Below, piece after piece: positions 1 through 64,000 of a stretch of DNA of 64,000 bases. The notes under the pieces were generated by a model. It saw only the letters and a program-made list of their open reading frames with translations, ran no database searches and had not been told where the DNA came from. How positions within the stretch are numbered: the stretch's first letter is position 1; every line of letters starts with the position of its first letter. A program made the position numbers and the translations under genes. The stretch is from Methanocaldococcus infernus ME. GTDB taxonomy: Archaea; AGJL01; Methanococci; Methanococcales; Methanocaldococcaceae. The stretch covers positions 62,001-126,000 of the forward strand of contig NC_014122.1 in NCBI RefSeq assembly GCF_000092305.1, in the 5' to 3' direction.

Positions 1-1222
1 CCTTTCTAAGTTTGGCTATAATGTTGGAGCTTACTTCTTAGAGAATTATCATTTAGTTAGGGGAGCATCTACTATTTTCATAACCTTACAGTATGAAAAT
101 GACTATTTTAATGCTATAAAAATTATTAGAGAGTTAAGAGAGAAAAATCCCAATGCCCTCTTTGTAGCTGGGGGACCTTGTGTAATGGAAAATTTACACC
201 CTCTTGAAGACTTTTTTGATGTTTTTATAGTTGGGGAAATTGAGGATAGTGATGTAATGGACAAAGTTGTGAGAAGAGATTTTTCAGATAGTTGTTTATA
301 TATCCCAAATAAAACTAAGAAGGTTAAAAAGATTTATCCTAAGAGGTTAGGAATTGAAGATTATCCTATAAAGCAGATGACTCATGAGAAAGGAGCTTAT
401 GGAAAAGCCTTTCTCTTAGAGATTGGAAGAGGTTGTCCAAGAAGATGTAGATTTTGCTTAGCAAGAGCTATTTATTATCCTCCAAGGTTTAGAAAGTTAG
501 ATGATCTCATATACTTAGCTGAGAGAGGGGTTAAAGAAAGTAAGGTTAATAAAGTGGCTCTAATAGCTCCATCTGTTGGAGACTATAAGTATATTGTTGA
601 GCTCTGTAACTATTTAAATGAGCTAAATGTTCAGATATCTCCAAGCTCTTTAAGGGCTGACACAATAACAGATGACTTATTAAGAGCTTTGAAGTTAAAA
701 ACCCTAACCATAGCTCCAGAGGCTGGGAGTGAGAGGTTAAGAGAGTATATAAGGAAAGATATTAGCTTAGAAGATATAAGGAATGCTATAGAGTTGGCTA
801 AGAAACATGGGATTGAGAAGGTTAAGCTCTACTTTATGGTTGGAATTCCAACAGAAACTGAGGATGATATTAAAGAGCTTATCTCTCTATGTGAAAGTAT
901 AAAAAAAGAGTTTAGAAAGGTTGAAATTACTATAAATCCTCTAATCCCCAAGCCACATACAGATTTTGAAAATGTACCCTTTGATATAGAAAGTAAGAGG
1001 AAGATAAGGTTTATTGAAAAAAATTTAAAAAATGTTAAGGTTGAGTATGAAAACTTTAACTCCATGCTTTCCCAGGCTGTACTTGCAAGAGGTGATAAAA
1101 AGTTAGGAAACTACTTAAAAATATCAAAAAATTACTCTGAATTTGTAAGATATTTAAAGAGAGACAAGGTTCTTGATGAATACTTAAAAGGACTTAAAGC
1201 AAAGACAGAGATGGAACTATGA
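1..1222 (+). CDS. Radical SAM protein with probable N-terminal B12-binding-like domain (5' partial)
   Basis: The frame is open from base 2, so the start lies upstream of the window and the first in-frame ATG at 185 is internal. The radical SAM cluster motif is [11 protein letters not shown] (C-x3-C-x2-C), encoded near 424-456. It is followed by the glycine-rich SAM-binding stretch and the [11 protein letters not shown] segment usual in this superfamily. The part before the motif, ending in AGGPCV, resembles the end of a cobalamin-binding Rossmann domain as in B12/radical SAM enzymes; this is inferred. The substrate is unknown. The stop overlaps the next gene (ATGA), so the two are probably co-transcribed and translationally coupled. 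Confidence 0.8.
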
Positions 1223-1962
1223 TTCCAAAATCTCATCCAAGATATGAATCTTTAATGAAGAGAGAGAAAATTATAGAGTTCTTTGAAAGGGGAATCTTAG
1301 CCAAGGCTGGGCTTATAGCCCATGGTAGAGGAGAGGCTTTTGACTACATAATAGGAGAGAGAACAACTGAATATGCTCTAAAATCTATAAAGGCTGCAGC
1401 CTCTCTTTTAATATTATCTAAAAAGCCAGTTATAAGTGTCAATGGAAACACCATAGCCTTAGCCTTTAACCATGTAATTGAGCTTTCTAAGTTGTTAAAC
1501 TGTCCAATTGAAGTTAATCTATTTTATAAAACTGAAGAGAGGTTAAGAGCAATAAAAAAATTCTTTGATGAGAATAAAGAAGAATTAGAAGGTATTAAAA
1601 TTAATTTTGGAGGCTCCTATATAATCCCAAACTTGGAAAGTAATAGAAGGTTTGTTTCAGAAGACTTTTATTATTCTGACACTGTCTTAGTCCCATTAGA
1701 AGATGGAGACAGGGCTGAAGCTCTAATTAAGATGGGAAAAAAAGTAATTACTATTGATCTAAATCCATTGTCAAGGACTTCAAGAGTATCCACTATTACA
1801 ATAGTTGATGAGATAACAAGGGCTATGCCTTTGTTGGTTAGGTATGTAAAAACCTTAAGTAGAAAAGAGGCTGAAGACATTTTAAAGAGCTATGACAATA
1901 AGAAAAATTTGGAAGATATTTTAAAATATATGAGTGAAAGGTTGGCTAAACTGAAATTATAA
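1219..1962 (+). CDS. 4-phosphopantoate--beta-alanine ligase (archaeal phosphopantothenate synthetase)
   Basis: The 247-aa cytosolic protein matches the archaeal family (formerly DUF137) that joins 4-phosphopantoate and beta-alanine with ATP to give 4'-phosphopantothenate. In archaea this replaces bacterial PanC plus CoaA in coenzyme A synthesis. The N-terminus [11 protein letters not shown] and the internal [13 protein letters not shown] and [10 protein letters not shown] segments are typical, and the length is normal. The ATG overlaps the stop of the upstream radical SAM gene by four bases. The 3' end overlaps the convergent marker-protein gene by 17 bases. Confidence 0.85.
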
Positions 1963-2329
1963 CCTCTTTATCCAAAAATTTAATTTTCTCTCCTTCAATT
2001 TTCTCATCTAAAATTTCTAAATATTCTCTAAAAACTATATCCTGAACAGCTATTTTTAACAGATTTCTTAGCTCATCATCTTCACAATATATCTTAGCCT
2101 TAACCTTATGTCTCTTAGCCAACTTACCAATATCTTTTAAGAACATCTTAGCCTCTAAGAGCTTTTTAATAAACTCCTTAGCCTTCTCTATCTCTTCTCT
2201 CTTCCCAATAAGTGATGGAGGCTCACTTTCATATCTTACATTAAACAGCTGAGTAACCCTTGCTATAACAGAGGAAGGGATTCCAGGAGGAAGGATAAAT
2301 TTCTCATCATCTAAGTCATAGAGCTTCAT
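1946..2329 (-). CDS. Probable methanogenesis marker protein (marker 6 type)
   Basis: This small 127-aa protein has no signal peptide or membrane segment. Its N-terminus [15 protein letters not shown] leads into a lysine/glutamate-rich helical body. Its start overlaps the stop of marker protein 7 by four bases, so the two are translationally coupled. Size and context fit the short methanogen-only marker protein 6 family; I recognise the neighbourhood better than the sequence, so the number is tentative. If right, the role is in assembly or activation of methyl-coenzyme M reductase. Confidence 0.5.
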
Positions 2330-3240
2330 TTTCTTTCCCTCTCAAATTCAACCTCAGACTTTGGCTTAATCTTAATTAAGATATAGTTTTTCATCTCACT
2401 TCTTCTAATTGTGGCTATCTCCTTTAAGATATAGTTTTTAACCTTAACCTCCTCTATCTTCTTATGATACTTATCATAGTCTAACTTAACCCTTAACCCA
2501 TCTAACTGAGTAACTATAGGCATGGGGGAAAGAATTTCTAAAACCTCTTCAACTTGTTTCTCCAACTCATCCTTAACCACTACAGGAGGAACAACAGGAG
2601 GATCATAAGAAAGCTCTTTCCTTTTTTTATTAATTAGCTCTGTTATCTTATCCACCATTCTCCTTAAAGCTCTTATCTCCTCCCCATGTCTTAACCTATG
2701 ACTTCTTCTTCCAAGGTCTCCAACATATGGGTAGGGGATGTCAAGCTCTTTAGGTCCTCCAGTGACAACAACAGGGATATCAACATCAAACAGATGAATC
2801 TTATCCTTTATACAGCTTGAGAAATTCCCCATAACATAGACAGCTAAGTCATGCTCTTCTATTAACCTCTTCTCCTTCTCCCTGAGTTGAGCTATATCCT
2901 TCCCAACACCTCTGGCTAAGCCTATCATGTTTGACTTAGCTCCAAATCTTCTTAAGTATTCAGCTATATCACAGGCTGTATGTGGGAGATGATGCCTTGA
3001 TAAACTTGGGGCTACTACAGCTATCTCAGTTCCAGCCAATGGTGTCTCTATTATCTTCCCCTTATACTTCTTAGCCTCCTCCTTTATTCTCTCAAGCTCA
3101 CTCTGAGGAATTGCCAATGTCATATAAACATCAAGTTGCATGACATGCTCTTGGATAACAAAGCCTCCTATGTCCTCAATCCACTCCTTAAAGATGTTGT
3201 TTTTATAGACTCCTCCTTCATATCTAACAATTTCATACAT
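2326..3240 (-). CDS. Methanogenesis marker protein 7 (McrC-related, methyl-CoM reductase activation)
   Basis: The ATG at 3240 is chosen because AGGTGG lies a few bases upstream; an in-frame GTG at 3249 would contain that site. The 304-aa protein resembles the McrC-related family called methanogenesis marker 7. Typical stretches are [22 protein letters not shown] and the [21 protein letters not shown] segment, each conserved around Gly and Arg. Family knowledge links it to the ATP-dependent complex that reductively activates Ni-F430 in methyl-coenzyme M reductase. It sits in a minus-strand operon (HisA/F-like, CBS, this gene, small marker) in which every junction overlaps by a few bases. Confidence 0.72.
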
Positions 3241-3628
3241 ACTCTCCACCTATTAGCTTGGAGAATAACTTTATAATGTCCCTTGAGGAGATAACTCCTA
3301 TTATTCTATCTTCACATGAGGACTTAACATATAAATGGTGAATCTTATGCTCAACCATTAAATCTATAGCCTTTTCCAAGGGAGCCTCAGGAGTTACCAA
3401 TATAACTTTAGAAGTCATAACTTCCTCAGCAGTTTTATCTAAGTTGTGGTAATTTTTTAAGATATCTGTATCTGTAACTATTCCCCAAAATTGCTCTCCA
3501 TCAGAAACCACAACTGAAGAGATATTATATTTATCCATAATCTTAACTATTTCCTCTAACTTAGTGTCTAATGGCACTTCAACAACTCCCTTAGTCATAA
3601 CATCCCTAACTAAATACTTAGAGATCAT
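3233..3628 (-). CDS. Tandem CBS-domain protein
   Basis: The 131-aa protein consists of two CBS domains and nothing else. The first covers about residues 5-62 ([13 protein letters not shown] ... GIVTDTDIL), the second about 68-126 ([13 protein letters not shown] ... GVISSRDII). Such pairs bind adenosyl ligands (AMP, ATP, SAM, MTA) and sense energy or methyl-donor state. GAGGTG sits eight bases before the ATG. The 3' end overlaps the marker 7 start, so a link to methyl-CoM reductase maturation is plausible but inferred. Confidence 0.85.
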
Positions 3629-4284
3629 CTAAACACCTCTACTATCTCTTTTAAATTTAGAATTCCCTTATGTATAGCTGTTCCTATTAAGACCCCATCT
3701 ATGTCTAAGGAGTAGCAAAATTCTAAATCTCTAATATCTTTTAAGCCACCTCCAACATATAAAGGATTATCTATTAACTCTCTAATATTTCTTATTAATT
3801 CCCTGTTTATCCCCCTTCCAGTTCCTACACTTGATATATCCAAAACAATAACTTCATTCTTTTCTCCCAGATAATTTAATATATCTTCTAAATTGTAGTT
3901 TAATAACTTCCCATCCTTAAAGTCTAAGCTAACTATAGCCTCTTTTAGTAAGCCTAACTCTCTAACTGTTTCAGTACCAACTATAGGCTCTCCAAGGCTC
4001 TTAGCCTTTTCATAATCCTCTCTATCTCTAACTCCAACATCAACCATTTTATTTATAAAATCTATACTCTTAATAATGTCAAAATTGTCCCCAACTCCCA
4101 TAATTTTGTCAAGATCAGCTATATAAATCCTTGAAACTCCATAGTCTTTATAAATCTTAGCCAACTCTATAGGGTTAGGATTGGGAGAGAGGATAGAGGT
4201 TAAAGGTCTATACTTACTTCTCTCTCCACCCTTCCCACTGACAGCTAAGCCCTTCATTATATCTATCACTGGAACAATTTCCAT
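3625..4284 (-). CDS. HisA/HisF-family TIM-barrel protein (methanogen paralogue)
   Basis: The ATG at 4284 follows GGTGA at good spacing; the upstream in-frame TTG would overlap that site. The 219-aa protein has the HisA/HisF half-barrel signatures: [12 protein letters not shown] at the N-terminus, [17 protein letters not shown], and the phosphate-binding YVGGGLKDI and [11 protein letters not shown] loops. It belongs to the HisA/F-related group found mainly in methanogens and methylotrophs, not to true HisA. The substrate is not established. It is first in the operon that continues into CBS and marker 7. Confidence 0.75.
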
Positions 4285-4318
4285 AAAATTCACCAAATAA
4301 TAAAAGTTGTGAGATTGA

Positions 4319-5053
4319 ATGAGATATCAAAGGGTTGGAGATATAGTTATAGTTAGGAAGAATTTAACAGAGGAAGAGATTAAAAAGATTGTTGAAAAAA
4401 CTAAGTGTAAGAGTATTGTTAAATATGTAACCATCTCAGGGGAGTTTAGAACTCAGTATGTAAAGTTACTATATGGTGAAGAAACTGAAACCATACATAA
4501 AGAGCATGGCTGTCTATTTAAGTTAGATGTATCTAAGATTATGTGGAGCCAGGGGAATATAAAAGAAAGGGAAAGGATGGCATTCATCTCAAATAAGAGG
4601 GAAACAGTTATAGACATGTTTGCAGGGATTGGCTATTTCACCATCCCAATGGCTAAACATTCCAAGCCCTTTATTTATGCCATAGAAAAAAATCCTGTTG
4701 CTTATAAATACCTATGTGAAAATATAAAATTAAATAAGTTAAAGAATGTTGCTCCAATACTCTCAGATAATAGGGAGGTTAAACTTGGGAAGGTTGCTGA
4801 TAGGATAGTAATGGGCTATGTCCATAAAACCCATAAATTCTTAGATAAAGCCTTCTCTTTCCTTAAAGATAGAGGAATTATACATTACCATGAAACTGTC
4901 CCTGAAAAGATATTAGAGAAGAGGCCAATAGAAAGAGTAAAATTTTATGCTGAAAAGTATGGATATAAGATTATAGATTACAAAATTCATAAGATAAAGA
5001 AATATGCCCCAGGAGTTTGGCATGTGGTTCTTGATGTACACTTAGAGAGGTAG
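4319..5053 (+). CDS. taw2: tRNA(Phe) 4-demethylwyosine aminocarboxypropyltransferase Taw2
   Basis: The 244-aa protein is of the Trm5/Tyw2 fold. It has a short N-terminal domain, then a class I SAM-binding core starting at VIDMFAGIGYFTIPMA with acidic residue and ENIKLNKL downstream. The motif MGYVHKTHKFL replaces the NLP motif of the methylase Trm5, which points to Taw2. Taw2 transfers the 3-amino-3-carboxypropyl group of SAM to 4-demethylwyosine at G37 of tRNA-Phe. It diverges from the HisA/F-like gene across only 34 bp. Confidence 0.85.
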   Translation: MRYQRVGDIVIVRKNLTEEEIKKIVEKTKCKSIVKYVTISGEFRTQYVKLLYGEETETIHKEHGCLFKLDVSKIMWSQGNIKERERMAFISNKRETVIDMFAGIGYFTIPMAKHSKPFIYAIEKNPVAYKYLCENIKLNKLKNVAPILSDNREVKLGKVADRIVMGYVHKTHKFLDKAFSFLKDRGIIHYHETVPEKILEKRPIERVKFYAEKYGYKIIDYKIHKIKKYAPGVWHVVLDVHLER

Positions 5054-5057
5054 AACT

Positions 5058-5678
5058 ATGGACATAAATTTCTATATCTATTGCTTTGTTTCTCTCTTTA
5101 TTACTGTTGATCCCATAGGCTTACTTCCAATTTTACAGTCCCTTATCTTTCCCTATCCTAAGGAGTATAGGATAAAGATAATTAGGAAAGCTATTATTGC
5201 TTCTACAGTAATTTTATTAATCTTTGCTCTCTTTGGAAACTACATATTTGGCTATTTTGGGATAAGCTTAGAAGCCTTTAGAATAGCTGGAGGTCTCCTT
5301 TTATTTAAAATAGCTTGGGACATGCTACAGGCAGAGATTCCTAAGACTAAGCATAAGCCAGAGGAAACCTTAGATATAGAAGATATTGATAGTATTGTCT
5401 ATGTTCCCCTTGCTGTTCCTCTCATCTCTGGGCCAGGGGCAATAACAACAACCATGATTTTGGTGGGGAAGAGTAAAGATCTCCTTGATAAAATTTTAGT
5501 GGTTTTGGCCATAATTTCAGTTATGCTTGTTTCAGCCATCATCTTTTACTTAGGGGATGAAATATTAAAGAGAGTCAATATTTATGGAATAAATGCCTTT
5601 GTTAGAATCATGGGGCTTTTACTTGCAGCTATAGCAGTTCAAATTATATTTATTGGCATTAGAGGATTTATAGGGTGA
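5058..5678 (+). CDS. MarC-family integral membrane protein
   Basis: The 206-aa protein has about six hydrophobic segments, with the family signature FITVDPIGLLPILQSL near the N-terminus and VPLAVPLISGPGAITTTMIL in the middle. MarC/UPF0056 proteins sit in the cytoplasmic membrane and have no proven substrate; the old link to multiple antibiotic resistance does not hold. GAGGTAG precedes the ATG, and only four bases separate it from taw2. A paralogue lies at 16168-16785. Confidence 0.85.
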   Translation: MDINFYIYCFVSLFITVDPIGLLPILQSLIFPYPKEYRIKIIRKAIIASTVILLIFALFGNYIFGYFGISLEAFRIAGGLLLFKIAWDMLQAEIPKTKHKPEETLDIEDIDSIVYVPLAVPLISGPGAITTTMILVGKSKDLLDKILVVLAIISVMLVSAIIFYLGDEILKRVNIYGINAFVRIMGLLLAAIAVQIIFIGIRGFIG

Positions 5679-5682
5679 AATT

Positions 5683-6468
5683 TTGAAAAAGAGGGGAATA
5701 ACTGAGTTTCAAGTATTGTCTGAGATTATAAGGAAACAGCCACATATAAAGCAGAAGGAGATAGCTAAAAACTTAGGAATTACTATTCAGGCTGTATCAG
5801 AGCATATAAGGAATTTAATTAAAGAGGGATATATAAAAACTGGAGGTAGAGGGGAATATAGAGTTACTGAAAAAGGGGTTAGAAGGTTAAAGGAGTGGCT
5901 ATCTGAGATGAACAAGTATTTAGAGGAGGTTAAGATATCAATATATAGATATAAAGATGTGTGGCCAGCTATAGCTGATGAGGACTTAAAAGAGGGAGAC
6001 ACTGTCTATTTATACATGAAAAAAGGGCTATTACATGCTTCAAAGGAAGAGAAAGGAAAGGCTAAGGCTAAGGTTGTTGAAGATGCTAAGAAAGGAGAAG
6101 ATGTAAGTGTCAGTGAGATAGAGGGAATCATTGAAATAAATAAGGGAGAGGTTATCATCTTTAAGATTCCTCCAAAGATTAAAGGAGGCTCTAAGAGTGT
6201 TAATTATAAAATAATAGAGGAGAAGTTAGAGGAATTCAAAGATAAAGACTATGTTGTGGCTACAATGGGAACTGTTGGTTATGTTGTTGCTAAAAAACTT
6301 GGCCTTAACCCAGATATTAGGTTTGGAACTCTCCAAGGAATAGTGAGGGCTACAGAAAAAGGATGTAATGTCCTTGCTTTCATCACTGGAGGAATGACAG
6401 AGAGAATTATAAAAAAGTTGGATGAGCATAAGATAACTTACACAGTGATAGATGTTTATAGGGAGTAA
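5683..6468 (+). CDS. Winged-helix transcriptional regulator, archaeal two-domain type
   Basis: Translation appears to begin at TTG 5683, with GGGTGA overlapping the end of marC. Residues 1-70 form a winged helix (QVLSEIIRKQPHIKQKEIAKNLGIT ... EHIRNLIKEGYIKTGGRGEYRVT). The remaining 190 residues form an archaeal-specific domain with repeated VVATMGTVGYVVAKK and GVIRATE-like strands, probably ligand binding. The family is uncharacterised. The gene is packed between marC and nep1, four bases from each, so it is likely in the same transcript as RNA-modification genes. Confidence 0.7.
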   Translation: MKKRGITEFQVLSEIIRKQPHIKQKEIAKNLGITIQAVSEHIRNLIKEGYIKTGGRGEYRVTEKGVRRLKEWLSEMNKYLEEVKISIYRYKDVWPAIADEDLKEGDTVYLYMKKGLLHASKEEKGKAKAKVVEDAKKGEDVSVSEIEGIIEINKGEVIIFKIPPKIKGGSKSVNYKIIEEKLEEFKDKDYVVATMGTVGYVVAKKLGLNPDIRFGTLQGIVRATEKGCNVLAFITGGMTERIIKKLDEHKITYTVIDVYRE

Positions 6469-6471
6469 TAA

Positions 6472-7989
<1,518 letters not shown>

Positions 7990-8065
7990 CTAAAGGATTT
8001 TTCTTTATTAATATATTATTTCTTCAGCTCATCATATTTAAGTTTTTTAAATTCCCTATAAGAAA

Positions 8066-8077
8066 CTTTATATACTA
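8066..8077 (+). promoter_or_regulatory. TATA-box promoter of the DEAD-box helicase
   Basis: The string GAAACTTTATATACTATC contains a good archaeal BRE/TATA pair. A start site about 25 bases on, near 8098, would give a leader of roughly 60 bases. This is much longer than usual in this window and is reminiscent of cold-responsive archaeal helicase genes with long leaders. The start site is inferred, not seen. Confidence 0.55.
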
Positions 8078-8160
8078 TCAAGTTCCTAACTTTACTACTT
8101 AAACTTGGGATGCTCATCTCTTTTTTGTGCATTCCTCTAAAAAATTTGAGATGTGAAATT

Positions 8161-9234
8161 ATGGATTTTAAATCTTTAGGTTTATCAGATAATACTTTAA
8201 AAGCTCTAAAAAGAAAGGGTTTTAAAAAACCTACAAAAATTCAAGAGAAAATTATTCCTATACTTTTAAGTGAAGATGTAAATATTGTTGGCCAAGCACA
8301 AACTGGTACTGGAAAGACTGCAGCTTTTGGATTACCAATTATTGAGAAAATAAATGATGAAAAAGAAATTAAAGCTCTAATTTTAACACCTACAAGAGAG
8401 TTAGCTAAGCAAGTTGCTGAAGAGCTTAAATCTCTAAAAGGTAAAAAGAATTTGAAAATAGTTGAAATTTATGGAGGAAAGCCTATTAAAGAGCAAATTT
8501 ATAAGTTAAGAGGAGCTAATATAGTTGTAGGAACTCCTGGGAGACTTTTAGATCACATAAAGAGAAAAACCATTAATTTAAAGAATCTCTCATATTTTGT
8601 CTTAGATGAAGCTGATGAAATGCTAAATATGGGATTTATTGAAGATGTTGAAGAAATATTAAAGCATACAAATGATGATAAAAATATTCTTCTCTTCTCA
8701 GCAACCTTACCAAGGGAAATATTAAACTTAGCTAAGAAATATATGAGAGACTATAAATTAATAAAAGTTAAGAGTTCAAAAAATTTAATTGAGCAGAAGC
8801 ACTTTAAAGTTTCTAACTCAGAGAAATTTAATTTATTATGTAAAATTATTAATGAAGAAAATTTCTATGGCTTAATTTTTTGTAAGACAAGGGAAGATGT
8901 AAAAAATCTTGCAAGAAAGCTTATTGAAAAAGGATATTCAGCAGAAGCTTTTCATGGAAAGCTCTCTCAATTTAGGAGGGAGAAGATTTTAAAAAGATTT
9001 AAGATGAAGAAAATTAATATATTAGTTTCAACTGATGTAGCTGCAAGAGGGATAGATATTGAAGGGCTAACCCATGTTATTAACTATTCTCTCCCTCAAA
9101 ATCCTGAGTACTATGTGCATAGAATAGGAAGAACTGGAAGAGCTGGGAAAAGAGGGAAAGCTATAACATTTGTTGAGCCCCATGAGTATAAAAAATATGC
9201 CCATATGAAAAGATGCTTGTGCAAAAAATTATAG
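8161..9234 (+). CDS. DEAD-box ATP-dependent RNA helicase
   Basis: The 357-aa protein consists of a minimal two-RecA-domain helicase core. Motifs in order are the Q motif (FKKPTKIQ), I (AQTGTGKT), Ia (PTRELA), GG, Ib (TPGRLLDH), II (DEAD), III (SAT), IV (GLIFCKT), V (VSTDVAARGIDI) and VI (HRIGRTGRAG). The ATG at 8161 is chosen over 8110 because GAGATGTGA lies just upstream and the Q motif follows at the usual distance. It unwinds RNA duplexes in an ATP-dependent way, probably in ribosome assembly or the cold response. A TRAM-domain RNA chaperone follows. Confidence 0.93.
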   Translation: MDFKSLGLSDNTLKALKRKGFKKPTKIQEKIIPILLSEDVNIVGQAQTGTGKTAAFGLPIIEKINDEKEIKALILTPTRELAKQVAEELKSLKGKKNLKIVEIYGGKPIKEQIYKLRGANIVVGTPGRLLDHIKRKTINLKNLSYFVLDEADEMLNMGFIEDVEEILKHTNDDKNILLFSATLPREILNLAKKYMRDYKLIKVKSSKNLIEQKHFKVSNSEKFNLLCKIINEENFYGLIFCKTREDVKNLARKLIEKGYSAEAFHGKLSQFRREKILKRFKMKKINILVSTDVAARGIDIEGLTHVINYSLPQNPEYYVHRIGRTGRAGKRGKAITFVEPHEYKKYAHMKRCLCKKL

Positions 9235-9332
9235 AATATTTGCACATGCATAACTATTTATAGTTGATTAGACAAAGTGAGCTATGAGCAAAATGCAATG
9301 AAAATAAAATTTTGAAGGTTGAAGGTGTTTAA

Positions 9333-9548
9333 ATGTTTAATAAAGGTAAGTTTAATAAAAGAGAAGTTCCAGTTAAAGAAGGAGAAGTTTATGATGTAAC
9401 CATTGAGGATATGGGTAAAGGTGGAGATGGAATAGCAAGAGTTGAAGGCTTTGTTGTATTTGTACCAGAAACACAAAAAGGAGATCAGGTTAAAGTGAAA
9501 ATAACTTCTGTAAAAAATAAGTTTGCCTTTGGAGAGAAGGTAGAATAA
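9333..9548 (+). CDS. Small TRAM-domain RNA-binding protein
   Basis: The 71-aa protein is a single TRAM domain: [29 protein letters not shown] in outline, then [21 protein letters not shown]. Stand-alone archaeal TRAM proteins act as RNA chaperones, much like bacterial cold-shock proteins. AAGGTG precedes the ATG. A TATA-like TATTTATAG near 9250-9258 suggests its own promoter, about 15 bases after the helicase stop. Confidence 0.88.
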
Positions 9549-9664
9549 CTTTTTTATTTTTTTACTATTTCCTATTAGATTCCTTAATATCTATTTTTCT
9601 TAAAAATTAACACTAATTTTAATATTTATAATAACAATGTTTTTATATTTACATTAAAACTATA

Positions 9665-9676
9665 ATGATTAATCAT
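9665..9676. promoter_or_regulatory. Perfect 12-bp palindrome near the ferredoxin-cdhC start site
   Basis: ATGATTAATCAT is a perfect palindrome. It lies about 20 bases downstream of a TATA-like TTTTTATATTTAC (around 9638-9650) and 22 bases before the ferredoxin ATG. A dimeric regulator bound here would cover the transcription start. Operator function is inferred from position alone. Confidence 0.4.
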
Positions 9677-9697
9677 GACAAATTTTAAGGGAAGAGT

Positions 9698-10150
9698 ATG
9701 AACACTAAAATAATCTTGGTAAATCCTGAAAAGTGTAGTAAGTGCTTTGACTGTATAACAGCCTGTGAAAAAGTTCATGGAATTAGTAGAATAAAGAAAA
9801 TTGAAAATATCCCTATTTTCTGTATGCAGTGTGAAAAAGCCCCTTGTATGGAAATATGTCCTGTTGATGCCATATACTTAGAAGAAGGGATCCCAATAGT
9901 TAATAAAGAAAAGTGTATAGGCTGTGCCATGTGTGTTATAGCCTGTCCAATTGGAGCTATTTTTGTTAAAGATGGTGTAGCTCATAAATGTACTCTCTGC
10001 TTAGATGCTAAAGAGAAAATATTCCCTGCCTGTGTAGAGGCTTGTAAAGATAAAGCTATAATGTTAGTTACTGAGGATGAAATTGAGAAAATTAAGGAAG
10101 AAAATCTCTTAAAAATTATAAGAGTTTTAAAGAGTAAGGGGTGTGATTAA
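9698..10150 (+). CDS. Polyferredoxin-type 4[4Fe-4S] electron-transfer protein (CooF-like), CODH/ACS-associated
   Basis: The 150-aa protein carries cysteine motifs for about four [4Fe-4S] clusters: CSKCFDCITAC, CMQCEKAPCMEICP, CIGCAMCVIACP and CTLCLDAKEKIFPACVEAC. This arrangement is that of CooF/HydN-like electron carriers. Its stop overlaps the start of cdhC (TAATGA), so it probably moves electrons to or from the acetyl-CoA decarbonylase/synthase complex. The gene has almost no CpG, unlike cdhC directly after it. Confidence 0.85.
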   Translation: MNTKIILVNPEKCSKCFDCITACEKVHGISRIKKIENIPIFCMQCEKAPCMEICPVDAIYLEEGIPIVNKEKCIGCAMCVIACPIGAIFVKDGVAHKCTLCLDAKEKIFPACVEACKDKAIMLVTEDEIEKIKEENLLKIIRVLKSKGCD

Positions 10151-11517
10151 TGAACATTCCAGTCTCAGTAGGGCCAATGAATGAGGGAGAGAGGATAAGA
10201 AAGCCGGATATGTATGTTGAACTTGCTGGGCCGAAGAGTTTCGGTTTTGAGTTGGTTAAGGTTGTTGATAACGCTGAGGATAAGGTTGAGGTTATTGGAA
10301 AAGAGTTAGATGAGATGAAAGAAGGGGAGAGGCATCCATTCGCTATTATTGTTAAGGTTAGTGGAGACAACTTAGAAGAGGAGTTAGAAGGAGTTTTAGA
10401 GAGAAGGATACACGAGTTCTTTAACTACATAGAGGGAGTTATGCACTTAAATCAGAGAGATCAGATATGGATTAGAATAGGAAAGGAGAGCTTTAAAAAG
10501 GGTTTGAGGTTAAAGCATATTGGAGAAGTCGTTAAACAACTCTTCAAGGAAGAGTTCCCATTTATAAAGAGCTGTGAAGTTACAATAATTACAGATCCTG
10601 AGAAGATAAAGGAAGAGTTAGAGAAGGCTAAGGAGATTTATAAGAAGAGAGATGAGAGAACAAGGGCTTTAAAAGAGGAAGATGTTGATGTGTTTTATGG
10701 CTGTATAATGTGCCAAAGTTTCGCTCCTACTCATGTCTGTGTTATAACTCCAGATAGGCCAGCGTTATGTGGAGGGATAAACTACTTAGACGCAAGAGCA
10801 GCGGCTAAGATAGATCCTAATGGACCAATATTTGAAATTCCTAAGGGAGAATGCTTAGATGAAACCCTTGGCGTTTATAGTGGAGTTAATGAAGTTGTCT
10901 CTGAAAGATCTCAAGGCTCTGTAGAGTCTTTCTGCCTACACTCAGCTCTAAATAATCCTTGTACTTCCTGTGGTTGCTTTGAAGCTGTCGTCTTTTACAT
11001 TCCAGAAGTGGATGGCTTTGGAGTAGTGCATAGAAACTTTAAAGGAGAGACTCCTCTCGGCTTGCCTTTCTCTTCAATAGCTGGACAGTGTAGTGGAGGA
11101 AAGCAAGTTCCTGGCTTTGTTGGCGTTTCCATTGGCTATATGATGTCTCCTAAGTTCTTACAAGGAGATGGCGGTTGGAAGAGGGTAGTGTGGCTACCTA
11201 AGGAGTTGAAAGAGAGGATTAAAGAAGCTATCCCTGAAGAGCTCTATGACAAGATAGCGACAGAGGAAGATGTAAGTAGCGTTGACGAACTAATTAAATT
11301 CTTAAAAGAGAAGGGCCATCCGATCGTTGAATCCCTTGGTAAGGAAGAAGTTGAAGAAGTTAAGGAAGAGAAAGAAGAAGAGGATATAAAAGTTCCAGAG
11401 ATCTCAATCCCTGGAGAGTTTGCTGGCTTACCTCCAGGGATAAAAATAGTATTATATAACTGTATAATAAAGGCTGAGAAGATAGTAATAACTAAAGAGA
11501 AGGAGCCTAAGAAATAA
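10150..11517 (+). CDS. cdhC: Acetyl-CoA decarbonylase/synthase beta subunit (acetyl-CoA synthase)
   Basis: The 455-aa subunit carries the Ni-Ni-[4Fe-4S] A-cluster where methyl, CO and CoA are joined. Cluster cysteines are visible in YGCIMCQSF (Cys185, Cys188) and NPCTSCGCFEAV. The C-terminus has the acidic KEEVEEVKEEKEEED linker before a final IPGEFAGLPPGIK segment. GGGTG precedes the ATG. The other cdh subunits (A, B, D, E) are absent from the window. CpG dinucleotides are frequent throughout this gene and nearly missing from its neighbours, which suggests transfer or gene replacement. Confidence 0.95.
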   Translation: MNIPVSVGPMNEGERIRKPDMYVELAGPKSFGFELVKVVDNAEDKVEVIGKELDEMKEGERHPFAIIVKVSGDNLEEELEGVLERRIHEFFNYIEGVMHLNQRDQIWIRIGKESFKKGLRLKHIGEVVKQLFKEEFPFIKSCEVTIITDPEKIKEELEKAKEIYKKRDERTRALKEEDVDVFYGCIMCQSFAPTHVCVITPDRPALCGGINYLDARAAAKIDPNGPIFEIPKGECLDETLGVYSGVNEVVSERSQGSVESFCLHSALNNPCTSCGCFEAVVFYIPEVDGFGVVHRNFKGETPLGLPFSSIAGQCSGGKQVPGFVGVSIGYMMSPKFLQGDGGWKRVVWLPKELKERIKEAIPEELYDKIATEEDVSSVDELIKFLKEKGHPIVESLGKEEVEEVKEEKEEEDIKVPEISIPGEFAGLPPGIKIVLYNCIIKAEKIVITKEKEPKK

Positions 11518-12406
11518 TTTTTAAGAAGTTGTTTATCATTTCAAGATCTTCCTTAATATCTCTTCCCTCAGTTGTTAAATAGTTTCCTATCATAACCCCA
11601 TCTAAAGCCATTAAGGCAAGGGCTTGGAATTCTTTTAAAAATTTTCTTCCACCAGCTATTCTAATTTCAGCATCTTTTAGAATTATTTTGAAGATAGCTA
11701 TGCTCTTTAAAATTTCATCAATCTCTAACCTCTTAACCTTCCCCTCTTTTATTAAGTTATATATTTTTGTTCCTTCAATGGGATGAATAATATTTATTGG
11801 GACACTGTCAACCTTTAATTCCTTTAATTCAAGAGCCATCTTTATCCTATCTCTATAACTCTCTCCTAAGCCAAATATTCCTCCACTACAAACCTCTAAA
11901 CCAAGTTTTTTAGCTTCTTTTATAACTCTTATTTTATCTTCATAGCTATGGGTTGAGCAAATATTTTTAAAATATTCTCTATTTGTCTCTATATTACAAT
12001 GAATTCTGACATCAAATTTTTTTAGCTCTTTTAACTTCTCCCTCTCAATCAACCCTAAGGAGCAGCAAACTTTTGTATCAACCTCTTCTAAAACTTCTAA
12101 GAGTTTTTCAAATTCTTCATCCTCTATCTTCTTACCACTAACCACTATTCCAACCCTATCTGAAAATTTAGAGAGGTGGTTAATTTTTTCTAAGATTTCT
12201 TCCTTTGGCAGAAAAGGATAGACTTGAATGTTAGTTTTATGATAAATAGATTGGGAACAGAAAATACAATCCTCTTTACATTTTCCACTCTTTGCATTGA
12301 TGATTGAGCATAAACTAATATCTTTTTTTCTAAACTTTAAAGCTTCATATAACAACTCTATAGCAGAAGAGTTTTCATAAAGTTCTAAAGCCTTCTCAAA
12401 GTCCAT
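11507..12406 (-). CDS. bioB: Biotin synthase
   Basis: The 299-aa radical SAM enzyme inserts sulfur into dethiobiotin. The cluster motif CKEDCIFCSQS, the IHCNIETNREYF segment, the FGLGES SAM-binding loop and a C-terminal RIAGGRK motif with the conserved arginine are all present. ATG at 12406 is preferred because GGTG sits six bases upstream. The gene overlaps cdhC at the 3' end by 11 bases. bioW lies on the same strand but is separated by an opposite-strand gene; bioA, bioD and bioF are not in the window. Confidence 0.88.
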   Translation of the reverse strand: MDFEKALELYENSSAIELLYEALKFRKKDISLCSIINAKSGKCKEDCIFCSQSIYHKTNIQVYPFLPKEEILEKINHLSKFSDRVGIVVSGKKIEDEEFEKLLEVLEEVDTKVCCSLGLIEREKLKELKKFDVRIHCNIETNREYFKNICSTHSYEDKIRVIKEAKKLGLEVCSGGIFGLGESYRDRIKMALELKELKVDSVPINIIHPIEGTKIYNLIKEGKVKRLEIDEILKSIAIFKIILKDAEIRIAGGRKFLKEFQALALMALDGVMIGNYLTTEGRDIKEDLEMINNFLKIIS

Positions 12407-12478
12407 AACTAACACCAAAAGTTATAAATTATATTTTAATAAATAACTTTTTTATGTAAATTAAAACTTGGTGAGATG

Positions 12479-13117
12479 ATGATAACTTGGTATGGACATG
12501 CTTGCTTTAAGGTTGATAATGTCCTTATAGATCCTTTTGTCCCTAACCCTTTGTGTAACTTACCCTCTGACATAGTTATGGAAGGTGTAGATGTCATAGC
12601 TGTAACTCATGGGCATGATGACCACTTAGGAAATGCCTTAGCCTTAGGGACAGCTTACAATGTTCCAATTGTAGCCATCCATGAAATAGCTTGCTACCTT
12701 GCTGAGAGAGGGGCTAAGGTTGAAGGGATGAACATAGGAGGGAGTATAGAGATTAATGGAGCTAAGCTAACAATGGTTAAGGCTGACCACTCCTGTAGTA
12801 TTGCAGGAGTAGCTACAGGATATGTAATAAATGACAGAGTTTACCATGCAGGAGACACTGGGGTCTTTGGAGATATGGAGTTAATTGGAGAACTTTATAA
12901 TCCTAAAGTTGCTCTCCTACCAATTGGTGGTAGATATACAATGGGCATAGAAGAGGCTTTATTGGCTATAGAGCTAATTTACCCAGAGGTTGTAATTCCA
13001 ATGCACTATAATACTTTCCCACTAATTCAAGCTGATATTAATGAATTTATAAAAGGAGCTGAAGCCTTAGGAGTTGAAGTTATAATTCCAAAGATAGGAG
13101 AGCCTATAGATCTATAA
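12479..13117 (+). CDS. Metallo-beta-lactamase-fold hydrolase, UPF0173 family
   Basis: The 212-aa protein begins [10 protein letters not shown] and has the metal-binding THGHDDHLG motif, then [19 protein letters not shown] and PMHYNTFP, which supply the remaining histidine and aspartate ligands. The length is that of the family; the substrate is unknown. Two adjacent ATGs occur, and the second (12479) has better spacing from GGTGAG. It lies between bioB and bioW on the opposite strand. Confidence 0.85.
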
Positions 13118-13799
13118 TATAAGCCTCCTCTTCCAACCTTTTTATAAGCTCTTCATCAATATCTTTAACAAAGAAAACCCTTCCTCCAGGCTCATTAATA
13201 TTTTTTAAGTTAGTTATTCTGAAGTAGCCTTTCTTTGTAGCTACATAGCCAGTTGTATAACTTTTATTATCAGAGGTGCAAAGCTCAGCAATGATTCCAA
13301 GGCGGATAACTTTACTTGCTATAGCTATAGCGTCAACTGTCCTCTCAGTTCCTAAGCCCTCTTTTAATATCTTCTCTTTTAGCCTTTCACTTGTATCTAT
13401 ATTTTTAACCCTAACCCCCCTCTCCCTATCTGGCTCTAATCTCTCTCCATTTAAGTTTAAAATAGCTGCCCCTCTCATTCCTCCCTTGTCAATAATTTTA
13501 AAAGCTTTCTCTACAACTTCCTCAGGAATTCCCTCCTCTAACAAAATTTTCTTAGCCACTTCCCTTGCCTCTTTTTTATTTTTACAAGTGATAGTTTTTA
13601 TAGGTAAAGCCTTTATATAATTAACTTTATCAATTTTTTCTATTTTAATATTTATAAAGTCTGGCTTACCATTCTCATGAGTTAGAGCTTTCCTTAACAA
13701 CTCTAAGACAGCTTCCTCTATCTTTTCCTCACTAACCAACCTCTCTCCTCCTGAGATGTGCTTCCCTTCCCTTGAAGCCCTCATCTTTATTCCAAACAT
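13104..13799 (-). CDS. bioW: 6-carboxyhexanoate--CoA ligase (pimeloyl-CoA synthetase)
   Basis: The 231-aa protein starts [20 protein letters not shown], matching BioW of Bacillus, and has the [27 protein letters not shown] segment in outline. It activates pimelate with ATP and CoA, the first step of biotin ring assembly. ATG at 13799 has GTGAT upstream; the in-frame GTG at 13808 would use up that site. The 3' end overlaps the UPF0173 gene by 14 bases. Confidence 0.88.
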
Positions 13800-13926
13800 G
13801 CTTATCACTATAAGAAATTCTACCTTAAATTTTTAGCCTTAAAGTGTATAATTTTTATCTTAAAAGGTAAATTTTATATAGCCAATGAGACATTTAATAA
13901 AGCTACAAAATTTTAAGGTGGATAAG

Positions 13927-15054
13927 ATGAGAAAGCTTTTAGCCATCTTCTTGGCTATACTTACAATAGCTTTAGCTGGTTGTATAAACCAGGGAGAGAA
14001 AAAGGAGGAAGTAACTTTAAATGTTGGTTATCTACCAACAGACCATCAAGCTGCTCTATTTGTTGCTGCCTTAAACCCAGATCTCTTTAAAGAGAAGTAT
14101 GGACTATACTTAAAGGAAGTTGAGCCTAAGAAGAAGTATGAGCTTTACAAGGGAGATAAGAAGATAGCTGATATAAACCTCTATCTTGTCACCACTGGAG
14201 GAGCAGACATAATGAACTTAATGTATCAAGGTAGGTTAGACTTAGGTTTATTGGGAGTTCCTCCAGCAATCTTTTACATAGATAAGAATCCTCAGGCTAA
14301 TATTATAATGAGTTTACACACTGATGGATCAGCTGTTGTTGTTAGAAAAGATATTCCTGTTAATAACTGGGAAGAGTTTGTCAATTGGATAAAGGAACAA
14401 GCTAAAGAAGGTAAGCAAGTTAGAATAGGGCATCCACTACCAACATCTATACAGTATGTTATGATAAAAGATGCCTTAAAAGTGAGTGGAATATCTTACA
14501 CTGAAACTTCTGGAGAGAAGGCTGATGTATTATTGGTTAATTGTAAAGGACAGAAGAGTATGCCACAGATGTTAGCCAACAATAAGTTAGATGCTGTTAT
14601 TGCCTGGGAGCCAATGCCAGAGATTTTAAAGCATGAAGGTATAGGAAAACCAATAGTTTATAGTCAAGATCTACCATCTTCAACTGGAGGTACTTGGAAA
14701 AGTCATCCATGCTGCTGTGTTGTAGCTTCAAAGAAAGCTTTAAGTGAGAAGGAAGAGGTTGTAGTTGAGTTCTGCAAGCTTTTAAAATATGCAACTGATG
14801 AAATAAACAAAAATAAAGAGCTTGCTGCTGAAGCTTCAGCTAAGTGGTTGGGAGTTAAGAAAGAGATTGAAGATGATTCTGTTAAGCACATAACCTACAC
14901 ATATAAATTAACTGACATAGTTCCAGGAACCTTAAAGTTTGTTAAAGCCATGCAACTCCAAGGGCTAATGAAAAACTCCTTAAAGTATGTTAATGAGGAA
15001 AAAGCTAAGGAAATAATATTTAACTTCAAAGTGTATGATGAGATTGTAAAATAA
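13927..15054 (+). CDS. Lipoprotein substrate-binding protein of an ABC transporter (nitrate/sulfonate/taurine type)
   Basis: The ATG at 13927 follows AAGGTGG and begins a signal peptide, MRKLLAIFLAILTIALAGC, ending in a lipobox (LAGC), so the mature protein is lipid-anchored outside the membrane. The fold resembles SsuA/NrtA/TauA: LNVGYLPTDHQAALFVA near the start, GRLDLGLLGVPPAIF, and the hinge LDAVIAWEPMPEIL. No permease or ATPase gene is adjacent. An unusual run of three cysteines (HPCCCVV) lies near residue 260. A TATA-like ATTTTATATAG is at about 13871-13881. Confidence 0.8.
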   Translation: MRKLLAIFLAILTIALAGCINQGEKKEEVTLNVGYLPTDHQAALFVAALNPDLFKEKYGLYLKEVEPKKKYELYKGDKKIADINLYLVTTGGADIMNLMYQGRLDLGLLGVPPAIFYIDKNPQANIIMSLHTDGSAVVVRKDIPVNNWEEFVNWIKEQAKEGKQVRIGHPLPTSIQYVMIKDALKVSGISYTETSGEKADVLLVNCKGQKSMPQMLANNKLDAVIAWEPMPEILKHEGIGKPIVYSQDLPSSTGGTWKSHPCCCVVASKKALSEKEEVVVEFCKLLKYATDEINKNKELAAEASAKWLGVKKEIEDDSVKHITYTYKLTDIVPGTLKFVKAMQLQGLMKNSLKYVNEEKAKEIIFNFKVYDEIVK

Positions 15055-16171
15055 TTTCCTTTATACTCTCTACAACATATTTTACTTGCTCCCACTCTAA
15101 GCCATAGACACTCATCTTAACCTCTTTTGTCACTCCTGGCTTTATTCCAACTATTCCTCTCTTTTTCAACTCCTCATAAAAGAAGTATCCTTTTCTTTTA
15201 TCCTTCTTAGATATCTCATCCAATATTGGAGTCTCAAATTTAACTAAGTCATGCTCTTTTGGCTTAATCCCAAGTTGCTTAAATCCTAATTTTTCCAACT
15301 CTTCAACTAAGTATCTTGTCTTTTTAAGCTCTTCATCCCATCTCTTAACTCTCTCAACCACATAAGGAAAGCTTGCCATTAAGGTTATTAATGGAAGGCC
15401 CCTACTTGTACATCCTAAGAATTCAATCTCTTTAATTGGGAACTTCTCTGATCTCTTAGCTATCTTATCTTCAAACTCTTCACTAAAGCCTAAAATTCCT
15501 ATAGGTCCAGAGGCTGCCATACTTTTGTGTCCAGAGGCTACAATAAAATCAGCTTTAACCTCTTTACCATCAACTGGCATCCTTCCAACAGTATAGGCAC
15601 AATTTAACAAGAAGGGAACTCCTTTTTTCTTAGCTATCTTTCCAACCTTCTTAGCATCATTTAAATTCCCAAAGTTTCCATCAACGTGGGTTAATAATAC
15701 TAATCCAACATTCTTATTTTCATCTTCTAAGTTGTCTAAAACTTCTTTATATCCTTCTAAATTTATTTTGTAGGTTGGATATTCCTCCTCATAGCCTACT
15801 TCAACAACATTTAATTTAGCCCTCTCAGCAGCTACGTAACTTGTATAGTGAGCATTTTTATCTAAGACTATATAGTCATTCTCTTCACAGATGGAATGCA
15901 TAACTATAAACTTCCCCTCTCTTGCTCCATGTGTAAATCTTACAAAATCCATATTAATGAACTCAGCCAAATCTTCCTTAAATTTACAAATTGGAGGATT
16001 TTGAATCTCATCCAACTTCCCAGAGCAGAAGTCACAGACACTATATCCATCCCAAAATTCATAAATAGCCTTTTTAGCCTCTGTTGGTAAGATTCCACCT
16101 CTTTGTATAGGATTTAGGTTAATAAGTTCTCTATTAGCCCTATGTAAATTTTTATAAATATCTAAGTTCAT
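15026..16171 (-). CDS. pscS: O-phospho-L-seryl-tRNA:Cys-tRNA synthase (SepCysS)
   Basis: The 381-aa PLP enzyme converts Sep-tRNA(Cys), made by SepRS, into Cys-tRNA(Cys) with sulfide; it is the only route to Cys-tRNA in Methanocaldococcus, which lacks CysRS. Seen are NPIQRGGILPTEAKKA, the conserved cysteines in SVCDFCSGKL, the FTHGAREGKF segment and ASGHKSMAASGP with the PLP lysine. GGGTGG precedes the ATG, which overlaps the marC stop. The 3' end overlaps the convergent lipoprotein gene by 29 bases. Confidence 0.93.
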   Translation of the reverse strand: MNLDIYKNLHRANRELINLNPIQRGGILPTEAKKAIYEFWDGYSVCDFCSGKLDEIQNPPICKFKEDLAEFINMDFVRFTHGAREGKFIVMHSICEENDYIVLDKNAHYTSYVAAERAKLNVVEVGYEEEYPTYKINLEGYKEVLDNLEDENKNVGLVLLTHVDGNFGNLNDAKKVGKIAKKKGVPFLLNCAYTVGRMPVDGKEVKADFIVASGHKSMAASGPIGILGFSEEFEDKIAKRSEKFPIKEIEFLGCTSRGLPLITLMASFPYVVERVKRWDEELKKTRYLVEELEKLGFKQLGIKPKEHDLVKFETPILDEISKKDKRKGYFFYEELKKRGIVGIKPGVTKEVKMSVYGLEWEQVKYVVESIKEIILQSHHTL

Positions 16172-16785
16172 CTAACCACCCCTAAGTAGCCTGTTAATAT
16201 CATCTGAACAGCTATAGCTGTTAATATTAAACCCATAAGCCTTGTTAAGATCCTTGTTCCTAACCTTCCTAATTTATCTATAATCCTCTCAGAGAATACA
16301 AAGGTTAGATAAGTTATAAAAATAGATATTAGAATAGCTAAGATAACAAATATTCTATCCTCAAAAGAGGGAGCCTCAGCCATAGCAACCATGACAGCAG
16401 TTATTGACCCAGGACCAGCTAAGAGAGGAGTAGCCAAGGGCATAAGAGCAATTTCATCAACTTCATCAGCTTCTTTTATCTCCCTCTTGTGTATCTTACT
16501 CTCTTGTTTACCCCTAACCATGTCCAAAGCTATTAATAAAAGTAAGATTCCCCCACCAATTTTAAAAGCCTCTATAGAGATTCCAAAGAACTTTAATATG
16601 TATTCCCCAAAAACTGCAAAGGCTAAGAGTATAGAAAAAGCATAGATAACAGTTTTCTTAGCTACTAAAATTCTCTCCTTCTCAGGATAACTCTCTGTTA
16701 AGGAGATAAAAATAGGAACTGCTCCAATAGGATTTAAAATAGAAAAAATAGAGGTAAAAGATATAATAAAATATTGTATGTCCAT
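16168..16785 (-). CDS. MarC-family integral membrane protein (second copy)
   Basis: The 205-aa paralogue of the gene at 5058 has SIFSILNPIGAVPIFISL near the N-terminus and MPLATPLLAGPGSITAVMV in the middle, with about six membrane segments. It lies four bases after korC and overlaps pscS, so it belongs to the kor transcript. The function is unknown; the tight linkage to a 2-oxoacid oxidoreductase and SepCysS is not explained. Confidence 0.85.
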   Translation of the reverse strand: MDIQYFIISFTSIFSILNPIGAVPIFISLTESYPEKERILVAKKTVIYAFSILLAFAVFGEYILKFFGISIEAFKIGGGILLLLIALDMVRGKQESKIHKREIKEADEVDEIALMPLATPLLAGPGSITAVMVAMAEAPSFEDRIFVILAILISIFITYLTFVFSERIIDKLGRLGTRILTRLMGLILTAIAVQMILTGYLGVVR

Positions 16786-16788
16786 AAC

Positions 16789-17322
16789 CTACTCCCCTAA
16801 CTTAAATCCCTCCTCAAGAGCCTTTAAATTTAGCTCTTTATATTTATCCTTAACCATATCCAAGACAGCCTTTTTTATTGAATCTTCACTAACTATCTTT
16901 GTTATCTTAGTTAATGCTCCCAACATAACAACATTGGCAACTATCTTATTTCCTAAATTATAGGCTGTACTTGTAGCTGGCACTTCATAAATCTTTATAT
17001 CATCTCTCTTTGGAGGATTCTTTATCATATCCTTATCATAGATCAAAACTTTCCCTGGTGGTAGATCATTTATATAGCTATCAAGAGCTTCCTGAGACAT
17101 GGTTACTAAGATATCTAACTTCCTAACCTTTGGATAATCCCTTGGATTGTCTGAAATAACAACTTCAGCCCTTGACTTCCCCCCTCTTGCCTCTGGCCCT
17201 ATGGATTGGGTTTGAAAGGCATACCTTCCCTCATAAAGAGCTGCTGCTCTCCCTAAGATGATGCCAGCCAATTGAATCCCTTGCCCACCAAAGCCAGCCA
17301 ATCTAACCTCTATTCTGCTCAT
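16789..17322 (-). CDS. korC: 2-oxoglutarate:ferredoxin oxidoreductase, gamma subunit
   Basis: The 177-aa subunit has the characteristic RLAGFGGQGIQLAGIILGRAA start and QTQSIGPEARGGKSRAEVV outline, followed by a Rossmann-like body. It completes the four-gene order korD-korA-korB-korC. The complex makes succinyl-CoA, CO2 and reduced ferredoxin, or the reverse, in the incomplete citric acid pathway. The start overlaps the korB stop. Confidence 0.88.
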   Translation of the reverse strand: MSRIEVRLAGFGGQGIQLAGIILGRAAALYEGRYAFQTQSIGPEARGGKSRAEVVISDNPRDYPKVRKLDILVTMSQEALDSYINDLPPGKVLIYDKDMIKNPPKRDDIKIYEVPATSTAYNLGNKIVANVVMLGALTKITKIVSEDSIKKAVLDMVKDKYKELNLKALEEGFKLGE

Positions 17323-18128
17323 TTCAATTCCCTCATCAACTTATGGAGTTCTTCAGTATATTCAGGTTTTTCAACATCTACAAACTCTCCAACTATTATT
17401 TTTCCTTTCTTCTCCTCTTCACTTAAAGATTCAGCCTTCTTTATAGAGATAGAGTTCTCTTTAATCCAATTTAGGAGTTCAACATTATTCTTAAATTTAT
17501 TTAGCCTACCAAAGTAAGTATAACACTGAGAAACAACTTCTATAAATGCCAAGCCCTTCTTTTTCATTCCCTTCTTAATACTTCTAATTAACTGAAATGG
17601 ATGGGCTGTTGTCCATCTTGCTACATAGCTTGCTCCAGCAGCTTCAGCCAACTTACAGAGATCAAAGGGGTTCTCAACATTACCATATGGTGCTGTTGTA
17701 GCCCTAAACCCTTTAGGTGTTGTTGGTGACACCTGTCCCCCAGTCATTCCATATATATTATTATTTACACAGATAACTGTTAAGTCTATATTCCTCCTAC
17801 AGGCATGTATAAAGTGGTTCCCTCCAATGGCTGCATTATCTCCATCTCCAGTAAAGACAACAACATTTAACTCTGGGTTACTAACCTTAATTCCAGTGGC
17901 AAATGCTAAAGCTCTTCCATGGGTCGTATGTAGAGAATCTAAGTTAAAATAGCCTGGAACTCTTGAAGAACACCCTATCCCAGAAACTAAGACAGTTTTG
18001 TCCAAATCTAAGTTTAGGTCTTCAAGAGCCTTACAGAAGCAGTTCATAATAATTCCAATCCCACAACCTGAACAAAAGATATGTGGAAGCCTATCCTTCC
18101 TTAAATATTTTAGTGCAAAATGCTCCAT
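17319..18128 (-). CDS. korB: 2-oxoglutarate:ferredoxin oxidoreductase, beta subunit (TPP-binding)
   Basis: The 269-aa subunit binds thiamine diphosphate and the catalytic [4Fe-4S] cluster. It shows FCSGCGIGI (two cluster cysteines), SGIGCSSRVPGY, the HGRALAFATGIK segment, and the TPP motif GDGDNAAIGGNHF ... NNNIYGMTGGQ. The beta chain ends in a lysine-rich tail. It directly abuts korA and overlaps korC. Confidence 0.92.
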   Translation of the reverse strand: MEHFALKYLRKDRLPHIFCSGCGIGIIMNCFCKALEDLNLDLDKTVLVSGIGCSSRVPGYFNLDSLHTTHGRALAFATGIKVSNPELNVVVFTGDGDNAAIGGNHFIHACRRNIDLTVICVNNNIYGMTGGQVSPTTPKGFRATTAPYGNVENPFDLCKLAEAAGASYVARWTTAHPFQLIRSIKKGMKKKGLAFIEVVSQCYTYFGRLNKFKNNVELLNWIKENSISIKKAESLSEEEKKGKIIVGEFVDVEKPEYTEELHKLMRELK

Positions 18129-19244
18129 TTATTCACCTCTAACAGCTCTTTTAATCTCCTCTGGATAATGTAACTCTCCTCCTATTTTTGGAATTAGTTT
18201 AACTTCACACTCTCCCTTTGAAGCTCTTTCAACCTCTCTAACTATTTGTCCAAGGTTCATTTCTGGGACAACAATAAGTTCAGTGTTCTTAGCCATCTTT
18301 AATATAACTTCATCTGGGAATGGCCAGACAACATTTAGCTTAACATAGCCAACTGAAAGCCCTTCTTCCCTAAGCTCTTTAACTGCAGCCTCAGCTGACC
18401 TTGCTGGAGCTCCATAGGCTATAACAACAGCATCTGAACAATCTTCTTCATGCCAAATTGTATAGTCATAGATGTCCTTAGCATTCTTCAGAATCTTATC
18501 ATTTAATCTTTTAACTAACTTATAATGTACTTCAGGGTCTGAAGCTTCTGGATAGCCTCTTTCATCATGTGTCAAACCAGTGACATGAACCCTATACCCT
18601 TTTCCAAAGACTGGCATCTTTGGCACTAAGTCATCATCAGGTTTAAATGGTAATTCGTTCATTCCAACTTTTCTATCTATAACTTCAATCTCATCAGGGA
18701 TAACTAACTTCTCTCTCATGTGGCCAATGATTTCATCAGACATAATCATGGCTGGAACTCTATACTTCTCAGAGAGGTTGAAGGCTTTTATAGTATAGTC
18801 AAAGCATTCCTGAACAGAAGATGGGGCAAGGGCAATAATTTGATAATCTCCATGGCTTCCCCACTTAGCCTGCATCATATCTCCTTGAGATGCTAAAGTA
18901 GGCTGTCCTGTTGAAGGCCCTCCTCTTTGGACATTAACTATAACTACTGGAGTCTCAGTCATGACAGCATAGCCTATATGCTCTTGCATTAAACTAAACC
19001 CTGGCCCTGAAGTGGCTGTCATTGCCTTAACTCCTGTCCATGATGCCCCTATAGCTGCTGCCAATGAGCCTATCTCATCCTCCATTTGTATATAAACTCC
19101 TCCAACCTTTGGCAACTTTAAAGCCATTGTTTCAGCTATCTCTGATGATGGGGTTATAGGATAACCAGCATAGAACCTACAGCCAGCTAATATAGCTCCT
19201 TCTGCACAGGCAACATTTCCCTGGGTGAAGAGTATTTTACTCAT
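18129..19244 (-). CDS. korA: 2-oxoglutarate:ferredoxin oxidoreductase, alpha subunit
   Basis: The 371-aa subunit begins with GNVACAEGAILAGCRFYAGYPITPSSE, cited here in outline, then the EDEIGSLAAAIGASWTG segment and TATSGPGFSLMQE. It forms the pyrimidine part of the TPP site with KorB and binds CoA. The alpha/beta/gamma/delta organisation and the GPST segment favour KOR over pyruvate or indolepyruvate enzymes, but the 2-oxoacid specificity cannot be proven from reading. Confidence 0.88.
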   Translation of the reverse strand: MSKILFTQGNVACAEGAILAGCRFYAGYPITPSSEIAETMALKLPKVGGVYIQMEDEIGSLAAAIGASWTGVKAMTATSGPGFSLMQEHIGYAVMTETPVVIVNVQRGGPSTGQPTLASQGDMMQAKWGSHGDYQIIALAPSSVQECFDYTIKAFNLSEKYRVPAMIMSDEIIGHMREKLVIPDEIEVIDRKVGMNELPFKPDDDLVPKMPVFGKGYRVHVTGLTHDERGYPEASDPEVHYKLVKRLNDKILKNAKDIYDYTIWHEEDCSDAVVIAYGAPARSAEAAVKELREEGLSVGYVKLNVVWPFPDEVILKMAKNTELIVVPEMNLGQIVREVERASKGECEVKLIPKIGGELHYPEEIKRAVRGE

Positions 19245-19444
19245 TTCTTTATCACCACTATAGCCTGATCAGGACACATGAATTCACAGATTCTACAGTA
19301 AGTACATAACTCAACCTTTTCAGGCTTTGAAGGATAAATTCCTTTATCATTTAACTCATTAGAAATTGTAAAAACCTTCCTTGGGCAGAAGTTTATACAG
19401 ATATAACAGCCTTTACAGAGTTTTTCATCAATCCTTATTTCCAT
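19241..19444 (-). CDS. korD: 2-oxoglutarate:ferredoxin oxidoreductase, delta subunit (2[4Fe-4S] ferredoxin)
   Basis: The 67-aa ferredoxin has two clusters, CKGCYICINFCP and CTYCRICEFMCP. It is the electron outlet of the complex and is the first kor gene, overlapping korA by four bases. The upstream M20 peptidase ends seven bases before it. Confidence 0.9.
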   Translation of the reverse strand: MEIRIDEKLCKGCYICINFCPRKVFTISNELNDKGIYPSKPEKVELCTYCRICEFMCPDQAIVVIKK

Positions 19445-19451
19445 TTAAAAG

Positions 19452-20654
19452 TCACCTCAACATTTTATAGAAAACTTCAGCCATCTTCTCCAAGCTCCCT
19501 ATCTTTATATGCTCATTTGGCTGATGAGCTGTTCCCTCTCCAATGCCCCAGACAGCTACATCATAACCTCTTTCCCTTAAAAAAGCTGCTACTGTTCCTC
19601 CACCCATCCCACAAACCTTAGGCTCAACATTTAAAACCTCTTTTATAGCTCTTTTTAGTTCTCTAACCACTAAGCTATCCTCCTTAGTAAAGTTAGGTTT
19701 CTCCAATTTTAATATTTCTCTTCTAACTCTTCCTTCACCACTTGAGTGTATTGGCTTGAAGTTATAGCCTTTTATAAAGTTATCTATCTCACTTATTATT
19801 TCTTCTATACTATAATCTGGAAGTATCCTACAATCAAAGACAACCTCAGTTTTCCCTGGGATTGTGTTAGGATTTGTAACTTTATTCTTAACAATTGTAG
19901 GCTCAAATGTAGAATACTCTGGAAGGAAAATATTATTTACTTTATTAAACTTACTATATAGCTCTTTATATAGCTTGTTTGAGAAGTCAAAGGCTACTAC
20001 ATTTGAATTAAACCCCTCCTCAGGAACACTTCCATGACACTGCTTTCCTTCAAAGATAAATTTTATCCATAAAATTCCCTTTTCTCCAATTTCTATATAA
20101 CTCCCATCCTCTGAGCTGAAGTCAGGAACTATGATTAGATCATTTTTATCAAAAATCTCTTTTTCAAAATTTAATAGATACTTTAAGCCATACTTACTAC
20201 CAGCTTCCTCATCAGAGACATAAATTAAAGATAAATTATATTTACTCTCTTTATCTTCTAAGAGCTTATCTAAGAGTAGGAGAGAAGAGACTATAGCTTT
20301 ATGGTTATCCTCTGCTCCTCTTCCATAGATCTTACCATCCTTTATAACTGGCTCATAAGGGTTTGTTTCCCAAAGGCTTAAATCTCCCTCTGGAACTGTG
20401 TCTAAGTGAGCTATGATATGTAAAGTCTTCTCTCTCCCAAAGTCTGCCTTGAAAACAATATTTGGCCTTAAAATTCCAAACTTGTCTATTGTATTGTATT
20501 CTTTTAACTCATAATCTTTAAAGTTATGCTTTTTTACTATCTCTATTAACTTTCTCTTAACATATTCTCCTTTTTCTTTCTCTCCTTCTCCACCAAAATA
20601 GGGATTTACAGACCTAATTTTTATCAAATCAGAGGCTAACTCAATAACATCCAT
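19452..20654 (-). CDS. M20-family metallopeptidase (ArgE/DapE/carboxypeptidase type)
   Basis: The ATG at 20654 follows a strong GGAGGAGAT site; an ORF extension to 20708 is not needed. The 400-aa protein has the M20 di-zinc motifs: IAHLDTVPEGD, YGRGAEDNHKA, YVSDEEAGS (catalytic Glu pair) and GTAHQPNEHI near the C-terminus, plus a dimerisation lid around 190-310. Members deacylate amino acids or cut dipeptides. Whether this is a succinyl-diaminopimelate desuccinylase, a lysine/arginine route enzyme or a peptidase is unclear. It probably heads the korDABC-marC-pscS transcript. Confidence 0.8.
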   Translation of the reverse strand: MDVIELASDLIKIRSVNPYFGGEGEKEKGEYVKRKLIEIVKKHNFKDYELKEYNTIDKFGILRPNIVFKADFGREKTLHIIAHLDTVPEGDLSLWETNPYEPVIKDGKIYGRGAEDNHKAIVSSLLLLDKLLEDKESKYNLSLIYVSDEEAGSKYGLKYLLNFEKEIFDKNDLIIVPDFSSEDGSYIEIGEKGILWIKFIFEGKQCHGSVPEEGFNSNVVAFDFSNKLYKELYSKFNKVNNIFLPEYSTFEPTIVKNKVTNPNTIPGKTEVVFDCRILPDYSIEEIISEIDNFIKGYNFKPIHSSGEGRVRREILKLEKPNFTKEDSLVVRELKRAIKEVLNVEPKVCGMGGGTVAAFLRERGYDVAVWGIGEGTAHQPNEHIKIGSLEKMAEVFYKMLR

Positions 20655-20748
20655 AATTATCTCCTCCAAAGGTATGTTGGAGAAAGGCATAAATATTTTA
20701 AGTTCCATAACAATAGAAGGAAATAACCTTCCTTGTTCCGGTGGTAGT

Positions 20749-20904
20749 ATGGGAGAGGATTACATCATATATGTAGTGTCAAACTTATTACTTAAAGGAT
20801 ATACAATGACTGAAAAGTTTTGCCCTTACTGTGGCTCTCCTTTAATGAGAAAAGAGGGAAAAGTATTCTGTCCAATCTGTGAGCCTATGGCTTTTCAGCA
20901 ATAA
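20749..20904 (+). CDS. Small zinc-ribbon protein, Sjogren/scleroderma autoantigen-like archaeal family
   Basis: The 51-aa protein runs from an ATG at 20749, eight bases after GGTGG. It has a helix followed by LLLKGYTMTEKFCPYCGSPL and a second CPIC pair, giving a four-cysteine zinc ribbon. The LLLKG-x-TM-x-CP-x-CGSPL pattern is that of the archaeal homologues of autoantigen p27. The longer frame from 20674 is not supported by a ribosome site. The last 20 bases overlap the convergent methyltransferase gene. Confidence 0.72.
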   Translation: MGEDYIIYVVSNLLLKGYTMTEKFCPYCGSPLMRKEGKVFCPICEPMAFQQ

Positions 20905-21715
20905 CTCCAAGAGCCTCTTTAACCCTCTTAATTTTAGTGAATCCAACCTTCCTCAACCTCTCCATAACCCCTTTTTGTAAATCCTTCCCTCTATACTTCT
21001 TCCCAGGATTCCCTACATAGTGAAATAATCTTCCACCACTCTTTAGAATTCTAAACAACTCTCTATAAAACCCTTCACTGTAAAGATGGCCAGCTAAGCT
21101 AAATCTTGGAGGATCATGGATAATAACACTAAACTCCTCATCTGAAAATTTCTTCACAACATCAAAGGCATCCCCTAAGATAACTTTAATATCTCCCTTG
21201 AATAGCTCTTCACTGTAAGGATTTATCTTAGCCAACTCTAAGACATTAGGATTTTTTTCTATTGTCACCACTTCTCCTCCTCTTTTATAAGCCTCTATAG
21301 CTGTATATCCCAAGCCCATACAAGTATCTAAAACCTTCTCTCCCTTTCTAACCCCAACTGAATTTATCTTATTTAGGGTGTCTTCATAGGGGTTAAGCTC
21401 TTTAGTCCTATGCATCCTTATACCATTAATCTCTATGGTTGGTGGAATGGTAGGAACTAACTTATAATAGCCATCCTTAGCTATAGCTGCCTTATAAACT
21501 CTACCCTCCTTAATAAAGTAGACACAATTATCTTTAGCTATCTTCTTTAAAATCTCCTTTTCCACTTCTCCCTCTGGAAATATAGCTTTGTCTTCCTTTA
21601 AAAAGACTTTCTCTTTTCTATTATCTTTATATAAATTTAGATTAACCTCTATAACCTCCTTTTTTCCCATAGCTTTTAATATCTCTTCAGCCAATGAAGG
21701 AGTTAAATAGTTCAT
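20885..21715 (-). CDS. SAM-dependent methyltransferase, archaeal COG2521 type
   Basis: The 276-aa protein has an N-terminal archaeal domain with PTIEINGIRMHRTKELNPYEDT and a class I methyltransferase core: VLDTCMGLGYTAIEA (motif I), VVTIEKNP, GDAFDVV and the catalytic-loop IHDPPRF (D-P-P-R, as in N-methyltransferases). The C-terminus GGRLFHYVGNPGKKYRGKD is cited in outline. DPPR suggests nucleic-acid amino methylation, but the substrate is unknown. Its start is only 12 bp from the divergent CobZ-like gene. Confidence 0.75.
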   Translation of the reverse strand: MNYLTPSLAEEILKAMGKKEVIEVNLNLYKDNRKEKVFLKEDKAIFPEGEVEKEILKKIAKDNCVYFIKEGRVYKAAIAKDGYYKLVPTIPPTIEINGIRMHRTKELNPYEDTLNKINSVGVRKGEKVLDTCMGLGYTAIEAYKRGGEVVTIEKNPNVLELAKINPYSEELFKGDIKVILGDAFDVVKKFSDEEFSVIIHDPPRFSLAGHLYSEGFYRELFRILKSGGRLFHYVGNPGKKYRGKDLQKGVMERLRKVGFTKIKRVKEALGVIAEKP

Positions 21716-21717
21716 AA

Positions 21718-21725
21718 GTGATCAC
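21718..21725. promoter_or_regulatory. Palindromic GTGATCAC acting as Shine-Dalgarno in both directions
   Basis: Between the divergent start codons at 21715 (minus) and 21728 (plus) lie only 12 bases, with GTGATCAC in the centre and two bases on each side. Read on either strand it supplies GTGAT just before an ATG. No promoter fits in the gap, so each leader must begin inside the other gene. Confidence 0.6.
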
Positions 21726-21727
21726 AG

Positions 21728-22132
21728 ATGAACATTTTGGAGAAGATAAATATTAGCTTAGATAACTTGGTTGAGAGTGCTGTCTCTCTCTATGTGGGTG
21801 AGGAAGATATAAAGATTGTGAAAAATAAGGTTAGGGAGGTTATGAAAAAAGAGCTTGAGAATCCTAATACTTACTTACTAATAATGGCTGCCTACCTCTT
21901 AGATAGGGAGATAGAGATGGAAGATTTAAACTATATCTATGCTGATGAAGTTATAGGCTTGGCTATAGCCAATGAGATAGCTGGGACTAAAGGAATCTTT
22001 AACTTTAGATTTTATGATAAGCATAAGCCAGGGGTTATAGGAGAGTTGGATAAAAAAGGATACATCTTTTTAGATGATGCCATAGCTGGCTTTATTGCTG
22101 GCTGTATGAGTAAGGCTTTGGCTCCCAGATGA
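21728..22132 (+). CDS. CobZ/PgpA-related phosphatase (probable alpha-ribazole phosphatase)
   Basis: The 134-aa protein has the COG1267-like pattern [30 protein letters not shown], cited in outline, and ends [17 protein letters not shown]. The conserved D, E and R/K/D residues of the PgpA/CobZ fold are visible. In methanogens CobZ removes phosphate from alpha-ribazole-5'-phosphate in cobamide assembly. The absence of clear membrane segments favours CobZ over a lipid phosphatase. The final 41 bases overlap moeA antisense. Confidence 0.65.
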
Positions 22133-23945
22133 TAGAGCCAGTATCTTCTAACTTTTTAAATGGTAAATTAACCTTTTTTAAGGTTTCAATGAACTTCTTA
22201 ACCTCTTTTTTGTCAAAGCTCTCTTTATTTATTAGAAAGTCATAGTGCTCTTCAGCAAGAGGAATAAACTTTAACCCATATCTCTCAGCTAAGGGCTTTA
22301 TACATAAGCCAATATCAGCCTTTCCCATGGTTACAGCTGAGGCTACAGCTGAATGAGTCTTAGCCTCAATATTGTATCCCTTAATTTTGCTCTTCTCTAT
22401 CTTATTATCCTTTAAGAACTTGTCAAATAATATCCTTGTCCCAGAACCCTTATTTCTATTTATAAACCTTAGATTGTAAATATTCTTTATAATATCTTCT
22501 ATTGAGTTAATATCCTCTCTCTTAGTTACAAAACCTTGCTCTCTCACATAGCCCCTAACAAGAAGAGCATTATCAACCCTATATTTTTCTAAGAAGGGAA
22601 TGTTATATCCTAAATTCTCATCCAATAAGTGAATCCCAGCTATGTCAGCCTCTCCTCTTTTAATTGCAAATATTCCCCCTAAAGAGCCAGTATTAACTGT
22701 CTTAGCCTTAATATTTCCCTCCTTTAATATTATGTCAATGCCTATACAGTGACTTCCTATAATATTTAACTTGTCAGATAAGCTACTGAATAGATGAACC
22801 TCAACCTCTTCATCTTCTAAGATCTCTTTATTCTCCTCTATAACAATGTAGCCATCAGCATCTGATAGTGAAGTTATAGAGCCACTATCCTTATTTACTG
22901 GATAGGCTGAGTTTCCAACTATAACCACTGGTAAAAACTCAGTTCTTCCCTTTGCTGAAATATACCTTCCTCTAAACTTAGCCTTTATCCTACTCTTACT
23001 TAAACCAAAGAGAGCATCAAAGACTGTTAAGCATGATGTTGGATATCCTGGAAGGCCTATAACTAACTTCTCCCCAATCTTTCCTATAATGGTTGGCTTT
23101 CCTGGCTTAATCTTAATACCATGTATTAATATCTCTCCACCCAACTCTTTTATAGCCCTCTCTGTCAAGTCTCCAACTCCTGCTGAGGTTCCTCCACTTA
23201 GTAAGATGATGTCACAATCTAAGCCCTCTTTAATTTTCTCCTTTATCTCCTCTAAATCATCTTTAGCTATCCCTAAGATTTTATAGCTATGCCCTAAGCT
23301 CTCTATATAGCTGGCCAAGGTGTAAGTATTTATATCATAAATTTTTCCTTTCTCTAACTTTTTTCCAAGCTCTTGAATCTCATTTCCTGTTGAAATTATG
23401 GCAAATCTTAATCTTTTATAGACTTTAACTTTCTCTCTCCCAATAGCTGCTAAAACCCCTATCTCCCTTGGAGTTAATAGAGTTCCTTCCCTTAGAACAA
23501 GTTCTCCAACCATTACATCTGATCCAGTAAATTGAATATTCTCCATAGGAGCTACAGGCTTAAAGATCTTAACATTCTCTCCTTCTCTTTCAGTATATTC
23601 AACCATCACAACAGCATTAGCTCCTTTTGGAATTATTGCTCCTGTAGCTATCTCTACAGCCTCTCCCTCTTTAACTTCAATATCCTTTATCTCTCCAGCC
23701 TTTATAGAGCCAATAACTCTTAACTCTACAGGATTGTCTTCATCAGCTCCATAGGTGTCTTCAGCCCTAACAGCATAGCCATCCATCTTAGCCCTGTCAT
23801 ATGGAGGAACATCTATATCAGAGAAGACATCTTCAGCTAAAACTCTATTTAAGCTCTCTAAGATATAAAGCTCTTCAGTATCTTTTAAAAACTCTTTAAC
23901 AATATTTTTAGCATTCTCCAAGCTCTCCAATTTTAAAAATCTCAT
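22092..23945 (-). CDS. moeA: Molybdopterin molybdenumtransferase MoeA fused to a periplasmic-binding-like domain
   Basis: The 617-aa protein starts at ATG 23945 (GTGAT upstream). Residues 1-400 are Moe[41 protein letters not shown], and the active-site [15 protein letters not shown], each cited as outline. Residues 400-617 form a PBP-like module with [15 protein letters not shown] and GKADIGLCI, as found in archaeal and some bacterial MoeA fusions. It inserts Mo or W into molybdopterin, needed for formylmethanofuran dehydrogenase. The C-terminal module may sense the metal or ligand; this is inferred. Confidence 0.9.
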
Positions 23946-23971
23946 GTATATCACAAAAAAATAGTAAAAAT

Positions 23972-24961
<990 letters not shown>

Positions 24962-24973
24962 TCAACCACCTCT

Positions 24974-25471
24974 CTATAGTATTATCTCTCTATATGCTTT
25001 CTCTTTTGTGTCTAAGATTCCTATAGTGGCTTCTCCAGTTAGATAGCCACAACACTCTCCTGGGTTTATAATTAAAGTGTTGTTGTAAGTTTCAAACAAC
25101 TTCTTATGAGTATGGCCATAAACAACAACATCATAGAGTCCAGAGTTTATAGCCAAGTCTAAAACTTCTTTATAGTGTCCATGAGTTATAAAAAACTTTA
25201 GACCATCTATCTCTATTGAGTGGAAATCTGAAATTATATTTTTGTCATCTATATCCAAGAGCCACTCTTTTAACTTCTCCCTCTCTCCATCATTGTTACC
25301 ATAGACAGCTATGATGTTAGAGTTTAACTCCTTAAACTCCTTTATAACAAAGAGGCTAACAAAGTCACCACAGTGAATAACCAAATCAACCTCTTCATCA
25401 TTGAAAATACTTATAGCCTTTCTTATATTGGGAAGATGGTCATGAGTATCTCCCAATATCCCTATCTTCAC
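24974..25471 (-). CDS. Metallophosphoesterase, YfcE/MJ0936 family
   Basis: The 165-aa protein is a compact calcineurin-like phosphodiesterase: GDTHDHLPNI, VIHCGDFVS, VYGNNDGE, ITHGH and VVYGHTHKK provide the two-metal site. This matches the characterised M. jannaschii MJ0936-type phosphodiesterase in length and motifs. The natural substrate is unknown. Its start overlaps the hisD stop by four bases. Confidence 0.88.
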   Translation of the reverse strand: MKIGILGDTHDHLPNIRKAISIFNDEEVDLVIHCGDFVSLFVIKEFKELNSNIIAVYGNNDGEREKLKEWLLDIDDKNIISDFHSIEIDGLKFFITHGHYKEVLDLAINSGLYDVVVYGHTHKKLFETYNNTLIINPGECCGYLTGEATIGILDTKEKAYREIIL

Positions 25472-26748
25472 TCTCTCAACCTCCTTCTAACAGCTTCTGC
25501 ATGCATCTTTAACCCTTCAGCTTCAGCTAAGGTAATTACAACATCTTTTATATTTCTCAATGCTTCCTTATCAAACTTTTGATATGTAATTTTCTTTAAA
25601 AAGGTTTCAACATTTAAGCCAGAGGAACATCTTGAGAAACCTGAGGTTGGTAAAACATGGTTGGTTCCAGAGGCATAGTCTCCTATAGGGACTGGGGAAT
25701 ACTCTCCTAAAAAGATGGAGCCAGCACTCTCTATTTTCTCTAAAATTTTCTCTGGCTCTCTAACAAAGAGCTCAAGGTGTTCAGGAGCATATTCATTGCT
25801 AAATTTTATTAAATCTTCAAGCTCTCCATAAAGTATAGCCAAGTTTTTTAAAGCTTCCTTAATAATCTCCTTTCTCTCATCTATATCTTTTAATATCTTC
25901 TCCAACTCCCTCTTAACCTCTTCTGCCTTCTCTCTTGAAGTTAAAAGAGCTACACATGAGGCATTTGGATCATGTTCAGCCTGAGCTAAGAGATCAAGGG
26001 CTATATAGTTAGGGTTAGAGAACTCATCCCCAATAATTAAAACCTCCGATGGACCAGCTAAGAAGTCTATATTTACTTCACCATAAACCAACTTCTTAGC
26101 CAGAGTGACATAAATATTCCCTGGGCCTACAATAATATCAACCTTTGGAATACTTTCAGTTCCATAGGCCAATGCTCCAATTGCCTGAACTCCACCAACT
26201 TTATAAATGCCATTAACTTTAACCAAATCTCCAGCTATTAGTGTTGCAGCATTCCCCTTTCCCTCAGGAGTTGGAGGAGAAGTTATATAGATCTCTTTAC
26301 AGCCAGCAACCTTAGCAGGGATGGTAGTCATGAGAACAGTTGAAGGATAAAAGGCTCTTCCTCCTGGCACATAACAGCCAACCTTTTCAATAGCTCTAAC
26401 AATTTGCCCTAAAACTCCATTTCTCTCAACTCTCAACTCTTTTATATTCTTCAATTGCTCTTTATGGAAATAGTATATATTCTCCTTAGCCCTTTCAAGA
26501 GCTTCCACAACTTTATAATCCACCTTATTGTAAGCTTCTTCAATCTCCTCTCTTGAAACTTTAAAGTCTTCAATCTCAACCTTATCAAAGAGTTTAGTAT
26601 AATATCTTAAAGCCTCATCTCCCTTCTCTCTCACATCCCTAAGAATTTTAACCACTGAGTCAAAGATATTATCAAAGTTTGCCTTATTTCTATTAATTAT
26701 TCTTTCTCTTTCCTCCTTTGTAAGCTCATATAAGCTTTTAAAAATCAT
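25468..26748 (-). CDS. hisD: Histidinol dehydrogenase
   Basis: The 426-aa enzyme carries out the last two oxidations of histidine synthesis, using NAD and a zinc. Seen are VPGGRAFYPSTVLMTTIPA, VGPGNIYVTLAKK, DFLAGPSEVL, AEHDPNA and the C-terminal EHLEL and GDYASGTNHVLPT segments with the zinc ligands and catalytic histidines. Length is normal. GAGGGA precedes the ATG. It is the only his gene in the window. Confidence 0.95.
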   Translation of the reverse strand: MIFKSLYELTKEERERIINRNKANFDNIFDSVVKILRDVREKGDEALRYYTKLFDKVEIEDFKVSREEIEEAYNKVDYKVVEALERAKENIYYFHKEQLKNIKELRVERNGVLGQIVRAIEKVGCYVPGGRAFYPSTVLMTTIPAKVAGCKEIYITSPPTPEGKGNAATLIAGDLVKVNGIYKVGGVQAIGALAYGTESIPKVDIIVGPGNIYVTLAKKLVYGEVNIDFLAGPSEVLIIGDEFSNPNYIALDLLAQAEHDPNASCVALLTSREKAEEVKRELEKILKDIDERKEIIKEALKNLAILYGELEDLIKFSNEYAPEHLELFVREPEKILEKIESAGSIFLGEYSPVPIGDYASGTNHVLPTSGFSRCSSGLNVETFLKKITYQKFDKEALRNIKDVVITLAEAEGLKMHAEAVRRRLRE

Positions 26749-26760
26749 CTTTTCCCTCTT

Positions 26761-27888
26761 TTAGCTCTTTAATATCTTGAACAGTGAAAAGCCCATTATT
26801 AGGGAGAAGAGTGAAACAACCTTATACATCTCTCCTATTCCTATTACATTAGCTATAGCTCCAAAGAATAGGGAGCCAAACATGAAGCCAAAGTTTAATG
26901 AAGTGGTAAAGAGACCTAAACCCTCTCCTCTTCTCTCAATAGGGATTAAGTTGGCTACATAAGACATTAGAGAGGTTGATATTAAGCTTGAACCAATAGC
27001 CTGAAGGATGAGGGAGAGCATTATTTTATAAAAGTTATCTGCTAAGGAGAGGTAGAAGAAGCCTAAGCTTACTAAGAGTAGACCAACAATAATAATGTTA
27101 AGTCCATACTTATCATACAAACTTCCCAACTTCCTCTGTAGAAGGGCTGATATAATATTTGTAAAGGCTATTAAAAAACCACTGCCATCTAACCCTATTC
27201 CAAACCTGTAGGCATAGATGGTTAGGAAAACTATAACTGAAGAGTTTCCCATTAAAATTACTGTGTTAAAAATAAAAGGGATTAAAAACTTTTTATTCTT
27301 AAGGTAGAGCTTTAAATTAATTCCTCTACTCTTGTTTTTAAATTTAATATCTCTCAACTTAAAATAGCTTAAAATTGATGCCAAAATTCCTAAGAAGCCA
27401 CAAAAATAGAATGGAGCTTTAATGCTAAAATGCTCAGCTAAGAAACCTCCAATGATAGGACCAACTCCAAAGCCCATGCCTATGGCTGAATTAAAAAATC
27501 CCATATACTGGCCCATCTTCTCCTTTGGAGCTATGGCTGAGATGTAAGAGCCTGCTATTGGAGTTACAAAGGCTGAAAAGACTCCAGTAAAGAATCTTAC
27601 AATCAAGAGTTCAAAGATGTTAGAGACAAAGTTGTAAAAAAAGGTAGTTAATCCATAAAAGAATGTTCCTAAAGTGAGAAAAAGCTTTTTTCCATAGATG
27701 TCTGAGAGGTGTCCAGCAGGGATCTGTGTTATTGTCCTTGCTATCATAAAGATAGAGAAGATGAGAGCAACTTGAAAGTTATTAGCCCCTAAGGTTTTTG
27801 CATAAAAAGATAAAATAGGGGCTATAAGGCCAATCCCCAACATTGTGGTGAAGGTTACTATCCAGATGACATAAGCTTCACTCTTCAT
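26761..27888 (-). CDS. Major facilitator superfamily transporter
   Basis: The 375-aa protein has about twelve hydrophobic segments. The MFS signature loop reads GHLSDIYGKKLF after helix 2, and GRMG-like YMGFFNSAIGMGFGVGPIIGG resembles drug/H+ antiporter motif C. It is encoded directly after the NEW3 surface protein, RND half-transporter and MarR-like regulator, which suggests export of a drug-like or lipid compound; the substrate is not known. GGAAGGAGA precedes the ATG. Confidence 0.85.
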   Translation of the reverse strand: MKSEAYVIWIVTFTTMLGIGLIAPILSFYAKTLGANNFQVALIFSIFMIARTITQIPAGHLSDIYGKKLFLTLGTFFYGLTTFFYNFVSNIFELLIVRFFTGVFSAFVTPIAGSYISAIAPKEKMGQYMGFFNSAIGMGFGVGPIIGGFLAEHFSIKAPFYFCGFLGILASILSYFKLRDIKFKNKSRGINLKLYLKNKKFLIPFIFNTVILMGNSSVIVFLTIYAYRFGIGLDGSGFLIAFTNIISALLQRKLGSLYDKYGLNIIIVGLLLVSLGFFYLSLADNFYKIMLSLILQAIGSSLISTSLMSYVANLIPIERRGEGLGLFTTSLNFGFMFGSLFFGAIANVIGIGEMYKVVSLFSLIMGFSLFKILKS

Positions 27889-29533
27889 TCTCCTTCCTCT
27901 TTCTTAACAATTTATAACCTCCTATAACTACAGCTAAGATTATAACAACTAAGCCTAAGATGTAAAGAATGTTGGAGCTTGAGCCTCTCTTTACATTTAA
28001 GATAATTGGCTCTTGATAGACATAGACATTATCATCTCCCTGATCAGGGTCTCCAGCACATCTTATTTCTAAAGTAATTCTATAAGGCTTAGAGATAGCG
28101 TTTTTGTCAACACTCACCACTAAAGCTCCAACTCCTGTCTGGTTTGGATAGAGGGTTCCTATTGTGTCAGATTTCTGTGGATAGTCAAAAGGCTGACCAG
28201 AGGTTTTTATAGCTGAAATTCTAACCCTAATAGCTTTTTCATTTCCAATATTTTTTATTTTTATTTTTATTGTGTTGTCCTTTCCAGCACTAACATTAAA
28301 TTCCTTTGTAAGAATTTCAAATAGTGGCTTAGGCTTTATGTAAATATCTATATACTCAAGTTCCTTATGCTTGTTATTCTCTGGATCTAAGTAAGAGATT
28401 TCTAAAGGTAACTTATAGTGCTTAGCTTCAGCATACTTATCCACATCTATATAAAAAGAAACTGTCCTTATAGCTCCTGGTAAGAGGTTACCAATTCCTT
28501 TAAAGTTACAATTACTCCAGCTATCTCTAAAAGGCTCTTGAGTTATCAACTTTAACTTCACATCCTTAGCTTCAGCATGTCCATTATTTGCTATAGTTAC
28601 ATCAATCCTTACATAACTGTCTCCAGGCTTAATTTCCTTTGGAGATGTGACAACATTACTTACATCTAAGATAATATCTCCCTTAACATAGGCTCCAACA
28701 TATAATAACTCAGCTCTCTTAACTCCACTCTCATCAGTCCAAGTAATAACAATTGGTAAAGGATAACTTCCTTCAAATGTCTTAGGAGATGTGTAGAGCT
28801 TAACTAACACTGTTCTACTCTCACCAGGTTTTAAAGTTGGAATATAAAATTTAGACTCTCCAACTGGGTAAATTAAGGAAAAGTTTAATGGAATTGGAGT
28901 AGGAACTATCTCTCTATTATTCTCAGAGATGGTTGTTGAATAAACCACTGTAGTCTTTGAATAACTTCCAACTTCTTCAGTCTCCAACCTATAACCAACA
29001 TAGACAGAGACATCTTTAGCCTTTCCTTTCCCAGCATTTTTAATAGTTAGGGGAACAACCATAGTTTTAGCTGGCACTAAGGAGAAGTTTCCACTAACTA
29101 TAAAGTTGGCTTCACCATAAACAGGAAGGTAGAAAATTTTTGAGTAATTGTAATAATATTTGTCTCCACTATCTTTATTTACTAAGTAGTAAGAAACATG
29201 AATCTTTATTTTATACTCTCCAGACTCAGCATTTTCATTGACATGTAGCTTAAAATAGGCTACATAGCTCTCTCCACTATCTAACTGATCAACTACACAA
29301 ACTCCCTTTTTAGGGTTTACTTGCTTAAGCTCAAATGGATAGTAAGGCTCAATAGAAATTATTAAATTTCTAATCTCATAGTTATCATTGTAGTTATCAT
29401 TATAAACCTTAACCCAGAGATCAACATCATCTCCTGGGTGTATAACCTTTGGATTATACTCTGGCTCAAATATTTGTAGAGCTAAGGCTGAAGGTAGGAG
29501 AAGGAGTAGGAAAGCTACTAAATATTTTCTCAT
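27878..29533 (-). CDS. Secreted, membrane-anchored NEW3/S-layer-like protein (COG1361 type)
   Basis: The 551-aa protein has a Sec signal (MRKYLVAFLLLLLPSALAL), then repeats of an Ig-like NEW3 fold recognisable by recurring 'AxVxxVKLKLITxEP', 'LxPGExRTVxV' and 'HAEAKDVxV' patterns (about residues 20-140, 145-270, 285-400 and 405-500). A single C-terminal membrane helix (about 518-540) is followed by KRKENEE. It should display the repeats outside the cell. The neighbours suggest a link to the RND half-transporter, as a surface partner. Confidence 0.8.
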   Translation of the reverse strand: MRKYLVAFLLLLLPSALALQIFEPEYNPKVIHPGDDVDLWVKVYNDNYNDNYEIRNLIISIEPYYPFELKQVNPKKGVCVVDQLDSGESYVAYFKLHVNENAESGEYKIKIHVSYYLVNKDSGDKYYYNYSKIFYLPVYGEANFIVSGNFSLVPAKTMVVPLTIKNAGKGKAKDVSVYVGYRLETEEVGSYSKTTVVYSTTISENNREIVPTPIPLNFSLIYPVGESKFYIPTLKPGESRTVLVKLYTSPKTFEGSYPLPIVITWTDESGVKRAELLYVGAYVKGDIILDVSNVVTSPKEIKPGDSYVRIDVTIANNGHAEAKDVKLKLITQEPFRDSWSNCNFKGIGNLLPGAIRTVSFYIDVDKYAEAKHYKLPLEISYLDPENNKHKELEYIDIYIKPKPLFEILTKEFNVSAGKDNTIKIKIKNIGNEKAIRVRISAIKTSGQPFDYPQKSDTIGTLYPNQTGVGALVVSVDKNAISKPYRITLEIRCAGDPDQGDDNVYVYQEPIILNVKRGSSSNILYILGLVVIILAVVIGGYKLLRKRKENEE

Positions 29534-29542
29534 TATCTCACC

Positions 29543-30697
29543 TCATTTGAATATTAATTTTTTTATTCTTGCTAATATTGGATGGATGTAAAGTTCATCT
29601 ATAACTAAAACTGCTGGAAGGAAGAAGATGGTTAAGAGACAACAAAAGGTTATTCCAGCTCCACAAACCTTTCCCAAGTTTCCCATCATTGGGAGAGGAG
29701 CTATAGTTAGAGATAACAAGCCAGCTACAGTTGTTGCTGCACTTGCAAGTATTGAAGAGCCAGCATACATTACTGTGTGAGAAGCAGCTTCTATAGGATC
29801 TCTTCCTTTCTCTCTCTCCTCATTGTATCTACTTCCAAAGTAAATTCCATAGTCTATTCCCAAACCTAAGACTAAGGAGCCAACTGCTGAGGTAGCCATA
29901 TCTAAGGGGATTCCAAATAAGCCCATAAAACCCCCTGTCCAGATGAGGGCAAAGATTAGAGGAGAGAGAAGAAGAACTGAAGTAACCTTCCTAAAGTGTA
30001 GCAAGATTATAAAGAGAATAGCTAACATAGCTACAGATGTTGTTATGGCTTGACTTTCATTCATCAACTTACCAATAATTGCCCTCAATGCTGGAGTTCC
30101 TGTTTGTATAGCCTCAACTCCGGGAGGAAAAGGAGTTTCTCTTATGTACTCATTTATTTGCTCATAAATTTGCTTGTTCTTCTTTTCATCTCCTCCAACA
30201 TCTGTAAAGGCTGTGATTGTTAACATAGAGAAGTCTCTATTGAATAGTTTATATCTTTCATTTTCTGGTAATTTATTTAGAAGCTCTTTCACTGTTTCAA
30301 TGTCATTAGGAAGAACTCCACCATTCAGCTCTTTAATAACATCAACTGGTGAGCTAACCTTTGTAATTCCACTGATTGTTCTTATATTCTCTTCTAAGGT
30401 TTCAATAGCCCTTAAAACCCTTGGATCTCTAATGTCAGTAACCTTATCTGTAGCATCTGAGGGAACAATTTTAACAACAATCATATCTACATCAGTTCCT
30501 CCAAACTCACTCCTAACTTCATAAATCTCCTGAACAGCTGGCAGATCCTGAGGAAGCATCTTCTCATAGGAGGTTTGCTTCTTTATATGGGTGGCTTCAA
30601 AAGCCATAAATACAGTTATGAGTAAAACAACAGCTATAACCAAAAAGGGATGTCTTGCAGAAAATTCTCCAACATCCTTAAGGATCTCTTTTAGCAT
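29543..30697 (-). CDS. RND/MMPL-superfamily half-transporter
   Basis: The 384-aa protein contains one RND repeat: a helix at about 15-35, a large external domain to about 210, then five helices ending in ELYIHPILARIKKL. GLGIDYGIYFGSRYNEEREKG is the characteristic helix-4 loop with the conserved Asp. Full-length RND pumps have two such repeats, so this should work as an oligomer. Archaeal homologues of this length are known but without assigned substrate. It belongs to the regulator-RND-NEW3-MFS operon. Confidence 0.85.
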   Translation of the reverse strand: MLKEILKDVGEFSARHPFLVIAVVLLITVFMAFEATHIKKQTSYEKMLPQDLPAVQEIYEVRSEFGGTDVDMIVVKIVPSDATDKVTDIRDPRVLRAIETLEENIRTISGITKVSSPVDVIKELNGGVLPNDIETVKELLNKLPENERYKLFNRDFSMLTITAFTDVGGDEKKNKQIYEQINEYIRETPFPPGVEAIQTGTPALRAIIGKLMNESQAITTSVAMLAILFIILLHFRKVTSVLLLSPLIFALIWTGGFMGLFGIPLDMATSAVGSLVLGLGIDYGIYFGSRYNEEREKGRDPIEAASHTVMYAGSSILASAATTVAGLLSLTIAPLPMMGNLGKVCGAGITFCCLLTIFFLPAVLVIDELYIHPILARIKKLIFK

Positions 30698-30707
30698 GTA
30701 AAATCCC

Positions 30708-31124
30708 TCAATCCAGTTCTTCTAAAACTTTTAAAATTTTTTCAGAGAGAATAAGCATTTTTCTAATTTTTTCTAACTTCTTCTCATCTAAGTTCTCCTC
30801 TTTTAACTTTTCATAGTAGCTCTTTATGATCTCATGCTTTCTCCTTGCTATATCTTTAATTGATGAAAAGCTCTCAGAGATTTGATAGAAATTCTTTCTT
30901 TCTCCTTCTATCCAGGTTCTTTTTACAAATCCAAGCTCTTCCAACTTCTTCAGTGACATGCTGGCATTTCCCTTACTTATTTTAAGCTCTTCAACAATCT
31001 CATCAAGGCTCATGGGCCTTTCATAGTAAAATAAAAGTCCATAAATGGCTCCAACACTCTTACTTAGCCCATGAACCCTGGCAATCTCTGAGAACATCTC
31101 TATTATTAATTTTTTTGAATTCAT
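30708..31124 (-). CDS. GbsR/MarR-like winged-helix regulator
   Basis: The 138-aa protein (ATG at 31124; GTGAA upstream) is a winged-helix regulator: [48 protein letters not shown] is its core (cited in parts), with recognition helix [14 protein letters not shown] and a C-terminal dimerisation coil. It fits the GbsR-type MarR subgroup. It begins the efflux-like operon and diverges from a B12/radical SAM gene. Inverted repeats in the shared promoter are good candidates for its operator. Confidence 0.82.
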
Positions 31125-31134
31125 GATATTCACT

Positions 31135-31163
31135 ACATTCAGAATGTTCAGAAATTTTTGAAC
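31135..31163. promoter_or_regulatory. Overlapping inverted repeats, candidate operator of the GbsR/MarR-like regulator
   Basis: ACATTC-A-GAATGT (31135-31147) is a perfect inverted repeat, and GTTCA (31146-31150) pairs with TGAAC (31159-31163). Both lie between the regulator start codon and its likely TATA (CATAAATAA on the minus strand, about 31166-31174). The divergent gene has its own TATA, GGTATATAAAGG, at about 31182-31193. Confidence 0.5.
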
Positions 31164-31216
31164 AAAATTATTTATGGAAGGGGTATATAAAGGTTATGTA
31201 AAATCTTGGTGATAGG

Positions 31217-32530
31217 ATGAGAGTAACTATCTATTCTCCTGAAATTTACACCTATGGCTCTATGTTAGTTGGAGGAATTTTAAAAGAGAAATATAAAGTC
31301 CATTTAATTAGAAAACCTGATAATATCTTATTTTTGAAGTCAGATGTCATCATCTTTAGCCTCTACTCTACCCTCCACATCATTGATAACAAAATAAGGG
31401 AGCTAATTAACTTTATAAAGAGAGCAAATAAGAAGGCTAAGCTCTATGTAGCTGGCTGTATCTCCACATATCCAGAGATTATATTAAATGAGCTAAATGT
31501 TGATGGAGTTATAATAGGAGAGGGAGAAATAACAACTCCAAGAATCTTAGAGGGAGATGAAGAAGGGTTAGCCTATAGAGAGGGAGACAATATAATAGTA
31601 AATTACCCAAAGGAAAAGCCAAGTTTAGATCATCCTCTCCCATTAATTCCTAAGGATATTGGTGAGCAGAATATAAGAGGAGCTAATGTTTATATTGAAA
31701 CACATAGAGGCTGTTTAGGAAACTGTACCTTTTGCCAAGTTCCTAAGTTTTTTGGGAAAGAGATTAGAAGTAGAGATGTGGAGTTAGTTGTTGAAGAGGT
31801 TAAAGAATTCAAAAAAAGAGGAGCTAAGAGGATAGCAATAAGTGGAGGGACTGGAAGCTTATATAACTTCAAAAAGTCAGTGAATAGAGAAAAATTTTAT
31901 GAGTTGTTGGAAAAGCTCTCTTCCATAGTGGGAAAGAGTAATCTTTCTGTGCCAGATATGAGGGTAGACTATGTTGATGAAGCTATATTAGAGGCTATAA
32001 AGAACTATACTATAGGATGGGTATTTTATGGAATAGAGAGTGGAAGTGACAAAGTTTTAAGAGATATGAAGAAAGGAGTTAATACTAAAAAAATCATGGA
32101 TGCTATAAAGTTGGCTAAAGACTTAAATGTTAAGGTTGCTGGAAGCTTTATTGTTGGTTATCCTACTGAAACTGAAAAAGATTATTTATTAACCAAAGAC
32201 TTTATAGTTGATGCTGAGCTTGATGATCTCTTTGTATCAATAGCTGAGCCAATCCCTACAACTGAGCTATGCTCTTTAGTATTAAAGATTCCTAAAGAGG
32301 AGAATCCAACATTTAAGAGACATGAAGGAATATATAGAAGGTTAAACTTAACTGAAAGTGAAGCCAGATGCTTTGATCTCCTAATACATGGAGAGATGTG
32401 GAAAACTAAACCAAGGCCTTTAACTAAAGAGCTTTATAGCTTATTCCTAAATGAAGCTAAGAGTCAGGGAAGAGACATTAAAAAAATAACTGAGCTAATC
32501 TTTAAGTATAAAGAGTATTTAATTACTTAA
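31217..32530 (+). CDS. B12-binding/radical SAM protein, MJ_1487-like; candidate McrA glutamine C-methyltransferase
   Basis: The 437-aa protein has an N-terminal Rossmann-type domain (about 1-130, with VDGVIIGEGE) resembling a cobalamin-binding domain, then a radical SAM core with THRGCLGNCTFCQVP (C-x3-C-x2-C), ISGGTGSLYN and WVFYGIESGSD. The family contains the enzyme that methylates the alpha carbon of a glutamine in methyl-coenzyme M reductase; that role here is inferred from family resemblance. It diverges from the efflux regulator and is 12 bases before asd. Confidence 0.65.
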   Translation: MRVTIYSPEIYTYGSMLVGGILKEKYKVHLIRKPDNILFLKSDVIIFSLYSTLHIIDNKIRELINFIKRANKKAKLYVAGCISTYPEIILNELNVDGVIIGEGEITTPRILEGDEEGLAYREGDNIIVNYPKEKPSLDHPLPLIPKDIGEQNIRGANVYIETHRGCLGNCTFCQVPKFFGKEIRSRDVELVVEEVKEFKKRGAKRIAISGGTGSLYNFKKSVNREKFYELLEKLSSIVGKSNLSVPDMRVDYVDEAILEAIKNYTIGWVFYGIESGSDKVLRDMKKGVNTKKIMDAIKLAKDLNVKVAGSFIVGYPTETEKDYLLTKDFIVDAELDDLFVSIAEPIPTTELCSLVLKIPKEENPTFKRHEGIYRRLNLTESEARCFDLLIHGEMWKTKPRPLTKELYSLFLNEAKSQGRDIKKITELIFKYKEYLIT

Positions 32531-32542
32531 TGAGGTGAGAGG

Positions 32543-33589
32543 ATGAAAATAAAGGTTGGTGTCTTAGGAGCCACTGGAATGGTTGGACAAAGGTTTATTC
32601 AATTTTTAGCTGAGCACCCAATGTTTGAATTAACCACCTTAGCAGCATCAGAGAGAAGTGCAGGGAAGAAGTATAGTGAAGCAACAAATTGGTACTTAGA
32701 TGTTGAGATGCCAGAGAAGGTTAGAGATTTAATAGTTACAACCACTGACCCAAAAAATAAAGAATTTGAGGATGTTGATATTGTTTTCTCAGCTCTACCA
32801 TCAGATTTAGCTAAGAAGTTAGAGCCAGAGTTTGCAAAAGAAGGAAAATTAGTTTTCTCAAATGCTTCAGCTTACAGAATGGAAGAGGATGTTCCTTTAG
32901 TTATTCCAGAGGTTAATGCTGATCACTTAGAGTTAATAGAGATTCAAAGAAAAAAGAGAGGATGGGATGGAGCTATTATAACAAATCCTAACTGTTCAAC
33001 CATCTGTGCAGTTATAACCCTAAAGCCAATAATGGATAAGTTTGGCTTAGAAAGTGTTTTTATAGCAACCTTACAGGCAGTTAGTGGAGCTGGCTATAAT
33101 GGAGTTCCATCCATGGCTATACTTGATAACCTAATCCCATATATTAAGAATGAAGAGGAAAAAATGCAGACTGAGAGTTTAAAACTCTTAGGAACCTTAA
33201 AAGATGGTAAAGTTGAATTTGCCAACTTTAAGTTAAGTGCTTCCTGTAATAGAGTTCCTGTCATAGATGGACATACAGAGTGTATATTTGTAAAAACCAA
33301 AGAAGAGGCTGAGCCAGAGGAAATTAAAGAGGCTATGGACAAGTTTGACCCTTTAAAGGATCTTAACCTACCAACCTATGCTAAACCAATAGTTATTAAA
33401 GAAGAGAGTGACAGACCTCAGCCAAGGTTGGATAGAAATATAGGAAATGGAATGAGTATAGTGGTTGGAAGGATAAGAAAAGACCCTATCTTCACTGTAA
33501 AGTATGTTGCTTTAGAGCATAACACAATAAGAGGAGCTGCAGGAGCAAGTATTTTAAATGCTGAATACTTTGTTAAGAAGTATTTATAA
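32543..33589 (+). CDS. asd: Aspartate-semialdehyde dehydrogenase
   Basis: The 348-aa enzyme reduces aspartyl phosphate with NADPH, feeding lysine, threonine, methionine and archaeal aromatic amino acid synthesis. [14 protein letters not shown] is the nucleotide loop, [10 protein letters not shown] holds the catalytic cysteine, [12 protein letters not shown] is the adjoining loop, and [10 protein letters not shown] holds the catalytic histidine. Archaeal-type length is normal. GAGGTGAGAGG precedes the ATG. Confidence 0.96.
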
Positions 33590-33597
33590 AAAATTTT

Positions 33598-34926
33598 TTA
33601 AACTTTAAATTTACTTGCTGACATGGCTATTTTATCTGATATTTCACTTATTTTCTCTGTAGCTTTTCTAATCTCCTCTATAACCCTATTTTGCTCTTCA
33701 ACACTGGCAGTTAATTCCTCAGCAGTAGCAGCAAACTCCTCTGAGATTGAAGCGACGTCTTGAACATTTCTTAATGCCTGTTCAACATTGTCCCTGGCTT
33801 CTTGTGCATCTCTTTTAATTTCTTCTATAACTTCCATAGCTCTATCAACAGACTCCTTTATCTTTAAGAATGCGCTATTAACCTCATCTATAGCTACAAC
33901 TCCATTATCAACTTCATTCTTTCCAGTTAATCCTAAGTCTATAGTTTTCTCTATAGCTTCACTTATTTCTTCGACCGTCTTATTAATGTCGTCTACAGAC
34001 TTTCCAATCTCTTCGGCTAAGCCTTTAATTTCACTTGCAACTACAGCGAAACCTCTTCCAGCCTCTCCAGCCCTTGCTGCTTCAATAGAAGCGTTTAAAG
34101 CTAATAAACCTGTTTGCTCGGCGATATCTTTAATTAAAGCTGTAATCTCATTAATTTTCTGGCTCTTCTTACCAAGCTCTTCTAACGCTCTTCCTAATTC
34201 ATCAATAACGTTAGCTATTCTTTGCATTGTTTCTATAGCTCTTTCAACTTTTTCTAAACCAACTTTTGAATTCTCTTCAACAATATTTATAGCCTCAACT
34301 CCCTTTAAACTTTCGTTATAAACGTTTTCAGCGATTTTAGTGGTGTCTTCAAGATCTTGGGTTACGTCTTGTAACTTATTAGACTGATCTGTTGCAGCTG
34401 TAGCCACTTGGTTAGCGGCATCAGCGATTTGGTCAGAAGTTTCTTTAGCTTTATCTAACTCTTCTTTGATAATCTTAAGCTCCTCATTTAGAATGATAAC
34501 TTCTTCTTTTAAGCTCCTTATCATATTTGATATATTGTCCAAAGCTCTGTTAATAAGCTTTTGTATATTTACATTATCTAACTTAACACCATTTTGAACT
34601 AAACTTTCATTCATTCTTGCAGTTAAATCTCCATTAGCCACTCTACTCATAACCCTCTCTACGTCCTTTATAATAACCTCCATAACTTTCTGTCTATATT
34701 CAATTTCCTCCTTCTGCTTTCTAAGACTTTCAACCATTTTATTAAAACCATCTACTAAGATTCCTAATTCTCCATCGTATTTACCTTCAATCTTAACATT
34801 AAGGTTTCCACTAAGTATTTCCTCAACTGCACTAACTAAGTCATTTATTAAAACTGTATATTTCCTGGTTACTACAACGGAAACCCCTAATCCAATTAAT
34901 AGCCCTAATATAAAACCAATTATCAC
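33598..34926 (-). CDS. Methyl-accepting chemotaxis protein without an extracellular sensor domain
   Basis: The 442-aa protein has one N-terminal membrane helix (residues about 2-20), no periplasmic loop, HAMP-like segments (about 21-75 and 90-140) and a full cytoplasmic signalling coil. The tip motif [20 protein letters not shown] is canonical, and heptad-rich methylation helices flank it. It can therefore not sense external ligands by itself. It is encoded 24 bases after an ammonium transporter, which may be the sensor. CpG is frequent in both genes, unlike their neighbours. No che genes are in the window. Confidence 0.92.
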
Positions 34927-34950
34927 AGTCCTTCACCACACAATAATTAT

Positions 34951-36231
34951 TTATGATTCTCTATTAGCTAAAGTATCTTCCTCAGGATATGCTGGTAGAT
35001 TATGCTCAACAATATCTAAACCTCTTATTTCAGCTTCTCTTCCAACTCTTAAGCCATTACATAAAAACCCTATAGCTATAGTAACAACATAACCTAAAAC
35101 AATTCCATAAAACGCACAGAAGATAGATCCAATTATTTGACTTAATAGTAAGTCAATATCCGGATTACTAACTATATGCATAACACTATCTGGATCTACT
35201 CCCACCCCTCCTAAGGCTTTCATTCCAAAGATTCCTGCTAAGATAGCCCCTACAATTCCAGCAGTTCCATGAACTGGAACTACTCCACAAACATCATCTA
35301 TTTTTCTATTTTCAAGGAATCTATAAACTATTGGAACCTGTAATCCAGCAATTAACCCTATAATTAAGCCGGCTATTGGGCTAACTATATCTGTTCCAGA
35401 ACAGATAGCTACTAAACCAGCAACAAGACCGTTAGTCATAAAAAGAGGATCTTTTTTAGAGGTTATTAAAGCTCCTATAGCCCCTCCAGCCATAGCTAAG
35501 GTTGTAGTTGCACAGACTAATCCACTAATATCTTTCAGTGCGAGGGCACTCCCTATATTAAACCCATACCATCCAAATGCTAATATAAACGCTCCAAATG
35601 CCGCTAAAGGAATGTTATGCCCTAAAATCGGAATTGGTTTTCCATCTTTAAATCTACCAATTCTTGGACCTAAAGCAGCTATAGCTCCTAAGGCTAAGAA
35701 GCCACCTAAGCCATGAACCACTAAACTACCAGCATAGTCGTGCCATGGAACAATTGAAGCTCCCCATGGGCCAAGATAGACGAAGAGAGGATAGAGTAAG
35801 CCGGTAATAATTATTGAAATAATGACATAAGCGCTAAACTTAATTCTCTCAGCAACTCCTCCTGAGACTATTGTAGCAGCTGTTGCAGCGAAAACTAAAC
35901 CATAAAACCAATTTGCTAATTCAATCCCATTATTTTCTAAAAATGGAGTAGCCTTCACTATCTTGATCCACCAATCTAAAAAATCGGAGGGATTTATTGA
36001 AGAACATAAAATACTCCCAATAAATAACCATGAAACACAACCAATACACCAATCAAACATATTTTTCATTATAACATTAACAGCATTCTTTTTTCTAACT
36101 TGACCACATTCTAACATTGCAAAACCTAACTGCATTATAAAAACTAATGCACCCATCACACAAAGAAAAAATACGTTACCTGCTACTGTTAGTGTATTCA
36201 AAGCTTCAAGTATTGTATTAACATCTCCCAT
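34951..36231 (-). CDS. amt: Ammonium transporter Amt
   Basis: The 426-aa membrane protein has eleven expected helices. The twin pore histidines lie in DYAGSLVVHGLGG and VPVHGTAGIVGA. The LGFAMLECGQVRKKNAVNVI segment, PWG and the C-terminal GLDIVEHNLPAYPEE motif are typical, although VVHGLGG differs from the more common VVHINAG. amt is usually followed by a GlnK gene; here the partner is a chemoreceptor. CpG-containing codons are common, as in the chemoreceptor, so the pair looks like a transferred unit. Confidence 0.93.
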   Translation of the reverse strand: MGDVNTILEALNTLTVAGNVFFLCVMGALVFIMQLGFAMLECGQVRKKNAVNVIMKNMFDWCIGCVSWLFIGSILCSSINPSDFLDWWIKIVKATPFLENNGIELANWFYGLVFAATAATIVSGGVAERIKFSAYVIISIIITGLLYPLFVYLGPWGASIVPWHDYAGSLVVHGLGGFLALGAIAALGPRIGRFKDGKPIPILGHNIPLAAFGAFILAFGWYGFNIGSALALKDISGLVCATTTLAMAGGAIGALITSKKDPLFMTNGLVAGLVAICSGTDIVSPIAGLIIGLIAGLQVPIVYRFLENRKIDDVCGVVPVHGTAGIVGAILAGIFGMKALGGVGVDPDSVMHIVSNPDIDLLLSQIIGSIFCAFYGIVLGYVVTIAIGFLCNGLRVGREAEIRGLDIVEHNLPAYPEEDTLANRES

Positions 36232-36383
36232 TTTTATTATACCCTCCTTAACTTTATCATTAAACTAAAAAATTTGGAGAATATAATTTTTAGTATATGG
36301 TATTAGCCTTATTAATATCAAATTTACTATAAAGACCATATATAAAAATTTTATTAATTTGTTAAAAAATGAGAGAATTTTTT

Positions 36384-37169
36384 TTATAAGCTCTCATAAA
36401 ATCTTTTCATTAAAAGAGCATCTTTTTCTAAAAGAGGGCTTTCACAAATAACCTTTCCCTCAGCACAGAAGTCTTTTAAAGCTCTTAAGGCATCTTTATA
36501 GTTAAAGTTTGACCTTTCTAAGGGCAGATGTCTCTTTTCTCCACCTTTGCCAAACTCTATTCCTGACATGTGAATATGCATGTCCTTAACTCCAACACTC
36601 TCCTCAATCTTCTCCAAGATTCTATAAAAGTCTTCATAACTATTTATTTTCCCATAGCTCCTTGCATACAAGTGGGGGAAGTCTATACAAGGCTTTAAGC
36701 TTAGCTCTGAGCATAAAGTTAAAGTTTCTTCTAAGGTTCCAAATTGAGAAACCCTTCCAGTGGTTTCTGGTCTTAGTGTAATATCAATATTGCGCTCATT
36801 AAAATAGTCTAAAACTTTCTGTAAATTCTCTTTAATATTCTTGTAGCACTCTTCTTTACTTTTATTTAAATAGTAGCCAGGATGAAACACTAAATCTTTC
36901 CCACAGTGTCTAAGAACCTTGGCACTCTTTATTAATCTATAAATACTTCTCTCAATTTTTTCCTTTTCATTGGCATTTAAATTAATATAGTGAGGAGCAT
37001 GAGCTGAAAATTTTAAATCTTTATTCTTCTCCTTTAATATCTTAGCATAGTCCTCTTTCATATAAACTCCATTGACAAACTCAAGCTCTAAGGCATTAAG
37101 ATTTAAGGACTTAAGTAATTCTGAGAACTTAAATTCATCTCCATGACAGGCAGAGCCAAAGATTAGCAA
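36384..37169 (-). CDS. Endonuclease IV-like AP endonuclease/xylose isomerase family TIM-barrel protein
   Basis: The TTG start at 37169 follows GGTGA. The 261-aa protein is closer to endonuclease IV than the copy at 7069: FSAHAPHYINLNA, LVFHPGYY, LRPETTGRVSQFGTLEE, CIDFPHLYAR, DMHIHMSGIEFG and VICESP bear the histidine, glutamate and aspartate metal ligands in Nfo order. It may cut abasic sites, but some methanogen members lack tested activity. It is four bases after the MBL gene and so co-transcribed. Confidence 0.72.
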   Translation of the reverse strand: MLIFGSACHGDEFKFSELLKSLNLNALELEFVNGVYMKEDYAKILKEKNKDLKFSAHAPHYINLNANEKEKIERSIYRLIKSAKVLRHCGKDLVFHPGYYLNKSKEECYKNIKENLQKVLDYFNERNIDITLRPETTGRVSQFGTLEETLTLCSELSLKPCIDFPHLYARSYGKINSYEDFYRILEKIEESVGVKDMHIHMSGIEFGKGGEKRHLPLERSNFNYKDALRALKDFCAEGKVICESPLLEKDALLMKRFYESL

Positions 37170-37173
37170 GAAC

Positions 37174-37965
37174 TCACCTAATTAATATGTTGTTCTTTAA
37201 AAGCTCTATTCTTAAGCCTAACTTTGCTGGAACAACCTTTATATTTGTGTTCTCCTCAATATACTTAGCCTCTTTTAAAGGATTTGTCATCTTAACTCCC
37301 ATATGGTTCATAATTAATAGTTCTGGCTTATTTTCCATAGAATTTATTAGATCAATGACATCATTTGAGCATAAATGTCCCCTAATCTTCTCATTCTTTT
37401 TTCTAACTATATTGGCTATTAAAACCCTAACTCCATCAAAATCTTTAATTAATGAGGGAATAAATTCAGTGTCTGATGTATAGCCAATATCTCCATACTT
37501 GGTTTTCAACCTAAAACCTATCCCAAAGGGATCTCCATGCTTTGTTTTTGTTGCTTTTATTGTTGTGTCATATAATTTAAGCTCATCATTAGGATAGAGA
37601 GCTTTAACCAACTCTAACTTTGACTGATGATACTTAGAGATAACATATTCATATTCTCCAAAACCTTCAACAACTGTTAAAGAGCCTATAAAGATTCCTC
37701 TTTTCCTTGTCATCCCATTAGTTATGGCTTCAACTATAATCTCTCCATCATTGTAATGATCAGGATGACAGTGAGAGATAAATAAAGAGTTGGTTTTCCA
37801 TGGAGAGATCTTTAATTGATTTAGCCTAACAATTGCTCCAGGTCCTGGATCTACATGGAGTTTAAGCTCATCAGTGTGTATTCTAAACCCTCCTGTGGGC
37901 TTCTTTTGTGTAATTGTTGCCCATCTCCCTCCTCCACTGCCTAAGAAGATGATCTCAACATTCAT
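37174..37965 (-). CDS. Metallo-beta-lactamase-fold hydrolase
   Basis: The 263-aa protein begins VEIIFLGSGGGRWATI, then has the SHCHPDHYND metal motif, KHGDPFGIGFR, GYTSDTEF with the bridging aspartate, and MNHMGVK. The overall pattern is like RNase Z/PhnP-type MBL proteins, but without a clear tRNase Z arm. GGAAGG precedes the ATG. It is the first gene of a two-gene unit with the endonuclease IV-like protein. Confidence 0.82.
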   Translation of the reverse strand: MNVEIIFLGSGGGRWATITQKKPTGGFRIHTDELKLHVDPGPGAIVRLNQLKISPWKTNSLFISHCHPDHYNDGEIIVEAITNGMTRKRGIFIGSLTVVEGFGEYEYVISKYHQSKLELVKALYPNDELKLYDTTIKATKTKHGDPFGIGFRLKTKYGDIGYTSDTEFIPSLIKDFDGVRVLIANIVRKKNEKIRGHLCSNDVIDLINSMENKPELLIMNHMGVKMTNPLKEAKYIEENTNIKVVPAKLGLRIELLKNNILIR

Positions 37966-38245
37966 ACTAAAAACCTTCCTTCTGAAAATTTAATAAATAT
38001 TATTAAGCTTTACTAAAGGATTAAAAGTTACTTAAATCTTATTTATAACCTTATAAATTTAGAAACATCTTCACCCTCTGTTATGAACTATAGTTCTAAG
38101 TTCAAAATTTTAATGCTAAAATTTTTTATATAAAAATCAATTTTTTAAGCAAAAAGTAAATATATGAGTTATGTTTGTTATTAGTTCCTAAATATGTAAG
38201 ATAAAGACTACAAAAATTTAAAAAAATAAATATTAAGGTGAAACA
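37966..38245. other. Divergent promoter region between the MBL gene and rpl34e
   Basis: This 280-bp AT-rich gap shows no ORF. It contains a perfect palindrome GAACTATAGTTC (38085-38096), a minus-strand TATA (CTAAATTTATAAGG near 38048-38061) for the MBL gene, and a plus-strand TATA (GTAAATATATG near 38156-38166) for the ribosomal gene. AAGGTGAAAC precedes the rpl34e ATG. Confidence 0.5.
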
Positions 38246-38515
38246 ATGCCAGCACCAAGATACAGATCAAGGTCATACAGAAGGGTTTATAAGAGAACAC
38301 CGGGAGGAAGGTTAGTTATACACTACAAGAGAAAGAAGCCAGGAAAGCCAAAGTGTGCAGTTTGTGGAGCTGAGTTACATGGAGTTCCAAGAGGTAGGCC
38401 AGTGGAGATAAGAAAGTTGGCTAAAACAGACAGAAGGCCTGAAAGGCCTTATGGAGGCTACCTCTGTCCAAGATGTTTAAAGAGGTTAATGATTGAGAAG
38501 GCAAGAAACTTATAA
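38246..38515 (+). CDS. rpl34e: Large ribosomal subunit protein eL34 (L34e)
   Basis: The 89-aa basic protein starts [21 protein letters not shown], in outline, and has a zinc-ribbon [16 protein letters not shown] ... [18 protein letters not shown]. It binds 23S rRNA. It heads the conserved archaeal cluster rpl34e-cmk-rpl14e. GGTGA lies six bases before the ATG. Confidence 0.96.
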
Positions 38516-38527
38516 AAAGTGTTCATC

Positions 38528-39070
38528 ATGATCATAACCATTGGTGGCCTTCCTGGAACTGGAACCACTACTATAGCTAAGAAGATAGCTGAGAAATACA
38601 ACTTAAGATATGTCTGTGCAGGCTTAATTTTTAGAGAGATGGCAAAAGAGAAGGGAATGAGTGTTGAAGAATTTAGTAAGTATGCTGAAAAAAATAAGGA
38701 TGTTGATAAAGAGATTGATAAGAGACAGGTTGAGCTTGCTAAGGAGGGAAATATAGTTTTAGAGGGAAGATTGGCTGCATGGATGCTATTGAAGAATAAT
38801 ATTAAGCCAACCCTCTCTATATGGTTTAAGGCTCCTATAGAAGTTAGAGCTAAAAGAATAGCTGAGAGAGAAAAGATTAGTTATGAAGAAGCTTTAAAAA
38901 ACATGACACTTAGGGAAGAGAGTGAGAAAAAGAGATATAAGGAGATATATGATATAGACTTAGATAACCTTTTTATATATGATCTTATTATTGACACTTC
39001 AAAGTGGGATATTGGGGGAGTGTTTAATATTGTCTCAACAGCTATAGACAACCTAAAGGGGCAATATTAG
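38528..39070 (+). CDS. cmk: Cytidylate kinase
   Basis: The 180-aa kinase phosphorylates CMP and dCMP with ATP. The P-loop is [17 protein letters not shown], followed by the CMP-binding region ([17 protein letters not shown] in outline) and the R-x2-R lid. ATG at 38528 is preferred to the in-frame GTG at 38519 since archaeal Cmk begins MIITIGG. The gene is part of the rpl34e-cmk-rpl14e cluster, 12 bases downstream of rpl34e. Confidence 0.93.
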
Positions 39071-39071
39071 G

Positions 39072-39136
39072 CCTCCCTCATTTTGTAAGGATGAATTGTG
39101 ATTCGCGAGAATCACAATAACAAAAATGAGGTGAGG
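39072..39136 (+). promoter_or_regulatory. Two-stem RNA hairpin covering the rpl14e Shine-Dalgarno
   Basis: The gap between cmk and rpl14e forms an upper stem ATTGTGATTC/GAATCACAAT (10 perfect pairs, 39095-39104 with 39109-39118) capped by a GCGA tetraloop of the GNRA class. A lower stem pairs CCTCCCTCATTTTGT (39072-39086) with ACAAAAATGAGGTGAGG (39120-39136), with one bulged A and one bulged T. The asymmetric internal loop is AAGGATGA against A. The lower stem contains the whole Shine-Dalgarno, so it should limit translation unless opened. Confidence 0.75.
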
Positions 39137-39139
39137 TTT

Positions 39140-39379
39140 TTGGCTGCTATAGAAGTAGGAAGAGTTTGCATAAAAACAGCTGGAAGAGAAGCAGGAAAAG
39201 TTTGTGTTATTGTAGATGTCTTAGACAAAAACTTTGTAGTTGTTGATGGCTTTGTTAAGAGAAGAAGATGTAATATAAAACACTTAGAGCCTACTGAGAA
39301 GAAAGTAGAGATTGAAAAAGGAGCTTCAACTGAGCAAGTTAGACAAGCCTTAGAAGAGGCTGGCTTTACAGAAGAATAA
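39140..39379 (+). CDS. rpl14e: Large ribosomal subunit protein eL14 (L14e)
   Basis: The true start is TTG 39140, giving LAAIEVGRVCIKTAGREAG as the N-terminus (79 aa) with GAGGTGAGG at 39129-39136. A frame from GTG 39098 would read through the hairpin and add 14 unlikely residues. The KOW-like core GREAGKVCVIVDVLDKNFVVVDG and RRRCNIKHLEPT are typical of L14e. Confidence 0.94.
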   Translation: MAAIEVGRVCIKTAGREAGKVCVIVDVLDKNFVVVDGFVKRRRCNIKHLEPTEKKVEIEKGASTEQVRQALEEAGFTEE

Positions 39380-39385
39380 AAGTTT

Positions 39386-40819
39386 TTGGTGGTAGAATTA
39401 AGATTCTATGAATATATAACTAATTTTTTAGAGGAGAGAGTTAGAACTCTCTTTTCCTATCCTGGGGAGCAAATATATAAGTTGTTTGAAGAGATTAACA
39501 ATAGTAAAATAAAAAATATTGTTGCTGCTGATGAAAGAGGAGCTGGCTTTATGGCAGATGGCTATGCCAGAATCTCTAACTATTTTTCTGTCTGCTTAGC
39601 CACTGCTGGACCAGGGGGATGTAATTTAACAACTCCCTTAGCTACAGCTTATAAAGATAGCTCAAGTGTCTTAGCCATAACTGGAAGGCCAACAAGGAAG
39701 TATATAGGAGAAAACTATTTTCAAGAATTAAATTTAGATTTTTTAAACTTTCACAAGGGCTTTTTTGTTAATGAACCAAAAACCTCTTACTTGGAGAAAA
39801 GTTTATCACTGTTGGAGTATAAAAAGCCTGTACATCTAAATATCCCCTCAGATGTTTTAGAAGAAGAGGTTTGTGAAGTTCAATATACTGAGGAGAGGGA
39901 AGAGAGAGAATTTAAAGAAGTTGAAGGAGATCTCTTATTAGTTGGTCAGGGGATATATGGAACTCTAACTTATAAAGAAATTCTAAAAATAAATAAACTC
40001 TTATCTAAATTTCCTGTTGCTACCACCTTTCCAGCAAGAGGGGTAGTAAAAGAGGAAGAAAATATAGGTTTAGTTGGAAGGAGAGGAGATATAGAGAGCT
40101 TAAAGAAAGCTAAGAAAATTATAAATTTAGGAGCATCATTATCATATAATACTTATGTGGAAAGTTTAAGAGAAGAGCTATTAAAGAAAACTATTAACTT
40201 AGACATTCAAAGAATAAACTACAGTGAGCTAAAAAATTTAATTAAAAATTTAAATATAGATTTTAGTTATGATATTAAAAAAAGAACTTTTAAAGCTAAA
40301 GGGGATTACTCAAGGAAGGTTGAAGCTTTAATAAACAACTTGCCAGAAGATTCTATATTAGTTTTAGATGCTGGGAAGCATACAGTCTTCACCTCTTTAC
40401 TGAAAACCTGTAATATTCCTAAGAGTATAATAGCTTCCCACTCCTTTGGCTGTATGGGCTTCTCTCTTCCAGGGAGTATAGGGGTTAAATTTGCCACAGA
40501 AGACTTTAAGATAGATAGAGAAGTTGTTTCTATCTCTGGAGATGGAGGCTTTATAATGAACATTCAGGAGTTAAAAGTAGTTTCTCAGCATAACTTAAAA
40601 ATTCTTTTTGTTGTCTTTGAAAATAATAAGTTGGCTAACTTTTGTAGGATAGAGAATCCTGATTTTATCAAAATTGCTGAAGCCTTTGGAATAGAAGGAT
40701 ACAGAGTAGAGAGCTTAGAAGAGATTGAAGATTATGTTAAAGACTATTTAAAGGGAAATAAGCCCTTAATCTTGTCTATAAAAGTTGAAGATGAAGATTT
40801 ACCAAAACCAAACACATAG
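39386..40819 (+). CDS. Thiamine diphosphate-dependent enzyme, acetolactate synthase-like (MJ0663 type)
   Basis: The 477-aa protein has three TPP-enzyme domains: N-terminal pyrimidine-binding (FSYPGEQIYKLFEE, VAADERGAGFMADGYAR with the catalytic glutamate), a central domain, and a C-terminal TPP-binding domain (VSISGDGGFIMNIQEL ... ENNKLA). It is shorter than acetolactate synthase and lacks the full FAD domain, so the reaction is unknown. Starts are TTG 39386 or GTG 39389; neither has a clear site. It follows rpl14e by six bases. Confidence 0.75.
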   Translation: MVVELRFYEYITNFLEERVRTLFSYPGEQIYKLFEEINNSKIKNIVAADERGAGFMADGYARISNYFSVCLATAGPGGCNLTTPLATAYKDSSSVLAITGRPTRKYIGENYFQELNLDFLNFHKGFFVNEPKTSYLEKSLSLLEYKKPVHLNIPSDVLEEEVCEVQYTEEREEREFKEVEGDLLLVGQGIYGTLTYKEILKINKLLSKFPVATTFPARGVVKEEENIGLVGRRGDIESLKKAKKIINLGASLSYNTYVESLREELLKKTINLDIQRINYSELKNLIKNLNIDFSYDIKKRTFKAKGDYSRKVEALINNLPEDSILVLDAGKHTVFTSLLKTCNIPKSIIASHSFGCMGFSLPGSIGVKFATEDFKIDREVVSISGDGGFIMNIQELKVVSQHNLKILFVVFENNKLANFCRIENPDFIKIAEAFGIEGYRVESLEEIEDYVKDYLKGNKPLILSIKVEDEDLPKPNT

Positions 40820-40833
40820 AGAGGGGATAAAGG

Positions 40834-41691
40834 ATGATAGATGAGTTCTTTACAGAAATATGCAAGGATTTACATTTTAATGCTACAAAACTTACCAATG
40901 AAGAGTTTGGTCAAAATTGGAAGGTTCCAGAGGGGTTTATATCAATCATTGGCTTGGAAAATGCTAAGTTTCCAGTCTTCTACTATGGAATTACTGAAAG
41001 CTCTAAAAAAGAATACTTTATAAAGAAAGAGAAGGGGCAAATCTTTGTTAGGCTAAGGTTTAAGTTTGATAGAAAAGACTTGATAGAGAAGGAAAAGTAT
41101 GTTGTAGCCAACGCCTTCAATGGCTTACTCCTATTAATTTATATAGATAAGGATGAATTTATTAGAGAGAGTTCTAAAGTCTTAAAAGAGCTTTATGAGA
41201 AAGATGAAGAGGTTAGAAAATATATAGAGAACTTAAAAGAGAGGAACATGTTTGAAAGTGTAACTGAAACTATAGGGTTTATAGCCAATAGGGATTATAA
41301 CTGGCTAATTGGTAGGATAAAATATAACTTAGGAAACATGAGATACTCTGGGGAAGGCTATTATTTAATTCCACTAAAAACCAAGTTAGAGATAACTCCT
41401 GGCTTAGAGACTGAGGATAACTACTTAATAATAGACTTAGAAAATGCTCACCTATTCAGAAACTTTATTATCTATCTTGATAAAGTAAGGGGTCAGGTGA
41501 TATACAATAAAGAGAGGCTCTGTAATAAGAAGCCAGCTATTATTAATGTGAAGGTAGATGAAAACCACTGTCCTTGGTGTGGGGCTAAGTTAAGGGTTGT
41601 AAAGACTAAGAAAGGAGAATTCTTAGGCTGTACTAACTATCCTCAGTGCTTATATAGAAGATTCCCTAAGAAAGGTGTAGATCTTGGTTAA
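40834..41691 (+). CDS. Uncharacterised protein with C-terminal topoisomerase-type zinc ribbon
   Basis: The 285-aa protein is not recognised. Residues 1-230 look like a mixed alpha/beta domain without known motifs. Residues about 242-278 form CPWCGAKLRVVKTKKGEF and GCTNYPQCLYRR, the four-cysteine zinc finger found at the C-terminus of type IA topoisomerases and in some nucleases. That suggests DNA or RNA binding. It overlaps cbiL by eight bases. Confidence 0.6.
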   Translation: MIDEFFTEICKDLHFNATKLTNEEFGQNWKVPEGFISIIGLENAKFPVFYYGITESSKKEYFIKKEKGQIFVRLRFKFDRKDLIEKEKYVVANAFNGLLLLIYIDKDEFIRESSKVLKELYEKDEEVRKYIENLKERNMFESVTETIGFIANRDYNWLIGRIKYNLGNMRYSGEGYYLIPLKTKLEITPGLETEDNYLIIDLENAHLFRNFIIYLDKVRGQVIYNKERLCNKKPAIINVKVDENHCPWCGAKLRVVKTKKGEFLGCTNYPQCLYRRFPKKGVDLG

Positions 41692-42361
41692 AAAGGTTTA
41701 TGGTGTTGGGATAGGGATAGGTGGAGAGAGCTTAACCTTAAAAGCTTTAAATATCTTAAAAAAGGTTGACAAAATCTTTATCCCAATTTCTAAGAGAGGG
41801 AAAAGCTCTGTGGCTTATGAGTTAATAAAAGAATATATAAAAGATAAGAAGGTTGAAGAACTCTTATTTCCTATGAGTAAGGATAAGGATGAGTTAAAAA
41901 AGTGCTGGGAAGAGAATCTTAAAAAAATACTAAGTGAAGAGGGAGAGGTAGCTTTAATAACCCTTGGAGATCCAACTCTATATAGTACTTTTTCATACAT
42001 GTGGAAAAGCTTAAGAGAGAAAGGGGTTGAGGTTGAAATTGTTTCTGGCATCTCCTCCATCTTTGCAGCTGCTTCCCTATTAAACATCTCCTTAGCTGAA
42101 GGAGAGGAGAAGGTTTGTATCCTTCCACAGGGAAAGGATTTAGATAAATACTTAGATGACTTTGACACTATCATAGTGATGAAAACCAAGAATTTAGAGA
42201 ATATATTGAAAGGCTTAGATAGAGATGACTTAACTATCTACTTAGCCAAAAGGTTGGGCTTGGAAGATGAGAAAATAACTTTTGGCTCTCCAAGGGAAAT
42301 TAACTTCAATGAGTTCAATGACTACCTATCCTTAGCTATCATTAAAAAGGAGAGAAGATGA
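41684..42361 (+). CDS. cbiL: Precorrin-2/cobalt-factor II C20-methyltransferase
   Basis: The 225-aa protein is a tetrapyrrole methylase: YGVGIGIGGESLTLKAL at the N-terminus, VALITLGDPTLYST (the GDP motif) and VSGISSIFAAASLL. CbiL adds the C-20 methyl group in anaerobic cobalamin synthesis. TTG 41684 is the start, with GGTGTAG before it. Elsewhere in the window cobN, chlI/chlD and a cobZ-like gene add further steps of cobamide synthesis. Its last bases overlap the next gene's ATG. Confidence 0.88.
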   Translation: MVKKVYGVGIGIGGESLTLKALNILKKVDKIFIPISKRGKSSVAYELIKEYIKDKKVEELLFPMSKDKDELKKCWEENLKKILSEEGEVALITLGDPTLYSTFSYMWKSLREKGVEVEIVSGISSIFAAASLLNISLAEGEEKVCILPQGKDLDKYLDDFDTIIVMKTKNLENILKGLDRDDLTIYLAKRLGLEDEKITFGSPREINFNEFNDYLSLAIIKKERR

Positions 42362-43398
42362 ATATTATAAGAGAGGTTCCAGAGAGCTTTTTAAATGGAT
42401 TCTATTTGATGCCAACAGATAGGGAAAATATTAAAGAAGGAGGAGAATTTTATTTTATAAATAGAATTCCTATTTTAAGGGTTCATTTTACTCCAAATTT
42501 AAAGAAAAATATAAAAAAGATAGTCTACCTTATAAGGGACAAATACTCTTTTTCCAAGCCAATAAGTGGATGGTTAAGTAATTTATTTAACTACATAAAA
42601 GAGAAAAAATCTTTAAGAAAGCATTATAGAGCTAAAAAAGCTTGGTTTAGAGCAATAGGAGACTTGTTTAAAGATATTGAAAACTGGGAGTTCAGGAAGG
42701 TTATAAATAAAGTAATGTCTTTATTAAGGTCAATTAATCCTATCTTAGTTATAGAGCTTCATGATATTAGTAAGTGGCATCATGGAACCTCTACCATCAA
42801 ATTTATAAAAGAGCTCTACAAAAGAGGAATCTCTATAGTTTTAAGATATCCTCAGGAGTGCCATAACCATATAAAGAAAATATTCCGTGAAGGTAGGTTA
42901 AATATTAAAGGAGCCATTAAATACTTTGCAAGGAAGCTAAATTATTATATTTCTGATAGTGTAGCAGAATATTTAAGTAAGATAAGCCAGGGAAATTTAG
43001 AGGTTGTATATCTAATACTAAAGTGTTGTAAAAGAACTCTAAGAAGTGCAAGGGAAATAAAGATTCCTTGGCTAAAGATACTCCCATATATAGTTGATTC
43101 GAAATATCGAAAGTTCGTTGAGTTAGCTATAGAGTTAAGATCTTTTACTATTGAAGACATTTATTTAAGGCTAAATTATAAGTTACCAACAGTTTATAGA
43201 TATCTTGATGACTTAGCTAAGATGGGAATTTTAAAAAAGATTAAAGCAAGGAAAAAAATTAGGTTTAAATTAAAGTTGAAGAAAGAGAAGCTTATCTCTC
43301 TTCTGGAGAATTATAGATTTAAAAAACCATGGTTAAGTATTTATCTTCTTGATTCTATCCCAGTATTAAAATCTTTCGAGTTTTCGAGTTGCATATAA
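42358..43398 (+). CDS. Divergent Orc1/Cdc6-like origin-associated protein (degenerate ATPase with winged helix)
   Basis: The 346-aa protein has no P-loop, but INPILVIELHDISKW resembles a Walker B strand, GISIVLRYPQE a sensor-1 strand, and ISDSVAEYLSKISQGNLEVVYLILK an AAA+ lid. Residues about 250-310 are a winged helix (IEDIYLRLNYKLPTVYRYLDDLAKMGILKK). Position beside cbiL matches M. jannaschii, where MJ0774 next to the predicted origin was proposed as a diverged Cdc6. Its last codons (SFEFSSCI) are the first origin repeat. Initiator function is inferred. Confidence 0.62.
   Translation: MNIIREVPESFLNGFYLMPTDRENIKEGGEFYFINRIPILRVHFTPNLKKNIKKIVYLIRDKYSFSKPISGWLSNLFNYIKEKKSLRKHYRAKKAWFRAIGDLFKDIENWEFRKVINKVMSLLRSINPILVIELHDISKWHHGTSTIKFIKELYKRGISIVLRYPQECHNHIKKIFREGRLNIKGAIKYFARKLNYYISDSVAEYLSKISQGNLEVVYLILKCCKRTLRSAREIKIPWLKILPYIVDSKYRKFVELAIELRSFTIEDIYLRLNYKLPTVYRYLDDLAKMGILKKIKARKKIRFKLKLKKEKLISLLENYRFKKPWLSIYLLDSIPVLKSFEFSSCI
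43374..43398 (+). repeat. Origin repeat copy A
   Basis: TTTCGAGTTTTCGAGTTGCA followed by TATAA; it overlaps the 3' end of the Orc1/Cdc6-like gene and encodes its final residues. It matches copies B and C over 24 bases. Each copy holds the heptamer TTTCGAG twice in tandem, as an eight-base step. Confidence 0.85.
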
Positions 43399-43540
43399 TC
43401 ATTAATTTTTAATTTAGTTTTTTTAGAAATTATATTCATTATTTTAAATATTGGGGTTAAATGTTTTCCTATAAGAAATTGTCAAGTTCTATTATAAAAA
43501 TGCTTTTGTCTTATAAGAAATCAAATTTACCTTATAATGT

Positions 43541-43572
43541 TTTCGAGTTTTCGAGTTGCATATATGTATATG
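43541..43572 (+). repeat. Origin repeat copy B
   Basis: TTTCGAGTTTTCGAGTTGCA followed by TATATGTATATG. It is identical over all 32 bases to copy C in the opposite orientation. Confidence 0.88.
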
Positions 43573-43886
43573 GCTTAACCCCCTCTCCCACAATCCTCAA
43601 TTTTGAGATTATCACAAAAATTTTTCTATATTTTATATTTATCTTCTAACAATATAAAGATAAAAAAGAAAAATTATACAACATTTTAAATAAATAAAAA
43701 ATAAATAAACAATAATTAATTATTTACTTGTTAAATTTTAAGTAAATCAAAAAAATAAAAATAAAAAACAAAAATTACAACAAAAGATGAGAAATTTAAG
43801 GAAAACTCCAATAAATCTGACAAAATAGTAGCTAACTAACTTTTGCGATAATCACTTACAACACAATACTGGCTAACCTAAAAGAG

Positions 43887-43918
43887 CATATACATATATG
43901 CAACTCGAAAACTCGAAA
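43887..43918 (-). repeat. Origin repeat copy C (inverted)
   Basis: The reverse complement is identical to copy B over 32 bases. It ends at the 3' end of the winged-helix gene. A degenerate copy, ACTCGAAAACATTCGAAA, occurs in the same orientation within that gene at 44168-44185. Confidence 0.88.
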
Positions 43919-43919
43919 T

Positions 43920-44450
43920 TTATTCATCACTATCTTTAATCTTTTCAAATAATCGATTTAGGTAATCGATGTGTTTACATTTATCACTCTGACAGATAGA
44001 ACACCACCATCTGCCTAGATAAGACCTAAATACGATTCCTATAAGCTTCTTATCCGAAGTGTAGAATGAAAAGGTGTAACCTCCCATAGAATCCTTCTTC
44101 CACTTGAGTTCGAATCCAAGGGTTGCAAGTGGGTAATGTTTTATGCTAAATTTCTTATAAGGTAAAGACTCGAAAACATTCGAAAATGCAGGATCAAATA
44201 TTTCGGGCGCCAATCTTTTTAATATGGCCAATCCTTTGCTTGTGAATGAATATACAACCTTATGCCCAATCCTTTCTCTTTTTAATATATTTAAGGCTGA
44301 ACAGAGCCTTAAAAAAGAAGATGCTAACCCCTTTGATATATTTAAATTCTTTGCCAGTGAAGTAGGAAATGTACTTCCTGTTATTACTAAATAGTGTAAA
44401 ATGGCTTTCCTGAATATAGTTGATACAACCTCATAAGGCAATCTTTCCAT
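43920..44450 (-). CDS. Winged-helix protein with a C-terminal SWIM-like zinc motif, next to the origin
   Basis: The 176-aa protein is not assigned to a known family. Residues about 15-75 form a winged helix (HYLVITGSTFPTSLAKNLNISKGLASSFLRLCSALNILKRE, in outline). The C-terminus has WWCSICQSDKCKHIDYL, a C-x2-C-x4-C-x-H motif resembling a SWIM finger. GGTG precedes the ATG at 44450. CpG is more frequent here than in neighbours. Adjacency to the origin repeats suggests a replication or origin-binding role, by inference. Confidence 0.6.
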   Translation of the reverse strand: MERLPYEVVSTIFRKAILHYLVITGSTFPTSLAKNLNISKGLASSFLRLCSALNILKRERIGHKVVYSFTSKGLAILKRLAPEIFDPAFSNVFESLPYKKFSIKHYPLATLGFELKWKKDSMGGYTFSFYTSDKKLIGIVFRSYLGRWWCSICQSDKCKHIDYLNRLFEKIKDSDE

Positions 44451-45012
44451 TTTTACACCTTCAAAATTTTTCTAACTAAAATTATTTTTCTTATAGTTTA
44501 AGATGCTCAAACATTACAAAATTTCTTAACAAAATATTGTTTGGTTCACGATATAAAATTTTCCCCATCTTCAACAAGTGAGTATTACCAACCTAATCTC
44601 AACAAATTTTTAAATTTAACTTCTGATTTGGTATATTTATACTTTTCTTAGCTTAACATAGATTCACTATCCTAATTAAATTTTGATAAGAAAAATAAAG
44701 CTTTGTTAATATACTAAAAAACGTTTGATTCATAGTTTATAGCCAATAATAACTTAATATTCACGTTAATTTATGGAAATTATTTTAAAAGTTATTCCAC
44801 TGAGAAAAATTCAAATTAAATTTATTTCATAGCGATAGTTTATATACTAATACTAATTTTATTCAATTATAAAAATAAGAAATTTGAAGTTAGATAATAA
44901 AAATTAATGGTTAGGTTCACAATAAAAAGTATAAAATAAGTTTAGGTTCACATTATTTAGGTTTGAAAAAATATTTATAAGTAAATTTAGAGTTATTAAT
45001 TTTGGTGAAACC
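44451..45012. other. Long AT-rich intergenic region downstream of the origin block
   Basis: No ORF or hairpin is convincing in these 562 bases. It holds the minus-strand promoter for the winged-helix gene (AAACTATAAG near 44495-44504, read on the minus strand), a strong plus-strand TATA (GATAGTTTATATACTAA, about 44834-44850) with no gene just behind it, a direct repeat TTAGGTTCACA, and a TATA (ATATTTATAAG, 44971-44981) fitting the CofE-like gene. Confidence 0.5.
44911..44952 (+). repeat. Direct repeat TTAGGTTCACA, two copies 31 bp apart
   Basis: TTAGGTTCACA occurs at 44911-44921 and 44942-44952, a step of 31 bp, close to three helical turns. A related GGTTCAC occurs at 44533-44539. The pair sits just upstream of the TATA of the CofE-like gene, where an activator or repressor would bind on one DNA face. 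Confidence 0.5.
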
Positions 45013-45885
45013 TTGAAGGCATATCCAATAAAGACAAGATACATAAAAAAAGGAGAGAACTTCATTCCCATCATAGTGGAGGCTATAAAAAATAGTGGGA
45101 TCAAGTTAGAGGATGGAGACTTTGTAGTTCTAAGTGAAAAGATGGTTTCCACTGCTGAGGGAAATTTTATAGATGAGAGTAAATATAAGCCCAAGATGTT
45201 AGCCTATTTAACTTATTATTGGTCAAAGTACATATGGGGCTATGTCTTAGGAAAAATTTTTAGACTAAAAGAAGAGAAAATAAAAAATCTAAGAAACATG
45301 CCAAAAAGAGAGAGTTTAAGACATAAGCAGATGATCATAGAGGAGCTTGGCTTACTCTATTCTTTAAAGCCCTATGCTGAGGGAGGAATAGATTTAACAA
45401 ATGTTCCCTACACCTATGCCTGTCCCCTTCCAAAAGAGCCTGAGAAGTGGGCTTCTCTTTTGAGGGAGAAAATTAAGGAAGAGCTTGGAGTTGATGTTAA
45501 TGTTATGGTTTCAGATACTGATGCCACTTATAGGCTCTTTAACTTCTATTTTACAGCTCTTCCCTATGCTATTAAAGGAATCCATATTCTCCCTGGAATT
45601 GTTGGCTTCTTATTAGCAAGGATTATAGAACTTTTAAAACTTGGAGGCTTTGCTGGCTGTACACCTTTAGCAGTTGTTGGAAATCATAATTTAAAAATAG
45701 AGGAGTTGGTTAGAATAGCCTTTATAGCTGATAGGGTTCATATAACCACAAAAAACATGGGTGAAGTTTTAAAAAAGCATAACTCTTATATCATTACAGA
45801 AGAAATTTTAGAAAAGTTAGAGCATACTCCTGTAGTTGTAATAAAGATGAAAGAAGAGTTTAAGGGTGAGAAAAATGGAATGTAA
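45013..45885 (+). CDS. F420-0:gamma-glutamyl ligase-like protein (CofE paralogue)
   Basis: The 290-aa protein starts at TTG 45013 with GGTGAAACC upstream. LSEKMVSTAEG, VSDTDATYR and GFAGCTPLAVVGN show the CofE fold, including conserved Asp and Ser/Thr of the metal and nucleotide site. The middle is longer than in CofE proper (about 250 aa), so this is likely the COG1478 paralogue of unknown substrate. A short TATA-to-start distance predicts a very short leader. The 3' end overlaps mrp. Confidence 0.7.
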   Translation: MKAYPIKTRYIKKGENFIPIIVEAIKNSGIKLEDGDFVVLSEKMVSTAEGNFIDESKYKPKMLAYLTYYWSKYIWGYVLGKIFRLKEEKIKNLRNMPKRESLRHKQMIIEELGLLYSLKPYAEGGIDLTNVPYTYACPLPKEPEKWASLLREKIKEELGVDVNVMVSDTDATYRLFNFYFTALPYAIKGIHILPGIVGFLLARIIELLKLGGFAGCTPLAVVGNHNLKIEELVRIAFIADRVHITTKNMGEVLKKHNSYIITEEILEKLEHTPVVVIKMKEEFKGEKNGM

Positions 45886-46720
45886 TGGAAAATGTGACTC
45901 TTGTAAAATTAAGGATCAATGTCCAGACACAAAGAAATTTTTCATCCAACAGGAGAATAAGATAAAGGAAAGGATGAGTAAAATAAAGTATAAAATAGCT
46001 ATTCTAAGTGGTAAGGGAGGGGTTGGAAAGAGTACAGTTTCCACCAACTTAGCTGTAGCTCTTGCAAAGAGAGGAAAGAAAGTAGGTTTGTTAGATGCTG
46101 ACATACATGGGCCAAATGTTCCTAAGATACTTGGCTTAGAGGGTTATCCAGAGGTTAGAGAGGGAGAGATAATTCCCTTAGAGAAGTATGGGGTTAAAGT
46201 AATCTCAATGGCTAACCTTCTACCAGATGAGAAAACCCCCATCATCTGGAGAGGACCTAAGGTTAGTGGAGCTATAAGACAGTTCTTAGCTGATGTTAAT
46301 TGGGGAGAATTAGATTACTTAATTATTGACACACCTCCAGGAACAGGAGATGTTCAACTAACCATTATGCAATCCATCCCATTAGATGGAGCTATAATTG
46401 TAACAACCCCTGAAGAACTTTCTGTCTTAGATGTTAGAAAGTCTATAAGTATGGCTAAGATGTTAAAGGTTCCTATCTTAGGAATCATAGAAAATATGAG
46501 TGGCTTTGTCTGTCCTAAGTGTGGAGAGCTAACCTACATCTTTGGAGTTGGTGGTGGAGAGAAGGCTGCTAAGGAATTTGGAGTTGATTTCTTAGGAAGA
46601 ATTCCAATAGATATTAAAGCAAGGGAGGCTCAAGATAAAGGAGTGCCAATGGTTTTAATGGACTGTAGAGCAAAAGAGGAGTTTGAGAAGATAATAGATA
46701 AAATTATTGAGAAGCTCTAA
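45875..46720 (+). CDS. Mrp/NBP35-family P-loop ATPase, Fe-S cluster carrier
   Basis: The ATG at 45875 follows GGGTGA; the GTG at 45866 is in the site. The 281-aa protein has an N-terminal cysteine cluster (CNGKCDSCKIKDQCP), the deviant Walker A LSGKGGVGKSTVSTNLA, the switch DADIHGPNVPK, DTPPGTGDVQL and the scaffold CPKCGE motif. It carries and hands over [4Fe-4S] clusters, an important task in a methanogen lacking the ISC system. The gene overlaps the CofE-like 3' end. Confidence 0.92.
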   Translation: MECNGKCDSCKIKDQCPDTKKFFIQQENKIKERMSKIKYKIAILSGKGGVGKSTVSTNLAVALAKRGKKVGLLDADIHGPNVPKILGLEGYPEVREGEIIPLEKYGVKVISMANLLPDEKTPIIWRGPKVSGAIRQFLADVNWGELDYLIIDTPPGTGDVQLTIMQSIPLDGAIIVTTPEELSVLDVRKSISMAKMLKVPILGIIENMSGFVCPKCGELTYIFGVGGGEKAAKEFGVDFLGRIPIDIKAREAQDKGVPMVLMDCRAKEEFEKIIDKIIEKL

Positions 46721-46730
46721 ATTTTTTGAT

Positions 46731-46751
46731 GAAACTTTTTCTAAAAGTTTC
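46731..46751 (+). terminator. Hairpin after mrp
   Basis: GAAACTTTT-TCT-AAAAGTTTC is a perfect 9-bp inverted repeat with a 3-base loop in the 57-bp gap between the convergent mrp and thyA genes. It may end or protect both transcripts; archaeal termination depends mostly on T runs, so the role is uncertain. Confidence 0.5.
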
Positions 46752-46777
46752 AGAGGGGGAATAGATAAAATTATTAA

Positions 46778-47416
46778 TTAGAAGTTAAAGAATCTCCTTA
46801 AATAGTCCTTATCTCTATCTATGTAGATGTGAGCATTGTAAATAAAATGGTTATACTCTTTTAACTCCACTTCTAAGCTTTTTGCAACAAGCTCACCTAA
46901 GGATATTAAGCCAAGAGCATTAGAATGAAAGGCTAAGAGGATATCATTACTCCTAAAAAGGACACTCATAATTAACTTATCTTCCCTTAGCTGAAAGCCT
47001 ATATGCTGAAGGCAGGGAACATCTTTAACCTTCTGATCAATAAAGGGCTGCCAGAGGGAGATAACAGCTCTCCTTGAGGTGCTATTATTTTTTAGCTTCT
47101 CTATCACATAGCTTAACTGGTCATTTTTTAACTTCCTATCATAGCTTGGATATTCTCTAATTCTCTCATAGTAGTTATAGGTAAAGTTATTCTGTGAGCC
47201 CTCTAACAACTGTTTTTTATAGCTTTCTATAGCATTCTTCCCAAGAGGATACTTTGAAGATATACTTTTTAACTTAGGATTGGTTATTTTCACAAAAACA
47301 TTTAGCAACTCTTTACATCTCTGACCATCCTCAGTTATCATCTCAGAGCCTTTTTCTAAGATCTCTTTAACTAAGATCTCATAAGCCTTAGCCACAGAAG
47401 GAGCTTTTATAAACAT
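46778..47416 (-). CDS. thyA: Archaeal thymidylate synthase
   Basis: The 212-aa protein is of the short archaeal ThyA class. VKDVPCLQHIGFQLREDKL contains the catalytic cysteine and the nearby QLR, followed by SVLFRSNDILLAFHSNALGL with the conserved Arg, Asp and Asn of the dUMP site. The protein is shorter than bacterial ThyA. It methylates dUMP with a folate-like donor, tetrahydromethanopterin in this group. GTGATCACC precedes the ATG. Confidence 0.88.
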   Translation of the reverse strand: MFIKAPSVAKAYEILVKEILEKGSEMITEDGQRCKELLNVFVKITNPKLKSISSKYPLGKNAIESYKKQLLEGSQNNFTYNYYERIREYPSYDRKLKNDQLSYVIEKLKNNSTSRRAVISLWQPFIDQKVKDVPCLQHIGFQLREDKLIMSVLFRSNDILLAFHSNALGLISLGELVAKSLEVELKEYNHFIYNAHIYIDRDKDYLRRFFNF

Positions 47417-47859
47417 TTGGTGATCACTTTTTATTTTTTGGTGTGGGATTGTTATTTCTTTTAACTTATTTATTCTTATTGGTTTTTAGGTTTTATCTTG
47501 TTTGAAGTTCTTGTTTTTAGGTTTTTGTTGTTTTTAGGTGGGATTTTTTGATTTTTATTTGGTTTTTAGTTGGCTTCGGAGGGTGGCATGATATTATTAA
47601 TTTGAATATTCGGTTTTTATGAATTATTGGGATTTTTTAGTTTTTTAGGTTATTTGTTTTTAGAATTTTATTTTCCCTTTGGAAATTTCGTTTTTAGTTT
47701 AAAGGTTTTGGTTTTATTTGAGTATTAAAGAAAGTAAGGATTTTTATCAAACTTCGGATCTTTTTAAATAAATAGAAGAACCTAACCTTCAGCCTGTTGG
47801 TTAGGATAAAGCTTATATACTATAAGAGCGAATGTTATAAACAAGCAAAATTTTGCCTT
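47417..47859 (+). promoter_or_regulatory. Long G/T-rich CRISPR leader
   Basis: The 443-bp stretch has no ORF and is strongly T+G rich on the plus strand, with the phrase GTTTTTAG recurring about eight times (for example GTTTTTAGGTTTTTG). Near the array lies an inverted repeat CCTAACC ... GGTTAGG (47781-47787 and 47799-47805), then a TATA box GCTTATATAC (47811-47820). Transcription should begin near 47845 and run into the array. M. jannaschii arrays also have a long repeat as leader. Confidence 0.72.
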
Positions 47860-48089
47860 GTAAAATAACGCCCCTAAGGGGATGGAAACAGTAGTTGAGC
47901 ACAGATTTCTCTGTGAATAACATCAAGTAAAATAACGCCCCTAAGGGGATGGAAACCATTTACATTTTGCATTTCTTATCATGCACAACTCGTAAAATAA
48001 CGCCCCTAAGGGGATGGAAACGGTTAATCTATAATGCACAAACAAAAACATTAGGAGAAGTAAAATAACGCTCCTAAGGAGAAAATTTT
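47860..48089 (+). CRISPR. Small CRISPR array: three perfect repeats, one degenerate terminal repeat, three spacers
   Basis: Repeats are 30 nt: GTAAAATAACGCCCCTAAGG then GGATGGAAAC. Copies lie at 47860-47889, 47927-47956 and 47992-48021; a degenerate copy is at 48060-48089. Spacers are 37, 35 and 38 nt. The inner palindrome CCCCTAAGGGG and the ATGGAAAC end, usual for the 5' crRNA handle, put the leader on the left. In the last copy the first 12 bases stay intact, the palindrome becomes CTCCTAAGGAG, and the end is lost. No cas genes are in the window. Confidence 0.95.
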
Positions 48090-48139
48090 TATTATAATTT
48101 TACAATAAAAGCTTGTAACATATTTAAACAGTGCTGAGC

Positions 48140-48601
48140 ATGAAAGTTAGAGAGATCAACAAAAAAGAGAAAGAAGAGATATTCAAAGAGATATATAGAT
48201 ACTGTAAAGACTATGCTTATAAATTTGATTATTCTAAGCTATATGCTCTTAAAGGGAATTGGGTTACAGTGTGTTATTCAAACACCAAGCCCTTGGTTGA
48301 AGATCTCTACTCTATAGGTAATGTCTTTGGAGAGTTCAGGAGAAAGTTTAAGTTATCCTTGGAAGGCTTTACCTTACTCTCAAATAATATAGTAAATAAC
48401 TACTGTATAGTTAATGAGAAAGCTGAATCTCTATTTTTGTATGGTAGAGATATCTTTAAAAGCTCTATCTTAGAAATAAAAGGCTCTGGGAGATTGGCTA
48501 TATTCAACAAAAATAGAGAATTCTTAGGGGTTGGTTATAAGGAGAAAGACATCATCAAAAATATAAAAGATAAGGGATGGTATTTAAGAGAGGGAGGCTA
48601 A
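48140..48601 (+). CDS. PUA-domain protein, Nip7-like
   Basis: The 153-aa protein begins [18 protein letters not shown]. It has an N-terminal alpha/beta domain and a C-terminal PUA domain (about residues 80-150) with [32 protein letters not shown] and a terminal WYLREGG. That layout is typical of Nip7/KD93 proteins in ribosome assembly. ATG 48140 is preferred to GTG 48131. It begins about 50 bases after the CRISPR array but is not cas-like. Its 3' end overlaps tyrS by 18 bases. Confidence 0.68.
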
Positions 48602-49510
48602 CCTCTTCCTAATAGGCTCTAAGATTTTTATAAGCTCTTCAGCTACTGCATTCTTTAAATCTAATGGATGTAACTCTTTATTTTTATAAGCAGTTTCTAA
48701 CTCCTCATAGCTATTAAATGTTACATCTCCTCCAAACTTCTCAGGCCTCTTGACAACTAAGGGATACTCTAAAAAGTACTTAGCTATCTCTAATATAGGA
48801 TTTCCTTCAACCTCTCCAATAGGACAGTAAGCCTTTTTTATCTTCTCCCTTATAACCTCTGGAGAGTCATCAACAGCTATAAAGTTCCCCTTGGAAGAGC
48901 TCATCTTTCCTTCTCCATCTAAACCAGTTAATACAGGATTATGAATACAAACAACCTTTTTATCTAAAAGCTCTCTTGCTAACATGTGTATCTTTCTCTG
49001 TTCCATCCCTCCAACAGCTACATCAACATCTAAGTAATAGATGTCATTAACTTGCATAATTGGATAAATAACTTCAGCAACCTTAGGATTTTCATCCTCT
49101 CTTGCTATTAACTCCATGCTTCTCCTTGCTCTCTTGAGAGTTGTATTTAAAGCTAACCTGTGTAAATTTAGAACATAATCTCTTTCTAATTGAAACTCAC
49201 TTCCATAAATATAGTTAGCCTCTAACCCCATAGCCTTAAAAACCTTCTTATTATACTCTCCAATCTCTTGAATCTCTTCTAAGCTACCCTTTTGGTTTAG
49301 GTAGGCATGAAGGTCAGCTAATAAGATAATAATGTCAAAGCCAGCCTCTTTTAAGTCCATCATCTTCTTTATCTGTAAGTAGTGGCCTAAGTGTATCTTC
49401 CCACTTGGCTCAAAGCCAATATAAGCTTTTTTCTCCTCCTTCTCTAAGACTTTCTTAAGCTCTTCCTCAGTAACTATCTCTACAGTGTTTCTTTTTATCT
49501 TCTCCAACAT
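48584..49510 (-). CDS. tyrS: Tyrosyl-tRNA synthetase
   Basis: The 308-aa class I synthetase (ATG 49510; GTGAGA upstream) is very close to that of M. jannaschii. [18 protein letters not shown] holds the HIGH-like motif, Tyr and Asp binding residues lie in [20 protein letters not shown] (outline), and KMSSSKG is the KMSKS motif. It charges tRNA-Tyr having a C1-G72 pair. It is last in the tRNA-Arg-led transcript, five bases after the marker 3 gene. Confidence 0.97.
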
Positions 49511-49515
49511 GGGTC

Positions 49516-51000
49516 TCACTTCTTTAGCAATATGTAAATATCTTCTCCAGTTCTAACCTTCTTTAAGAACTCCCAATTTTCTAAAACCCTACCTACAATA
49601 TTTGTTTTTTCAAAGCTCTCTCCTGTTGGTCCAAACTTGTCATGATCAGAAAGCCTAACTCCTATCATTCCCTTGTATCTACTAACCATATTTGAAACTC
49701 CAATCTCTAAGCCCTTAACCACATTCTCAGGGGTGTTTTCAGGCAACAAACCTTTAGCATAATCAGGGTTCCCTTTAAACATGACTATATCTTTATGTTT
49801 AAAATAGACATGTAACTTTCCTACCCTCTTTGTGGTTAACCCTGTTGTTCTCCTAAAGTACCATGAAGTTATTGGAGCTTTATCATCATATAAGGTTATG
49901 GTAATAATATTCTCCTTACTTATAGCCTTTAACTTAACCTTCTTCTCTTTTAGGACATTTAAAGTGTATTCAGGCTCTTGCTCTACAACTATCCCCTTTC
50001 CTTCAACTTCAACCTCTATCCCATGCTTCTCAAACATCTCTATAGCTTTCTCAACCTCTAAGCCAATAGCACATAATCTTTCAGGAACTGTTTTAACAGT
50101 TAAAGTTCCAGTTTCAGAGAAATCTATTAGCTCCATCCCCTTCCTAACCTTACCTACAACAGTGTGTGATAGTGAAGAGCTTCTACTCTCTTTATAAATG
50201 AAAACTTTCCCCTCTCCATCCCCAAAGTTTCTTACTGTTATAACCCCTCTATCTCTATCAACTAAATTCCCTTCCTCTATCTTTAAACCTTTAAGTGAAG
50301 CATTGGCTATAAAAGTATTTGTATATTCATCAATTTTAAACTCATGGTTTTCCATTATAGCTAAGCAGTGCTCAGTTGCAGAAGGCACTTCAAAGAACTC
50401 AGCTTCAAAGTAAGTTATAATCTTCCAACCATCTTCTAACTTTGTATTTAAATCAGTTGTAACAATATAGTCAACTAACTCTTTTTCTTCACTGATTAGC
50501 TCAATATCTATAATATAGTCTTTTAGCCCTAAATTACTCAAAACCCATTTTCCTCCTACAACCCTTCCAATTTTTGGCTCCTCCAATCCATAAATTCCTG
50601 AGGTTTTTTTAGTTATAAAGACTAAGTGCCCTTCATCCTTATCCAATCCAGATAAACTTAAAAGGACATCCCATTTATTAAACACTTTCTCCTTATCAGA
50701 AACTTCCAAGTCTATCCTTGTAGGTCCAAAGGCTATGTCAAAGTGACTAATCCATCTAACCCTTTTAACAAACTTCTTATAATTTTTTAGGAAGAAATTA
50801 GAAGCTTCATTATCTTCAGTGACAGCTATGGTTATATTTCCTTTATTTGTTTTAACTAAAAATTTTCTTGTAGCCTCAGCCTCTTTTTTAATTCCTTTTA
50901 TAATAACTATATTAGCCCCTTCCTTGTAAAATTCCCCATCTAAAACATCCTTTAAAGTCTCTCCTCTCTTAACCTTATCATTAACTATAACCTCTGCCAT
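49516..51000 (-). CDS. Methanogenesis marker protein 3 (UPF0288)
   Basis: The 494-aa protein matches the methanogen-specific UPF0288/marker 3 family: a beta-rich N-terminal domain, [31 protein letters not shown], and a C-terminal segment with [17 protein letters not shown] and [14 protein letters not shown] that resembles cyclophilin-like repeats. Like marker 7 it is associated with methyl-coenzyme M reductase activation. GGTGATTCA precedes the ATG. It lies between the HIT gene and tyrS. Confidence 0.78.
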
Positions 51001-51030
51001 TGAATCACCAAAAAAGTTAAAAGAGTTTTT

Positions 51031-51420
51031 TTAGCTTTTCAATATTTTATAGACCTCATCTAAATCTAAATTCTTCTGAACCTCTCCAAATTTAACAGCT
51101 TCTTCTTCTCCATATCTTGGAATAATGTGGATATGGACATGATCAACTTCTTGTCCAGCTGCTCTACCATTGTTATTAACTATATTGTATCCTTTAAAGT
51201 TTAATTTCTTTAATATCTCTATGGTTTTTTTAACCCCAACCATTAATTTACAGAGCTCTTCATCAGGTAATTCATCAAACCTTTCATAGTGTTTCTTAGG
51301 TACTACTAAAGTATGCCCCTTACTCCTTGGATTTATGTCCAAGAAAGATATAACATAGTCATCTTCATAAACTATCTTAGCTGGAATCTCTTTATTAACT
51401 ATTTTACAGAAGATGCACAT
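51031..51420 (-). CDS. HIT-family hydrolase
   Basis: The 129-aa protein starts CIFCKIVNKEIPAKIVYED (ATG 51420 with AAGGTGG upstream) and has INPRSKGHTLVVPKKHY and the histidine triad HVHIHIIPR. HIT proteins hydrolyse nucleotidyl bonds such as AMP-lysine or diadenosine polyphosphates. Two cysteines in CIFC plus a histidine may bind zinc as in Hint-like proteins. It is downstream of purC. Confidence 0.92.
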   Translation of the reverse strand: MCIFCKIVNKEIPAKIVYEDDYVISFLDINPRSKGHTLVVPKKHYERFDELPDEELCKLMVGVKKTIEILKKLNFKGYNIVNNNGRAAGQEVDHVHIHIIPRYGEEEAVKFGEVQKNLDLDEVYKILKS

Positions 51421-51430
51421 AGTAACCACC

Positions 51431-52150
51431 TTAGATAAGTTTTAATCTCTTAGCCACTTCTCTATACTTACTAATTACATCCCCTAAGTCTTTCCTAAAG
51501 ACATCTTTGTCTAAGATATCTCCACTACTCTTATCCCACAACCTCATAGTATCAGGGCTTATCTCATCAGCCACCACTAACCTATCCTTATATCTTCCAA
51601 TCTCTATTTTGAAATCAACTAATTCAATTCCAACCTCATCAAACACCTTTTTTAATACTTCATTAACCTTTAAAGCTATCTCTCTCATCTTTTTAAGCTC
51701 TTCCTCAGTGGCTAAGCCCAAGTTTATAGCTATGTCTTCATTTAACATAGGATCATGATATTCATCATTCTTATAGTCAAATTGAACAATTGGCCTTTTT
51801 AACCTTTCTCCCTCTTTAAATGGATATCTTCTACATAAGCTACCAGCAGCTATATTTCTAACAATAACCTCTATTGGAATGATTTCAACCTTCTTAGCCA
51901 ACATATAATTTGGCTCTATATACTCTAAAAAGTGTGTCTCTATCCCATTCTCTTCCAACTTTTTGAATAAGTAAGAGGAGATTAGAGCATTTAAGTAACC
52001 CTTTCCTTCCTTAACATCTTTCTTAGCCCCATCCCCTGCTGTAATGTCATCCCTAAACTCTATTAAAACTTTATCTTCATCAACCTCATAGATAGACTTA
52101 GCCTTCCCACTGTATATAGGCTTTTTTGCCTTTATCTCTTCTATGTTCAC
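51431..52150 (-). CDS. purC: Phosphoribosylaminoimidazole-succinocarboxamide synthase
   Basis: The 239-aa enzyme joins CAIR and aspartate with ATP in purine synthesis. PIYSGKAKSIYEVD, EFRDDITAGDGAKKD, PIEVIVRNIAAGSLCRRYPF and DEISPDTMRLWD are the SAICAR synthetase signatures. The length is normal. It overlaps the hemD stop by one base and so is translated in step with it. Confidence 0.96.
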   Translation of the reverse strand: MNIEEIKAKKPIYSGKAKSIYEVDEDKVLIEFRDDITAGDGAKKDVKEGKGYLNALISSYLFKKLEENGIETHFLEYIEPNYMLAKKVEIIPIEVIVRNIAAGSLCRRYPFKEGERLKRPIVQFDYKNDEYHDPMLNEDIAINLGLATEEELKKMREIALKVNEVLKKVFDEVGIELVDFKIEIGRYKDRLVVADEISPDTMRLWDKSSGDILDKDVFRKDLGDVISKYREVAKRLKLI

Positions 52151-52842
52151 TATTTCACCCTCTCTATAGCCTCTAAGATTCCTTCTATAGTATATTTTTT
52201 AGCCACTATTGGATTTAGCCCAAATCTTTTAACCCTCTCAGCAGTTACAGGTCCTATAGCAATAATATAATTTTCCTCTATCTTCTTTTTAAGCTCTTCA
52301 TCCACATACTTTAAAAAATTCTCAGCTATAAGGCCACTTGTAAAGGTTATGATAAAGGTGTCTAAGTTTTTTAGAGATAAAACTTTCTCTTTAAGATTCT
52401 CTGGCTCTAAGGATTCATAGACATAAATATATGTTGGATGTAAAACCCTTAAAACATCTCTTGTAGCCCTTGTTGTTGGAATTAAAATTTTCCCTTCAAC
52501 TTTTTTAATCTCCTCTAATAGCTTCTCAGCTCTATACTCACTTGGAACTATCTCAGGAGATTTTTTAAATAGCTCTTCAACCTTCTTAGCAGTCTTCTCT
52601 CCAATACAGGCTATTATCTTCTCCTTAACTTTCTCCCTCTCATCTTCAGAGAGATTTAAGTATAAACCTTTAACTCCCCTTGGAGATGTAAAAGCTATAA
52701 TGTCATAGTTATCTAAATTAATTTTAACTTTTTTATATCTTATCTCTAAGCAAGGAATTTTTATTACTGAATAACCTTTCTTAGTTAGCAATTGACAAAA
52801 GCTCTTAGCCACATCCTCAGGCCTTGTGACAATAACATTCAT
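52150..52842 (-). CDS. hemD: Uroporphyrinogen-III synthase
   Basis: The 230-aa protein starts VTRPEDVAKSFCQLL, has IIAFTSPRGVKGLYLN, IACIGEKTAKKVEEL, and TFTSGLIAENFL and IAIGPVTAERVKRFG, the two-lobed pattern of HemD. It closes and inverts the D ring of hydroxymethylbilane. The product feeds cobamides, F430 and sirohaem. Its start overlaps the DUF92 stop by four bases. Confidence 0.9.
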   Translation of the reverse strand: MNVIVTRPEDVAKSFCQLLTKKGYSVIKIPCLEIRYKKVKINLDNYDIIAFTSPRGVKGLYLNLSEDEREKVKEKIIACIGEKTAKKVEELFKKSPEIVPSEYRAEKLLEEIKKVEGKILIPTTRATRDVLRVLHPTYIYVYESLEPENLKEKVLSLKNLDTFIITFTSGLIAENFLKYVDEELKKKIEENYIIAIGPVTAERVKRFGLNPIVAKKYTIEGILEAIERVK

Positions 52843-53525
52843 AATATCACATAAATTAAAATTCCAATTAAACCACCAAATAAGGTAGCCAATAGATTAG
52901 TTATCTCATTATCTATTAAACCCCTTCTCTCAAAGAGAGCTCCAAGTATGCTATCAAATAAATTTCCTAAAAAACCTGAGACAGCTGTGGAAATTAAAAG
53001 CTTAAAATCATTAAATAAAATGTAAGAGAAAATTCCAATAGATAGAGAGCCTAAGAAACCAGCTAATAAGCCTAACTTACTAACAGCTCCATCCTCTCCT
53101 TTCTCAACAGGCTTTAAGGTTGTTATTAAAATAGGCTTCTCCTTAGAGAGAACCCCTATTTCTGATGAGAAAGTGTCAGAGGCTGCAGTACTTAGAGAGC
53201 CAGTAAAGGCTGGTAGGAAAATAGGGGATAGTATAGAGAGAAGGGCAAAGATAAAAGGGATTAGCCCATTTGCCAGCACATTTTTTAAACTCCTCTGTGT
53301 TTCCTCCAACTTATATTTTCTCTTTTCTTTAAGCCCTATCTTACTAACTAAGCTCCCAAGTATAAAAAAAGATAGCAATAGAATGAAATATTTAACTCCA
53401 CAAAAGTAGAGTAAGGTAAAGCCCATAATAGAAGCTCCTATAACTCCTTTATTATCTAAAGCCTTACTTCTCTTTATAAGAAATGCCAAAATTAAAATAA
53501 TAATAATTGAAATAATTAACTTCAT
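52839..53525 (-). CDS. DUF92-family integral membrane protein (VTE6/phytyl phosphate kinase-like)
   Basis: The 228-aa protein has about six hydrophobic segments, with ALDNKGVIGASIMGF and SDTFSSEIGVLSKEKPILITTLKPVEKGEDG (outline) between them and SGFLGNLFDSILGALFERRG near the C-terminus. This matches DUF92, whose plant member VTE6 phosphorylates phytyl phosphate. A role in isoprenoid-lipid phosphate metabolism is likely by family. Its ATG is only 15 bases after the tRNA 3' end. Confidence 0.82.
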   Translation of the reverse strand: MKLIISIIIILILAFLIKRSKALDNKGVIGASIMGFTLLYFCGVKYFILLLSFFILGSLVSKIGLKEKRKYKLEETQRSLKNVLANGLIPFIFALLSILSPIFLPAFTGSLSTAASDTFSSEIGVLSKEKPILITTLKPVEKGEDGAVSKLGLLAGFLGSLSIGIFSYILFNDFKLLISTAVSGFLGNLFDSILGALFERRGLIDNEITNLLATLFGGLIGILIYVIL

Positions 53526-53539
53526 GTTCTCACAAAAAG

Positions 53540-53613
53540 AGCCCTGGCCGGGATTTGAACCCGGGTCTGGGGATCCGAAGTCCCCCGTTCTGTCCGGGCT
53601 AAACTACCAGGGC
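53540..53613 (-). tRNA. tRNA-Arg (anticodon UCG)
   Basis: The minus strand folds as a cloverleaf: acceptor GCCCTGG/CCAGGGC, D arm GTTT...GAAC with G18-G19-A20, anticodon arm GGGGA-CTTCGGA-TCCCC (UCG at 34-36), short variable loop AGAC, and T arm CCGGG-TTCAAAT-CCCGG. A20 and C35 agree with arginine identity. The base after C72 is T, so position 73 would be U, which is unusual; CCA is not encoded. A minus-strand TATA, AATATTTATAG, lies just upstream (about 53639-53649). Confidence 0.92.
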
Positions 53614-53663
53614 TTTAAAGTTCTAATTATTATTAAAGTCTATAAATATTTTTAGGTGAACTC

Positions 53664-54563
53664 ATGATCTTAGTCACAGGAGGAGCAGGATTTATAGGTA
53701 GTCATGTGGTTGATAAGTTAATTGACCAAGGTTATGAAGTTTTGGTTATAGATAATTTAACAACAGGAAATTTAAAAAATTTAAACCCTAAGGCTAAGTT
53801 CTTAAAGCATGATATAAGAGAGGCTTTAGATATTAAGGATGTTGAAGCCATTATTCACCATGCAGCTCAAATTAATGTTAGGCACTCAGTAGAGAAGCCA
53901 AGATATGATGCAGATGTTAATGTCTTAGGAACTATAAATTTATTAGAGCTGGCAAGAAAAGCTGATGCTAAATTTATTTATGCCTCTTCCATGGCTGTTT
54001 ATGGAAATCCTAAGTATTTGCCAGTTGATGAAAACCATGAGATTGATCCAATCTCTCCCTATGGGTTGAGTAAGTACTGTGGAGAACTCTATATAAAGCT
54101 TTATAATAACCTCTATGGCTTAGAATACTCTATATTAAGATATTCTAATGTTTATGGAGAAAGGCAGAATCCAAAAGGAGAGGCTGGAGTTATCTCCATT
54201 TTTATAAGTAAAATTTTGAGTGGAGAAAGGCCAGTGATCTTTGGAAATGGAGAACAGACAAGGGACTTTGTCTATGTTGGAGATGTGGCTAAAGCCAATG
54301 TTATGGCTCTAAATTGGAAAAATGAAGTTGTAAATATAGGGACAGGGACAGAGATAACCATAAATAAGCTTTATAAAATTATTAAGGAGAAGATGAACTA
54401 TAATGAGGAGCCAATCTATGATAAGCCAAGGAAGGGGGATGTTTATAGAGTTTATTTAGACATAACAAGGGCTAAAAAGCTTGGCTGGGAGCCAGAGGTT
54501 TCCCTAAATGAAGGGCTGGATAGAGTGATAAGTTGGATGAGAAAATGTGGACAAGGGAATTAA
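53664..54563 (+). CDS. NAD-dependent sugar epimerase, UDP-glucose 4-epimerase type
   Basis: The 299-aa extended short-chain dehydrogenase has the nucleotide loop VTGGAGFIGSHVVDKL, YASSMAVYGNP, the catalytic SPYGLSKYCGE (Y-x3-K), RYSNVYGERQNP, and RDFVYVGDVAKA. The length and motifs fit archaeal GalE-like UDP-glucose or UDP-GlcNAc 4-epimerases; the sugar is not certain. AGGTGAACTC precedes the ATG. It diverges from the tRNA-Arg gene and overlaps dacZ. Confidence 0.88.
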   Translation: MILVTGGAGFIGSHVVDKLIDQGYEVLVIDNLTTGNLKNLNPKAKFLKHDIREALDIKDVEAIIHHAAQINVRHSVEKPRYDADVNVLGTINLLELARKADAKFIYASSMAVYGNPKYLPVDENHEIDPISPYGLSKYCGELYIKLYNNLYGLEYSILRYSNVYGERQNPKGEAGVISIFISKILSGERPVIFGNGEQTRDFVYVGDVAKANVMALNWKNEVVNIGTGTEITINKLYKIIKEKMNYNEEPIYDKPRKGDVYRVYLDITRAKKLGWEPEVSLNEGLDRVISWMRKCGQGN

Positions 54564-55468
54564 TAAAGCATGGGCTAAGCTTGGCCAATGATATAGATGC
54601 CAATGCCTTCTTTCTATTTACAGAGACAGGAAAATCTTTTGACATCTTATTAGATATTCTTAAGGAAAAGGGAGAGGTAAAAAAGAGAAAATTTTCATTG
54701 TTGGATAAAATTTTGAAGAAAGAGTTAAAGATTATTGTTTTTACACCAAATGAAACCACATATAAGAGAATCTCAAAAGAGAAAGATGAGAATATTGATA
54801 TTGTATTTTTGGGATATAGAGAGGAGGAGAGGTATCAGATAGTTTTGAGTGGCTTAGTTCACTCTCTAAACTTAAGGAAGATAGAAAAAAGTGACAAGGT
54901 TGTTAGTGTAGTGGGCCCAAAGAATGGAAAATTAGATACTATCATGATCTTAAAGGTTGATGAGCATATAAAAATTACAAGAGTTTATGAACTATTAAAT
55001 AGCTTAGATCAGAAAATGAGAAGAACAGTTAAAGAAGTGTTAAAATTAGCTATGGAAATTGGGAGAGAGGGAAAAGAAGGGAAAAGAGTAGGGACACTCT
55101 TTGTTATAGGGGATACTTTAAATGTTATAAGTATGTCAAGGCCCTTAATCTTAAACCCCTTTGCAGGGCATGAGGCTAAGATCTTTGATCCAGATGTTAA
55201 GGGAACAATAAAGGAATTAAGTAGTATAGATGGAGCCTTTATAATAACTGAAGAGGGAAAAGTAGTTTCAGCTGGAAGATATCTTGATGTTAAAGGAGAT
55301 GTTAATCTAAAAAAAGGACTTGGAGCAAGACATGTGGCTGCAGCAGGTATAACAAAAAATACAAATGCTATAGCTATAACAGTTTCTGAAAGTGGAGGAA
55401 TAGTTAGAATCTTTAAAGATGGAGAGATGGTAGCTGAACTTGACCCAAATAAAGTATTATTATTTTAA
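54545..55468 (+). CDS. dacZ: Diadenylate cyclase (c-di-AMP synthase) DacZ
   Basis: The 307-aa protein has a variable N-terminal domain to about residue 170 and a C-terminal DisA_N cyclase domain: IDGAFIITEEGKVVSAGRYLDV with the catalytic DGA and GLGARHVAAAGITKNTNAIAI with the RH-x motif (both outlines), then VSESGGIVRIFKDG. Archaeal DacZ makes c-di-AMP, which controls osmotic and potassium balance. ATG 54545 overlaps the epimerase 3' end; an in-frame TTG at 54533 is a less likely start. Confidence 0.85.
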   Translation: MWTRELIKHGLSLANDIDANAFFLFTETGKSFDILLDILKEKGEVKKRKFSLLDKILKKELKIIVFTPNETTYKRISKEKDENIDIVFLGYREEERYQIVLSGLVHSLNLRKIEKSDKVVSVVGPKNGKLDTIMILKVDEHIKITRVYELLNSLDQKMRRTVKEVLKLAMEIGREGKEGKRVGTLFVIGDTLNVISMSRPLILNPFAGHEAKIFDPDVKGTIKELSSIDGAFIITEEGKVVSAGRYLDVKGDVNLKKGLGARHVAAAGITKNTNAIAITVSESGGIVRIFKDGEMVAELDPNKVLLF

Positions 55469-55482
55469 AACCAAAAAAAGAG

Positions 55483-55544
55483 AAGGCGTCAGTTCGCCCA
55501 TCAATCATCATAGCTCAGCAGCTACTCCGATCATCATCCGCCTT
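55483..55544 (-). ncRNA. C/D box guide sRNA, in the 3' flank of rps6e
   Basis: On the minus strand the order is complete: terminal stem AAGGCG/CGCCTT, box C ATGATGA (55531-55537), guide TCGGAGTAGCTG, box D' CTGA (55515-55518), three-base spacer, box C' ATGATGA (55505-55511), guide TTGATGGGCGAA, box D CTGA (55489-55492). Both guides are 12 nt, the normal archaeal size. It starts six bases after the rps6e stop and is followed by a T run. The second guide matches the UUCGCC region of 23S rRNA. Confidence 0.9.
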
Positions 55545-55550
55545 TTTTGT

Positions 55551-55949
55551 TTATTCTTTATTTTCCTCTTTATTTTCTTCTAAACCTAATAGTTCAGGAA
55601 TGGACTTCTCTCCATACTCAACAACTTTAACATTTATCTGAACTATATCAGGAGCTATTGTATTTCCTCTAACAGTCTTTCTTCTTCTCTCTCCCTTTCT
55701 CTTTGGGTGGAATCCTGGTGGTCCACTTAAAAGAACTTTAACCTTTCTACTTCCATGAATGTCTGGCCTCATTGGGAAGCCACTATCATCAGTTCCTCCT
55801 CTTATCTCTAACTTATAGCCCTCTAAGCCTATAATTTTTCCATCAAATACATCTCCTATTTTCATTCCAACCAATGGAGTGTTGTCAGCTTCAATCTGAT
55901 AACATCTTCCAGTCTTTGGGTCAGCTACAACAAATTTAGCCATTGGCAT
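55551..55949 (-). CDS. rps6e: Small ribosomal subunit protein eS6 (S6e)
   Basis: The 132-aa protein starts at ATG 55949 with AGGGTG six bases upstream. [67 protein letters not shown] and [14 protein letters not shown], given as outlines, are typical of archaeal S6e. The C-terminus is acidic. A structured RNA lies between its promoter and its start, and a C/D sRNA follows its stop. Confidence 0.95.
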
Positions 55950-55985
55950 ATTTAACACCCTAAAATAGCTTTTTTCTCTTTTTTA

Positions 55986-56104
55986 TCTCCACTTGGCCTT
56001 AAGATGGCTTCATCCCTAAAAACCCCTTCAGCCGTGGGAAGCCAAAGGGGTGGTTGGCCATCTTCATCAGCCACTTCCCAACCTCTCATAGAGAGGTTAG
56101 GAGA
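55986..56104 (-). ncRNA. Structured, pseudoknotted RNA in the rps6e leader (candidate regulatory RNA or small ncRNA)
   Basis: This 119-nt segment is far more GC-rich than any other gap. Stems (plus-strand positions): TCTCC/GGAGA closes it (55986-55990 with 56100-56104); AAGATGGC/GCCATCTT (56001-56008 with 56057-56064); ACCCCTT/AAGGGGT (56022-56028 with 56045-56051); ACCTCTC-ATA-GAGAGGT hairpin (56081-56097). Seven loop bases TGGGAAG (56035-56041) pair with CTTCCCA (56074-56080), a pseudoknot. A minus-strand TATA, TTTATATATTAC (56131-56142), predicts a start near 56110, exactly at its 5' edge. Confidence 0.72.
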
Positions 56105-56130
56105 ATAAACCTTGAAACTTTTAATGATTA

Positions 56131-56142
56131 AGTAATATATAA
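56131..56142 (-). promoter_or_regulatory. TATA-box promoter of the structured RNA and rps6e
   Basis: Read on the minus strand, AAATTTATATATTAC is a strong archaeal TATA region. It lies about 28 bases upstream of the 5' edge of the folded element and just past the cobN stop (56150). No comparable TATA lies between the element and rps6e, so the RNA is probably the mRNA leader. Confidence 0.6.
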
Positions 56143-56149
56143 ATTTTAT

Positions 56150-59100
56150 CTAAACCTTATTTTTCCAGGAGAGATCTATAAATATTTGCCCACCTTGATA
56201 ATCTCCTAAGCCACTATTTTCTTCTAAGTCTCCTTCAATTTCTAAATATATCTTCTTCAGCTCTTCTATCTTATCTCTCTCAGCTCTCCATAATCCTCTC
56301 TGATAAGCTTCTAATAACCTTCTACTAATCTCCTCTAAGGCATAAATATTATTCCTCCTAAAAAATTCTCTATTCTCTTCATTTTTTATATATGTGTTAA
56401 AGATCTCATCATATATCCAGTTTTCAACTTCTTTAGTTGTAGAACTCCAGCCATAGATTCTACCAACTCTCTTGGCTATATCTCCAGCCCCTTTATATCC
56501 ATGCTTTTTCATCCCCTCAATCCACTTAGGATTTAAAAGTTTTGATAATGTAACCCTTTCAAGCTCTTCCTTTAAGGTTCTAACTTCAACCCCTTTCCTT
56601 GTATCTCCATAGTAAGCCTTTATCTTCTTTTTACTTAAAACTCTTGCAGCATTTGTTAAACCTCCATGTGTTCCAAAATAGCAACAGCAACCAAGAAGAT
56701 CATATTCATCAGTCACAACCTTGTTAAAGGTTAGATCAACTCTCTTTAGTAGTTCTTCAAATACTTGCTTAGCTTTAACTCCATTCACTCCTTTACCATA
56801 AGCATATGAATTCCAATATAAGAAAATATCTTTTAAGTCCTCTTCACTTTCCCAAGCACTTGAGTATATAGCATATTTAACTCCATTTCCATAAGTTCCT
56901 GGCTTTGAGCTGAATATTCTATATGTAGCTTCTCTAAATGAAACCCCTTTCTTCAAGTTTTCTAAAGTATGTTTTTTAACAAAGTTCATATTCAATGGCT
57001 CATCTAACTTAGCCACTCTCATAACAGCTTCATCAACCAGCTCTATACAATTTGGAAAATAGTCCCTTAAGATGCCACTAACTCTTATTGTAACATCTAT
57101 CCTTGGTCTTCCTAATTCTTCTAATGGAATAACCTCTATGCCAACAACTCTTCCACCTCTCCAGAGAGGTTTAACCCCCAGTAAGTATAAAATTTGAGCC
57201 AACCCTTCCCCATCTGACCACATGATATCAGAAGCCATCCAATAAATGGCTATATTCTCAGGAAATCTCCCATGTTCCTCTAAATATTTGTCTATAAGTT
57301 TCTCAGCTAACAGTATGCCAACCCTATAGGCTGACTTTGTTGGGACTTTATAAGGATCTAATGTATAAAAATTTCTTCCAGTTGGTAAGATGTCATAGTT
57401 CCCCCTTGTTATTAACCCAGAAGGACCTGGCTCTATGTAATTAAGATCCATAGCTCTTAAAAGAGAGCCAATTTCATCACTCTTCTCTATCCTCTCATTT
57501 ATCTCAATTATTTCATCCATTAACTTTTTATCATCTATCTTTTCCCCTGATAAAACTCTCTTTACTTTCTCTTTAACATTTCCATACTCAAACTCTAAAA
57601 TTGAGCTAATAAACTCTACTCTCCTCTCCCCTTCAGGTTTTTCTCCAAAAACATGCATTCCATCATTCATTTTAGTGTTTTTTATTAACTCTATTGTATC
57701 TCTCAACTCTTTAAATATCTCTTTAAACTCTTTATGAATCTCCCTAATATCTCTTAGCTTTTCTTTAATGTTTCCCAAATTACTCTTTTTTATTTCCTCA
57801 ACTATTAGATGCTCTAACTGATGTTTTCTTATCTCACTATCACCCTTTAAATACTCATCTATCAAATTACTTAAATTCTCTAACCTCTCATCAAAAGAAG
57901 AGGTTAGAACTGTCTGCATGTGGTCAATAATTAGAGCATAACTTCTTCTCTTGGCTATTGAACCCTCTGGAGGATTGTCAGAGTTATATATGTAAAGATG
58001 TGGAACCTCCCCAATACAGATATCAGGATAGCATTCTTTAGAGAGGCAAACATTCTTTCCTGGCAAGAATTCAAGGGTTCCATGAGTTCCTACATGTACA
58101 ATAAGGTCAGCTATATCATTGAAGTATTTATAGGTTGCTAAGTACTGATGTGTTGGAGGACAGTCAGGATCATGTAAAATTTTACAAACAGAGCCATCAC
58201 ATCTTGCTCCTACACAGCCTCTTTTTGGTTGGACACAAATATAGATATTCCCAAATTTTAAGCCAGTTATAACTATCTCCTCTACCTCTCCCCAAACCCT
58301 TTTTATCTCTTCTCTAACCTTCTCTGGAAGTGAATTTAAATAATTTAAATATTCTTCCTTACTCATTATATAGAGATAGCCTCCCTTCTTAATGGTTTCA
58401 GAAACTGTTGTCCATCTAAATTCTGGGAAGGCCTTCTTTTCTAAGATTAGTTTAGCTAATTCATTTCCATCCTTAGGAATATTTTCTACAAAGTAGCCCT
58501 CTTCCTTTAATTTTCTCATAATTCTTACTAAGCTCTCAAAAGTGTCAAGGTGGGCAGCACTACCAATAGTAGCTTCAAGAGAGGAACAAGCTGAGCTATG
58601 TAAGACAAAAACAACTTTTCTATCTTTTTTTGGCTTTTTCTTTAAATTTATCCATCTTCTTACTCTATTTACTAATTTCTCAATCCTATCATCAATAGCC
58701 TTTTTCTTCTCTACACCATCTTCTTTTTCAGTAACTCCTATAATAATTGGCTCAATAACCCCCTCAAATTCAGGCAATGTTATGGAAAACCAAATCTCAT
58801 GCTTTAAACCATCTCTCTTCCACTCTTCATAACTTTGATAATAACTAACAATTGGATGAAAGACTGGAACATTTAACTTTTTTAAAATTTCTACACCCTG
58901 AACCTTTTTTAAACCATGGTTTTCAACAGAGGTTTCCAATGGAAAAGAGAGCATGTTAATTAGAGCATCTATTAACCTCTCCTCTCCCCTAAAAAAGTAT
59001 TTTAGTATACAGTCACCTCCACTAATGGCCTTTAACTCTTCATTTCTTGCTCCATAGGTAAAGACAGGAATGACATTAAAGTATCTCTCAAGACTTTCTA

Positions 59101-59641
59101 TAAGTTTATCTATAATTTCAGTGTCTTCATTAATAATATAGTGCCTTGAAAATAGAATTCCTACAGTTTCCTCTTTTTTAAATTCCACATCTTCTAAAAA
59201 TTCATCTAAGTGCTCCCAAATTTTTCCCTTGTAATAGATTCCCTGCATAGGCATTTCTTTTGGAGGTTCATAGTGAAGATCTTCCTTCAACACTTCCCTT
59301 AATAAAAATAGAATTAAGTTTTTGAAATTTTCAAGCCCTCCATAGACCATATATAAATAGCAATCTCTTGACAGCTTAGAATTCCAAAATTCTGGATTTT
59401 GCCCTGTAATGATCAAATTTTTTACATTTAAATTTAGCTCTTCATAGAAGTTATCACTATTTGTTCTATATATTAAAACTATATCTGAATCTTTAGCATC
59501 TTCTAAAAACTCTTCTAACCTCTCTGGCATCTCTCTTGTTGAATACACCCTAATATTTATATTCAACTTATCCTTAATACTATCATAAGCTTTTTTTAAT
59601 ATTGATGTGTAAGGAGCCCAGAGTAGTAGGGTAAGTTTCAT
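56150..59641 (-). CDS. cobN: Cobaltochelatase large subunit CobN (or related Ni/Mg chelatase H subunit)
   Basis: The ATG at 59641 follows GGTGGGAT. The 1163-aa protein has the CobN/BchH layout: a variable N-terminus, LHSSACSSLEATIGSAAHLDTFESL, VGTHGTLEFLPGKNVCLS, WMASDIMWSDGEGLAQILYLLGVKPLW and GCCCYFGTHGGLTNAARVLS, all cited as outlines. It inserts cobalt into the corrin ring with two AAA/VWA partners. Methanogens have several paralogues, and one family member serves Ni-F430, so metal is not certain. It diverges from chlI. Confidence 0.85.
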   Translation of the reverse strand: MKLTLLLWAPYTSILKKAYDSIKDKLNINIRVYSTREMPERLEEFLEDAKDSDIVLIYRTNSDNFYEELNLNVKNLIITGQNPEFWNSKLSRDCYLYMVYGGLENFKNLILFLLREVLKEDLHYEPPKEMPMQGIYYKGKIWEHLDEFLEDVEFKKEETVGILFSRHYIINEDTEIIDKLIESLERYFNVIPVFTYGARNEELKAISGGDCILKYFFRGEERLIDALINMLSFPLETSVENHGLKKVQGVEILKKLNVPVFHPIVSYYQSYEEWKRDGLKHEIWFSITLPEFEGVIEPIIIGVTEKEDGVEKKKAIDDRIEKLVNRVRRWINLKKKPKKDRKVVFVLHSSACSSLEATIGSAAHLDTFESLVRIMRKLKEEGYFVENIPKDGNELAKLILEKKAFPEFRWTTVSETIKKGGYLYIMSKEEYLNYLNSLPEKVREEIKRVWGEVEEIVITGLKFGNIYICVQPKRGCVGARCDGSVCKILHDPDCPPTHQYLATYKYFNDIADLIVHVGTHGTLEFLPGKNVCLSKECYPDICIGEVPHLYIYNSDNPPEGSIAKRRSYALIIDHMQTVLTSSFDERLENLSNLIDEYLKGDSEIRKHQLEHLIVEEIKKSNLGNIKEKLRDIREIHKEFKEIFKELRDTIELIKNTKMNDGMHVFGEKPEGERRVEFISSILEFEYGNVKEKVKRVLSGEKIDDKKLMDEIIEINERIEKSDEIGSLLRAMDLNYIEPGPSGLITRGNYDILPTGRNFYTLDPYKVPTKSAYRVGILLAEKLIDKYLEEHGRFPENIAIYWMASDIMWSDGEGLAQILYLLGVKPLWRGGRVVGIEVIPLEELGRPRIDVTIRVSGILRDYFPNCIELVDEAVMRVAKLDEPLNMNFVKKHTLENLKKGVSFREATYRIFSSKPGTYGNGVKYAIYSSAWESEEDLKDIFLYWNSYAYGKGVNGVKAKQVFEELLKRVDLTFNKVVTDEYDLLGCCCYFGTHGGLTNAARVLSKKKIKAYYGDTRKGVEVRTLKEELERVTLSKLLNPKWIEGMKKHGYKGAGDIAKRVGRIYGWSSTTKEVENWIYDEIFNTYIKNEENREFFRRNNIYALEEISRRLLEAYQRGLWRAERDKIEELKKIYLEIEGDLEENSGLGDYQGGQIFIDLSWKNKV

Positions 59642-59752
59642 AAATCCCACCAAAGGTTATAATATAGCTTGAGTAAATAATATTACTATTTATATCTAAT
59701 TGTGAAATTTTTATTATTCTGTTAATACTAAGTAATAAATAATGGTGATATC

Positions 59753-60772
59753 TTGACATATCCATTTACAGCAATTGTTGGACAGGAGAAGATGAAAAAA
59801 GCTTTAATTTTAAATGCAATAAATCCAAAAATTGGGGGAGTTCTCATTAGAGGGGAGAAGGGGACAGCTAAATCTACAGCAGTTAGAGCCTTGGCTGATG
59901 TACTTCCAGAGTTGGAAGTTGTTGAAGGCTGTCCTTTTAACTGTGATCCCAATGGAGAGCTATGTGACATATGTAAAGAGAGAAAAAAAAGAGGAGAGCT
60001 AAAAGTTATTAAAAGAAAAATGAAGGTTGTTAATCTTCCAATAGGGGCTACTGAAGATAGAGTTGTTGGAACCCTTGATATTGAGAAAGCCATTAAAGAG
60101 GGAATAAAGGCTTTAGAACCAGGGATATTAGCTGAAGCTAATAGAAATATCCTATATATTGATGAAGTCAATTTATTAGATGACCATATTATTGATCTCC
60201 TCTTAGATGCTGCTGCTATGGGATGGAATATTATTGAGAGAGAAGGAATAAGGGTTAAACATCCATCAAGATTTATCTTAGTAGGAACCATGAACCCAGA
60301 GGAAGGGGAGTTAAGGCCTCAAATTTTAGATAGATTTGGGCTTATGGTTGAAGTTGAAGGACTAAGGGATATAAAAGAGAGAGTTGAGGTTATAAAGAGA
60401 GTTGAAGAGTTCAATGAGAACCCTGAAGCATTCTATAAGAGGTTTGAAGAAGAACAAAAAAAATTAAAAGAGAGAATAATAAAAGCAAGAGAAATTTTAA
60501 AGAATGTTAAAATAAAGGATGATCTCTTAGAACTCATTTCCAAGATCTGTTTAGAGCTTGGGATCCAAACAAGTAGGGCAGATATAACAGTGGTTAGGAC
60601 AGCCAAGGCTATAGCTGCATTTAATGGTAGAGAGTATGTAACCTTAGATGACATAAAAGAGGCTTGTGAGCTTGCTCTACCCCATAGAATGAGAAGAAAA
60701 CCATTTGAGCCTCCAAGGTTAGAGAAAGAAAGGATAGAGGAAATAATAAATAATGAGCTAAAAAAAAACTAA
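59753..60772 (+). CDS. chlI: ChlI-type AAA+ chelatase subunit (unshifted product)
   Basis: The TTG start follows GGTGAT. The 339-aa protein begins [18 protein letters not shown] and has Walker [17 protein letters not shown], the ChlI insertions with [17 protein letters not shown], Walker [15 protein letters not shown] and [21 protein letters not shown]. It works as the small motor subunit of Mg or Co chelatase with CobN and a VWA subunit. Translation ends at TAA directly after CTA AAA AAA AAC, where -1 slippage would lead into chlD. Confidence 0.92.
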
Positions 60773-61683
60773 GTGATGAAGAGAGAAAGGGAGAGAATAG
60801 AGAGGAATATAGTAATAATAATGAGGAGAGTATAGAAGGAAGCTCTGGAGGTGGAGAGAGAAGATTTGATCCTAAAGGGAGTGTAGATCCAAAGATACTA
60901 AGCTTAAAGCTAAAAAGAAGGCATAGATATGGAAGTGGTAGGCATATAAAAAGCTTCAGTAGAAAGGGGAGATATATAAAATATAGGTTAGCTAAGAACA
61001 CTTCTGATATAGCCCTTGGAGCCACTTTAAGAGCTGCAGCTATTCATCAAAAGAGGAGGAGAGAGAAATACAAAAATAAAAATTTAGCTCTTTACATAGA
61101 AAAAGAGGATTTAAGAGAAAAAATTAGAGAGAAGAAAATATCAAGCTATATTTTATTTGTTGTTGATACAAGTGGATCCATGGGAGCTTTAAGGAGAATG
61201 GAACTTGCAAAAGGAGCTATAAGATCTCTTTTAGTAGATGCATATCAGAAGAGGAATAGGGTAGGGATGATAGTATTTAGAAAGGATTCAGCTGACTTAA
61301 TCTTACCTTTCACTTCCTCAGTAGAGCTTGCTGAAAAATCATTAAGGGATGTGCCAACAGGAGGAAGAACTCCACTATCAAAAGCTTTTTTAAAAGCTTA
61401 TGAAACATTTGAAAAAGAGCTTAGGAAGAATCCTAATATTATCCCAATTATGGTTTTCATAAGTGACTTTAAGCCAAATGTTGCTATCAAAAATGACTTT
61501 ATAAAAGAGATCTATGAAATCTGTGAGAAGATTCATGAGAAAGGAATTAATACAATATTTATAGACACTGAGCCAAAAACCTTTATAAAACTTGGAATTG
61601 GTGAAGAATTGGCTAAAAAATTTGGATTTAAGTATTATAAAATAGATGAGATCAAGCTTGATGACTTACTAAAAGAAATTTAG
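60757..61683 (+). CDS. chlD: ChlD-type VWA chelatase subunit, in the -1 frame relative to chlI
   Basis: The frame is open from 60757 after a TGA at 60754. It has no ATG before 61180, which is inside the VWA domain, so independent initiation would lose essential parts. The product has an acidic/Gly-Ser linker (about 60775-60870), a basic segment, then a VWA domain with the full [20 protein letters not shown] and FISDF. Expected expression is as a ChlI-ChlD fusion of about 640 aa through -1 frameshifting. This is an established pattern for chlD genes in archaea and bacteria. Confidence 0.85.
60760..60772 (+). promoter_or_regulatory. Slippery site and stop: A AAA AAC at the end of chlI
   Basis: In the chlI frame the codons are CTA AAA AAA AAC TAA. 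The heptamer A-AAA-AAC (60763-60769) is a classic -1 slippery site and lies right before the stop codon. A purine-rich GATAGAGG lies about 25 bases upstream and could act as an internal Shine-Dalgarno stimulator. Sliding back by one base continues CTA AGT GAT GAA in the chlD frame without a stop. Confidence 0.7.
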
Positions 61684-62477
61684 ATCTTATAGACATCATC
61701 TACAAAGGAATGGATAAGATCTATATTTTTATTTAATATTTTCTCAGCCTTCTCAGAAACATCTGTTATAGAGCTTATAGTTATAGCTGGCTTTGAAACT
61801 TCATCTAAGAATTTATATACATCCTTGTTGTGGAATAGTATTCCTTCATAGTATCTTAAATTTGGAATGGCATAGAGAACCCCATCTAAGGCCATAATGT
61901 CCTTAGAGGAATCTACTATAGTGTCTATAGTTAAAGTCATGGTTCCAGAGGTTTTAGAAACCTTAGCCTTTCTATAAGTTCTTAATAATCCTATTTTTTC
62001 AGCTTTATTTAAGAGATAGAAGGCTCTTTCATCAGTGTTATCTAACTCATAAATTTCAGTGTCAAATACACCCTTTGGATCCTCTATAATTGCTACCTTA
62101 GGAGAGAACTTAGCCAAGAACTCTGGCTCTACTCCACCTAAGCCAGTTAAGTCTATTAATAAATCTGGATTTACCTCATTTTTCATCATCTTTAACTTTA
62201 AGTCATTTAAGCTTAAGAACTTGGCATTTGTATTAATAAACTCTTTCATAAACTCATGTATATCAACTAAGTAAATATTTTCAGCATAGCCACTTAACTT
62301 CTGTGCCACCAAGTTCCCCCAGAGGTAGACTCCAAAGATTATAGCTTCTTTAAATTCCTCTCCTTCTAAAAATCTTTTTATAGCATTAAATTTTTTTTCA
62401 GCTATGCTTTGTATTACATCAATAACCTTTGTTTTTGTTTCAATTGTTAAAACCTTTTCAGTGATTCCCTGTTTCAT
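61680..62477 (-). CDS. hcgC: HcgC, pyridinol methyltransferase for the FeGP cofactor
   Basis: The 265-aa protein matches HcgC, which methylates C3 of the guanylylpyridinol precursor of the Fe-guanylylpyridinol cofactor of [Fe]-hydrogenase (Hmd). The Rossmann-type segment FKEAIIFGVYLWGNLVAQKLSG and LLIDLTGLGGVEPEFLAKFSP are typical, in outline. GGTGGGGTT precedes the ATG, which overlaps the hcgB stop. It shares a 4-bp convergent overlap with chlD. Hmd itself and other hcg genes are outside the window. Confidence 0.82.
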   Translation of the reverse strand: MKQGITEKVLTIETKTKVIDVIQSIAEKKFNAIKRFLEGEEFKEAIIFGVYLWGNLVAQKLSGYAENIYLVDIHEFMKEFINTNAKFLSLNDLKLKMMKNEVNPDLLIDLTGLGGVEPEFLAKFSPKVAIIEDPKGVFDTEIYELDNTDERAFYLLNKAEKIGLLRTYRKAKVSKTSGTMTLTIDTIVDSSKDIMALDGVLYAIPNLRYYEGILFHNKDVYKFLDEVSKPAITISSITDVSEKAEKILNKNIDLIHSFVDDVYKI

Positions 62478-62950
62478 AACCCCACCCTTCTTAGAGCATC
62501 TTTAACCTCTTTCTCTATCCTTCTTTCTAAGCTCTCCTTGTGAATTGCTGAACTCTCAGAGAGAGAGGCTGTTAATATTCTCCCCTTACTATCCATAATA
62601 ACCAACATAGAGCCAGAGCCAGGAACTCCTAATCTTCCTCTGGCTATGTAGAGATCAGCATCTTCAACATCTAAGGCTATTAACCCCTTTGCTATGGCTG
62701 GCATTCTTGAGAGATCAGCTACTTTAGTATCTAAATCTATCATTTTTATTTCAGCATCACAAATCTCTGAAATAATATTCTTTATTACTTTAAATTTCTT
62801 TTCATTGTTTGTTGCTACAACAATTTTTTTAGCACTTTTTATAGTTTCCCTTATAGCTTCAACCTCTTCCTCTCTATCCCCCTCTCTCTCCCCTTTAAGA
62901 GATTGTAAATAAGCTCTCTTTATAAGGTTAGATAAGTCTCTGTTGCCCAT
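62474..62950 (-). CDS. hcgB: HcgB, FeGP cofactor guanylyltransferase
   Basis: The 158-aa protein matches HcgB, which joins GMP to the pyridinol with GTP. IVVATNNEKKFKVIKNII and RMPAIAKGLIALDVEDADLYIARGRLGVPGSGSML (outline) are the family segments, with the glycine-rich GVPGSGS loop for the nucleotide. GGTGTGAG precedes the ATG. It overlaps hel308 at the start and hcgC at the end. Confidence 0.82.
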   Translation of the reverse strand: MGNRDLSNLIKRAYLQSLKGEREGDREEEVEAIRETIKSAKKIVVATNNEKKFKVIKNIISEICDAEIKMIDLDTKVADLSRMPAIAKGLIALDVEDADLYIARGRLGVPGSGSMLVIMDSKGRILTASLSESSAIHKESLERRIEKEVKDALRRVGL

Positions 62951-64000
62951 ATCTCACACCAAGCTCTTCAAAGATTTTTTTACTAATCTTCTCTCCTAAT
63001 ATATTAGCAACCTTCTTAGGATTTTTTATAATATCTTCTCTATTCCTTATTCCAGCTGAGTAAAGTTTCCTTGCTCTAACCCTACCAATATATTTAATTT
63101 TTAACAACTCTAATAGCTCTTCCTTAGCTCCATACTCAAGCCTTAACTCTAAATTAGGAACCTCTTTATTCAAAATTTTGGCTATCTCCTTCAAGCTATA
63201 GCTTAACCACTTAGCTACTTCAACCTTGTATCTTAAAATCCCTGGCTCAACCTTATAGGTTTTTAAAATCTCATCTTCAGGAACCTCATTGATCCAGTCA
63301 TAGAGCATCTTAGCAGTCTTAAACTCTTCTAAATTCTCATAGCTAATAAAGATTTCATAATTTAACAGCTCTTCAGCAAGCTCTTCTTCCTCTTTTCTAT
63401 AAACCCTTAGTAAAGGCTTCATTTCAATACATTTACATAGAATATATAGAAGGTGGAGATCATCTTTAACCTCTATGTTGTCAATCATTATCTTAGCTGA
63501 GAGGGGATCTAAGTAAAGGTTGGACACTTTTTTCCCTAAGGGAGTGACTTCAAAATTTTTAATAAAGTTACAATCTTCAAGAAATTCTATGATTTCTTTA
63601 ATTTTCTTTTTAATCTCATCTAAATTCTTATACTGATAGGCATAGAAAGTATTCTTTATAAATTCTTCAAGGTCATACTCATCTAACACATACCTTGTAG
63701 CTATCAACCCTAAAATTTGGGTTCTTAAAACAGAGTCATTAGATAACTTTGAATATATTGGCTCAGGCTTTTGGGTTAAGCACTGTAAAGCTCTAAGATA
63801 GTCTCTCTCATCCTTAGCCACTAAGATCCCTTCTCCATACTCATCCAACCCTGGCCTTCCAGCTCTTCCTATGCACTGTTGAACTTCCATAATTGGAATG
63901 TAAGTTAAGCCTCTCCTTGTGTATCTCTTTAGCTCACTGATAATAACTCTTCTACATGGTAGATTTAAGCCAAATGCTAAGGTTGTTGTTGAGCAAATAA
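62928..64000 (-). CDS. hel308: ATP-dependent DNA helicase Hel308 (5' partial)
   Basis: The frame stays open to the window edge, so the N-terminal RecA domain is missing; the ATG at 63890 is internal. Motifs V and VI are seen as STTTLAFGLNLP and QQCIGRAGRPG, followed by the winged-helix and ratchet domains (about the next 250 residues) and a C-terminal helix-hairpin-helix region IKYIGRVRARKLYSAGI. Hel308 is a superfamily 2, 3'-5' helicase that works at stalled replication forks in archaea. The 3' end overlaps hcgB by 23 bases. Confidence 0.9.
   Translation of the reverse strand, partial: ICSTTTLAFGLNLPCRRVIISELKRYTRRGLTYIPIMEVQQCIGRAGRPGLDEYGEGILVAKDERDYLRALQCLTQKPEPIYSKLSNDSVLRTQILGLIATRYVLDEYDLEEFIKNTFYAYQYKNLDEIKKKIKEIIEFLEDCNFIKNFEVTPLGKKVSNLYLDPLSAKIMIDNIEVKDDLHLLYILCKCIEMKPLLRVYRKEEEELAEELLNYEIFISYENLEEFKTAKMLYDWINEVPEDEILKTYKVEPGILRYKVEVAKWLSYSLKEIAKILNKEVPNLELRLEYGAKEELLELLKIKYIGRVRARKLYSAGIRNREDIIKNPKKVANILGEKISKKIFEELGVRYGQQRLI

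Follow-up and report, generated by a model that had tools for sequence, protein, structure and literature searches.

A glnK-less amt gene followed by a sensorless chemoreceptor gene in Methanocaldococcus infernus: a possible split ammonium sensor

The window is the whole stretch of 64,000 nucleotides that was analysed, positions 62001-126000 of the complete 1,328,194-bp genome of Methanocaldococcus infernus ME; positions below are those of the window unless stated otherwise. On its minus strand a gene of an Amt ammonium transporter is followed directly by a gene of a methyl-accepting chemotaxis protein (MCP):

36339-36346, minus strand: TATA-box-like element TTTATATA, upstream of amt
34951-36231, minus strand: amt, 426 aa, the third and glnK-less Amt of the genome
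34927-34950, minus strand: amt-mcp spacer
33598-34926, minus strand: mcp, a sensorless methyl-accepting chemotaxis protein, 442 aa, GTG start

The spacer is exactly 24 bp long, as the preliminary description had it, and holds the GGTGA ribosome site of mcp at 34937-34933 (minus strand). The asd gene (32543-33589), downstream of mcp, runs on the opposite strand, so the unit consists of two genes. The TATA-like box at 36339-36346 is likely its promoter. In none of 19 relatives does asd, MBL, amt or mcp lie within 1.5 kb of the conserved TIM-barrel gene, hence the empty site is not definable.

The Amt matches PF00909 at 361 bits and TIGR00836 at 371 bits, above the curated cut-off of Pfam and NCBIfam. 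The pore residues, read from the alignment with Ks-Amt5, are intact: the Phe gate (F114 and F224), the filter (W156 and S228) and the His pair (H173 and H321). In the tree of 28 Amts only this protein has a long end branch; its length is 0.38, about five times the median of 0.077. It carries 12 private substitutions at columns that are invariant in 16 relatives. With the topology assigned by hydropathy in this analysis, 10 of the 12 fall into the cytoplasmic half, which is a weak clustering (hypergeometric P=0.04); the two next most changed Amts are free of such a bias (P = 0.80 and 0.45). Three regions of the protein differ from or resemble its relatives in a particular way:

35686-35865, minus strand: Amt residues 123-182, a tract whose DNA matches the genome's own glnK-linked amt at 98-100% identity, including a 152-nt exact match
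35125-35226, minus strand: Amt extracellular loop 10 (residues 336-369), which exceeds that of each of the 16 close Amts compared by about 14 residues
34954-35064, minus strand: Amt C-terminal tail (residues 390-426), where RVGREAEIRGLDIVEHN replaces RVSEEEExxGLDxxEHK, plus a short extension

Within the tail, the alignment of close Amts has GREAE in the window protein where the others have SEEEE. The dN/dS of the window Amt against its own glnK-linked paralogue is 0.31, and two between-species comparisons give roughly 0.06-0.10 with dS saturated. The 152-nt exact match indicates recent gene conversion between the two paralogues. The tree places the window Amt, on its long branch, beside the Amt of locus L090, whereas low dS and the exact DNA tracts link it instead to its own paralogue. 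As conversion blurs both the tree position and the dS ties, they settle no age for the amt duplication. The window Amt is a fast-evolving duplicate with the pore kept and the cytoplasmic face and C-tail altered. The acceleration could equally reflect relaxed constraint.

The genome holds three amt genes, and the other two each adjoin a P-II gene (glnK). Beside the window amt no glnK was found, and mcp indeed stands in its place, as had been proposed. In relatives, glnK is present at nearly all amt loci with intact flanks. The genome encodes NrpR; in M. maripaludis, the NrpR consensus GGAAN6TTCC is found in front of glnK-amtB (PMC2723118). An exact operator precedes both other amt genes, at -45 and -69, and neither an exact nor a one-mismatch site occurs near the amt-mcp unit, from 35643 to 42295. 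The window Amt is therefore devoid of both marks of the GlnK-regulated AmtB of Methanococcales, a glnK gene alongside and the NrpR operator. Among the 27 other (glnK-linked) Amt units of relatives, 17 have the exact operator and about 10 have none in the scanned stretch; it is typical, not universal, and its absence alone at amt-mcp is not unusual. Elsewhere in the genome, a nitrogenase-like cluster (NifH/D/K-like ORFs by reading) lies together with two P-II genes of the NifI type (L023:2263-6730), a gene set predicted to be of the diazotroph type.

The receptor scores 126 bits with PF00015 and 40.5 bits with HAMP. Its parts are as follows:

34867-34923, minus strand: single TM helix (residues 2-20), followed by TRK and preceded by no positive charge, i.e. 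N-out, C-in
34720-34848, minus strand: HAMP domain (residues 27-69), by Pfam
34501-34683, minus strand: second HAMP-like segment (about residues 82-142), from alignments of 12 and 42 receptors; Pfam makes no second HAMP call
34573-34602, minus strand: insertion of 6-7 residues (about 109-118) in the second HAMP-like segment
33745-34209, minus strand: signalling domain (residues 240-394), by Pfam

A receptor with one membrane helix and no outer domain had been described here, and this is borne out: Pfam calls no sensor domain, and the open frame of mcp spans 444 codons from stop to stop and opens 2 codons before the start, so that no N-terminal sensor domain is hidden in it. In the order, no shorter membrane-bound MCP was seen. 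It has neither TM1 nor the extracellular Cache sensor between TM1 and TM2. Two overlapping matches to the methylation-type motif [ASTG]2-x2-[EQ]2-x2-[ASTG]2 lie at residues 392-408.

The origin of this receptor can be traced within the genome. Its TM helix and first HAMP domain are closest to those of the 754-aa Cache receptor of the same genome (21/50 in HAMP), and the insertion is found in 2 of 42 receptors of the order, namely in these two only. Since the insertion is shared uniquely, the 754-aa protein is the only plausible parent. The short MCP thus appears to be a partial duplicate in which TM2, HAMP and hairpin remain, whereas TM1 and the sensor were lost. At the tip of the hairpin (residues 231-340), the protein agrees with three further receptors of the genome at 109 of 110 residues; dS is 0.10-0.16 in this part and at least 0.8 elsewhere in these receptors. 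The hairpin tips of the window MCP and the MCPs of loci L019, L020 and L021 share 97-98% DNA identity, and their flanks are strongly diverged. This points to gene conversion that keeps the tips alike, and the conversion suggests that the short MCP has been kept compatible with the shared receptor array. Outside the converted tracts, both amt and mcp have a dN far lower than dS.

The amt and mcp frames are the same, with the stops TAA (34953-34951) and TGA (34935-34933) between them. We considered a read-through fusion and rejected it, given these two stops and a topology that bars a short linker. The Amt C-terminus lies inside and the MCP helix starts outside, so a direct short fusion would be unworkable despite the common frame. 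The split form may thus be imposed by the topology, as the N-terminus of a TM-HAMP transducer lies outside.

A search for chemotaxis genes in the genome, called for by the preliminary description, gave a near-complete set, so that the first objection named there, a genome lacking such genes, does not hold. CheW-CheB-CheA and CheD genes are present, and so are a CheF-CheY-CheC cluster and the archaellum genes, with archaellins and an ArlB-J cluster (ArlD/E, H, I, J genes). CheF is the link between the Che system of archaea and their archaellum (PMC2666748). A second, divergent CheF-like gene (43 bits; L183:16308-17024) lies about 12 kb from the CheF-CheY-CheC cluster.

The genome carries six MCP genes. 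One of them encodes a soluble sensorless MCP, and the gene of an ODP di-iron sensor (PF19583, 240 bits; PDB 6qnm, 6qrq) overlaps it by 4 bp (genome about 41510-43044; L018:3511-5045). In each of the 8 relatives examined, the two genes are likewise neighbours. By this gene pair, the genome evidently already uses a sensor protein that is separate from its sensorless MCP. Another membrane MCP has a C-terminal rhodanese domain (PF00581; genome about 1220086-1221780, L022:7087-8781) and groups in the tree with receptors of comparable length (560-564 aa) and sequence from two other genomes of the genus. A two-TM, short-loop MCP of 489 aa lies 180 bp upstream of cbiM on the same strand (about 422114-425527; L020:6115-9528), in a neighbourhood with cbiM, a small gene in the cbiN place and cbiQ of a cobalt/nickel transporter. 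We rejected it as a sign of recurrent transporter-MCP pairing: similar receptors in relatives adjoin cheF or cheD, and the adjacency to cbiM thus looks like the result of a rearrangement.

The distribution of the amt-mcp pair was surveyed in 36 genomes of the order, which are also the whole phylum set, with 56 Amt and 71 MCP matches. The genes lie side by side for 1 of the 56 Amt genes, in the window's genome only. None of the other 35 genomes has such a pair, the next nearest Amt-MCP distance in the survey is 13.8 kb, and an adjacent MCP occurs at 0 of 80 further Amt loci in a second genome collection. The search for amt-MCP neighbours in relatives, also proposed earlier, has therefore brought no second example, and a conserved amt-mcp operon is rejected. 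Relatives with the receptor gene apart from amt, named beforehand as an argument against a joint role, are seen in the weak sense that none has an amt-linked MCP; a clear orthologue of the short MCP was not found in them. With the linkage confined to one genome, co-evolution or co-variation is not demonstrable. The open-access literature searched yielded no Amt-MCP pair.

An amt with an MCP gene immediately downstream in the same orientation is expected by chance 0.006 times in this genome; for the 20 surveyed genomes with both gene types together, the figure is 0.04. The adjacency by itself is suggestive: uncommon, not impossible. It is insufficient for a joint function, which we favour because this locus combines an Amt that lost glnK and changed in a biased way with a receptor that lost its sensor.

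Several known systems resemble the pair in part; of these, Ks-Amt5, BceAB-BceS with Pst-PhoR, and the ODP pair of this genome serve as precedents for a split sensor. The ODP di-iron sensor with its soluble sensorless MCP (PF19583) is known from Treponema denticola. Here too a separate sensor protein is encoded next to a sensorless MCP; however, the ODP-MCP system is soluble, answers to an oxygen or iron signal and is conserved across the order, whereas amt-mcp is membrane-bound and occurs in one genome. The sensory rhodopsins of haloarchaea pair with the transducers HtrI and HtrII, which have two TM helices, the partner being a 7-TM retinal protein. They share with amt-mcp a polytopic protein of transporter type beside an MCP without a ligand domain, with the signal passing through the membrane. 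Unlike Htr with its two TM helices and 7-TM partner, the window MCP has a single TM helix, and its putative partner is a trimer of an 11-TM Amt. In BceAB-BceS and PstSCAB-PhoR a transporter drives a membrane kinase, and PhoR, like the window MCP, has no canonical outer sensor domain (PMC6978683). Those are ABC transporters with a transcriptional output, unlike the Amt of the window, which is of the channel type and stands beside a chemotaxis receptor.

The closest comparison is Ks-Amt5 of Kuenenia stuttgartiensis, a sensor in which an Amt is fused to a histidine kinase and glnK is absent nearby (PMC5764959). In a comparison with PDB chains, Ks-Amt5 ranks with those nearest to the window Amt, and the two share the family, the absence of a neighbouring glnK and the kept pore residues. 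Ks-Amt5 is one polypeptide with its kinase, whereas the window encodes two proteins and its output is an MCP with HAMP; amt and mcp are separate ORFs, not a single chain of Amt plus output domain. The path of Ks-Amt5 is blocked by bulky F27/Y30/F34, in place of which the window Amt has F37/L40/Q44, like its glnK-linked paralogue. The two-cation site Q24 E31 N47 D50 T51 T109 T112 corresponds to Q34 E41 N57 D60 W61 T120 S123 in the window protein, which thus has most of its residues. We rejected this site as a sensor marker since its residues are equally present in glnK-linked Amts. The ranking of PDB chains, with signal-transducing Amts ahead of E. coli AmtB, was likewise rejected as evidence, since both glnK-linked Amts rank alike.

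Hence, we suggest with moderate confidence that amt-mcp is a split ammonium sensor, made of a transporter and a transducer, which arose recently in a single lineage and would be the two-protein counterpart of Ks-Amt5. In its more specific form, which we put forward tentatively, the Amt would be the sensing subunit for the single-helix, sensorless MCP, and the two would constitute a split ammonium-taxis receptor built recently in one lineage. The starting points are the gene order, the domains, the pathway genes, the absence of glnK and operator, the acceleration of the Amt and the truncation of the receptor; from these we infer the physical contact of Amt and MCP, the direction of the signal, ammonium as the stimulus and taxis as the output. 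The use of the transporter as a sensor, the core of the preliminary description, is in line with the chemotaxis and archaellum genes, the missing glnK and operator, the accelerated Amt, changed mostly on its cytoplasmic side, and the truncated Cache receptor, and is weakened by the lack of the linkage in the 35 other genomes.

The history and the working of the proposed system may be outlined in the following way. A duplicated AmtB-type transporter would have lost its glnK partner and nitrogen control, with changes in its cytoplasmic face and C-tail. A partial duplicate of the Cache receptor, with TM2, HAMP and hairpin, would have been placed directly behind amt. Binding of ammonium to the Amt trimer, or its passage through it, would cause a movement of helices and C-tail. 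This movement would be transmitted to the receptor dimer via contacts in the membrane and at HAMP. The receptor dimer would change the activity of CheA, and CheY-P together with CheF would carry the signal to the archaellum.

The strongest alternative, in our view somewhat unlikely, is that the two genes are co-expressed but form no sensing complex. In that case the sensorless MCP would work through the shared mixed array, with the operon setting its dose together with that of Amt, and would be a helper or a sensor of energy, pH or membrane state by means of its TM helix and HAMP. The hairpin tip, identical to that of its array mates, agrees with this, as does the commonness in the order of two-TM sensorless receptors by cheD or cheF, which need no transporter; another such receptor of this genome lies near cbiM, apparently after a rearrangement. 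However, those receptors are che-linked and have two TM helices, whereas the window MCP has one helix and is Cache-derived, and it stands 24 bp behind an Amt that is without glnK and nitrogen control.

We regard it as quite unlikely that chance brought the two genes together, the Amt being redundant and under relaxed constraint and the receptor a truncated fragment, with no joint function. Intact frames of both genes, a ribosome site and an upstream TATA box speak against this, and all pore residues of the Amt are kept. The excess of dS over dN in both genes outside the converted tracts also speaks against it, as does the coincidence at one locus of two independent losses, of glnK and of the sensor domain. 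The confinement of the pair to a single genome, the expectation of 0.04 over the survey, the long Amt branch and the activity of partial duplication and gene conversion in both the Amt and the MCP families are what one would see under chance. That the signal runs in reverse, with the MCP instead of GlnK acting at the membrane as the regulator of Amt transport, is highly improbable: mcp does lie where glnK would in the operon, and the altered residues of the Amt are on the cytoplasmic side, on which GlnK docks (PMC8395244), but the MCP has no effector site like that of PII, and a plug for Amt would not need a whole CheA/CheW-binding hairpin identical to those of working receptors.

The split-sensor reading would have consequences beyond this locus. 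To date, the bacterial Amt sensors under study have been fusions in one chain, and a split pair would show the coupling of a transporter to the chemotaxis array. Few ligands of archaeal receptors are known, and, if the reading is true, the ligand of this one could be predicted. The locus would moreover record how a receptor is born, with a sensor domain lost and a transporter recruited.

Follow-up and report, generated by a model that had tools for sequence, protein, structure and literature searches.

Does an array of TTTCGA repeats between two convergent genes of Methanocaldococcus infernus mark the place where replication of the chromosome starts? Reviews treat replication initiation in the Methanococcales as an open problem, with Orc1/Cdc6 proteins that are unrecognisable or highly divergent and no experimentally mapped origin (PMC3984812, PMC5333045). 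Since an origin beside MJ0774 was predicted for M. jannaschii in 2004 (Zhang and Zhang, 2004, as cited in PMC5333045 and PMC3984812), the general location was already known. The window analyzed here is a stretch of 64,000 nt from M. infernus (C1:62001-126000 in a genome that consists of one contig, 1,328,194 bp), in which an earlier reading of the sequence had called a probable oriC. Conservation of a pair of repeats, nucleotide skew in relatives, linkage to MCM and Cdc6-like genes, and the joint loss of these elements support this call well, and the stretch is very probably part of the chromosome replication start site. The repeats and the genes that flank them are located as follows (window positions):

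42358-43398, plus strand: gene A, 346 aa, degenerate AAA+ protein with a predicted Orc1/Cdc6-like fold and a C-terminal winged helix
43099-43112, minus strand: double box 0, within the coding sequence of gene A
43374-43397, plus strand: double box A (copy A), which overlaps gene A at its 3' end; mean column identity 0.90 in 16 genomes
43541-43572, plus strand: double box B (copy B), left arm of a 32-nt inverted repeat; column identity 0.94 in 16 genomes
43887-43918, minus strand: double box C (copy C), right arm of the same inverted repeat; column identity 0.93
43920-44450, minus strand: gene B, 176 aa, ArsR/MarR-like winged helix with a C-terminal zinc-type motif, WWCxxCQxxxCxH
44170-44185, minus strand: double box D, within the coding sequence of gene B

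The basic unit of the array is a double box, TTTCGA-N2-TTTCGA, with N4 in one case. A scan of the M. infernus genome for TTTCGAN{2,4}TTTCGA identified exactly five double boxes, all within 1.1 kb (C1:105099-106185), namely A, B and C plus one within each flanking gene (0 and D); the two intragenic boxes had been missed in the original prediction. The 24-mer of copies A/B/C, with up to 3 mismatches allowed, is found at three sites in the 1.33-Mb genome, each of them here, and the origin call thus withstands the genome-wide count of its repeat, which is confined to one locus. The boxes had been described as conspicuous in a region that avoids CpG, and indeed TTTCGA occurs 10 times in the window, each time within 43099-44185, compared with a background density of 0.04 per kb in 400 kb sampled from the genome. 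Copies B and C were correctly seen as identical over 32 bases and facing each other: they are 100% complementary over 32 nt and 314 bp apart (about 315 in the original prediction), and copy A, which does overlap the end of gene A as described, equals B over 24 nt. The extent originally given to the element, 43374-43918, holds for copies A-C but is too small, because boxes reach into both genes and the spacer beyond gene B (spacer 2) contains ORB-type repeats. By inspection, the boxes of the gene A/gene B spacer (spacer 1; TTTCGArTTTTCGA) do not match the common ORB consensus TCCA...GAAAC (PMC4164010), and an Rfam search of the spacer gave no structured-RNA match. Since genes A and B converge on spacer 1, boxes A-C are located at gene ends and not at promoters, and a promoter role for them is unlikely.

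The distribution of the boxes was determined by searching 36 Methanococcales genomes with a degenerate 30-nt pattern, allowing up to 3 mismatches. In 26 of the 36 genomes, the pattern matched spacer 1, in both orientations in 24 and in one orientation in two (G015 and G030); a few genomes contain one further match with 3 mismatches, which is outside the spacer, on copy A, or ahead of the Cdc6-like gene. Orthologues of A and of B are present, adjacent and convergent, in the same 26 genomes. No match at up to 3 mismatches was found in the 10 genomes that lack both genes, and the reversed pattern gave zero matches. The outer length of the B-C pair is 367-379 bp in the 18 genomes measured; M. vannielii, with a longer spacer, is an exception. 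Within the genes, the boxes are retained at the cost of very rare codons, TCG making up 0.15% of the serine and CGA 0.11% of the arginine codons of M. infernus. The serine codon in box 0 is TCG in 11 of 12 Methanocaldococcus genomes (the twelfth has GCG and so retains the CG), and the arginine codon is CGA in 9 of 12; box D keeps its rare TCG codon in 18 of 19 orthologues from Methanocaldococcus and relatives. The retention of these codons shows that selection at the intragenic boxes acts on the DNA itself rather than on the protein.

The interval between copies B and C comprises a core with a second, inner pair of repeats:

43573-43886, no strand: AT-rich core, candidate unwinding element, 79% AT overall
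43607-43617, plus strand: inner repeat GATTATCACAA, column identity 0.92, compared with about 0.68 at the centre
43843-43853, minus strand: inner repeat TTGCGATAATC, inverted partner of 43607-43617

The DNA between B and C had been called extremely AT-rich. Its most AT-rich 240 bp are 85.4% AT, a value reached by 0.055% of the sampled genome windows, which bears the description out. Across genomes, the length of the core is conserved and its sequence poorly so. Since a pair of fixed spacing surrounds a tract that ranks among the most AT-rich in the genome, the arrangement looks like a flanked unwinding element.

Gene A had been described as a diverged Cdc6-like gene. It is distinct from MJ0774, whose M. 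infernus orthologue was found at C1:297327-298538 (L085:8325-9548), and the identification with MJ0774 was therefore discarded; what stands of the description is the predicted fold, which resembles Orc1/Cdc6. The best PDB matches of the AlphaFold model (pLDDT 83) in Foldseek are 2qby_A (E 7e-5) and 2v1u_A (6.9e-4), both Orc1/Cdc6 on origin DNA, and later matches include eukaryotic ORC subunits, among others. Full-length TM-scores to Orc1/Cdc6 are low (0.19), so that the fold match is one of domain by domain and the likeness structural only. Residues 1-182, the AAA+ part, superimpose on TnsC with a Z of 10.2 and an rmsd of 3.0 over 130 residues, and residues 247-307 form the winged helix. Sequence-profile searches with protein A returned winged-helix models and weak Hda-lid ones, with no Orc1/Cdc6 model among them, and a profile search against the sequences of solved structures returned nothing significant. 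Neither a Walker A nor a Walker B motif is found in any of 24 sequences, and protein A is therefore at most a pseudo-ATPase. It is a candidate initiator or loader subunit. A viral or plasmid source of gene A was considered and set aside, as no relatives were found among viral contigs or plasmids and viral fold matches were weak only. In one metagenome-assembled genome, gene A contains an internal TAG stop (G008:C5:46046-47065), which points to a pseudogene or a sequencing error.

In protein B, C150, C153, C158 and H160 (C-x2-C-x4-C-x-H) are invariant in 26 sequences. The C-terminus (window 43923-44450), with the invariant W-C-x2-C-x4-C-x-H, is compact and zinc-knuckle-like and matched no Pfam model. 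The winged helix resembles, among many others, the centromere binders AspA and TubR, which raises the possibility that the TTTCGA array is a parS-like centromere next to the origin and that protein B coats the boxes and segregates the new origins. The many boxes, inverted and direct, that extend over 1.1 kb beside an origin, some of them intragenic, would agree with this; however, such a fold match is to be expected of winged helices in general, and no ParA- or TubZ-like partner gene was seen among the neighbours of the locus.

The gene order in the Methanococcaceae is MCM, A, spacer 1, B, spacer 2, the Cdc6-like gene and an MptA-like gene; in Methanocaldococcus, cbiL occupies the place of MCM beside gene A. 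The Cdc6-like gene of the relatives is the MJ0774 orthologue, an AAA+ protein with an ArsR-type winged helix. By pattern, the MJ0774 family has Walker A in 9 of 9 and Walker B in 8 of 9 sequences, and it matches the profile TIGR02928 with an E of 7.5e-11, under the curated cut-off. In M. infernus, MCM and the Cdc6-like gene are both elsewhere and, of such genes, A and B alone remain; along with spacer 1 and the spacer-2 repeats, they stayed after MJ0774 left. The claim that the gene setting agrees with the proposed M. jannaschii origin is thus right as to the locus, but the MJ0774 orthologue is not beside the repeats; it lies at ~297 kb, where it abuts its upstream gene without a spacer. Its relocation has taken the gene ~190 kb away from the origin region, and the 18 kb around its new position contain no TTTCGA word. 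In M. jannaschii, a TTTCGA double box that is missing in M. infernus is located just upstream of a TATA-like sequence before MJ0774 (L084:9103-9124 and equivalent positions). Because of this position, the box binder may also regulate the Cdc6-like gene in M. jannaschii. Of the MCM genes of M. maripaludis, just one, MMP0030, is likely essential (PMC3984812); judging from locus numbering, it would be the origin-linked MCM. A NUBPL/Mrp-type ATPase gene at 45866 is a neighbour of the locus in M. infernus and was not found there in the relatives examined.

The spacer between gene B and the former place of MJ0774 contains a second set of sites:

44451-45012, no strand: spacer 2, with five same-strand ORB-like repeats of the TTTGATTCAYRATWTTTT type
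44540-44557, plus strand: ORB-like repeat 1
44724-44741, plus strand: ORB-like repeat 2
44755-44772, plus strand: ORB-like repeat 3
44911-44928, plus strand: ORB-like repeat 4
44942-44959, plus strand: ORB-like repeat 5

The interval published for M. jannaschii by Zhang and Zhang is said to be this spacer between gene B and MJ0774. The offsets of the five repeats from gene B (89, 273, 304, 460 and 491) are common to M. jannaschii and others. Ori-Finder 2 lists an ORB motif of the spacer-2 type for the Methanococcaceae (PMC4164010), TT[TA][GT]ATTCA[TC][GA]AT[AT]T[AT]T[AT], and in M. infernus this motif is present in spacer 2 at the five fixed positions with 1 to 3 mismatches and absent from spacer 1. 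As the classical site with ORBs is spacer 2, an accessory role is conceivable for spacer 1. Spacer 2 might even be the origin by itself, and the TTTCGA array a separate control element acting in initiator titration, in handcuffing, or as an autoregulatory operator. The five fixed motif positions, together with the related double box that precedes the TATA-like element before MJ0774 in M. jannaschii, argue for such a division of roles; on the other hand, the B-C pair around its extreme AT tract has the look of an unwinding element, and an operator would be oddly placed at the ends of two converging genes. We regard this explanation as possible, though somewhat doubtful, and favor an origin that comprises both spacers.

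The position of the origin was also estimated from GC3 skew in 20 samples of 20 kb per genome, with the best origin position taken for each. The skew maximum of M. vannielii is at 1,049,229, compared with 1,049,480 for the locus (t 5.5; 95% of the null at 2.6; 0.0% of the genome away), that of a second Methanococcus genome at 968,928, compared with 976,520 (t 4.9; 0.4% away), and that of M. aeolicus at 1,263,447, compared with 1,202,720 (t 3.5; 3.9% away); because the sampling grid is coarse, agreement tighter than some tens of kb is partly luck, and spacers 1 and 2 are not separable at this resolution. The scan gave no usable GC3 signal at the locus in M. infernus and M. jannaschii, and in the latter only the T/A skew peaks near it, 5% of the genome away. 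The GC-skew check on the original prediction thus placed an origin at or near the locus in three Methanococcaceae, but gave no signal in M. infernus itself, which would use the site of its relatives. A conserved distance to the axis was considered as further support; it was strong at first and weakened once pairs near the locus had been dropped, with M. aeolicus against one Methanococcus genome giving an r of 0.54 (p 0.0025) and two other pairs being not significant.

Inverted protein-binding sites can also stop replication forks, as Ter-type sites do. The locus could accordingly be a replication terminus or fork barrier in which the inverted boxes act as fork traps between convergent genes, and the flanking genes do converge on spacer 1. 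However, the skew at the locus has the sign of an origin (G-rich leading strand) in the three genomes. MCM and initiator-type genes at the locus argue against a terminus as well, as does an rRNA operon located ~7 kb from the spacer in one Methanococcus genome and transcribed away from it (L089:13691-18001). We give a terminus hardly any credence.

The origin reading can be further evaluated in the genomes from which these elements are missing. Seven genomes of one Methanococcaceae genus (G021, G024-G028, G032) are without A, B, MJ0774 and the boxes, and also without the origin-linked MCM (MCM-a), while MCM-b is retained. The absence of MCM-a was judged from the range and length of the matches, with a tree in addition for G021 and G028. 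Of these module-less genomes, one (G028) is closed, and several reach 96-99% completeness. G010 (270 contigs, 81% complete) also is without A, B and MJ0774 and has the origin-type MCM, whereas G031, at 54%, is too incomplete for loss to be judged, and the absence in G029 is probably an assembly gap, since its MCM and Cdc6-like gene are at contig ends. Because MCM-a and the Cdc6-like gene are among the elements lost together, the loss points to a role in initiation, which counts against the centromere outlined above for protein B, and we consider that explanation unlikely. The cassette of MCM-a, A, B, the Cdc6-like gene and the boxes might alternatively be an ancient integrated plasmid replicon that is dispensable for the chromosome. 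Its loss as a unit in a sub-clade keeping only MCM-b would be expected of such a replicon, and extra MCM genes in the Methanococcales are often of mobile origin (PMC3984812). Vertical conservation and synteny across all five genera, the lack of gene A relatives in viral contigs or plasmids, and a chromosome-wide skew centred on the cassette all argue in the other direction, making a plasmid replicon very unlikely. Replication in the sub-clade may need no defined origin or may depend on an unknown initiator, and the sub-clade represents a natural experiment in chromosome copying by an archaeon that has lost the module.

Taken together, the stretch that runs from box 0 through spacer 2 (~43099-45012) is, in our judgment, probably a bipartite origin of M. 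infernus and, by orthology, of most Methanococcales. In the mechanism that we propose, the ATPase-competent MJ0774 would most likely bind the five repeats of spacer 2 (TTTGATTCAC repeats), an assignment made because both are the most conserved elements. The TTTCGA boxes would most likely be bound by protein A and/or protein B, which, by bending or bridging the inverted boxes, would cause the AT-rich core to open, and the linked MCM-a would then be loaded. More tentatively, and as a possibility to be taken seriously, we suggest that A and/or B read a private TTTCGA code, which extends even into codons of the genes that encode them, while the active Cdc6-like protein reads the ORBs of the next spacer, and that the sub-clade has discarded all of this and replicates in another way with its second MCM.

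The proposal comes down to a single locus with two sets of sites and three candidate proteins, and these can be tested in the genetically tractable M. maripaludis. In the open-licence literature, there is apparently no report of the TTTCGA array and its intragenic spread, of the Orc-like fold predicted for protein A, of the linkage to MCM, or of the module's loss. Compared with the origin predicted for M. jannaschii, the locus is the same, spacer 2 has that type of ORB motif, and MJ0774 is located downstream in the relatives, whereas in M. infernus it has left. Protein A is predicted to have a layout of AAA+ and winged-helix domains that may be comparable to that of the Orc1/Cdc6 initiators (arCOG00472-type, class I methanogens; PMC4390880) but differs in having no Walker A or B motif (24 of 24). 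As a non-canonical winged-helix initiator at an origin, WhiP of Sulfolobus oriC3 (PMC5333045) is comparable in kind. With the archaeal origins of Pyrococcus, Sulfolobus (oriC1) and the haloarchaea, the locus has in common inverted repeats around an AT-rich tract, initiator-type genes and a shift point of the skew. It differs from them in that the TTTCGA boxes are unlike the common ORB (PMC4164010) and extend into coding sequence, and in that it has two repeat systems, one on either side of gene B.

Follow-up and report, generated by a model that had tools for sequence, protein, structure and literature searches.

The structured segment described here lies on the minus strand of a 64,000-nucleotide stretch of the Methanocaldococcus infernus ME genome (the window, whose numbering is used throughout), and the genome that holds it is a single contig of 1,328,194 bases. 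It fills the gap between a CobN-like gene, whose stop is near 56150, and rps6e (55551-55949, ATG at 55949-55947), the gene encoding ribosomal protein S6e. All features are on this strand unless stated otherwise. A Shine-Dalgarno-like AGGGUG (55956-55961) precedes rps6e, and a CUAUUUU tract (55962-55968) adjoins it, between the RNA and the ribosome-binding site. On the upstream side, the strong minus-strand TATA that had been noted near the 5' edge of the RNA is indeed a perfect box, TTTATATA (56143-56136), about 25 nt from that edge, and transcription is predicted to start at about 56110-56113, at the 5' edge itself. TATA/BRE-like boxes were seen by eye at a similar distance 5' of the RNA in most relatives. 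Directly 3' of rps6e there is also a C/D box RNA of the sR2 family (Rfam RF01139, 55.1 bits; 55487-55541), which probably sits in the rps6e 3' UTR. The gene after rps6e in the window is convergent (54533-55468, plus strand) and is not eIF2-gamma; at the relative locus L005, eIF2-gamma was read by eye as coming after rps6e.

The GC content is 53-58% at 55990-56079 and 22-38% in the surroundings. The 157-nt stretch 55986-56142 folded at -57.9 kcal/mol, while its shuffled versions averaged -42.3 (z -3.72, with 0 of 200 shuffles as good), and the fold of the opposite strand was weaker by 11 kcal/mol. A covariance model was built from 14 aligned rps6e-upstream sequences with M. infernus left out. 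Searched against the window, it matched the locus at 55979-56116 with 49.3 bits (E 2.6e-15), while the next match reached 13 bits. This recovery is an independent confirmation of the locus, and together with the folding energy it bears out the sequence-only reading, which had placed a GC-rich structured RNA in the S6e leader on the minus strand.

A BLASTn search for relatives with the whole segment returned its own locus and two matches of 26-30 nt in the AT-rich 5' flank, which were judged to be chance, and a plasmid search with the segment gave no match. Upstream of rps6e, other Methanocaldococcus genomes have an RNA with the same layout. By covariance model, all 14 genomes of the genus Methanocaldococcus had one copy each, as did the two genomes of genus g3 in the sister family; the copy was always 5' of rps6e, and the RNA was absent from 20 other Methanococcales. 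Across up to 394 archaeal genomes, models without and with the M. infernus copy found no other match that stood out: with some 300 and 390 genomes searched, the best of the rest had per-genome values of 1.2e-4 and 3.2e-4, and the former was rejected on inspection. Among the weak matches, those in G069, G115 and G031 were rejected on their alignments (the first two also on their open reading frames), that in G004:C31 as coding-looking sequence, and those in G133 and G334 as expected by chance at that number of genomes. Direct searches of the rps6e flanks of many other archaea gave no further copies.

The rps6e gene was found by protein search in 39 of 41 genomes, and it lies directly 3' of the RNA in 16 of 16. 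The genes upstream of the RNA are of five kinds, identified by eye as a zinc-ribbon membrane protein, a CobN-like protein, a divergent CBS-domain gene, another open reading frame and a glutamine-synthetase-like gene; the CobN-like gene takes this place only in M. infernus. At L018, L019 and L048, the S6e proteins of the two g3 genomes are 67-69% identical to M. infernus S6e, as compared with 55-63% in other Methanococcaceae. The presence of the RNA follows the same split, either through shared ancestry with loss or through transfer of rps6e together with the RNA. Two Methanococcaceae genomes without the RNA (L023 and L025) have a different strong hairpin, GGTGAT..GGAAAAACC..GGTTTTTCTACTGTT.TCACC, within about 100 nt 5' of rps6e, which is possibly an unrelated S6e leader.

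The covariation set consisted of 16 sequences aligned to the covariance model. In this alignment 92% of the cells were paired and 27 of 37 pairs showed compensatory changes, against 12.6 in shuffles (0 of 500 shuffles equalled it), although these counts lean towards the model structure since the alignment was fitted to it. The shuffle control, a slide control and the held-out search were the safeguards against that lean; when the partner was shifted by one column, the signal was lost. Unguided RNAalifold gave the same helices except for the short P1, and it added a fourth pair to the outer kink-turn stem (UA, GC, CG and AU types). The check by covarying pairs that the sequence-only reading had called for was thus passed across the 16 sequences. 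Stem-loop P2 (CUCCUAACCUCUC UAU GAGAGGUUGGGAAG, 56074-56103), seen in the fold and listed as helix 2 in the covariation table, had 98.9% of its cells paired and five pairs with compensatory change, and stem-loop P4 (ACCCCUUUGGCU UCCCAC GGCUGAAGGGGU, 56022-56051), also seen in the fold, had compensatory change in 10 of 10 pairs. Of the earlier set of stems with a closing helix, P2, P3 and P4 proved to have covarying homologues in 15 other genomes. The long closing helix is specific to M. infernus: this alternative helix P1', read from the sequence, pairs UUUAUUCUCC (56100-56109) with GGAGAUAAA (55982-55990), and most relatives have no more than a short UCCU/AGGG counterpart. What is conserved as a closing element is instead the outer (C) stem of a kink-turn, 4 bp long.

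The most conserved part of the RNA was absent from that earlier list of stems. The central stem P3 is flanked by two kink-turns in opposite orientation, for which it is the common NC stem (the stem with the G.A pairs). The segment at 56054-56072 contains the long strand of kink-turn A (GGCU-GAU-GA-A), the P3 5' strand GAUGGC (56062-56057) and the short strand of kink-turn B (C-AA). The segment at 55995-56016 contains the long strand of kink-turn B (GG-GAU-GA-A), the P3 3' strand GCCAUC (56008-56003), the short strand of kink-turn A ((UU)AA) and the outer stem GGCC. Each P3 strand carries an invariant (N)AUGA motif, mostly GAUGA, that faces GA or AA, and the common sequence reads 5' GUC-GAU-GA-CCCAGUG-GA-GUU ... 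AAC-GAU-GA-AGCUGGG-GA-GGC 3'. At both sites L3 is U, 1b is G, 2b is A and 1n is A in 16 of 16 sequences, and 2n is G in 15 of 16 at one site and 14 of 16 at the other, being otherwise A. These motif nucleotides are kept while the stems covary: in the kink-turn stems alone 11 of 13 pairs show compensatory change, and column 49-125 of C-stem A is a UA, GC, CG or AU pair in different genomes. Both sites therefore show the 3-nt bulge, tandem G.A/A.G pairs, U at L3 and covarying helices of a kink-turn motif.

The two sites differ at the 3b:3n position. At kink-turn B, 3n is G in 11 of 16 sequences, and at kink-turn A 3b:3n is mostly Watson-Crick C:G or A:U, or U:U. According to published folding rules (PMC6298567), kink-turn B should fold in ions and kink-turn A should need a protein. 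In M. infernus both kink-turns have A.A at 2b.2n, with AA short strands, and kink-turn A carries an extra U. A natural type of k-turn with A at 2n has had its structure solved in complex with L7Ae (PMC3985660). The presence of two kink-turns points to a protein of the L7Ae family as the candidate binder.

The sequence-only reading had also noted a perfect 7-bp complementarity between TGGGAAG and CTTCCCA. This is present, with strand 1 (UGGGAAG, 56080-56074) overlapping the base of P2 and strand 2 (CUUCCCA, 56041-56035) in the apical loop of P4. In every genome the P4 loop has a C-rich run that is able to pair with GGG of the P2 3' strand; UUGGG/CCCAA pairing is possible in 11 genomes and seven pairs in M. 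infernus. The loop complementarity exceeded all 2000 loop shuffles (10 distinct cases), and all 3000 when only six divergent sequences were used. By this comparison a pseudoknot is supported. In the minimum-energy fold, the same TGGGAAG strand forms the lower part of P2, and its GGG also pairs with the invariant UCCU at the P2 base; the pseudoknot and the full P2 are therefore mutually exclusive, which suggests a switch. The alternative state leaves UCCU free to pair with an AGGG that follows the RNA on its 3' side, in a helix that in M. infernus is lengthened to 8-9 pairs with a bulge. The lower P2 pairs are invariant, so that covariation there cannot tell P2 from the pseudoknot. The energies at 37 C (-58.6 with full P2; -47.8 for the alternative, to which the pseudoknot duplex would add about -9.5, the loop penalty not being counted) favour full P2, and the switched state would thus need help, for example from a protein.

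The distance from the end of the RNA to the ATG is 83-151 nt in most genomes and 389 nt in one. In three genomes it is only 11, 29 and 29 nt (L011, L017 and M. infernus itself), too short for a second promoter or for separate transcription of rps6e. The ribosome-binding site lies some 70 nt or more from the RNA in most genomes; it was not found inside or next to the k-turn stem, the spacer being 11-389 nt and no longer than 29 nt in only those three genomes. CURUUUU occurs in the spacers of 13 of the 16 loci (L004-L019 and L048), with variants in two and none in L011, and we suggest that it might serve as a 3'-end signal. The 389-nt spacer (L048, 1635-2020, genome G016) contains a further hairpin (CACTGCAACCTTCGGTTGCAG and neighbours), and the spacer of the sister genome G024 is 83 nt.

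We consider it rather probable, with some reserve, that the RNA is a cis-acting, L7Ae-type k-turn leader of the S6e mRNA. As in ribosomal-protein leaders, it keeps to the same ribosomal protein gene in spite of a changed neighbourhood, in 16 of 16 genomes and five upstream contexts; this constancy, with the short spacers in three genomes, argues for a leader acting in cis. It is reported that L7Ae binds k-turns in the leaders of its own and the nop5 mRNA and lowers translation (PMC5539422, PMC6298567). Transcription would begin at the 5' edge of the RNA and continue through it into rps6e. The transcript would fold into a compact core of the P2 hairpin, then P3 with an opposed kink-turn at each end, then P4, and the two kinks would bend P4 backwards and bring its C-rich loop within reach of GGG in the 3' strand of P2. 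A k-turn-binding protein of the L7Ae family, most likely L7Ae, would bind one or both kink-turns and drive the RNA between a state with P2 fully paired and a state with P2 opened and the pseudoknot and closing helix formed. The switch may tune S6e output to the supply of ribosomes and RNPs.

Several observations count against the L7Ae reading. The deviations of the M. infernus kink-turns from the consensus weigh against it, and S6e is absent from the main text of the paper on L7Ae targets in S. acidocaldarius. The known L7Ae leader occludes the ribosome-binding site, whereas the S6e RNA in most genomes does not; the known leader is unfolded without protein, whereas the stems of the S6e RNA are strong on their own. 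A bolder proposal, which we offer only tentatively, is that the RNA represents a new class of archaeal RNA switch, in which a protein-controlled double-kink-turn hinge would trade the base of P2 for the pseudoknot and set S6e expression, and the conserved CURUUUU tract, ahead of the ribosome-binding site, would act as a premature 3'-end under regulation.

Ribosomal proteins commonly regulate their own synthesis through mRNA leaders, and S6e itself may bind the RNA and repress its own synthesis, with the kink-turns being only architectural. The strict association of the RNA with rps6e and with no other gene agrees with this, and the G at 3n of kink-turn B in 11 of 16 sequences would, by the published rule, favour ion-driven folding. 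Kink-turns orient strands for pseudoknots without protein in the SAM-I and lysine riboswitches (PMC3124441). When the RNA was compared with M. infernus 16S rRNA at the sequence level, the members spanning the family showed no resemblance beyond chance (one member reached 5 of 100 shuffles and the others gave nothing), which counts against the autogenous reading. The literature searched has no report of S6e autoregulation in archaea, and to our knowledge S6e is not a k-turn binder. We therefore regard autogenous control by S6e as doubtful, if worth keeping in view.

A separate question is that of priority. Klein, Misulovin and Eddy (2002) reportedly screened M. jannaschii for GC-rich islands of just this sort, and the RNA could be an M. 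jannaschii RNA already described, among those of their GC-rich candidates for which no Rfam family was made. The genome presumed to be that of M. jannaschii (G008) carries the RNA. Rfam 15 (4227 families, the four Hgc families included) gave no match at the gathering score, either in the window or at the 15 homologous loci, and the relaxed-threshold matches to PyrR (16.9 bits, E 6.3) and SCARNA7 were chance. The suggested identity with an Hgc RNA (HgcC, HgcE, HgcF or HgcG) is thereby set aside, and the RNA is not a listed family, as its novelty required. The literature searched neither mentions nor describes it. We think an earlier listing rather unlikely; it would be compatible with the other explanations, changing priority and not the proposed structure or function.

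It is less probable still that the RNA is an independent or processed noncoding RNP, resembling box C/D RNAs in its GAUGA - GA - GAUGA - GA order, which has no more than a transcript or a neighbourhood in common with rps6e. It has a promoter position of its own, its box-like motifs stand in a C-D'-C'-D order like that of a box C/D sRNA, one genome has a 389-nt spacer, and some k-turn leader RNAs of P. abyssi are released by processing (PMC3124441). On the other hand, the segments between the boxes pair with each other in P3, are 7-9 nt long and covary freely, and thus cannot be target guides; the RNA also stays with rps6e through all five kinds of upstream neighbour, and the three shortest spacers give no space for rps6e to be transcribed on its own.

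A metabolite or ion riboswitch aptamer is very improbable: several riboswitches typically have kink-turns and a pseudoknot round a compact core (PMC4316175) and the mutually exclusive pairings suggest switching, but the sole regulated gene encodes a ribosomal protein with no metabolic link, a dense conserved single-stranded core of the aptamer kind is missing, and the kink-turn, P2 and pseudoknot positions account for the conserved bases. A riboswitch tied to the CobN-like gene was dismissed, since M. infernus alone has this gene upstream; a hammerhead ribozyme (CUGAUGA core) was rejected for the missing GAAA and an unfit stem order, an H/ACA RNA for a kink-turn below the internal loop with no 3' ANA seen, and a box C/D guide since the would-be guides are base-paired to one another, so that no single-stranded guides of about 10-12 nt lie between the boxes.

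Few archaeal cis-regulatory RNAs are known, and the balance of ribosomal proteins beyond the L1 and L7Ae cases is largely open. The present RNA family has no Rfam entry, shows strong covariation and is tied to one ribosomal protein gene in two hyperthermophilic genera, and its pair of opposed kink-turns on a common stem is unusual. Possible feedback linking k-turn proteins to the small subunit could be tested directly on it, and it would make a compact model for studying pseudoknot switching driven by kink-turns at high temperature.

Several known systems come close to the S6e RNA. Like the archaeal l7ae and nop5 leaders bound by L7Ae, the S6e RNA has a k-turn with a GAU bulge and tandem G.A pairs in the 5' leader of a gene for a translation or RNP protein. 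It differs from them in its two kink-turns on one stem, its 130-nt pseudoknotted and intrinsically stable fold, its gene, rps6e, and a ribosome-binding site outside the k-turn stem, so that it may work like these leaders and is not classed as one of them; the double shared-stem kink-turn with a pseudoknot is what would be new among known archaeal k-turn mRNA leaders. The Hgc RNAs of AT-rich hyperthermophiles are likewise GC-rich structured islands in an AT-rich archaeon, with no family match to the S6e RNA. The SAM-I and lysine riboswitches also use a kink-turn to bring a loop to a pseudoknot or loop-loop contact, but the S6e RNA matches them in neither sequence nor topology (no Rfam match) and adjoins no metabolic gene. 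A box C/D sRNA likewise has GAUGA twice and GA twice, ordered C-D'-C'-D; in the S6e RNA the segments between them are paired and about 7 nt long with no guide function, and P2 and P4 are large extra stems. The double kink-turn module reported for euryarchaeal RNase P RNA also has two nearby kink-turns that are presumed L7Ae sites. RNase P RNA is a different RNA encoded elsewhere in the M. infernus genome, and a simple, crude motif scan of five RNase P RNAs found no two GAUGA k-turns on one stem, the arrangement that distinguishes the S6e RNA.
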